Positions 1 through 21,188 of a stretch of 21,188 nucleotides of DNA are shown piece by piece. The notes under the pieces were generated by a model, which searched no databases, was not told the origin of the DNA, and saw nothing but the letters and a program-made list of their open reading frames with translations. Source of the stretch: a virus. Position 1 is the first letter of the stretch, and each line of letters begins with the position of its first letter. Both the position numbers and the translations under genes were made by a program. Where the stretch lies: the IMG/VR virus record IMGVR_UViG_3300022924_000094, positions 1 through 21,188 of that record; one strand, given 5' to 3'.

Positions 1-713
1 TTCAAGTACCACCACGTGCATTGATGCAGAAGCAAGTCGACCGGGCTATCGCAACTCTTGATCCTGTTGATGTCGATACTGCGGCGACTGACGAAGACAA
101 AGATACCTTCGTTGATGACATGATGGTCATTATCTCTGGTGTACTCTTGTACGCTGGTACATCTCAATGGGAAGAAGGCCGAAACCTTATCCGTGCTGCA
201 GGCATTGATCCACCTTCAACTGCGTACGAACTCTCAGACGATGCTTCTGATCGCTACCGCAAGTACCTGAGGACAATTGTGGACTCATACTCAAAAGACA
301 CGACTGAGGCTATTAGAGCGGTCCTGGCGAAGGCGTTTGATGAGAACTGGACACGTGGCGAATCAGAAGCTGCACTCCGAAACATTATGAATACTGACGC
401 ATGGAGGGTGACTCGCCTTTCAACAAGTGAGATCAACCGTTCAGGTGGTATCGCAAGCGTTGAAGCAATGATCAAGATCCAGGATGATTCAGAAGCAACG
501 ATCGAGAAGTCTATGATGACTGGTGGACCGAACCCATGTGAGTTCTGTTTAGCTCGTGTCGATGTGTGGTTCCCTGTGAAGAAGACTATGGTCAAGAAGG
601 GCGCAACGATCACCGGAGTCGATGGAGGCACTTTCGTCAACAACTGGGACAACAACGCCGGACACGATATTCACGCTAACGGCCAATGCTATCCAATCTA
701 CAGGGTCGTGTAA
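1..713 (+). CDS. MuF-like head morphogenesis protein, C-terminal part
   Basis: The reading frame is open to the left edge of the window. The TTG and ATG codons at 21-26 are therefore probably internal, and the true start lies upstream. The C-terminal part has a PCEFCLARVD segment followed about 45 residues later by HDIHANGQC. This cysteine/histidine pattern is typical of the C-terminal domain of phage Mu gpF-like (MuF) minor head proteins, which associate with the portal and are carried in the capsid. Its place just before the capsid gene agrees with this. The upstream part could be a separate MuF protein or the tail of a portal-MuF fusion; the window cannot decide. The next gene starts within the stop codon (TAATG). 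Confidence 0.75.
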   Translation, partial: QVPPRALMQKQVDRAIATLDPVDVDTAATDEDKDTFVDDMMVIISGVLLYAGTSQWEEGRNLIRAAGIDPPSTAYELSDDASDRYRKYLRTIVDSYSKDTTEAIRAVLAKAFDENWTRGESEAALRNIMNTDAWRVTRLSTSEINRSGGIASVEAMIKIQDDSEATIEKSMMTGGPNPCEFCLARVDVWFPVKKTMVKKGATITGVDGGTFVNNWDNNAGHDIHANGQCYPIYRVV

Positions 714-907
714 TGAAGATAACCTGTCAGCACTGTGGTCGCTATCAGTTCACCGCAACTGGTAACGTCATGATCCAGGAGATGCCCTGCGCAGGCTGTG
801 GCGCAAAGAACAATTACAAGATCATCATAAGCGACAGCGCTCCTGCGCTCACTGCCAAGGCTACAATCGACGAGACTCCACCGAAGAAGCCGATCAAGTC
901 CGTTTGA
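713..907 (+). CDS. Com-like zinc-ribbon small protein
   Basis: This 64-residue protein starts at the ATG that overlaps the TAA of the MuF-like gene. An in-frame codon at 686 would add nine residues lying inside that gene and has no better ribosome site, so 713 is preferred; translation is probably coupled. Cysteines C5, C8, C26 and C29 form a CxxC-17-CxxC zinc ribbon at the N-terminus, followed by a proline/lysine-rich tail. Size and spacing resemble phage Mu Com, a zinc-finger RNA-binding regulator, and Com-like proteins are common near Mu-type head genes. Similarity is limited to the zinc ribbon, so a role in translational control is only a suggestion. Confidence 0.65.
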   Translation: MKITCQHCGRYQFTATGNVMIQEMPCAGCGAKNNYKIIISDSAPALTAKATIDETPPKKPIKSV

Positions 908-913
908 TATAAT
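905..913 (+). promoter_or_regulatory. Extended -10 promoter before the capsid gene
   Basis: TGaTATAAT matches the extended -10 consensus TGnTATAAT. No -35-like hexamer sits 16-18 bases upstream. The expected start of transcription is near 920, leaving a leader of about 70 bases before the protease-capsid gene. The box overlaps the stop of the preceding gene. The same box recurs before other late genes at 5302, 10221 and 11676. Confidence 0.6.
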
Positions 914-988
914 TAGGAGTAGACAAAGTAATGCTCTTTTTGAGATGTTATAGCGGCGTCTGAACTTAACAAAGTAAAGGTAAAAAGC

Positions 989-2905
989 ATGAAGAAATTC
1001 TGGCAAATCCGAAACGAAGTATCGTCTTCGGAGAAAGAGCTTTACATTGAAGGCGTGATTTCTGACGAATCATGGTGGGGCGACGAGGCAACTCCTGCGC
1101 AACTCCGTGAAGAACTTCAGCAATTTAAAGGCCAACCGTTGACAGTAGTTTTGAACTCTGTTGGTGGTGACGTCTTTGCGGGCCTCGCTATGTACAACGC
1201 TCTCCGTGAATTGGATGCAGAAGTTACCATTCGTGTTGACGGCCTCGCCGCTTCAATCGCTTCAGTAATTGCAATGGCTGGTGATCACATCATCATGTCA
1301 CCCGGCTCAATGATGATGGTCCACCGACCTTCAACAATCGCCTGGGGCAATGTGGAAGAGATGCAGAAGACGATCGAGCTGCTTGAGACTATCGAAGAAA
1401 GCATCTTCCCGATCTATGTAGATCGTACAGGTCTTTCTCTCGAAGAAGTAACCGAGCTTGTGAATGCCGAAACTTGGATGTCCGCCGAGAAAGCAGTCGA
1501 ACTAGGGTTCGCTGATACATTGGCCAAGTCAGTCAAGAAAGAGGGATCAGAAGCAGTCCAAAACAAGGGTGCATTTGCATTTAGCATGAAGGCCACCGCT
1601 GAAGCGATCACTACGGCGATCGAGCACTCAGATAAAAAGGTAGTTGCTGAAGCAGAAGAACCTGAGACTCCTGTGGTACCGGAACCAGTAGTAGATCCAA
1701 TTCTACCCGAACCGGAAAAAGCTGAAGATGAGGCCGTGACTGATCCCATCCCCGGTGAAGAAAACAACCCAGTCGAAAAGGAAACAACCGAAATGACCGA
1801 AGCAGAAAAGAAAGCGAAGCTCGAAGCTGAAGCAGCTGCTGCAGCAAACGCAGCACCTGGTACAGAAGGAATTCAAGCAAAGGCTCCTAAGCAAGAATCA
1901 GCTGCACCAACAAGTGGATACCTATCTACTCGTCAATCAATCGAAGACTTCGCAAAAGTCCTTGTTGACAACGCTGGTAAGACAGCACAAGAAGTCAAGG
2001 ACGCCTGGGGCGCTAAACTCGCAACAATGGGTGTCACAAACCCTGAAATCCTTCTACCAAGCGCATTGATCACTGAGATCGAAGACGCTTTCCGTGAAGG
2101 TGGTACAATCTGGAACCTCGTGAACAAAACTGGTCTAACTGTCTTCCGTGCTGCATGGGACTCACAAACTGGTGAACCATCACGTGCGAAGGGTTACAAC
2201 CGCGATGAAGAAGAGGACAAAGCTGAAGAGCTTATCACGATCTCTGACCGTGTTATCCGTGCTCAATTCATCTACAAGTACATTACCCTTAACAAAGAAG
2301 ACATCAAAGAGAACCGCGACACAGGTGCGCTTGTTCGTTACGTACTCTCTGAACTTCCTCGCCGTATTGTTCGTGAAGTTGAACGTGCTATCGTCATTGG
2401 TGATGGCCGTGTTGATGGATCTGACTACAAGATCGACAGCTTCCTCTCATTGAAAGATGACGCAGCTGGTGCTGGTACATTTGCCGTAGAATACACCCCA
2501 GGTGTTGACGAAAGCAAATACGAAACTCTCGTACGTGCCCGTGATCTTGTTAAAGCTGAAGGTGCTAAGTACCTCGTATCTAAGACTGGATTCCTTACAG
2601 ACATCCTTCTTATGCAATCAGTTAACGGTGGATTCGTCTTCGCCCCTGGAACAGATATTGCCCGAGCCCTTGGCTTCGCTGGTAGCATCGAACCAGACTG
2701 GTTTGACGACACAACTGACCCTGAAAACGATGCGTACATCTTTGTTCCAAGCGCTTACACAACTGTTGGTGACAACACAATCGAAGCGTACACAAACTTC
2801 ATCTTGAAGCAGAACAAACAAGAGTACCTCCAAGAAATCTACGCCGGTGGTGCGCTATCTAAGCTTCGTGCTGCAGTAGCAATCGGTGCAGGTTCAGCTA
2901 GCTAA
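989..2905 (+). CDS. ClpP-type prohead protease fused to HK97-fold major capsid protein
   Basis: A 638-residue polypeptide with three parts. Residues about 15-180 form an S14 (ClpP-type) protease domain with the nucleophile Ser89 in GLAASIAS, His112 in MMVHRPS, and the family-typical TWMSA segment after residue 161. Residues about 200-310 are a low-complexity linker, first acidic and proline-rich and then Ala/Lys/Glu-rich, as expected for a scaffold (delta) region removed in maturation. Residues about 311-638 look like an HK97-fold major capsid protein. AAAGG at 976-980 is well placed for the ATG at 989. The protease would process proheads and release the capsid domain. An internal ATG at 1793 with its own ribosome site could produce scaffold plus capsid alone. 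Separate protease and capsid genes are the usual arrangement. Confidence 0.88.
   Translation: MKKFWQIRNEVSSSEKELYIEGVISDESWWGDEATPAQLREELQQFKGQPLTVVLNSVGGDVFAGLAMYNALRELDAEVTIRVDGLAASIASVIAMAGDHIIMSPGSMMMVHRPSTIAWGNVEEMQKTIELLETIEESIFPIYVDRTGLSLEEVTELVNAETWMSAEKAVELGFADTLAKSVKKEGSEAVQNKGAFAFSMKATAEAITTAIEHSDKKVVAEAEEPETPVVPEPVVDPILPEPEKAEDEAVTDPIPGEENNPVEKETTEMTEAEKKAKLEAEAAAAANAAPGTEGIQAKAPKQESAAPTSGYLSTRQSIEDFAKVLVDNAGKTAQEVKDAWGAKLATMGVTNPEILLPSALITEIEDAFREGGTIWNLVNKTGLTVFRAAWDSQTGEPSRAKGYNRDEEEDKAEELITISDRVIRAQFIYKYITLNKEDIKENRDTGALVRYVLSELPRRIVREVERAIVIGDGRVDGSDYKIDSFLSLKDDAAGAGTFAVEYTPGVDESKYETLVRARDLVKAEGAKYLVSKTGFLTDILLMQSVNGGFVFAPGTDIARALGFAGSIEPDWFDDTTDPENDAYIFVPSAYTTVGDNTIEAYTNFILKQNKQEYLQEIYAGGALSKLRAAVAIGAGSAS
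1776..1795 (+). promoter_or_regulatory. Internal ribosome binding site and in-frame start for scaffold-capsid
   Basis: AAAAGGA at 1776-1782 lies 10 bases before an in-frame ATG at 1793, codon 269 of the fusion. Starting here gives a 370-residue product with the end of the linker and the whole capsid domain but no protease. This parallels lambda C/Nu3, where an in-frame internal start makes scaffold without protease. It would solve the stoichiometry problem of a protease-capsid fusion. Use of this start is inferred. Confidence 0.5.
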
Positions 2906-2936
2906 CAATTAACAGATTAAGAAAGGGGACAAACGA

Positions 2937-3560
2937 ATGATTGACGCAGCACAGCTCGCTAAGTTACTAGGGCGTCCCCTTACCTCTGTTGAAACAGCTA
3001 ACGAAGAATTGTACCTTGACATTGCATACGAACGACTAGAGTCGATGATATGTAGCACAGTGGATTCAATCGCTGAAGAGCGAACGTACGACGGCCGTGA
3101 TGGCTATAGTACGGTATTCACTGATGTCTTTGTTGAAGTATCGAGTGTCACAGTAAACGGGAAACTCCTGGACGCTGCTGACTACTCGATACGACAATGG
3201 GATAAAAGAAATGCTGCATGGTTTAACTCTATCGTTCTGAAGAACAAACTTTGCGGAAACAGTGAAGTAGTGATCGACGCCACATGGGGATTCGCTGATG
3301 ATACTATGCCAGGCGACCTTCAGCTACTTGTTGCCCAACTATTTGCCCTCGTCGGTAAGATGAACAAGGGGAACGGCAACGTCAAGTCGAAGAAGGTGGA
3401 GGATTTCTCTATCTCTTACAACGACAACTCTGTATACAATCAGTTCGTTATCGACAACGCCGCAACAATCCGCCGCTACTCATTATGTGATATCGGTAAG
3501 GTGAGAAACGGTAAAGTTCGTAGTGACTTTTGGCGCTTAGAACGATACTGGAGTCGATAA
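2937..3560 (+). CDS. Head-tail connector adaptor protein (gp6/gp15-like)
   Basis: This 207-residue protein directly follows the capsid gene. GAAAGGGG precedes the ATG at the usual distance. The N-terminal part is helical with an acidic LYLDIAYERLESMI-type segment. A beta-rich middle (VEVSSVTVNGKLLDAADYSI) and a DATWGF segment follow, then a helix at DLQLLVAQLFALVGK. This order (helices, strand region with a W-G-F/Y motif, then a helix) is typical of phage head-tail adaptors that dock under the portal. The assignment rests on position and overall pattern rather than a diagnostic motif. Confidence 0.65.
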   Translation: MIDAAQLAKLLGRPLTSVETANEELYLDIAYERLESMICSTVDSIAEERTYDGRDGYSTVFTDVFVEVSSVTVNGKLLDAADYSIRQWDKRNAAWFNSIVLKNKLCGNSEVVIDATWGFADDTMPGDLQLLVAQLFALVGKMNKGNGNVKSKKVEDFSISYNDNSVYNQFVIDNAATIRRYSLCDIGKVRNGKVRSDFWRLERYWSR

Positions 3561-3958
3561 TGGATGTCTTTGATGTGTTTCAGGAGACGGGTTATACCTT
3601 CCTGCAACTTAACGAAGGCGGTATCTTAGGGAATACGGTTGAGGCCACAACGGACACAACTGGAATCTTTAAGGAACGTGATGGTATGATCCAGACCAAT
3701 AACATGGAAACGAGACAGAGTGACGCGACACTGCATATACACCCGGACGAGCCCTTTATCGCTACCGTGCAAGCGTTAAGCGATAAGAACGAGTTTCTCG
3801 TAGGGCATGGCATCAGGGCCACTAAGAACGGCTCTAAAGCTGACTATCGGATCATCGGACAGGTTGAGGGATTCAATTTCGATACGAACGTACTGGAATT
3901 CTATCGCTTGACGCTAAAGGCCGAAGATTTGGCGGTGAGTGATGGCAGTTCGAGCTAA
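3560..3958 (+). CDS. Probable head-closure (stopper) protein
   Basis: A 132-residue protein whose ATG overlaps the TAA of the adaptor gene. An upstream in-frame codon at 3530 lies inside that gene and lacks a ribosome site. The sequence is predicted mostly beta (for example YRIIGQVEGFNFDTNVLEFYRLTLKAE), contains an HIHPDEPF segment, and is small and acidic. In the usual siphovirus order, the second gene after the capsid encodes the stopper or closure ring between adaptor and tail. I see no diagnostic motif, so this is a positional call. Confidence 0.5.
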   Translation: MDVFDVFQETGYTFLQLNEGGILGNTVEATTDTTGIFKERDGMIQTNNMETRQSDATLHIHPDEPFIATVQALSDKNEFLVGHGIRATKNGSKADYRIIGQVEGFNFDTNVLEFYRLTLKAEDLAVSDGSSS

Positions 3959-4301
3959 GTTCACATCAAGGTTATCGTCATCATGGTTGTCAAAAACCAC
4001 GAGAAACGCTGACAACGTAGCCCTTCAAATGGCGACGGATGTGGACCGATTCGCAAAGGTGCTCGCACCGAAAGACAAAGGACACCTCGTGAACAGTGGG
4101 AGGATCGAGAAGATCGCCCAGGCTGCATTCGTTGTATCCTTTGGTGGATCGAGCGGTGGTGTATCCGTAAAGTATGCAAAACGAAGACACTACGAGAACA
4201 AGAAAAACCCACACACTCTGAAATATTTGGAGCGTGCAGGTAAAGCGGTCTCGAAGCAAAAGATTAAGTACGTTAACGGCGAAAGGCCTAAGTTCAAATG
4301 A
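3942..4301 (+). CDS. HK97 gp10-like neck / tail-completion protein
   Basis: A 119-residue basic protein. The ATG at 3942 follows GGCGGTGAG, which serves as ribosome site inside the end of the upstream gene; an adjacent in-frame GTG at 3939 would overlap that site. Features typical of the HK97 gp10-like family are present: APKDKGHLVNSGRI (the usual 'TGxLRxS' position), then a glycine-rich strand, VKYAKRRHYENKKNP (the 'YAxxxExG' position), and a final helix. Its place between stopper and tail terminator fits. The protein probably helps join or complete head and tail. Confidence 0.65.
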   Translation: MAVRAKFTSRLSSSWLSKTTRNADNVALQMATDVDRFAKVLAPKDKGHLVNSGRIEKIAQAAFVVSFGGSSGGVSVKYAKRRHYENKKNPHTLKYLERAGKAVSKQKIKYVNGERPKFK

Positions 4302-4723
4302 TCACATTACACATCTTAAAGCTCCTAGAAGACAATGGATTCGGTACACTTTCCCTCACCGGCAAAGAGTCCGGCGAAAATCTATTGTGGTTTGAGAAGC
4401 TCCCTCTGGGGAAGGATGGCGTATACATCATGAGCCGAGGTGATGCGATGACACGAGGACAGATGACTACACAGGCATTTGACCTCTACGCTCGCGGATC
4501 CAACGATCTGGACGGCGCTAAACGCTTGGAAGCGATACTCGAATTCTTTGCCAAAGAATGCTATCCCGTATGTGATCTTCCACTGGTACGTAAGTATTCC
4601 GAAACAGTGTACAAAAATTCAATTATCGTCCCTACATTCAATATCAGTAACGTAGGGGTGGACTCTGCGGATAGAGTGATCTATCTGGCAAGCGCCCAAG
4701 TAATTTATAAAAAGGAGCAATAA
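4298..4723 (+). CDS. Probable tail terminator protein
   Basis: A 141-residue protein whose start overlaps the stop of the upstream gene (ATGA). It begins with a helix (ITLHILKLLEDNGFG), then strand segments (LLWFEKLPLGKDGVYIMSRG), a helix containing LDGAKRLEAILEFFAKECY, and ends in strands. This alpha/beta arrangement is that of siphovirus tail-terminator (minor capsid-type) proteins, which cap the tube at the head-proximal end. The gene lies directly before the tube gene, the usual position. Confidence 0.6.
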   Translation: MITLHILKLLEDNGFGTLSLTGKESGENLLWFEKLPLGKDGVYIMSRGDAMTRGQMTTQAFDLYARGSNDLDGAKRLEAILEFFAKECYPVCDLPLVRKYSETVYKNSIIVPTFNISNVGVDSADRVIYLASAQVIYKKEQ

Positions 4724-4724
4724 C

Positions 4725-5273
4725 GTGAACGAAACTATTCTCGGTGGTGCTGCAGAACTGGCCCTTGGCCTCGCAGTTATCCCAGCAAGCCTGCTTGGCG
4801 ATATCACCCCGAACTTTACAGAAGGAACACGATCAAGTGAAACCCTCGGTGGAAACCGAACGTCTCCAAGTGGTCGTTTCGATGAATCAACTTTGACATT
4901 TACTATGTTCGTGCCTAGCATGGATTACCTCCAGAACATCTGGGCTGATCTTTACAACGCCCCAACTGGTACCGGAACTGGTGGAAACATCAAGCTCGGA
5001 ACTGGTAGCTGTGTGACTAAAGAGCCTGTTGTTGCGAATATTCACTACGTATGTGATGAAGATTCAAACAACGACCAGCACATGAAGAACGTACAGGTTG
5101 CCATGAACTGGAACCCAACGATCAACGCTACTGACGGCCTTAGCGTAGAAGTTACTCTCTACGTCCAACCTGACGCAGATGGTGTGTATATCAGCCTTGG
5201 TGCTGGTGAGCTTAACCGCCGCAGCCTATGGGATGCAGATACACAGACTTGGATCGCGGTCACAGGATCTTAA
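4725..5273 (+). CDS. Major tail tube protein
   Basis: A 182-residue, Gly/Thr/Asn-rich, beta-rich protein starting at GTG 4725 with a strong AAGGAG ribosome site. Such proteins polymerise into the tail tube. The order tail terminator, this gene, chaperones, tape measure is the standard position of the tube gene. The hairpin immediately downstream agrees with a highly expressed gene whose transcript end is protected or attenuated. No sequence motif alone proves the function. Confidence 0.7.
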   Translation: MNETILGGAAELALGLAVIPASLLGDITPNFTEGTRSSETLGGNRTSPSGRFDESTLTFTMFVPSMDYLQNIWADLYNAPTGTGTGGNIKLGTGSCVTKEPVVANIHYVCDEDSNNDQHMKNVQVAMNWNPTINATDGLSVEVTLYVQPDADGVYISLGAGELNRRSLWDADTQTWIAVTGS

Positions 5274-5275
5274 TT

Positions 5276-5306
5276 TAGCACGGGGGCGGCAACGCCCCCT
5301 CTGCTA
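5276..5306 (+). terminator. GNRA-capped hairpin after the tail tube gene
   Basis: A perfect 7-bp GC stem (GGGGGCG/CGCCCCC, 5282-5288 and 5293-5299) is closed by a GCAA tetraloop. An outer TAGCA/TGCTA helix extends it after a small internal loop. There is no T-run after it on this strand, so it is more likely an attenuator or 3'-end stabiliser than a strong terminator. The 3' arm runs into the following promoter box. Confidence 0.5.
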
Positions 5307-5310
5307 TAAT
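5302..5310 (+). promoter_or_regulatory. Extended -10 promoter before the tail chaperone genes
   Basis: TGcTATAAT matches TGnTATAAT and has no -35 partner. The predicted start near 5317 leaves a leader of about 12 bases containing AAAGGAG. The box overlaps the 3' arm of the hairpin, so folding of a read-through transcript and new initiation happen at the same spot. Confidence 0.6.
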
Positions 5311-5328
5311 TAGTTCTAAAGGAGTACC

Positions 5329-5757
5329 ATGGGATTATTAGAACTAGACATCCACGATCTTAGAAAAAAAGCACTGATCAAATTTTCAGTGAAGCCGGAG
5401 GGACACGTCTTCGGAATTCACCGTCTGACCGGAGGTGCTGAACTTGCACTCGATGAGCTCTCACGTAGCGCTAACCGATTGATCATCAAGCTTCAGAACG
5501 TCCAGAAGGGCAAAGAGTTTGACGAGAAAGAATTCTCTGCAATCACTGATGAGATCGAAAAGCTTGAAGCTGATCGCATGAAGGTGAAAGCGTCTGTATT
5601 CGATGATGGAGGCGACGGATCATTATCTATCGCCCTGATCAAAGAACTCACGCCAGACGAGGTCACACGCATCGTGCAGGCTGTAGAAGCTGGCCTTGAC
5701 ATCATTCCAAAGGAAGACGAAGCACCAGAGGACACCTCGAATGCCAAGACTGCCTGA
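5329..5757 (+). CDS. Tail assembly chaperone-like protein (gpG position)
   Basis: A 142-residue acidic protein between tube and tape-measure genes, the site of tail assembly chaperones. AAAGGAG precedes the ATG. An N-terminal strand region (ALIKFSVKPEGHVFGIHRLTGG) is followed by long charged helices. Chaperones of this kind coat the tape measure during tail assembly. It overlaps the next gene by 17 bases. I call it by position and general character. Confidence 0.6.
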   Translation: MGLLELDIHDLRKKALIKFSVKPEGHVFGIHRLTGGAELALDELSRSANRLIIKLQNVQKGKEFDEKEFSAITDEIEKLEADRMKVKASVFDDGGDGSLSIALIKELTPDEVTRIVQAVEAGLDIIPKEDEAPEDTSNAKTA

Positions 5758-6067
5758 GTTAACACCAGAACAACTCGCAAAGGTAAATAAGCTCAAAGGC
5801 ATGGATAGCTCGACAGACGTTGAGGTATCGCCAGAGATGTATTTCCTTGCGGAATTCGGTAAGTTCTTCGGCTGGGAAGGTATTGTCGCGATCGAGACCG
5901 GGGTTATCCCCATCTCGAAAGCGATCGACCTGGTTGCGGCGAGTAAGAAGGTTTGGTACTCGTATCTTTATGAAGAGTCGTTGGCGAACTTTTACGCCAA
6001 TAAAGATGCAAAGTCCTTCAATAAGGGCATGAAGACATTTATCAATAAATCGAAGGTAGTAGAATGA
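5741..6067 (+). CDS. Second tail assembly chaperone-like protein (gpT position)
   Basis: A 108-residue protein. The start at ATG 5741 is preferred over an in-frame TTG at 5696 because AGAGGA at 5727-5732 is 8 bases upstream. Its helical sequence includes YFLAEFGKFFGWEGIVAIETG and WYSYLYEESLANFYANKDAKSF. This position just before the tape measure is where lambda-like phages encode the gpT half of gpG-gpGT. Here the frame is +1 relative to the upstream gene and the gene has its own ribosome site, so separate translation is more likely than a programmed -1 frameshift. Confidence 0.55.
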   Translation: MPRLPELTPEQLAKVNKLKGMDSSTDVEVSPEMYFLAEFGKFFGWEGIVAIETGVIPISKAIDLVAASKKVWYSYLYEESLANFYANKDAKSFNKGMKTFINKSKVVE

Positions 6068-8298
6068 ACGGAAACGAAGAAGTCGGAAAGATTAGTTATT
6101 CTGTCGTCATCGACGTGTCGGCCCTTAAAGCTGGTACAAAGTCGGCTGAACAGGCTATCAAGACTTCATTCGGTAACTCTGAAAAAGCTATCAACAATGC
6201 GACGAGCAATATCGACCGATCACTTGCGAGTACGATCACTCAACTCGGTCTTTTGACAGTATCTCTAGTCGCACTCAGGAAGGTAGGAAACTTCCTGGGT
6301 GATTCTATAGACTCTGCCAATAAATTCCAGTCAGCAATGCTGGGACTCGACTCAGTGGCCACAGCCTTCACAGGTGAATCAGACAAGGCACTGGACGCCG
6401 CTAAACAACTATCCGAAGACGGACTCCTTCCACTCGCAGATGCCGCGACAGGACTAAAGAACCTTCTCGCCGCCGGATATGGTCTCGAAGAAGCAACACT
6501 CCTAATGAACAGGTTCAAAGACTCTGCGGCATTCGGCCGTCAGAACTCTCTATCATTCGGTGAAGCCGTACGATCTGCGACAGAAGGTGTGAAGAACGGA
6601 AACTCAATCCTGGTTGATAACGCTGGTGTTACAAAGAACCTATCGGTGATACTTGAAGAAGCAGGATACAGCGCTCAAGACCTTATGAAGGCCTCTACTG
6701 ATGTTGGTGTTCGAATGGCTATCCTAAACGGTATCGTGCGCGAGACTAACGCTCAGGTAGGCGACGCGGCAAAATTGACCAACACAGCCGCCGGTGCAGA
6801 TGCGCAGTTCGAATATGCAACAAATCAACTACAGGTCCGTCTTGGTGATCTATCGAACATGCTCCGTAAAGATCTCGTCGGAAGCCTGGCCGGATTCATT
6901 AGTACGAACCAGGATGCAATCCTTTCAGTTGGATCAGGTGTCGTCGCCTTCGGTACGGTCATCACAGTCGTTCCGCTGGTTGTACGTGGTATCCGAACCA
7001 TTATCACGACATTGAAGGCACTGACGGTCGCTCAGGCGGTCGCCACAGGTGGTCTTTCTTTGCTCGCGACAGCACTTGGTGTTGCCGCTGGATTCGCCGT
7101 GAACTCTTTATTCGATGGAATGACTGGCACTGCTGAAGAAACTGCTGACGCTGCAGACTCTGCAGGCAAGATGCAAAAGTCCATTGGTGGATCAAGTGAC
7201 GAAGCAAAAGACCTCGCCAAGCAACTCAAGAAGATCGACGATCAGATGCAGGATGCCCGTGATAACTTCCGCGAGCAACTTGCCGAACTAGTTAAAGACA
7301 AGAATGAAAGTATTGCACAGCTCACACAGCGCCTTGCCGACGAAGAGCGTGCATACCAGAAGTCATATGCAACTCGTACTAACGACTTTGAATCAACGAA
7401 CCTCAGAGAAACTGCAGAACACCAGAAGAAGACGAAGGCACTCCAGAACCAGATTGACTTCCTCACAAAGTACAATAAGTCATCCAATGCTCAGCAGCTC
7501 GCAGAGTTGCAGTTTGCCTTGGCAAAAGAGAATGCTGCATATGCAAAGCAGACGGAACTCCGTCAATCTGAGTTCGATACTCAGACCTCATTCGAAGCCC
7601 AGGAATATGAACAGCGCCGCGCGGAGAACGAAAAGAAGCTCAACGAAGAGCTTGCACTGCTTGAAAAGCACCGAGATGACGTACTCGCGATTCGTGATGT
7701 TATCCTGCTTGATGAGATAGAGAAGCTAAAACGTAGTCGTGACGAGCAGCTCAAGTCCCTCGAACAGCAACGCCTCGACGCTATTGAGAAGGGTACACAG
7801 ACAGGACAAGGTTATGCAGACGCTTACAACGCCGCGGCTGCTCCGGTATTATTCAACCTTACTACAGCACAACAGGATGCCGTTGCCAAGAATTTCCGAA
7901 AGACAGTCCTCCCATTCCTTGAAGCCGGACTCCAGGCTGGTGTGCTTGGTAAGACTGACGAATACAGACGAGCTGAGGCGCTGATCTCTGGTCGTGGATA
8001 TGCAACGGGTGGATTCACAGGCCAGGGTGGCGTTAACGAGACAGCTGGTGTCGTTCACAAGGGAGAATACGTTCTTCCGCAGTCAATGGTCAACCAGGCG
8101 ACAGGACTTCCAAAGCCTGAAGCAATCAATACCCTCGGCGGTGGAGGTGGTGGACAAACTGTGGAAATCCACAACCATATCTCAGGGGTGATCGTGTCTT
8201 CACCACAAGACGAGCGACGACTTGCTGAGATCGTTACCAAACGTCAAGAAGAGTCATTACAACAAAGAGGATTCATGAAACCAGTGGGGGCTGCATAA
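6064..8298 (+). CDS. Tail tape measure protein
   Basis: A 744-residue protein, the longest in the tail module, starting in an ATGA overlap. The N-terminal 250 residues are helical and alanine-rich. Residues about 287-346 are a hydrophobic stretch of up to two or three membrane-spanning segments. Residues about 377-575 are a long charged coiled coil rich in Glu, Lys and Gln. Near residues 640-680 comes the ATGGFTGQGG...GVVHKGEYVLP motif, common near the C-termini of tape measures. The protein sets tail length and may form a channel at the cell membrane during DNA entry. From family knowledge of about 1.5 angstrom per residue, tail length would be on the order of 110 nm. Confidence 0.88.
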   Translation: MNGNEEVGKISYSVVIDVSALKAGTKSAEQAIKTSFGNSEKAINNATSNIDRSLASTITQLGLLTVSLVALRKVGNFLGDSIDSANKFQSAMLGLDSVATAFTGESDKALDAAKQLSEDGLLPLADAATGLKNLLAAGYGLEEATLLMNRFKDSAAFGRQNSLSFGEAVRSATEGVKNGNSILVDNAGVTKNLSVILEEAGYSAQDLMKASTDVGVRMAILNGIVRETNAQVGDAAKLTNTAAGADAQFEYATNQLQVRLGDLSNMLRKDLVGSLAGFISTNQDAILSVGSGVVAFGTVITVVPLVVRGIRTIITTLKALTVAQAVATGGLSLLATALGVAAGFAVNSLFDGMTGTAEETADAADSAGKMQKSIGGSSDEAKDLAKQLKKIDDQMQDARDNFREQLAELVKDKNESIAQLTQRLADEERAYQKSYATRTNDFESTNLRETAEHQKKTKALQNQIDFLTKYNKSSNAQQLAELQFALAKENAAYAKQTELRQSEFDTQTSFEAQEYEQRRAENEKKLNEELALLEKHRDDVLAIRDVILLDEIEKLKRSRDEQLKSLEQQRLDAIEKGTQTGQGYADAYNAAAAPVLFNLTTAQQDAVAKNFRKTVLPFLEAGLQAGVLGKTDEYRRAEALISGRGYATGGFTGQGGVNETAGVVHKGEYVLPQSMVNQATGLPKPEAINTLGGGGGGQTVEIHNHISGVIVSSPQDERRLAEIVTKRQEESLQQRGFMKPVGAA

Positions 8299-8672
8299 TG
8301 TACGAAATAATCATCACCGACTCAACAGGAAGCGCTACGCTCCCTCCGCTTGAAATTCCACTCACCCTGGCCACTATTGAGGGTGCTACGGACGTTACGA
8401 CGCTAGACTTCAACGTGTATACGGAATTCATTGTGCAGAAGCTCCTGGCGTCTCACACGTGGTCGTATCTTACAGAAACCCAGTTCAACATAATCAAAGG
8501 ATACTACGATCGTCAGTTTACTCTCTTCGAATATCCAAGTATCACAATCACTGAACTTGGAATCACCGACATGACTGCACGCATGACACTCAATCCACAG
8601 ACAGTGATTGACCAGTGTGGAACAGTTGAGGCCGTAACTGTATCGTTCAGAGAAAGTAAACAGAATCCATAA
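8298..8672 (+). CDS. Small tail protein (distal-tail position)
   Basis: A 124-residue protein starting at ATG 8298, which overlaps the tape measure stop (TAATG) and follows a GGGGG run. It is beta-rich (YEIIITDSTGSATLPPLEIPLTLATIEG), with a possible helix around TETQFNIIKGYYDRQ. Its place between tape measure and hub fits a distal tail or baseplate adaptor protein. It is shorter than classic Dit proteins, and I see no diagnostic motif. Confidence 0.45.
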   Translation: MYEIIITDSTGSATLPPLEIPLTLATIEGATDVTTLDFNVYTEFIVQKLLASHTWSYLTETQFNIIKGYYDRQFTLFEYPSITITELGITDMTARMTLNPQTVIDQCGTVEAVTVSFRESKQNP

Positions 8673-10219
8673 TGCAGATAGTACCCGCTTTATTTAACCA
8701 GTACGCACAAGGCAACGTCCGGCCGAATGCCTGGGGTCTTCGAGTGTCTTTTGATAAAACATTTGATCCATCTGTGACATTTTTCACACTTAACACTTCA
8801 GTACTGGACGGCGTAGATGTCCTTGGCCCTAGCGATGACAACCCGATCCAGGCCTGGGACTATTACCTCTACAAGGATTACAGCGACCGCATCGTCTCTA
8901 TGTCATGGGATCGTGAGTTATTGTTCCCATACTCAGTAGTGAGCGCTCGCGCGGACTTCGAGGTAAGCAATACGGACGACTACTTCACACCTGCAGGTGG
9001 ATCACCGATTGAAGATTATATACTTCCGAAGCGCCCAGTTCGTTTACTGTCCGGATTCGGAAATATGACAGTGCCGCAGTTCGTGGGACTTACTCAAGGT
9101 ATGCCAGTAATCGGACAACGGCCAAAGACTGCAGTGTTCACCGCACTCGACTTCCTTACCATGATCTATGAGATGAATATTCGAAACACCATCGCCATGC
9201 AGAACGTACGCACTGATGAGGTGCTCGCAAATATCTTCCAGCAGTTTGGTTTGGCGCCGGAGCAATACGACCTCGCAAAGGCACGTAATGTCATTCCATT
9301 CCTGTTCTTCGAACGTGATCAGATCACAGCTGGTGAAGTGATTCGCAAGCTTATGCAGGCCGAGATGGGTATGCTCTGGCTATCTGAGACAGGGATTATC
9401 GTCTTCCGTCCTCGCCTTGAACAACCGACAACTTCGTCATATGTGTTTGATACGAGTTCAATTGTCGACCTTCAAGTATCAAGTGACGACCAGATTATTA
9501 ACCAGGTGAACTTCACCGCAGAACTACGTGAAGTACAGGAATACCAGACCGTCTATCTCAAATCAGAAGGTGGCACCCCAAACGTGGTGCCTGCAAACTC
9601 AACCTATGTATTCCAGGCTGATCTCACTGATCCTTGTCTCACCGTTGAAGAGCCGGTTATTGGAGAGGTGTCTGGAGTATCCTGGTTCACAGCAGAAAAT
9701 TCCAATGGCGATAATATCAGCCTGAATGTTTCAGTTGACTCAGTAGAGTTAAAAACCAATAGCTATGACATTGTGTTTAAAAATGATAATGCTTTCCCAG
9801 TCGATATTGCACAGCTTGAGTTATGGGGACAACCCGCGAAGGTCTATGACACTGTACTTAGAACTATCGAATACCCACCAAGTATTGAGAAGTACGAAAT
9901 AAAGCCGATCCCTATCGACAACAACTTCATCCAAGAAGAGGATCAGATGCAATCGCTTGGACTCACTATCCTTGATGAATATGCAGAGTATGCTTCGATC
10001 CTTGATCTCGAAGTAAAGGGAAACCCAGCGCTTCAGCTCGGCGACATCGTTGAAGTCGATTATAAGCAGTACGACGGACTATATCGCATTATCAAGATTA
10101 GCAACTCACTCCGTGACTTTAAGTTCACTCAAATCATTAAAGTAAAGAGGTACACGCCTCGCGACTGGTTCACGCTAGATCAGTCGGTTCTTAATGGCAC
10201 GGATGTCCTAGCTCCATAA
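8672..10219 (+). CDS. Tail hub / baseplate protein with repeated SVLxGxDVL motif
   Basis: A 515-residue protein, probably the tail-tip hub or tail-associated protein. The ATG overlaps the upstream stop (TAATG). The central region (about 60-260) has alternating strands and helices, with segments such as TAGEVIRKLMQAEMGMLWLSE and DTSSIVDLQVSSDDQIINQV. This pattern is seen in hub proteins of the gp27/late-control type. Near the C-terminus, NPALQLGDIVEVDYKQYDGLYRII resembles the returning strand domain of such hubs. A short motif occurs twice: FTLNTSVLDGVDVLGP at residues 38-53 and FTLDQSVLNGTDVLAP as the last 16 residues. No enzymatic domain is visible. Confidence 0.65.
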   Translation: MQIVPALFNQYAQGNVRPNAWGLRVSFDKTFDPSVTFFTLNTSVLDGVDVLGPSDDNPIQAWDYYLYKDYSDRIVSMSWDRELLFPYSVVSARADFEVSNTDDYFTPAGGSPIEDYILPKRPVRLLSGFGNMTVPQFVGLTQGMPVIGQRPKTAVFTALDFLTMIYEMNIRNTIAMQNVRTDEVLANIFQQFGLAPEQYDLAKARNVIPFLFFERDQITAGEVIRKLMQAEMGMLWLSETGIIVFRPRLEQPTTSSYVFDTSSIVDLQVSSDDQIINQVNFTAELREVQEYQTVYLKSEGGTPNVVPANSTYVFQADLTDPCLTVEEPVIGEVSGVSWFTAENSNGDNISLNVSVDSVELKTNSYDIVFKNDNAFPVDIAQLELWGQPAKVYDTVLRTIEYPPSIEKYEIKPIPIDNNFIQEEDQMQSLGLTILDEYAEYASILDLEVKGNPALQLGDIVEVDYKQYDGLYRIIKISNSLRDFKFTQIIKVKRYTPRDWFTLDQSVLNGTDVLAP

Positions 10220-10220
10220 T

Positions 10221-10229
10221 TGGTATAAT
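10221..10229 (+). promoter_or_regulatory. Extended -10 promoter giving a leaderless mRNA
   Basis: TGgTATAAT with no -35 partner. The last base of the -10 is 10229, so transcription should start about 7 bases on, at 10236. That is the A of the downstream ATG. No Shine-Dalgarno sequence lies between the box and the ATG. Confidence 0.6.
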
Positions 10230-10235
10230 AAGAAT

Positions 10236-10580
10236 ATGATAGATCCTTCTCTCGTAAGCGACGTCACCAAATACAGCGGACAAAATACCGTATCTACTTT
10301 GAATGGTGAAATCAAAATCGAAGAAGGTCGTGGTCGCATGGTAATTCGTGACCCAGACACTCAGAACGAGATACAGGTGCATGACCGACAGGGTTCGCAC
10401 TATAATGACGATCAAGGACGTGAGATGACTCTAGTCGATACGCGAGGAATTAATACAATTGACCCTGCTACCAATCTTTATAGAGGTAGGTTCGGAATAT
10501 CAACTACTGACAATCGGCCTTTTAGTGGATTCTCTAAGGCTGGAAAAGATATTCGGACGGCGCTCGGCGAGGTTATATAA
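10236..10580 (+). CDS. Putative tail-tip protein from a leaderless transcript
   Basis: A 114-residue hydrophilic protein of unknown function. The repetitive short-strand pattern (STLNGEIKIEEGRGRMVIRDPDTQNEIQVHDRQGSHYNDDQGREMTLVDTRG in overview: about eight short strands rich in Arg, Asp and Gly) suggests a beta-prism or tail-spike-like fold. It sits at the head of a group of small tip-protein genes. There is no ribosome site; the ATG is where transcription from the promoter at 10221 should begin. I do not recognise a family. Confidence 0.55.
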   Translation: MIDPSLVSDVTKYSGQNTVSTLNGEIKIEEGRGRMVIRDPDTQNEIQVHDRQGSHYNDDQGREMTLVDTRGINTIDPATNLYRGRFGISTTDNRPFSGFSKAGKDIRTALGEVI

Positions 10581-10583
10581 GTC

Positions 10584-10946
10584 ATGGCTATTCAGGATTT
10601 TCTGGATACAAGCGACGCACCTAGTGACAAGCTGATGAAGACCGGAGTGCCCGGAAGTTTTTCGGCAGCTGCACGATATGGAGCTTTCCAGCCGAGACGC
10701 ACAATATGGCCAGTGGCTCATGGGTTGTCATTCGAATCTATGCCTGATGGCGTTTGGTCGTCAAACGGATCCAACTGGTACCCATTCGGTGTGACACCTC
10801 CAGATACGAGCGGAGCACAACCAACATTCCAAACAACAGAGGTTGATGTGTATGTCGACGAGACAAACTTTTACGTTGTGTGTACGAACTACACGGCTGG
10901 AGCGGTCACGATAAACTTTTTAGTAGACTTGGTGTCGAGGAGTTAG
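10584..10946 (+). CDS. Tail-tip paralogue 1 (DFL-x-SDA family)
   Basis: A 120-residue protein of unknown function. The N-terminus MAIQDFLDTSDAPSDKLMKTG matches in pattern the starts of the next two genes (DF[LI], then [ST]D, then a Lys/Tyr segment). The rest is strand-rich with aromatic residues (SSNGSNWYPFGVTPPD) and ends in TAGAVTINFLVDLVSRS, again like its neighbours. It probably forms part of the tail tip or a receptor-contacting appendage. The ribosome site is weak (GGCGAGG about 11 bases upstream). Confidence 0.55.
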   Translation: MAIQDFLDTSDAPSDKLMKTGVPGSFSAAARYGAFQPRRTIWPVAHGLSFESMPDGVWSSNGSNWYPFGVTPPDTSGAQPTFQTTEVDVYVDETNFYVVCTNYTAGAVTINFLVDLVSRS

Positions 10947-10947
10947 T

Positions 10948-11286
10948 ATGGATCTAAAAGACTTCCTAGCAAGTACAGATGCCAATAACCAAAAACAATA
11001 CATCGACACGGATATCGTGATTACTACGTCTACGTCCGGTATCGTGAGTCAATCGGTTCCACATGCTGCCGGCGGGTACCCAGACGCTCGTGTATGGGTA
11101 CAGCCGTCTCTGATGGGCCTATGGAAGCCTTTAACTGATTTGCAATTGACAGATAATAGCTTAGGGACATTCGAACAGGTTCGAGGCCAATATTCCGCAA
11201 CTCCAACTGACGTTACCGTTTCCCTTCGTCCTTCATCACCGTCCCGAAACGTAAATGTTAAAGTGAGGATATATTACAATGATTAA
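10948..11286 (+). CDS. Tail-tip paralogue 2 (DFL-x-SDA family)
   Basis: A 112-residue protein with GAGGAG before its ATG, one base after the previous stop. It starts MDLKDFLASTDANNQKQYIDT, sharing the N-terminal pattern of its neighbours. The middle has a hydrophobic AAGGYPDARVWVQPSLMGLW segment and the C-terminus ends in strands (NVNVKVRIYYND). The ordered features match paralogues 1 and 3, pointing to tandem duplication and divergence. Function is inferred from position only. Confidence 0.55.
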   Translation: MDLKDFLASTDANNQKQYIDTDIVITTSTSGIVSQSVPHAAGGYPDARVWVQPSLMGLWKPLTDLQLTDNSLGTFEQVRGQYSATPTDVTVSLRPSSPSRNVNVKVRIYYND

Positions 11287-11668
11287 CCCCGCAGATTTTA
11301 TTCGAGAGACAGATGACAATACGAGGAAGTATCTGACAAACACTCCTTACACAAATACATACAATTCACCTGGAGTATCTGTAGGTGTAGGCTCTTATAC
11401 TAGCCGAACATTTTTTGTACCACTCTCAGCACTAACGCGATTCTTCTCTCTCTGGATTAATGTGTCACTCGACGGCGCTACTTATGTAAAGATACCAAAC
11501 CGCGACCGGCAGTATAGCGGTAACACACAGACAATCTCTACTACTGTCTCGATAAGCGGAGGTGTCGCAACAATTACAATGTACTTAGTAAACACGTCTG
11601 GCGTAACGCAGAACTTCCCTGCCTTTGATGTGAATGTGATACGGCGAGACTATGCCGACGAAGCATAG
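11279..11668 (+). CDS. Tail-tip paralogue 3 (DFL-x-SDA family)
   Basis: A 129-residue protein whose start overlaps the end of paralogue 2 by 8 bases; GAGGA is its ribosome site. It begins MINPADFIRETDDNTRKYLTN, then has FFVPLSALTRFFSLWINVSLDG and a Thr/Ser-rich strand region, ending NFPAFDVNVIRRDYADEA. The closing 'not-found tail' of short strands before the C-terminus resembles the other two. Probably a structural tail-tip component. The acidic last residues are unlike its paralogues. Confidence 0.55.
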   Translation: MINPADFIRETDDNTRKYLTNTPYTNTYNSPGVSVGVGSYTSRTFFVPLSALTRFFSLWINVSLDGATYVKIPNRDRQYSGNTQTISTTVSISGGVATITMYLVNTSGVTQNFPAFDVNVIRRDYADEA

Positions 11669-11675
11669 GTTGATT

Positions 11676-11684
11676 TGATATAAT
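11676..11684 (+). promoter_or_regulatory. Extended -10 promoter before the fibre gene
   Basis: TGaTATAAT without a -35 partner. The predicted start is near 11691, leaving a leader of about 24 bases with TAGGAG upstream of the ATG at 11715. Confidence 0.6.
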
Positions 11685-11714
11685 AAGAACAGAAGTATAG
11701 GAGACAAATTAATT

Positions 11715-12284
11715 ATGGCACTACCCAATCTTGCAATGAGCTTTACGCCGTTTGATATCTTGACGGCCGCTGAATTGAATGATCTTGTTGAGAACATTGA
11801 AGCTCTAGCTGCGGGTACAGGTCTCAACACGTCTGCCGTAACAACAACAAAGATCGCCAACGGCAATGTAACCGCTGCTAAGTTGGCTCTTGGCGGAATT
11901 ACTAACGAGGTTATAACAGGTGAGAACACTGCAAGTGCAGCTTTTGTTGCCCTCACAACTCCAGGCCCTGCAGTCACCGCTACGATTGGACCTGGTGGAG
12001 TCGCTTTGGTTATTGTGCACGCCTTTGTTGGTGGAAATATCGCAAACCTTGAGGCAATTATGGGATTTGTTATTAGTGGTGCGTCAACAGTGGCTGCGAG
12101 TGATTCATTTTCAGCCAGGCGTCGTATTAACGACGCCTTTATATCAGGTACTGACGGTCTTGATGCCTCCTTCTTAGTAACTGGACTTACTGCTGGAGCA
12201 AACATATTTACTGCAGTATACAAAGTAAGCGCCGGTACAGGGCGTTTTGCCTATAGAAAAATAACTGTCATTCCACTGGGATAA
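11715..12284 (+). CDS. Tail fibre / receptor-binding-type protein
   Basis: A 189-residue protein. The N-terminus contains FTPFDILTAAELNDLVENIE, a short attachment helix like those found at the start of phage tail fibre proteins ('F-x2-L-T-A-x-x-L-N'). A Thr/Ala-rich repetitive stretch follows, with TTTKIANGNVTAAKLALGGI, reminiscent of the short triple-helical repeats (KI.nG.VT..KLa) of fibre stalks. The C-terminal 90 residues form a beta-rich head (DGLDASFLVTGLTAGANIF). The protein has its own promoter and ribosome site. It is a good candidate for binding the host surface. No host-range inference can be drawn from sequence alone. Confidence 0.7.
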   Translation: MALPNLAMSFTPFDILTAAELNDLVENIEALAAGTGLNTSAVTTTKIANGNVTAAKLALGGITNEVITGENTASAAFVALTTPGPAVTATIGPGGVALVIVHAFVGGNIANLEAIMGFVISGASTVAASDSFSARRRINDAFISGTDGLDASFLVTGLTAGANIFTAVYKVSAGTGRFAYRKITVIPLG

Positions 12285-12287
12285 TAT

Positions 12288-12614
12288 ATGGATTTACTAC
12301 AGATACTTGGAACAGCGGCAATGATGACTCTAGCAGTTATATGCTGGAAAATGGCTCATCCAAAAGACAACCCCCTGTACCTTGCTGTTGGTCAAACTGT
12401 ATTTAAATGGATATTTTTCGCATTAGCCGTGCTCACTATTGGTAGAATCTTCACATTCGCCGAGTTGCTTCCAACGGAAATAGCTCGGTATATTAATAGC
12501 TTCGCATTTTTATTGGCGGTCATCTGTATCGTCATAAGTGTACTAAACTACAATAAACAAGGCTTTGTCGATGGATTCGGCAAGTTAATGAAAAAAAATA
12601 AAACAGAAAATTAG
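12288..12614 (+). CDS. Small membrane protein with three predicted TM segments (holin candidate)
   Basis: A 108-residue protein with hydrophobic segments at about residues 3-20, 36-55 and 68-88 and a lysine-rich C-terminus (KLMKKNKTEN). It opens the lysis region, just after the fibre gene. Size, membrane topology and position suit a holin or holin accessory protein. The start at ATG 12288 has only a weak ribosome site and is four bases after the fibre stop. Confidence 0.5.
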   Translation: MDLLQILGTAAMMTLAVICWKMAHPKDNPLYLAVGQTVFKWIFFALAVLTIGRIFTFAELLPTEIARYINSFAFLLAVICIVISVLNYNKQGFVDGFGKLMKKNKTEN

Positions 12615-12626
12615 TAGGACGATATT

Positions 12627-12938
12627 ATGCAAGAACCAACCAACTCTGAGATCCTTCGAGCTGTAGAATCTATCGACCGCAAATTTACACCACTCATAGA
12701 AGGTCTTGATAAACGCCTAAAAGGGGCCGAAAAATACATTAGTGACCAGCAAGCAGTTGCTGAGTATGTCAGACAGAACGGTACCACCGCGCAAAAAGCG
12801 GCTATACCTCAGCCTGTATCCACAGATGAAAGCGCCAAACCAACTACTTTAGCAAAAACTATTGGACTGATGTTCACACTATTCACTGCTGTGATAGGTC
12901 TCATTACTTATATTATTCAGGTGGCATTCAACAAATGA
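12627..12938 (+). CDS. Coiled-coil protein with C-terminal TM (XhlA-like candidate)
   Basis: A 103-residue protein. The N-terminal 60 residues are charged and helical (ILRAVESIDRKFTPLIEGLD), then a flexible Ala/Pro/Ser stretch, then one membrane segment at about residues 80-100 ending in AFNK. This soluble-helix plus C-terminal-anchor layout is that of haemolysin XhlA-type lysis accessory proteins. AGGA precedes the ATG. The stop overlaps the next start (ATGA). Confidence 0.5.
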   Translation: MQEPTNSEILRAVESIDRKFTPLIEGLDKRLKGAEKYISDQQAVAEYVRQNGTTAQKAAIPQPVSTDESAKPTTLAKTIGLMFTLFTAVIGLITYIIQVAFNK

Positions 12939-13093
12939 AAACATTTCTCAAAGTACTCGCAGTAATCGTAGTAAGTTTTTTATCTATCTGTGGAATAGCT
13001 TTTATAGCATTAGTAATATATTATTATCCTGTAATAGATCGCCTATATATTCAACCTTGTAATTATTACCCGCACGCATTTAAAGATTGTTAA
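12935..13093 (+). CDS. 52-residue single-TM lysis-region protein
   Basis: This short gene starts in an ATGA overlap. It encodes MKTFLKVLAVIVV followed by a hydrophobic stretch to about residue 30, then a short aromatic and cysteine-containing tail (YYYPVIDRLYIQPCNYYPH...KDC). The N-terminus resembles a membrane anchor or signal-anchor. The three cysteines could allow disulfides outside the membrane. Between a lysis-accessory gene and the endolysin, a spanin-like or holin-regulator role is possible but unproven. Confidence 0.55.
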   Translation: MKTFLKVLAVIVVSFLSICGIAFIALVIYYYPVIDRLYIQPCNYYPHAFKDC

Positions 13094-13102
13094 GGAGGAC
13101 TC

Positions 13103-13282
13103 ATGGCACAAGCACCAACACCTGACGAAATAAACACCGCGAGAGAGGTGACTCGCCTAGCCTTCGAAGAGAAACAAGAGGCACAGCTTAAAGAAGGTAA
13201 GGGCTTTGATGTCCCAGCTGACGGCCACGGCGCGGGCGTAATCCCCGAAGCAATCTGGGTAGATCAAAAGGCACAGTCATGA
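13103..13282 (+). CDS. 59-residue soluble protein before the endolysin
   Basis: A strong AAGGAGG ribosome site precedes ATG 13103. The 59 residues are hydrophilic: an N-terminal helix with TAREVTRLAFEEKQEAQLKEG, then a glycine-rich end (DGHGAGVIPEAIWVDQKAQS). The stop overlaps the endolysin start (ATGA), so the two are probably translated together. I do not recognise the family. Confidence 0.6.
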   Translation: MAQAPTPDEINTAREVTRLAFEEKQEAQLKEGKGFDVPADGHGAGVIPEAIWVDQKAQS

Positions 13283-14193
13283 ATGACGGCCAACGACGAT
13301 ATCCAGTAGATTATTTCTTCTTGCACCACTCAACAGGTCCTGACTTTGTAAATGCAGAAGACATCCAGGTTCAAGACTGGTACTCAGACACAGGCAAGGC
13401 CCGTGCATACAGTGGTGGCGCTATCAACCCTATGCACGAACACCCGTCACGCCCAGGGCAGCTGACATATGCACAGGCACACTTCACCCTCCGTGAATAT
13501 AGTAAGGATGGAAATAAATATGGGTGGAGACTTACTGACCTTATAGCGCGGCCATGGCAGAACGTCGCATGGGCAGTCGGTAACTGGGACTATAATGTTA
13601 TGTCTTCAAGTGTGGAGATCTGTGGAAACTACTTGAACAAAAATCTGCCCGACAAGGCATTGATGTGCTTGGCGGATTTCCTTCGAGATATTGATAACGA
13701 ACTGGGCGGTGCGCTGAAGGTATGGCTTCACAAAGAAGTGTACGCGACCGCATGCCCTGCTAGGATCAGCGATCAACGTAATACGCTTATCGACATGATT
13801 AATAATCCCGACAAGTGGAACAACATTCTGTGGCCACCTCAGCCTGTTATAACCATTAAAGAAGAAACTGTATCGGAAATAGTGCCATTTGAGAAAGTGA
13901 ACGTCGAAGATAGCACTGTTCCAAAAGATGAAACAAAGATCACCCAGGTGGGTGTTCAAGGGAATCGTACTGTTGTCTATGTCGTTACGTATACGAATGG
14001 TATTGAAACATCACGCTCGGTTAAAAGTGATACAGTAAGTCCGCAGCCCATAACAGAAATCACCGCAATAGGCACTTATGTGGCGCCTGACAAGCCCCTA
14101 GAGCCTACACCAGGTGAAGATGCAAAGTCATGGATTCAACGTGTCATAGAGGTTATAATTGAGTGGCTAAGTAAGTTCACATATAAGCCGTAG
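13279..14193 (+). CDS. Endolysin: amidase (PGRP/Amidase_2 type) with G5 domain
   Basis: A 304-residue cell-wall hydrolase. Residues about 8-185 form an N-acetylmuramoyl-L-alanine amidase domain with FFLHHST (His16/His17) near the start and HKEVYATACP (His151, Cys159) near the end, matching the zinc ligand pattern of Amidase_2. Residues about 194-266 form a G5 domain (KVNVEDSTVPKDETKI...GIETSRSVKSDTV), a module found in cell-wall and N-acetylglucosamine-binding proteins. After a proline-rich linker the protein ends in an amphipathic helix with repeated Trp and Ile (SWIQRVIEVIIEWLSKF), which could touch membranes. No signal peptide is visible, so export probably depends on a holin. Confidence 0.88.
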   Translation: MNDGQRRYPVDYFFLHHSTGPDFVNAEDIQVQDWYSDTGKARAYSGGAINPMHEHPSRPGQLTYAQAHFTLREYSKDGNKYGWRLTDLIARPWQNVAWAVGNWDYNVMSSSVEICGNYLNKNLPDKALMCLADFLRDIDNELGGALKVWLHKEVYATACPARISDQRNTLIDMINNPDKWNNILWPPQPVITIKEETVSEIVPFEKVNVEDSTVPKDETKITQVGVQGNRTVVYVVTYTNGIETSRSVKSDTVSPQPITEITAIGTYVAPDKPLEPTPGEDAKSWIQRVIEVIIEWLSKFTYKP

Positions 14194-14218
14194 TAATAAT
14201 AAAGAAACGAGGAAAGAA

Positions 14219-14488
14219 ATGGACAAGCAAGCAATTATCGAATTACTCAAATCATTTGGACGATTCGTATGGTTCGGACTCCTAGCATTAGTTGGTACAT
14301 TCTTGACGTCACTACTCACAAGTGGAGATATCGCAAATATTACCATCAGCATTTTAGGACAGACAATAGATCTTACACTGCTCGTACTTGCGGTGATTGG
14401 TTTCGTTATTAAAGGCATTGACCTGTACATCCGTAAGAGTGACAATAACGATCTAAATGGTATTGCACCAACATTCCTACAGAAATAA
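14219..14488 (+). CDS. Two-TM holin candidate
   Basis: An 89-residue protein with GAGGAAAG before its ATG. Two hydrophobic segments, at about residues 17-33 and 42-66, are joined by a short turn (TSGDIANIT), with a charged C-terminal tail (DLYIRKSDNNDLNG). This is the layout of class II-like holins, and the gene directly follows the endolysin. The membrane protein at 12288 competes for this role. Confidence 0.6.
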   Translation: MDKQAIIELLKSFGRFVWFGLLALVGTFLTSLLTSGDIANITISILGQTIDLTLLVLAVIGFVIKGIDLYIRKSDNNDLNGIAPTFLQK

Positions 14489-14667
14489 TGGAAGGCCTTC
14501 ACGCAACACCCGAGGTAGGTAAATCACCAAGAAGTGGTATCGAGCGACTCGGTGAGATAGCAATAACCACGGGCTTCTACGATGCTTCTGTGGATAAATA
14601 TCCCAACCCACCAGAGGCCGTGCAAAAGTGGGCGGAAAACCCTTGCATTATTCCTGGTGAGGACTAG
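14488..14667 (+). CDS. 59-residue protein, last gene of the late operon
   Basis: A 59-residue soluble protein whose ATG overlaps the stop of the holin gene (TAATG). Segments: SPRSGIERLGEIAITTGFYD, then a Pro/Asn stretch and AVQKWAENPCIIPGED. No membrane segment and no recognised family. Tight coupling to the holin gene and its place before the terminator suggest a late, possibly lysis-related role. Coding potential rests on overlap and an uninterrupted sensible frame, not homology. Confidence 0.5.
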   Translation: MEGLHATPEVGKSPRSGIERLGEIAITTGFYDASVDKYPNPPEAVQKWAENPCIIPGED

Positions 14668-14797
14668 AATAAGCGTAGACCATTTCGTGCATCATGTTGC
14701 AGAGTGCATGAAATGACAGTATAAGAAGAAAGCAATCCGGCCCTGACTGGGGATAAATATACCGCTTCCACTTACTTTGTGGAGGCGCTTTCTTTTT
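14668..14797 (+). ncRNA. Structured 3' end of the late transcript, candidate small RNA
   Basis: A long hairpin (CATTTCGTGCA at 14681-14691, TGCATGAAATG at 14705-14715) has an 11-bp stem with one G-U pair and a 13-base loop. A purine-rich stretch and then the terminator hairpin follow. The wobble pairs in both hairpins are valid only for + strand RNA, supporting folding of this strand. No open reading frame is present. It may be a 3' untranslated element or a processed small RNA. Confidence 0.4.
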
Positions 14798-14801
14798 GTT
14801 T
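14763..14801 (+). terminator. Rho-independent terminator of the late/lysis operon
   Basis: A 9-bp stem CGCTTCCAC/GTGGAGGCG (one G-U pair), loop TTACTTT, followed by CTTTCTTTTTGTTT. It closes the long late transcript from the head and tail genes. The T-run overlaps the upstream flank of the next promoter. Confidence 0.8.
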
Positions 14802-14802
14802 A

Positions 14803-14811
14803 TGCTATTAT
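14803..14811 (+). promoter_or_regulatory. Extended -10 promoter giving a second leaderless mRNA
   Basis: TGcTATTAT is one base off TGnTATAAT. It ends at 14811, so transcription should start about 7 bases on, at 14818, the A of the ATG of the zinc-module gene. No ribosome site lies between. The arrangement is the same as at 10221-10236. Confidence 0.55.
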
Positions 14812-14817
14812 TTTGAC

Positions 14818-15690
14818 ATGAGTAATGCGCCGGACAGCTTAGACCTTTTACTCGACAGATTCAAATCAGATCTTCGAGAGTTTATTGATAGTGCTGTTGC
14901 GGATGAACGCAAAAAGATTCTGGATGACATCCAAAGATATGTTGGAATTCCTAAAAAGGAAACGATCATTCTTCCGGCGCCGTCGAACGATATCCTTATA
15001 CCGATAATTGAAGTCGAAAAACCGAAAGTAGTTTCACTCTCTCCTGGGAAGGCCTGTGGATTCTGTATAAAGCGCGGAGAGCTATGCAAGAGACACGGTG
15101 GCACAGAAGCAGCTAAATATATCCCAGTAAAGAAAGAAGTTGATTCAGATCCACGTCAGCGCTACTGCATCAACTGTCGCAAAGAACCGATCAACCGTAA
15201 TATCTATCGCAGTGATCAATTCTGTTCACAAGTGTGTGGCAACCGATGGGGTGCAGTTAAGTCCTCACGTAAGAAAAAGGGGCTTGAATTATATTCAGAA
15301 GATCCGGTATACGAACCCTCTCCAGATATTAGATGTACCGAGTGCGACAATGACGTCGGCCCTAGAGCAAGGCATGATAATTTCTGCTCAGTATTATGCT
15401 TCAAGAGGCATAACGATATTAAGCGCATTAAAAAACCTGCAGTTATTAAAGATGAACAGAAAGAAGACGAGGCTCTCAGCAACCGCCCTCTGATCGAGTT
15501 CGTAAAAAGAAAGTCCAACACGCACGACTGCGCATTCTGCGGTAAACCTACGACAAAGCTGTACTGTACAGAGCACTGTCGACGCGAGGATGAGTTACTC
15601 TTGAGTCTCAGTTCTAAAAAGAATAAGTCGTACGATGAACTGCTGAAAGAAAATGGCCTCAAGAAACAAAAGATATTCGTCTCAATATAA
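14818..15690 (+). CDS. Protein with four zinc-binding modules
   Basis: A 290-residue protein, alone between a terminator and a noncoding region. The ATG at 14818 is chosen over an in-frame GTG at 14779, which lies inside the terminator stem. Four modules are spaced along it: C80, C83, C90, H93 (ACGFCIKRGELCKRH); C117, C120, C136, C140; C173, C176, C190, C194; and C238, C241, C250, C254. The last three share the pattern CxxC...(F/Y)C[ST]xxC[GFR], seen in treble-clef or zinc-ribbon domains. The N-terminal 45 residues look coiled and the C-terminus is lysine-rich. A DNA- or RNA-binding regulator is plausible, but I recognise no exact family. Confidence 0.65.
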   Translation: MSNAPDSLDLLLDRFKSDLREFIDSAVADERKKILDDIQRYVGIPKKETIILPAPSNDILIPIIEVEKPKVVSLSPGKACGFCIKRGELCKRHGGTEAAKYIPVKKEVDSDPRQRYCINCRKEPINRNIYRSDQFCSQVCGNRWGAVKSSRKKKGLELYSEDPVYEPSPDIRCTECDNDVGPRARHDNFCSVLCFKRHNDIKRIKKPAVIKDEQKEDEALSNRPLIEFVKRKSNTHDCAFCGKPTTKLYCTEHCRREDELLLSLSSKKNKSYDELLKENGLKKQKIFVSI

Positions 15691-15722
15691 AAAGACCCTG
15701 GAATAACCGGGGTCTTTGTTTA
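15691..15722 (+). terminator. Terminator after the zinc-module gene, also usable from the - strand
   Basis: An 11-bp stem AAAGACCCTGG/CCGGGGTCTTT around AATAA starts directly after the stop codon. One pair is G-U on the + strand. On + it is followed by GTTTAT. On - it is followed by TTATATT after the TTT arm, so it could also end - strand transcription coming from 15895. Confidence 0.7.
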
Positions 15723-15895
15723 TAAGTTCTTACCGCACTACCTTAATGATCCGAAGATCGGTCGAAGGGATTGCCTTGCTAGTGCGGTATGCCCTGTGAT
15801 TGCGTACGCCACGCACCAACGAAGTTCTTTCAGAGGATGTAGTGGGTTCTTGCGTTCGTATAAGAGCTAGTATGTTGCAAGGTCGTCCAACGACT
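15691..15895 (-). ncRNA. Candidate - strand small RNA 1
   Basis: The unit runs from the extended -10-like box TGcTACAAT (15910 down to 15902) to the two-way terminator. It contains a perfect 10-bp inverted repeat TACCGCACTA/TAGTGCGGTA (15731-15740 and 15780-15789) and a GTCGT/ACGAC hairpin near its predicted 5' end. A 78-codon frame covers the region but has no ribosome site and would begin upstream of this promoter. Expression is not shown; a structured RNA of about 200 bases is the simplest reading. Confidence 0.3.
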
Positions 15896-15901
15896 ATTTT
15901 T

Positions 15902-15910
15902 ATTGTAGCA
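15902..15910 (-). promoter_or_regulatory. Minus-strand extended -10-like box
   Basis: Read on the - strand this is TGcTACAAT, with the -10 hexamer also used in the early promoters plus the TG extension. Predicted start near 15895. Confidence 0.35.
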
Positions 15911-15923
15911 TATTCATAAAGGA

Positions 15924-15953
15924 GAAAAGCCCCTCGTTTAACGTCCGAGGGGC
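15924..15953 (-). terminator. Minus-strand terminator-like hairpin
   Basis: A perfect 8-bp stem GCCCCTCG/CGAGGGGC (15929-15936, 15946-15953) with a 9-base loop. On the - strand it is followed by TTTTCTCCTTT. On + it is preceded by AAAA and has no T-run after it, so it reads as a - strand terminator. Confidence 0.55.
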
Positions 15954-16100
15954 AAGACGTTTCCATCCTAAGGGAAAGAAAGGAGTACACTATCGCAGTA
16001 CACGCGAGATGCTGAGATCACCTCCTAAGTAGTAGAACCAATTCCGCTCGTAGCGGTCATAATTTGTTGTCCTCTCTGACAGGTGATGCGATCTGCATCT
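15924..16100 (-). ncRNA. Candidate - strand small RNA 2 with mini-ORF and full-length SD
   Basis: The unit runs from the TGaTATAAT box at 16115-16107 to the - strand terminator. The predicted 5' end carries a GATGC/GCATC hairpin (16085-16099). An AGAGGA ribosome site follows and then an 11-codon frame from 16060 to 16025 (MTATSGIGSTT). Its stop TAG opens AGGAGGTGATC (16026-16016), a full-length Shine-Dalgarno. No ATG, GTG or TTG follows at normal spacing. It could be a leader-peptide attenuator or an RNA that binds ribosomes; neither is shown. Confidence 0.35.
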
Positions 16101-16106
16101 ATTCGT

Positions 16107-16115
16107 ATTATATCA
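16107..16115 (-). promoter_or_regulatory. Minus-strand extended -10 promoter
   Basis: On the - strand this is TGaTATAAT, identical to the boxes before the capsid and fibre genes. Predicted start near 16100. Confidence 0.5.
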
Positions 16116-16153
16116 GAACACTCTAAGCGACTCCTTTCCGTGTGTGTAACAGC

Positions 16154-16428
16154 GGGGAGTTATTGTAATGAAGCAATCCCTGAATAAGTCCTAAAGGTAA
16201 CGAATTCGTGGGGTTTAAAAACATAGGACTGTATAGCCGTTATATAGATGTGGTTGAGTACATTATAGAAATCGTCTATTTTTAATATGTTAGTTGTAAA
16301 AGAGCGTGTATTCAGTACAATGCAGGCTTTACGATAGCCTAAAACGTTGAGTCTTATTATCTGGTTGTTTATATAGATGCACCAGAAGCCTAAGATCAGG
16401 GACTCCCCACATCTTGCATAGGAAATTA
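16154..16428 (-). other. Region with long-range nested inverted repeats
   Basis: GGGGAGT (16154-16160) and CCCTGA (16178-16183) are complementary, in nested order, to the adjacent TCAGGG and ACTCCCC at 16396-16408. Inside lie AGTCCT/AGGACT (16187-16192, 16225-16230) and AGGCT/AGCCT around 16324-16340. A transcript of either strand could fold with its ends together. The strand is given as - because TTGCGT-N17-TATAAC on that strand would start near 16428. The base composition is A+T rich and no credible gene is present. It might instead be a replication or regulatory structure. Confidence 0.3.
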
Positions 16429-16463
16429 TCACCTGTTATAATAAAAGGTGATTACGGACGCAA
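16428..16463. promoter_or_regulatory. Face-to-face promoters inside an inverted repeat
   Basis: On +, TGtTATAAT at 16434-16442 is an extended -10. On -, TTGCGT (16463-16458), 17 bases, then TATAAC (16440-16435) is a promoter-like pair. The two -10 boxes share the palindrome TTATAA. A 7-bp inverted repeat ATCACCT/AGGTGAT (16428-16434, 16446-16452) brackets them and would suit a dimeric repressor. Confidence 0.4.
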
Positions 16464-16497
16464 CTATATTAAGAAGCTTTATGAGAGCTTCTTTTAA
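16449..16497 (+). ncRNA. Candidate tiny + strand RNA
   Basis: From the predicted start of TGtTATAAT (about 16449) to the hairpin AAGAAGCT/AGCTTCTT (16471-16478, 16486-16493, loop of 7) followed by TTAAATT. The product would be about 50 bases. It begins with TGATTACGGAC, which is repeated exactly at 16529-16539. It may be an attenuated leader rather than a free RNA. Confidence 0.3.
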
Positions 16498-16500
16498 ATT
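16471..16500 (+). terminator. Terminator-like hairpin
   Basis: A perfect 8-bp stem AAGAAGCT/AGCTTCTT with loop TTATGAG, followed by TTAAATT. The T-run is short, so termination may be partial. Confidence 0.45.
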
Positions 16501-16629
16501 GCACCGGATTATCTTATACCCCAAAGTCTGATTACGGACTTCGGTACTTACTATAATAACCCACGAACCATATAGGTGCCAACACCAACATGCTTATGAC
16601 TGTGGACTTTCTGTGTACAACTTGTCTAT

Positions 16630-16680
16630 ATAAAACAAAAATACCAGATGGGAAGGTGTGTAGCCTAAGTCTGGTATTTT
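16630..16680 (-). terminator. Minus-strand terminator with 11-bp stem
   Basis: AAAATACCAGA/TCTGGTATTTT is perfect over 11 bp with a 21-base loop. The - strand has a long T-rich tail (TTTTTGTTTT) after the stem. On + the tail is only TTTTCATT. Confidence 0.55.
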
Positions 16681-16770
16681 CATTCAGCGCGAGGTTGGAA
16701 TGGTCATCAACGAGTGTGTTCTTCTGCTATAAGTCAGTCAAACAACTAAAAGATAATCACCTCACGCCTT
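16630..16770 (-). ncRNA. Candidate - strand small RNA 3, divergent from recT
   Basis: From the TGcTATAAT box (16785-16777) to an 11-bp terminator hairpin AAAATACCAGA/TCTGGTATTTT (16638-16648, 16670-16680) that on - is followed by TTGTTTTAT. Length about 140 bases. The hairpin loop (GGAAGGTGTG on +, 16651-16660) can pair with the region next to the predicted 5' end (CACGCCTTCC on +, 16763-16772), which suggests a pseudoknot. That pairing has one mismatch in - RNA and one wobble in + RNA, so the strand is not certain. No frame longer than a few codons has a ribosome site. Confidence 0.4.
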
Positions 16771-16776
16771 CCTTGA

Positions 16777-16785
16777 ATTATAGCA
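16777..16785 (-). promoter_or_regulatory. Minus-strand extended -10 promoter facing away from recT
   Basis: On the - strand this is TGcTATAAT, identical to the box before the tail chaperone genes. Predicted start near 16770. It lies just upstream of, and divergent to, the recT promoter at 16802. Confidence 0.5.
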
Positions 16786-16801
16786 TAATCGAAATTCATT
16801 A

Positions 16802-16830
16802 TTGTAATATTCTTCTAGCTGTAGTACAAT
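16802..16830 (+). promoter_or_regulatory. Early promoter of recT
   Basis: TTGTAA, 17 bases, TACAAT. The spacer's 3' part and the -10 (TCTAGCTGTAGTACAAT, 16814-16830) are identical over 17 bases to the promoter at 21142-21158. Transcription should begin near 16837, shortly before AAAGGA and ATG 16859. The shared 17-mer might also be an operator. Confidence 0.65.
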
Positions 16831-16858
16831 AAAAGAGTAAGCGAAAGGAATGGTTACA

Positions 16859-17533
16859 ATGGCAATAAAAACAGAGGAGGACGCTAAAGCTGCGTCTGCA
16901 CAGAAGAAAATAAGTATCTATAAGGATGTAGTGCCACTCACAGTCGGTATGCTTTCTGATAATACCAAGGCAAGTAAAGAGAAAATGATCGCAACGATTC
17001 ACAAGTCGATTCTTGGTCTCAACAAACAAGGACAACTTCGACCGATCAGTGACTTGAAGCTATTTATGGCACAGGCGAGTCAGTACGGTCTCAACCCTTT
17101 TAAGAAAGAAATATACGCCACTTATATGTGGGACCGAGAGAAGGGTGAAATTCTTACTCCTATCGTTTCTATTCATGGGCTTCGTAAGCTTGCCCGCCAA
17201 GGTGGAACATACACGCACACCGGCGCCGCTGATGTTGTGATGAGTGAAGATGGCAAGACTATTATCAGTGCAACCGTTCCAGTCTACGGACAATACGACA
17301 AGAGTACTCCTCCTGTTGAAGTCACACGATACACTGCTATGTTTGATGAGTTTGCCAAAACAAATAAGGAAGGCAACCTCACGAGCACATGGGCAAAGAT
17401 GCCGCGCGTGATGATTATTAAATGTGCCGAGGCGAACGCTATTCGTCAGGGCTTTGATATCTCTGGTATTTACATAGAAGAAGAGATCGCACGAACAAAC
17501 GTTATCGAAGGCGAAGAGGTGACAAGTGAATAG
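16859..17533 (+). CDS. recT: RecT/Bet-family single-strand annealing protein
   Basis: A 224-residue protein that would coat resected DNA ends and anneal complementary strands. The ATG at 16859 is chosen because AAAGGA ends 9 bases upstream; an in-frame ATG at 16850 touches that site. Family features: SDLKLFMAQASQYGLNPFKKEIYATYMWD near residues 65-93 (the conserved 'A...GLNP...EIYA' region in overview), IVSIHGLRKLARQGG, then a strand region, and KMPRVMIIKCAEANAIRQGF near the C-terminus (the 'A..KaeA.AlR..FP' region). It begins the early operon and overlaps the nuclease-motor gene by 8 bases, so the two are probably made together as annealase and resection enzyme. Confidence 0.88.
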   Translation: MAIKTEEDAKAASAQKKISIYKDVVPLTVGMLSDNTKASKEKMIATIHKSILGLNKQGQLRPISDLKLFMAQASQYGLNPFKKEIYATYMWDREKGEILTPIVSIHGLRKLARQGGTYTHTGAADVVMSEDGKTIISATVPVYGQYDKSTPPVEVTRYTAMFDEFAKTNKEGNLTSTWAKMPRVMIIKCAEANAIRQGFDISGIYIEEEIARTNVIEGEEVTSE

Positions 17534-19529
17534 GGTTGATCATTTAAGCTATTCAGCTATCGTCACATTCCTTCGCAACCAAGTAGAGTTCCAAAAAAGG
17601 TACATCGCCCGGGTCTACGATAACTCTAAATCACCGTCTCTCATCGTCGGTACGGCATTTCACAAGGCGATGGAGGTATTTTACCAACCTGGATCAGCAC
17701 AGAGCATCCAGGAGGCTGTTGAGGCTGGTATTGCTGAGATCAACAACGTCAGCGACTTTGAGATCGACTACGGCAAGACAGGAAACCGTGAGAAGATGTT
17801 GAAAGAATATACCTCACTGGTAAACAAATACTTTGAAGAGGCGTTACAGTACGATGTAGTCGACACAGAGAAGCGCATGGAGCACTCGATCAACACAGTT
17901 CCTATGGTTGGAATTATTGACCTCGTGACTCGTGGCGAAACCGGTATGCTTCGACTCAAGGACTGGAAGACTGTTGCCTTCTATTCTTCACCAACAAACG
18001 ATCCAATGGATCCTGAGTTCGTTGAGAATTACAAATATCTGCTTCAAGGTTATATCTACCTGGCCCTCGCAGAAGCAGAATACGGTGAGAAGGTTGAGTC
18101 AGTTGAGTTTATCGAGGTAAAGAAGTCTCTGAACCGCGACGGAACACCACAGACGCGTGGATTTGAATACGATCGTCAATCATTACTAGAGTTTGCTGCG
18201 ATCGCTCACAAGATCATCACGAACGTCTTCTCTTATGTCAACGATGATAATGCCAAGTTCTTCCCGAACCCAAGCGACTACATCAACGGCATGGAATCAA
18301 TGCAGATCGTTTCGAATATGGAAGAAGGATTCGACGAGAGCAAGATTCGCCGCAAGATAAATACTGTGGATAAGTTTGCTCCCAGGAACGTCACGATTGA
18401 TGTCGGTGAAGACACCGGTACGAACGAAGAGATGATCATCAAGAAGTTTATCGAGTTCGGTATTGGTGGAGTGATCGGCAATACTTACGAGGGTGCATCG
18501 GTAATTCGATACACATTCAAGCCTAACCGAGGTGTGTCAATGAGCTCTATTGCCAAGCGTGGTGATGACTTGTCTATCGCTTTGAAGGCGAGATCAGTTC
18601 GTATCGAAGCGCCAATCGCTGGTACTGACTTAATTGGTGTCGAGATCCCGAACCCAGAGCGCCGCATTATCAACCTTGAAGATAAGCACCTGAAACCGGG
18701 AACGACTTTGATTCCGATAGGTGAAGATATTTTCGGTGAAGTTCACTACGGTGACGTGACGAAGATGCCTCACCTCTTGATCGCCGGACAGACTGGATCT
18801 GGTAAGTCGGTTATGTTGAACGTGATTCTTTACAGCCTGACGAACCAACTGAAAGCTTCAGAGCTACAGCTGGTCCTGATCGACCCTAAACAGGTGGAGC
18901 TTGCGTCTTACGAAGGATTGCCGCACTTGATGCGTCCGATCATCACAGAGCCTTTAGAAGCGGTCCAGGCACTCGATGACTTAGTGAAGTTGATGGAGAA
19001 GCGATATACAATCCTGCGCAAGGCTGGTGTCCGTTCGATTGACGATTATAAAGGCAAGATGCCACGAGTGATCGCAGTTGTCGACGAGTTCGCCGACCTG
19101 ATGATGACCGACATGTCTCCAAGCGTTGAGTCGATGGACTACAAGGTGCTGACTGAGAATCTAAGAAATGCACTCTACCAAAGTTCAACCGGTAACGTCA
19201 CACAGGCAATGCTGCGCAGTGCGATTGGTGCGACCGTTAAAAGTACAGCTCCACCAAGCGCCGAGGATTCGATCATTCGTATCAGTCAGAAGGCTCGGGC
19301 AGTTGGTATCCACCTGATCCTCGCAACGCAGCGACCAAGTGCTGATGTAGTTACCGGCCTGATCAAGGCGAACGTGCCAACGAAGATTGCATTCGCCGTA
19401 ACTACGGCAACAAATAGCCGTATCATCCTTGACGAGAGCGGCGCTGAGAAGCTTACGGGCTACGGCGACATGCTTTATCAGGATCCGAGTACACGATCAT
19501 CAGAACGGCTCCAGGGCTTTTATAAATAG
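17526..19529 (+). CDS. RecB/Cas4-type PD-(D/E)XK nuclease fused to FtsK-type DNA translocase motor
   Basis: A 667-residue fusion starting at GTG 17526 (GAGGTG ribosome site). Residues 1 to about 240 are a PD-(D/E)XK nuclease of the RecB/Cas4 kind: LSYSAIVTFLR opening, His46 in GTAFHKAME, Asp132 in GIIDLV, Asp146-Trp-Lys148, and Gln174...Tyr178 (the QxxxY motif). Residues about 300-380 match the FtsK beta domain (VRIEAPIAGTDLIGVEIPN). Residues about 395-667 are the RecA-like motor: Walker A GQTGSGKS (421-428), Walker B VIAVVDEFADL (Asp520, Glu521), LILATQRPS. It lacks the FtsK membrane anchor and the DNA-reading gamma domain. About 55 extra residues (roughly 528-582) lie between Walker B and the QKARAVGIH segment. 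The likely role is to move along and degrade DNA, feeding RecT. No gene split, stop or frameshift is seen at the junction. Confidence 0.9.
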   Translation: MNRVDHLSYSAIVTFLRNQVEFQKRYIARVYDNSKSPSLIVGTAFHKAMEVFYQPGSAQSIQEAVEAGIAEINNVSDFEIDYGKTGNREKMLKEYTSLVNKYFEEALQYDVVDTEKRMEHSINTVPMVGIIDLVTRGETGMLRLKDWKTVAFYSSPTNDPMDPEFVENYKYLLQGYIYLALAEAEYGEKVESVEFIEVKKSLNRDGTPQTRGFEYDRQSLLEFAAIAHKIITNVFSYVNDDNAKFFPNPSDYINGMESMQIVSNMEEGFDESKIRRKINTVDKFAPRNVTIDVGEDTGTNEEMIIKKFIEFGIGGVIGNTYEGASVIRYTFKPNRGVSMSSIAKRGDDLSIALKARSVRIEAPIAGTDLIGVEIPNPERRIINLEDKHLKPGTTLIPIGEDIFGEVHYGDVTKMPHLLIAGQTGSGKSVMLNVILYSLTNQLKASELQLVLIDPKQVELASYEGLPHLMRPIITEPLEAVQALDDLVKLMEKRYTILRKAGVRSIDDYKGKMPRVIAVVDEFADLMMTDMSPSVESMDYKVLTENLRNALYQSSTGNVTQAMLRSAIGATVKSTAPPSAEDSIIRISQKARAVGIHLILATQRPSADVVTGLIKANVPTKIAFAVTTATNSRIILDESGAEKLTGYGDMLYQDPSTRSSERLQGFYK

Positions 19530-19538
19530 GGGGGTAAT

Positions 19539-19901
19539 ATGAGCGACGTTAAATATTTAATGAATGATGAGGCTGTCTGTCCTTATTGTGACCATGAGCA
19601 ATCTGATTCGTGGGAAATTGCAACAGAGACAAGAGATGAATGGATACAAACTGAGTGTGGGAATTGCGGAAATACTTTCTTGCTAGAAAGAGTAGTTCAA
19701 GTATCATACTCGACAGAGCGAGCAGATTGTGCGAATGATCTGGTTGAGCACCAATGGAAGAACAGAGTTTCTGCACCTCGTGATTGGTCTGTCGGCAAGC
19801 AACAGTGTAGAATCTGTTTTAGTGATCGAGAAATTGAAGTAGATGAGTGGCAAAATATCGAGGCCGACCACAGTCATCCACAAAACTGGAGGACATCATA
19901 G
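19539..19901 (+). CDS. Zinc-ribbon protein
   Basis: A 120-residue acidic protein, nine bases after the motor gene, with GGGGGG before the ATG. C14, C17, C40 and C43 form a zinc ribbon (CPYC...CGNC). A second possible site is C90/C93 with His111/His113. The protein ends in the next gene's start (TAGTG). Its fold suggests nucleic-acid binding but no specific function. Co-transcribed with the recombination genes. Confidence 0.6.
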   Translation: MSDVKYLMNDEAVCPYCDHEQSDSWEIATETRDEWIQTECGNCGNTFLLERVVQVSYSTERADCANDLVEHQWKNRVSAPRDWSVGKQQCRICFSDREIEVDEWQNIEADHSHPQNWRTS

Positions 19902-20386
19902 TGACCGATCACTTCTGCACCTGTGGTGAGATCCACAAAGTAAAGCAAGCACACAAAGAAGTGCTGAACCGGATGAAGCTGACAATGCTGCGCCGTGCAG
20001 CCGATCATGTCGTGAAGACGATGGATAATAACTTCATGGTCCGGGAGATATGTGGCCCGGAAGAATTCCAACTGTTCAACAACTTTCAAAAGCTGAGATA
20101 CCACGGCCTGATTACACCGATACGAGACGCCGATAACAAGCGAATCAAAGGCCAATGGTTGATCACTCGCAATGGATGGGAATTTCTAAGAGGCAAGAAG
20201 CAGATGCACGCATACGTCTTGGTGAAAGATAATCGAATTGTTGAACGATCACCCGAGATGGTGAGTCTGCGAGACATTGCAACCGATATGTTTGAAATAT
20301 CAACACGGTTTGAATACTTCGACGACAATAATAAACCAGTCGGATTACGCCCAGGTGTGCCAGCAGAACAGGCGAGCTTGCTATGA
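19901..20386 (+). CDS. Winged-helix-like early protein
   Basis: A 161-residue protein beginning at GTG 19901, which overlaps the upstream stop; GGAGGA is 5-10 bases before. An in-frame ATG at 19847 lies inside the previous gene and lacks a ribosome site. The segment FNNFQKLRYHGLITPIRDAD followed by KGQWLITRNGWEFLRG has the helix-turn-helix plus wing pattern, with 'L..hGLI' and 'W.iT..G..Fl.G' as landmarks. C6 and C8 are near the N-terminus. It is probably a DNA-binding protein; no family is certain. Confidence 0.55.
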   Translation: MTDHFCTCGEIHKVKQAHKEVLNRMKLTMLRRAADHVVKTMDNNFMVREICGPEEFQLFNNFQKLRYHGLITPIRDADNKRIKGQWLITRNGWEFLRGKKQMHAYVLVKDNRIVERSPEMVSLRDIATDMFEISTRFEYFDDNNKPVGLRPGVPAEQASLL

Positions 20387-20658
20387 TCGAGCACAAACAC
20401 AAATGGGAGTTTCTATCCGGCACAAACCTGATATGCAATGCAAAGGATTGCAAGATGGTCACATCACTGGTGGATCTTCTTGAAAACACAGCGAAGGATG
20501 CTGCGCTTAAATCAAAGATTCGTGTATACTGCGACTTACTGATGGCACGTGAACTCAAAAAGGATGGTCATCAAAGAGTGTACGCCTGGGTCATGGCGAA
20601 CACGTCACGCGAAACATTACCTATCGCTTTAAAGAATAAACAGGAGCAATTACTGTGA
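20383..20658 (+). CDS. Small early protein of unknown function
   Basis: A 91-residue basic protein starting in an ATGA overlap with the upstream gene. The N-terminus has His4, His6, Cys18 and Cys23, which could bind zinc; the rest is helical (SLVDLLENTAKDAALKSKI, then a second helix with VYCDLLMARELKK). No family recognised. Support: overlaps on both sides and a coherent frame. Confidence 0.5.
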   Translation: MIEHKHKWEFLSGTNLICNAKDCKMVTSLVDLLENTAKDAALKSKIRVYCDLLMARELKKDGHQRVYAWVMANTSRETLPIALKNKQEQLL

Positions 20659-20888
20659 GTGCAATTACATGGGATAAAGCTTTAGATAGGATTCTTGAAG
20701 AAGAACTTGGACATATGCGTCCTCATGGCAATGACTATCCTGACGAAGCGGGATATATGGACGCAGCTGGAGATTTTGAAGAGTGGCTGTCGAGATTGAA
20801 AAATTCAATCAGTAATGAGGTAATTGGAAACATCGACATAACACCAAATCAGCAGATCGAACTCAAGAGATTAATAGACGGAGAATAA
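20655..20888 (+). CDS. Small acidic early protein of unknown function
   Basis: A 77-residue acidic protein beginning at GTG 20655, overlapping the upstream TGA; AGGAG lies about 8 bases before. It is helical, with WDKALDRILEEELGHMRPHG, then DEAGYMDAAGDFEEWLSRLK and a C-terminal helix. Such a small acidic phage protein could be an inhibitor or adaptor, but nothing in the sequence fixes this. Confidence 0.5.
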   Translation: MSAITWDKALDRILEEELGHMRPHGNDYPDEAGYMDAAGDFEEWLSRLKNSISNEVIGNIDITPNQQIELKRLIDGE

Positions 20889-20889
20889 T

Positions 20890-21111
20890 ATGGCAGGATC
20901 AAAAGAAGGTGCGAAAAAAGCCCGGGAAACCAAAATCAAAAAGGCTGGTGGACTCGAAGCTTACAAGAAGCAGATGAAGGAAATGCAGAGCAAGGGCGGA
21001 AGCGCTGTACGACGTGGCACTCGATCATTCGAGGTTGATCCAGCTCTCGCTGCACAGGCAGGCGCTAAGGGCCGTGCTAACCGTTATTACAAGGGTAAAG
21101 TGCAGGGATAA
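20890..21111 (+). CDS. KGG-motif small basic protein
   Basis: A 73-residue, strongly basic protein starting one base after the previous stop. It has repeated Lys/Gly/Ala-rich segments: GSKEGAKKARETK, QSKGGSAVRRG and LAAQAGAKGRANR. The 'KGG ... DP.LA..AG.KG' pattern is that of the KGG-repeat (con-10-like) proteins found in many bacteria and phages, of unknown but possibly nucleic-acid- or stress-related role. It ends the early operon before the next promoter. Confidence 0.65.
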   Translation: MAGSKEGAKKARETKIKKAGGLEAYKKQMKEMQSKGGSAVRRGTRSFEVDPALAAQAGAKGRANRYYKGKVQG

Positions 21112-21114
21112 GAA

Positions 21115-21139
21115 TAAGCAAGATTATGCTTGACTTTTT
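21115..21139 (+). terminator. Weak terminator-like hairpin overlapping a promoter
   Basis: AAGCA/TGCTT around AGATTA is a 5-bp stem followed by GACTTTTT. It overlaps the -35 of the next promoter. Stability is low, so this is tentative. Confidence 0.3.
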
Positions 21140-21158
21140 AGTCTAGCTGTAGTACAAT
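21130..21158 (+). promoter_or_regulatory. Second early promoter at the right edge
   Basis: TTGACT, 17 bases, TACAAT: close to the sigma-70 consensus. The 17-mer TCTAGCTGTAGTACAAT is identical to the recT promoter. Downstream, TAAGGAATGGT at 21171-21181 also resembles recT's AAAGGAATGGT. The next gene probably begins just beyond the right edge. Confidence 0.75.
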
Positions 21159-21188
21159 GATATGTAGACCTAAGGAATGGTCAACAAC

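Follow-up and report, generated by a model that had tools for sequence, protein, structure and literature searches.

The interval between positions 15691 and 16849 of the window, the whole 21,188 nt stretch analysed here, is probably an island of regulatory RNAs, in which paired small RNAs would act on each other and on early messages. It stands between the late and early gene blocks of a gene-packed bacterial virus, the source being a 33-gene phage record. The preliminary description had suggested either clustered small RNAs or an elaborate regulatory switch, and this is supported by the noncoding substitution pattern, retained hairpins, compensatory changes and two antisense relations which that description lacked.

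Under the proposed scheme, the minus strand would make four short RNAs and the plus strand a mini-RNA of around 49 nt. Unit 1 would be a terminator-ended antisense RNA, a segment of which pairs with the ribosome-binding regions of recT and of the second early operon, and therefore should lower early translation. Unit 2 would be a structured RNA of around 430 nt. Much as in plasmid replicons under antisense control, the mini-RNA may start to pair with it at an 11-nt motif that fits the loop of the first unit 2 hairpin. Unit 3 would be a structured, terminator-ended RNA concealing a strong 16S-complementary strand, and unit 4 an additional terminator-ended RNA. That these RNAs are transcribed, that they pair in vivo and which way each effect runs are all inferred from sequence. 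If the scheme is true, a phage lineage represented only in metagenomes spends 5% of its record on RNA genes, several of them new families, with two antisense relations operating where the early and late programmes meet.

A noncoding interval and its predicted units

The gap of 1159 bp is the longest between genes in the record, the next being 111 bp amongst 33 plausible genes, and none of the frames tested within it behaves like a protein gene; the original impression that about 1.1 kb lacks a credible gene was thus confirmed. Substitutions were compared with those in the only relative found to carry island units, IMGVR_UViG_3300023118_000019 (hereafter G003). A 90-aa minus strand ORF has 31, 33 and 34 changes at codon positions 1, 2 and 3, plus frame shifts, against 27, 18 and 115 for the neighbouring recT. 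The codon-like substitutions that the preliminary description named as the mark of hidden protein genes were absent from every ORF of at least 20 aa between 16099 and 16870, and such genes were ruled out there by the codon-position counts.

A phage tRNA island was rejected, there being no tRNA genes in the window or the G003 pieces. GOLLD, ROOL and any other Rfam family were likewise rejected for want of a covariance model match: at gathering score no family matched in the window, or in L006, L020, L021 or L008, the sole match being a tRNA in L007, whilst a permissive scan of the window gave only six weak matches (E 0.56-4.6), far below gathering, and further permissive scans were weak or empty. 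The features assigned are as follows.

16625..16787, minus: unit 1 RNA gene, extended -10 element TATGCTATAAT at 16777-16787, predicted RNA ~16770-16630
16759-16768/16686-16695, minus: stem GGCGTGAGGT/ACCTCGCGCT within the predicted unit 1 RNA
16697..16710, minus: putative antisense segment of unit 1, TTGATGACCATTCC (TTGTTGACCATTCC in G003)
16682-16636, minus: predicted intrinsic terminator of unit 1
16612..16620, minus: DnaA-box-like TTGTACACA in the interval separating units 1 and 2, conserved at 27941-27949 of G003
16120..16582, minus: unit 2 RNA gene, promoter TTGGCA-18-TATTAT at 16582-16553, predicted RNA ~16546-16120 (~430 nt)
16529..16539, minus: loop of the first predicted hairpin of unit 2, GTCCGTAATCA (GTCCGTATTCA in G003)
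16408-16154, minus: closing stem GGGGAGT/ACTCCCC of the putative structured unit 2 RNA
16414..16497, plus: mini-RNA gene, promoter TTGCAT-17-TATAAT at 16414-16442, predicted RNA ~16449-16497 (~49 nt)
16428..16452, no strand assigned: palindrome ATCACCTGTTATAATAAAAGGTGAT spanning the -10 of the plus strand promoter
16449..16459, plus: 11-nt mini-RNA motif TGATTACGGAC (TGAATACGGAC in G003), complementary to the unit 2 hairpin loop
16471-16493, plus: predicted terminator hairpin of the mini-RNA
15922..16115, minus: unit 3 RNA gene, -10 element TGATATAATACG at 16104-16115, predicted RNA ~16100-15925
16015..16027, minus: TAGGAGGTGATCT in unit 3, of which 11 nt complement the 16S rRNA tail
15953-15929, minus: predicted terminator of unit 3
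15690..15912, minus: unit 4 RNA gene, -10 element TATGCTACAAT at 15902-15912, hairpin TACCGCACTA/TAGTGCGGTA
15717-15691, minus: predicted terminator of unit 4, common to the plus strand late operon

The preliminary description had named at least four promoter-like boxes and four terminator-like hairpins. A simple scan of 15000-17400 gave four sites of each kind, which is not above chance, shuffles giving 5.3 and 2.0. Better -10 elements were found for the units by eye and exact search. An initial terminator scan, in which stems had to reach 7 bp and contain four or more G-C pairs, gave one match per strand; it was loosened after this result to at least three G-C pairs, with other small changes and a region 20 bp longer. 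The looser scan detected the three minus strand terminators listed above (shuffle mean 0.19, 0/300 reaching three) and three on the plus strand, at 15691-15717, 16471-16493 and 16638-16680 (shuffle mean 0.15, 0/300). All four minus strand units and the short plus strand unit of the preliminary description match promoter-to-terminator intervals; the one correction is to unit 2, which probably starts at ~16546 rather than 16428, and for which no terminator of its own was seen. A promoter motif, TAGCTGTAGTACAAT, occurs in two places in the window and three in G003, and the palindrome is a possible operator.

Conservation in a related phage

Units 1 and 2 and the mini-RNA are conserved in G003 at the same place as in the window. 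Unit 3 lies elsewhere, inverted, at 21640-21838 within an inverted lysis block, and unit 4 is found in the window only, with no homolog in G003. No inverted repeats longer than 10 nt were present at the breakpoints of this block, hence its inversion is not called a switch.

Protein scans for relatives gave two loci on the G003 contig (L002 and L006) together with L003, L004, L007, L008 and L009. The latter five had no BLAST match above 16 nt to the island and, with models R1 and R2, nothing beyond weak matches in L009; a search of L007, L008 and L009, by genome or record, found neither unit 1 nor unit 2. In L007, a third related phage, a tRNA-Gly gene occupies the place of the island. A scan with the protein encoded at 14779-15690 gave no relative. 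Pattern scans of viral contigs yielded G003 and eight further loci (L012-L019), the latter being dropped as chance or simple repeats. When 392 genomes belonging to the class of G001 were searched with the models, unit 3 had no match, whilst the unit 2 core matched L022 (E 1e-4) and unit 1 matched L023 (E 7e-4); each of these lies amongst host genes and was dropped as chance for that number of genomes; phage and plasmid collections gave one weak 41-nt match at most. The literature searches made here, taken by themselves, revealed no report of this island.

The preliminary description had looked to covariation and to the keeping of hairpins in related phages, and G003 does keep hairpins and terminators with compensatory changes. 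Covariation is modest, the comparison being of just two sequences, the window and G003. Against a null model of resampled substitutions, unit 2 has 13 double-compensated pairs where 6.3 are expected (31/2000), which is above chance, whereas units 1 and 3 do not exceed it (1155/2000 and 543/2000). In the single-sequence fold of unit 2, nine of the 44 pairs changed on one side survive, against a background of 163 of 519; such pairs therefore survive less often than background, and the global fold is unsupported. Amongst individual helices, the 13 bp unit 1 terminator has three double changes and none broken (per-helix P 0.0004), the GTCTTA/TAAGAC helix of unit 2 has a P of 0.004, and the mini-RNA terminator, compensated in G003, a P of 0.01. 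Fold z scores are -5.0 for unit 1, -3.4 for unit 2, and -2.0 and -3.2 for unit 3 in the window and G003 respectively.

Predicted antisense relations and the remaining units

Unit 1 appears to be a short RNA with promoter and terminator sequences of its own, as expected of the c4/sar type. Its candidate targets are on the plus strand.

16845..16856, plus: ribosome-binding region of recT, AAGGAATGGTTA
21130..21188, plus: second early promoter TTGACT-17-TACAAT with its 5' leader, truncated at the edge of the window
21172-21187, plus: AAGGAATGGTCAACAA in the second early leader

In G003, TTGTTGACCATTCC is an exact 14-nt complement of the 5' region of the second early transcript, the longest for unit 1 across 35.8 kb (the next being 11), and falls exactly at the promoter-proximal leader. 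The second leader is 94.8% identical between the window and G003 (32554-32611) over 58 nt; the exact match to unit 1 in the window is just 10 nt, with four more after a mismatch, and a competing 11-nt match sits within the gene at 20564. Duplex energies were compared with those of shuffles for the second leader (23/1000 in G003, 30/1000 in the window) and recT (5/1000 in the window), whilst in G003 the recT pairing did not stand out from shuffles (258/1000). Ranked on raw duplex energy, the targets come only 67th and 197th amongst the 7111 stretches of G003; amongst the 4190 of the window, recT comes 71st and the second leader, cut by the window end, 3391st. The mean unpaired probability of GACCATTCC is 0.63 in the window and 0.72 in G003. 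The segment is thus predicted to be partly open, and is conserved and complementary to putative early ribosome-binding sites.

The mini-RNA is encoded antisense to unit 2, and G003 has the same promoter and the compensated terminator at 27752-27828. Its 11-nt motif and the unit 2 loop have changed together, at the same place, from TGATTACGGAC to TGAATACGGAC in the mini-RNA. In both phages a predicted long RNA is overlapped in its 5' part by a predicted short antisense RNA, the arrangement expected of an antisense-controlled replicon.

The anti-Shine-Dalgarno complement of unit 3, at 11 nt, is the longest in either genome, and a start codon at normal distance is absent. As this strand is predicted to be masked in a basal stem, with unpaired probabilities of 0.19 and 0.01 in two folds, an anti-ribosome decoy was dropped as the main role of the unit. 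The conservation of this strand raises the question of a phage RNA acting directly on the ribosome. The AGGRUGGAAACG preceding the terminator of unit 3 suggested a T-box riboswitch, which was rejected, no T-box match being obtained at E up to 5 or 10. For unit 4 the evidence comprises promoter, terminator and fold (z -2.1).

Alternative readings and comparable systems

A further possibility, which we entertain tentatively, is that the island is a replication origin under RNA control, with unit 2 as primer or initiator RNA and the mini-RNA as its antisense brake; the layout would follow RNA II/RNA I of ColE1 or the noncoding RNA origins of mycobacteriophage prophages. G003 has an exact direct end repeat of 127 bp, appears circular and is therefore probably complete. 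A scan of 31 of its 56 ORFs, 28 against PHROGs and 20 against Pfam, gave none named as a replication initiator, a helicase or ParA, and no integrase domain was found in the whole record. However, with 25 of the 56 ORFs outside the scan, and most of those scanned lacking a family of known function, it may possess an unrecognised initiator. The detrended cumulative GC skew of G003 is lowest at 27904, in the space separating units 1 and 2, and highest at 8947, on nearly the opposite side. Third-position GC skew in plus strand genes alone differs between the two arcs of G003 (-0.03 against -0.20, 2/5000), but these were selected after viewing the skew, for which the class and strand of the genes may account, the minus strand lysis block ending there. 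In the window early and head/tail genes differ as well (+0.02 against -0.14, 76/5000); against an origin in the island, the skew of the window rises already from ~13 kb. DnaA-box-like sites, by the exact TTWTNCACA motif, are not enriched in the window. The fuller picture, doubtful enough to be offered as speculation, would be of an RNA-run replicon in a probably complete phage of ~35.7 kb, with an initiator RNA of ~430 nt, a loop-pairing brake of ~49 nt, a third RNA coupling recT by antisense and a fourth with a masked 16S-complementary strand for the ribosome.

The DnaA-like site, the palindrome over the plus strand promoter and the shared motif TAGCTGTAGTACAAT would also suit conserved blocks working as DNA, be they operators, a packaging or recombination site or origin iterons, with the RNAs incidental; this is unlikely given the promoter-terminator pairing, the compensatory terminator changes and the complementarity to early leaders. 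Less probable still is a role for unit 2 as an extended 5' leader of the lysis operon, acting by attenuation or antitermination and detached in the window by the lysis-block inversion. The minus strand lysis genes of G003 do begin within ~40 bp of the point where unit 2 stops, and unit 2 lacks its own terminator; yet a TATAAT-like -10 lies between them, and the window keeps unit 2 despite having no downstream minus strand gene. A type I toxin-antitoxin system would likewise combine a long, structured RNA and a short antisense partner, unit 2 being the toxin mRNA and the mini-RNA the antitoxin, but we consider this very improbable indeed, as the unit 2 ORFs of at least 20 aa keep neither frame nor codon bias between the phages.

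The regulatory-RNA island resembles several known systems in part. In ColE1, the long structured RNA II is overlapped in its 5' part by the short RNA I from the opposite strand, with complementary loops, which is the same layout as that predicted for unit 2 and the mini-RNA; RNA I has three hairpins, whereas the predicted mini-RNA has one in ~49 nt, and no sequence relation is known. RNA-based phage origins of ~400-500 bp do exist (PMC7157519). As portrayed there, the origins of the cluster A mycobacteriophages Alma, LadyBird and RedRock share with the island a noncoding transcribed segment of 400-500 bp, antiparallel to its neighbour and in phages without a recognised initiator, transcription being predicted in the present case; they adjoin parABS, whereas ParA was not named here, and the island differs in that its RNA is predicted to contain an antisense brake. 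Replication has been shown for those three origins, whilst ours is a proposal from sequence, which if true would extend RNA-based phage replication beyond mycobacteriophages.

GOLLD and ROOL (PMC12286853) are also structured phage RNAs without a known role, often near tRNA genes; they are large, whereas the island RNAs are much shorter, form several units and have no Rfam match. According to PMC12197685, lambda OOP RNA is a short early-region phage RNA transcribed against early genes, as unit 1 may be, although the latter is not fully cis-antisense to its candidate targets. The same review describes c4 of P1/P7 and sar of P22, short antisense RNAs whose sequence complements the region around the translation start of a phage mRNA; here the pairing is predicted, the targets would be early and recombination operons, and an antirepressor was not seen. 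If true, this would constitute a concrete pairing between unit 1 and an early leader.

A gene-free interval upstream of recT

The window comprises an entire IMG/VR record of 21,188 bp, in which approximately 33 plausible genes were found, every one of them on the plus strand. Between 15690 and 16850 lies a gene-free gap of 1159 bp, the second largest gap being only 111 bp; the preliminary description was right that about 1.1 kb of this gene-dense sequence lacks a credible gene.

Features of the window
989-2905, plus strand: a single ORF encoding both the major capsid protein and a ClpP-type head maturation protease
Plus strand: tape measure gene
Plus strand: amidase with a G5 domain
14779-15690, plus strand: cysteine-cluster protein, family unknown
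About 16770-16630, minus strand: predicted RNA unit 1, extended -10 TATGCTATAAT
About 16100-15925, minus strand: predicted RNA unit 3, overall predicted fold the same in the related phage G003
About 15895-15690, minus strand: predicted RNA unit 4, TATGCTACAAT, found in the window only
Plus strand, downstream of the cysteine-cluster protein gene and the gap: RecT, then a PD-(D/E)XK-FtsK fusion

In the last of these (17526-19529), immediately 3' of recT, a PD-(D/E)XK nuclease and an FtsK/SpoIIIE motor form a single protein. A third phage (L007) has a related recT and FtsK fusion, with a tRNA-Gly gene (L007:766-841) upstream of recT in place of the RNA island.

A RecT search of viral contigs identified one close relative, IMGVR_UViG_3300023118_000019 (G003), with 85% RecT identity. 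The ends of G003 share an exact direct repeat of 127 bp, hence the genome, at around 35.7 kb, is probably complete. The region upstream of its recT aligns with the minus strand of the window from 16870 to 16121. The counterpart of unit 3 (G003 21640-21838) is on the opposite strand and adjoins the tail genes; hence a block containing the lysis genes, the cysteine-rich protein and unit 3 is inverted between the phages, such that the lysis operons run in opposite directions, one of the breakpoints falling between units 2 and 3. This block spans approximately 11.8-16.1 kb in the window and 21.6-27.4 kb in G003, the phages being otherwise collinear. A search of the breakpoints revealed no inverted repeat exceeding 10 nt, and G003 lacks any equivalent of unit 4.

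The longest minus strand ORF (16160-16432, 90 aa) has 31, 33 and 34 differences from G003 at codon positions one, two and three, with indels breaking the frame, and an 80 aa plus strand ORF has 24, 26 and 23; RecT has 27, 18 and 115, with the frame unchanged. None of the nine ORFs of at least 20 aa within 16099-16870 exhibited the third-position excess relative to G003 expected of a hidden protein gene, and each contained a frame shift. An 86 aa ORF at 15730-15990 matched no Pfam or PHROGs family. The sequence evidence, as far as it can reach, supports the alternatives originally proposed, phage small RNAs or a regulatory switch.

Units 1 and 2 and their candidate partners

The minus strand promoter TTGGCA-18-TATTAT probably starts unit 2 near 16546, and the unit ends at about 16120 (fold z -3.4). 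Across all its helices there are 13 double-compensated pairs, compared to 6.3 in a substitution null (31 of 2000), whilst units 1 and 3 did not exceed this null. Amongst helices chosen after inspection of both sequences, GTCTTA/TAAGAC (three double changes; P 0.004) and TAGGCT/AGCCTG (P 0.03) are supported; the closing stem GGGGAGT/ACTCCCC is unchanged in G003 and hence uninformative. This comparison lends no support to the global fold predicted from the window sequence, as one-sided changes retain pairing less often than background.

Within unit 2, both phages have a plus strand promoter, TTGCAT-17-TATAAT, with a short hairpin and a run of T residues around 30 nt downstream; this predicts an antisense RNA to unit 2, approximately 49 nt long. 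Two double changes (P 0.01) distinguish its hairpin AGAAGCT/AGCTTCT in the window from AAAGGCT/AGCCTTT in G003. The sequence TGATTACGGAC of this mini-RNA recurs at a distance of 80 bp; read on the minus strand, this second copy is the predicted loop of the first unit 2 hairpin. Both G003 copies are instead TGAATACGGAC, such that complementarity survives a change, and the computed duplex is about -18 kcal/mol in each phage. Duplexes mixed between the two phages reach -18.2 and -16.3 kcal/mol using other contacts, and chance, or conversion between the repeats, might account for the retained complementarity.

Unit 1 (fold z -5.0) has a hairpin closed by GGCGTGAGGT/ACCTCGCGCT and a 13 bp terminator stem with three double changes and no broken pairs in G003 (P 0.0004 under random substitutions). 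Its best-kept stretch, TTGNTGACCATTCCANCCTCRCGCT, includes a segment predicted to be partly single-stranded. In G003, TTGTTGACCATTCC of unit 1 is an exact 14 nt complement of GGAATGGTCAACAA, the longest for this unit in that genome (next 11 nt), located 3' of the promoter TTGACT-17-TACAAT of a second early leader. Over 58 nt, the window copy of this promoter (21130-21187) shares 94.8% identity with it, against 72% for the block holding recT, and its target has one mismatch in 15 to unit 1. The recT ribosome binding site, GGAATGGTTA, could form 10 pairs with unit 1, one of them G-U. Duplex energies relative to shuffles (23, 30 and 5 of 1000) give modest support to three of four pairs, the fourth being unsupported (258 of 1000); raw energy ranks were unremarkable.

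The second early leader of G003 is a noncoding sequence of around 360 nt (L006:10728-11080) before the first gene, predicted to be strongly folded (z -6.65) and without an Rfam match; it holds two long hairpins, and its start is the candidate target of unit 1. An identical promoter core, TAGCTGTAGTACAAT, occurs at five starts (window 16816 and 21144; G003 21857, 28143 and 32568), which suggests a common regulator or sigma factor usage.

A possible origin of replication

The detrended GC skew of G003 reaches its minimum between units 1 and 2 (27904) and its maximum between the terminase and portal genes (8947). Third-position skew of plus strand genes alone differs between the two arcs, which were fixed after seeing the curve, as would be expected of replication from the RNA island, although gene class is a confounding factor. 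In the window the skew begins to rise near 13 kb, before the island. Scans of G003 revealed no integrase domain, and no replication initiator among the 31 of its 56 ORFs covered. Mycobacteriophages with RNA-based prophage origins provide a precedent (PMC7157519).

Phage regulatory RNAs with antisense logic are of a known kind; within the reach of our literature searches, what is new is the set of RNA families, their clustering, the retained mini-RNA/loop pairing and the possible role as an origin.

Units 3 and 4 and the 16S rRNA tail

Unit 4 (fold z -2.1) has a perfect 10 bp hairpin and shares its terminator with the converging late operon. Unit 3 is predicted to comprise a long basal stem, a downstream hairpin differing in sequence between the phages, and a terminator. 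Its conserved CGCTACGAGCG hairpin has one compensated pair, and ACGTC may also pair with the loop of the terminator, with compensation in G003. Invariant between the phages is TAGGAGGTGATCT; in both genomes, no other complement to the 16S tail is as long as its 11 nt AGGAGGTGATC (the runner-up has 8 nt in the window and 10 nt in G003). No start codon follows AGGAGGTGATC at a normal distance in either phage, and it forms the 3' strand of the basal stem, mostly paired in the prediction. In three relatives (L025, L026 and L028) of the genome carrying the L008 prophage, the 16S rRNA 3' end is GGATTACCTCC rather than GGATCACCTCC, and would be able to pair with AGGAGGTGATC with one wobble. Relatives of this genome are 0.6-1.6 Mb in size, which suggests, but does not show, that the window phage has a Patescibacteria-type host.

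Follow-up and report, generated by a model that had tools for sequence, protein, structure and literature searches.

This locus raises the question of whether a phage can carry, in one gene adjoining recT, both the nuclease and the motor of a machine that processes DNA ends. The window, meaning the whole stretch of DNA analysed here, is a virus record of 21,188 bp that also encodes head, tail and lysis genes recognised with Pfam and PHROG. Two of its other frames show composite layouts of their own: a 638-aa frame (989-2905) has matches to a head maturation protease over the first half of its length and to head proteins over the rest, indicating a protease-capsid fusion, and the lysis protein encoded at 13279-14193 carries Amidase_2 and G5 domains. 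The gene of interest is a single open frame with a GTG start; its features and those of the adjacent recT gene are listed in Table 1.

Table 1 Features of the recT-fusion locus (positions in the window)
Feature	Position	Strand	Basis
recT/Redbeta-like single-strand annealing protein, 227 aa	16850..17533	+	Pfam RecT E 2.6e-20; PHROG RecT-like and Bet-like; TIGR01913
AAGAGG, ribosome-binding-like, 6 nt before the fusion GTG	17514..17519	+	Sequence read directly; putative function
Overlap of recT 3' end and fusion 5' end, 8 bp	17526..17533	+	Sequence
Fusion gene, RecB-type nuclease and FtsK alpha-beta motor, 667 aa	17526..19529	+	Frame; Pfam; 28 further fusion proteins
PD-(D/E)XK nuclease domain, residues 6-228, core H46, D132, D146, K148, Q174	17541..18209	+	Pfam PDDEXK_1 6e-15; conservation; 3l0a match
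Linker, residues 266-296, low confidence, poorly conserved	18321..18413	+	pLDDT < 50 at 266-296; identity 0.17 for 250-297
FtsK alpha subdomain, about residues 298-376	18417..18653	+	Pfam FtsK_alpha; model aligns with 2iut from residue 298
FtsK beta (RecA-like) motor, about residues 379-667	18660..19526	+	Pfam FtsK_SpoIIIE; 2iut match
Walker A GQTGSGKS, residues 421-428	18786..18809	+	K427 in 29/29
Walker B acidic pair D520-E521	19083..19088	+	29/29
R591, aligned with FtsK arginine finger R620	19296..19298	+	29/29

The encoded chain matches three Pfam families, each above the curated cut-off: PDDEXK_1 (residues 6-228, E 6e-15), FtsK_alpha (295-376, E 3e-18) and FtsK_SpoIIIE (386-605, E 8e-48). 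The one-frame fusion of nuclease and motor that the preliminary description had read from this DNA is thus borne out by the uninterrupted frame and by Pfam domains of both halves. Across the 27 members of the family that were scanned, FtsK_SpoIIIE and FtsK_alpha were matched in all and PDDEXK_1 in 26. An AlphaFold2 model built from 27 sequences, which replaced a first model (5 sequences, pLDDT 64), reached a mean pLDDT of 84.7, both the nuclease and the motor being predicted confidently and residues 266-296 appearing disordered; its pTM of 0.53 does not fix how the nuclease is placed relative to the motor. Median pairwise identity is 0.43 in the motor and 0.30 in the nuclease, and is lowest in the linker (Table 1).

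The nuclease half has the fold and the core H, D, DxK and Q of a RecB-type PD-(D/E)XK enzyme. Every one of the 28 fusions with a fully aligned nuclease has H46, D132, D146, K148 and Q174; this count omits the 29th, L076, where the contig end cuts the nuclease. The modelled nuclease (residues 1-289) superposes on the putative exonuclease 3l0a (Z 16.1, rmsd 6.1, 226 residues), and a PDB sequence search with the nuclease profile returned no meaningful match. This half had been called "RecB/Cas4-type", with H46, D132, D146-x-K148, Q174 and Y178 as landmarks. The RecB-type assignment holds, and all the residues are where they were said to be. By contrast, a Cas4/AddB-like Fe-S nuclease is rejected, the four-cysteine Fe-S site being absent (no cysteine in the nuclease half of the window protein, zero to three in the first 300 residues of the other fusions), and Y178 of the proposed QxxxY motif is dropped as a family landmark since it varies among fusions.

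In the nuclease tree, which is poorly resolved at depth, three stand-alone nucleases nest inside the fused family, beside L075 (99/91), a position suggesting later capture of the nuclease alone, the motor not being taken along. These proteins of 275-299 aa (L042:1441-2328, L043:1474-2301 and L044:1477-2376) belong to small-genome bacteria and have chromosomal neighbours, such as a sigma factor, with motor and recT absent within the 13-14 kb read; they possibly represent the domestication of a phage nuclease, the motor being left behind. Many weak nuclease matches of about 940-1120 aa, also in small-genome bacteria, were taken to be other host proteins of the RecB family and left out. The clade formed by the window, L002, L003 and L015 behaves differently in its two halves: its motor groups with L073/L077 (100/94) and its nuclease lies on a long separate branch, pointing to faster evolution or nuclease replacement.

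The modelled motor half aligns closely with the Pseudomonas aeruginosa FtsK motor 2iut (Z 40.6, rmsd 1.7, 324 residues, 44% identity). The Walker A lysine K427, the acidic pair D520/E521, R591 and the sensor residue Q602 are invariant in all 29 fusions. Hence, the motor had been correctly recognised, but its layout had been given as an FtsK beta domain followed by a RecA-like motor, where the chain has alpha and beta subdomains. The likeness to cellular FtsK/SpoIIIE (P. aeruginosa 2iut and 6t8b) covers the alpha-beta motor, the arginine finger and the loop II contacts. FtsK_gamma, which reads KOPS, had no Pfam match in the 27 members scanned; the chain stops after beta, and a nuclease replaces the N-terminal membrane domain. 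A canonical, KOPS-reading FtsK is rejected on these grounds, and the motor is best classified as FtsK-type. Among the DNA contacts reported for FtsK loops I and II (PMC7321959), those of loop II (R632 and K643) are kept in 27 and 28 of the 29 fusions, respectively, whereas those of loop I are mostly lost: K657, variable in unfused FtsKs too, is replaced in most fusions, and R661 is R or K in only 15 of 29. With its loop I contacts largely not kept, the fusion may grip DNA differently from FtsK. A tree was built from 83 motors, of which 29 are fused, 48 are unfused and from phages, and 6 are cellular, with sampling guided by the fused family; in it the fused motors form one clade (100/99), apart from cellular and unfused phage FtsKs. 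Between Walker B and the helix bearing the arginine finger (between residues 525 and 588 of the window protein), members have a variable insertion of 17 to 98 residues, a possible site for partner contacts.

Searches of viral contigs and of bacterial and archaeal assemblies led to 29 fusion proteins including that of the window, and both halves also have unfused relatives. Each fusion being counted once, the 29 come from many metagenomes and two genome assemblies, all of them metagenomic contigs or assemblies of uncultured phages; they share about 26-73% pairwise identity and lie nearly all in independent phage contigs. Viral contigs searched with the window protein gave two relatives at 70-73% identity, both of which share the fusion and the recT gene, and a profile of six fusions reached the rest of the family there. 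In bacterial and archaeal assemblies, the search returned L015 (64%), flanked by host genes such as secA in a 0.7-Mb genome, and L016 (36%), in a Fermentibacteria assembly. Since L016 (35,898 bp) has the same size as the viral record L109 and encodes the same protein, it is probably phage DNA that was binned with the Fermentibacteria genome. A sampled search of the class to which the L015 genome belongs yielded L019, whose contig carries ligA and then, after the fusion, terminase and portal genes, indicating that it is a prophage; a nearest-neighbour search with L019 found nothing. Both L015 and L019 sit in genomes of 0.7-1 Mb, a size that may point to Patescibacteria as hosts. At 80% coverage, the fusion was not found in 50,697 phage records (three queries) or in 72,556 plasmids. 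A0A8S5RDL0, a 400-aa entry of a viral structure library annotated only as a PD-(D/E)XK nuclease, shares 28% identity over about 400 columns and may be a partial member of the family.

No stop codon lies at the nuclease-motor junction at any fusion locus; in L076, where the record ends interrupt the gene, the missing part of the nuclease was found at the opposite end. Together with the 28 further fusions, this excludes a frameshift at the junction and a fusion unique to this assembly, and an assembly or frameshift artefact is rejected. These comparisons support the fusion as real, ancient and conserved.

The recT gene that had been placed next to the fusion is confirmed by Pfam RecT, PHROG and NCBIfam matches, the window protein scoring 78.0 bits against TIGR01913 bet_lambda ("phage recombination protein Bet"; cut-off 76.95). 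The 8-bp overlap of the two genes recurs in L003 and L015, with an overlap of 1 bp in L002; in the window, overlap and AAGAGG stretch are compatible with coupled translation, which we regard as possible. All 29 fusion loci have a RecT-like gene upstream and in the same orientation: 28 of 28 with upstream sequence, plus L076, where it was found about 0.9 kb from the fusion by reading across the record ends. The RecT-like gene overlaps the fusion start or ends at most about 130 bp from it in 22 of the 29, and stands 0.35-2.1 kb off, with other small genes between, in L073, L074, L076, L079, L080, L081 and L120. Pfam RecT matched 26 of the 28 annealing proteins scanned; of the two others, that of L019 matches a RecT-like PHROG, and that of L120 is similar to those of L019 and L075. 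By comparison, no RecT-like gene was found at 44 unfused phage FtsK loci (Fisher P about 1e-20), a control made up largely of big phages and not matched to the fusion phages.

The annealing protein also stands out among the conserved neighbours, with two clusters that span 25 and 3 loci, respectively, against 8 for the next real gene families; two larger clusters were discounted as antisense frames of the fusion and of recT. Other neighbours were seen at single loci. L003 carries a GroES-like and then a GroEL gene (7045-7988) shortly downstream of the fusion, either phage-borne or part of a host flank, and L083 encodes a 552-aa HerA-like ATPase with a GGGKS Walker A (L083:2768-4426) 1.5 kb upstream of the FtsK fusion, in the same phage. 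The pairing with an annealing protein is more constant than the annealing protein itself: L075 and L074 have fusions that are 59% identical and annealing proteins without similarity, and L105 and L089, again with fusions 59% identical, have annealing proteins that show only a weak partial match. Since the annealing proteins can be unrelated between such close fusions, the association has been kept or re-formed through replacement, which argues for function over shared descent alone.

The locus has the arrangement of a phage exonuclease-annealing pair, a nuclease gene lying beside an annealing-protein gene, and the fusion is the only candidate detected for the exonuclease. No YqaJ-type (lambda-Exo/RecE-type) exonuclease was found in 25 phage records, many of which are possibly incomplete, so that absence is weak evidence for each record taken singly. 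PDDEXK_1 gave exactly one match, always the fusion, in 22 of 26 records (these 25 plus the window), the other four being below detection. An end-processing reading is based on the intact fusion, the conserved catalytic residues, the pairing with RecT and the lack of a second detected exonuclease candidate. On this basis, we consider it likely that the fusion is a single-chain, ATP-driven DNA-end processor, acting as the exonuclease partner of a phage RecT/Redbeta-type annealing protein. The preliminary description had gone further, to a self-contained hexameric resection machine for RecT; the conserved fusion, its catalytic residues and the tie to the RecT family at all 29 loci support it in part, and the hexamer, the feeding direction, the strand bias and the hand-over to RecT are what we infer beyond them.

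In the mechanism that we propose, six chains would assemble round duplex DNA into an alpha-beta ring of the FtsK type, with up to six nucleases per ring. In FtsK, duplex DNA travels through the beta ring first and then through the alpha ring (PMC7321959). As alpha carries the nuclease on its N-terminal side, DNA moving from beta to alpha should meet the nucleases as it exits; held on a short flexible linker at this alpha end, they would be fed by their own ring. Digestion biased to one strand would then expose single strands, which RecT, made from the same message, would coat and anneal, leading to recombination and concatemer formation.

Several known systems share parts of this design. Lambda Exo-Redbeta and RecE-RecT likewise pair, in a phage operon, an exonuclease of PD-(D/E)XK fold with a RecT/Redbeta-type annealing protein. 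To our knowledge, however, the lambda Exo/RecE-type exonucleases that feed annealing proteins are ATP-independent and have no motor, whereas the fusion nuclease is of the RecB-type PDDEXK_1 family, not YqaJ, and is mounted on an FtsK ring ATPase. RecBCD and AddAB are alike by analogy, in that a motor drives end processing by a RecB-family nuclease; they use an SF1 helicase on single strands, with the nuclease C-terminal to the motor and several subunits.

HerA-NurA of archaea and Deinococcus-Thermus, which had been invoked as the resection precedent, also has an FtsK/HerA-superfamily ring, and the nuclease sits on the side towards which this ring drives the DNA (PMC12977600, PMC9960219). It differs in being two proteins in a 6:2 ratio, with a NurA fold and a HerA HAS barrel, and in having no link to RecT; no Pfam match to NurA or HAS was found in 27 fusion members. 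The precedent holds for the delivery of DNA to the nuclease, since DNA is driven to NurA docked on the HAS domain of HerA (PMC12977600). It does not hold for strand bias, as the Thermococcus complex cleaves both strands of duplex DNA (PMC12977600), and both-strand cutting would leave little for RecT. Strand bias is accordingly the weak step of the resection reading, and it is because Thermococcus HerA-NurA destroys both strands that we keep this reading at likely and retain a destructive role beside it.

According to that alternative, which we consider unlikely, the motor would thread host or rival DNA and both strands would be destroyed, for nucleotide recycling or competitor exclusion, with RecT being protective or incidental; a role of this kind has been proposed for HerA-NurA and for defence proteins that join a nuclease to HerA/FtsK. 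The both-strand cleavage by Thermococcus HerA-NurA fits this view, as do the PADLOC SspH models, which match the fusion motor, and DndH, in which a nuclease and a HerA/FtsK ATPase are joined in one chain proposed to destroy invader DNA (PMC10853773). Among DndH/SspH and the other "HerA/FtsK capture" defence proteins, one clade even has FtsK alpha (PMC10853773). All the same, these proteins serve host defence and are large, with several domains that include HTH/target-recognition and REase, and an assignment of the fusion to DndH/SspH is rejected since PADLOC matches its motor region only and its neighbours are RecT and phage genes. No known defence component was found in the four window or locus proteins scanned, and the sole widely conserved neighbour is an annealing protein, present at 29 of 29 loci and kept through swaps of family, which argues against a merely destructive nuclease.

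The motor could instead be an accessory of replication or packaging that moves phage DNA, the nuclease trimming branches or ends and RecT belonging to the same module without direct coupling; concatemer resolution, prophage DNA segregation or feeding of the terminase would be its tasks. Some related motors do stand alone in large phages. Yet the gamma/KOPS domain is unmatched in any member, the unfused phage FtsKs lack the association with RecT, and in 10 of the 25 phage records a separate terminase can be recognised, so that packaging has its own motor there and a packaging ATPase is disfavoured. We hold such an accessory role to be quite improbable. Finally, a joining of the halves with no joint function, through an assembly chimera or a recent gene accident, as the unfused relatives of motor and nuclease might suggest, has next to no probability left and can be taken as already refuted by 29 fusions that diverge down to about 26% identity across many metagenomes and two assemblies, with one motor clade (100/99), no junction stop and catalytic residues kept.

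Coming back to the end processor as partner of RecT, two of its ingredients are already known, namely a nuclease and a HerA/FtsK ATPase in one chain (DndH, PMC10853773) and phage exonuclease-annealing pairs. The view that no phage system of such architecture had been described stands, with no description of a recT-linked nuclease-FtsK fusion in the literature searched (open-licence papers only, which is not proof of absence) and the defence protein DndH as the nearest precedent. What is probably new, judging from the papers, phage records and plasmids searched, is a RecB-type nuclease, carried on an FtsK ring, that phages constantly pair with RecT. A nuclease-FtsK fusion, so far described in defence proteins, is now found on the phage side.

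The balance of the evidence leans, at somewhat better than even chances, towards a third architecture of phage end-processing recombinases, beside lambda-Exo/RecE pairs and the hijacking of host RecBCD: a single-chain FtsK-ring nuclease that would pump duplex into six nucleases of its own and pass single strands to whichever RecT-family protein the upstream gene encodes, and that would be widespread among uncultured phages, prophages of bacteria with very small genomes among them. If this is true, phages would have evolved their own one-gene counterpart of RecBCD and HerA-NurA. It would offer a clean system to ask whether an FtsK/HerA-type ring makes recombinogenic single strands, a matter disputed for HerA-NurA, and a compact, processive nuclease-annealase module for recombineering may become possible, including in bacteria without genetic tools.
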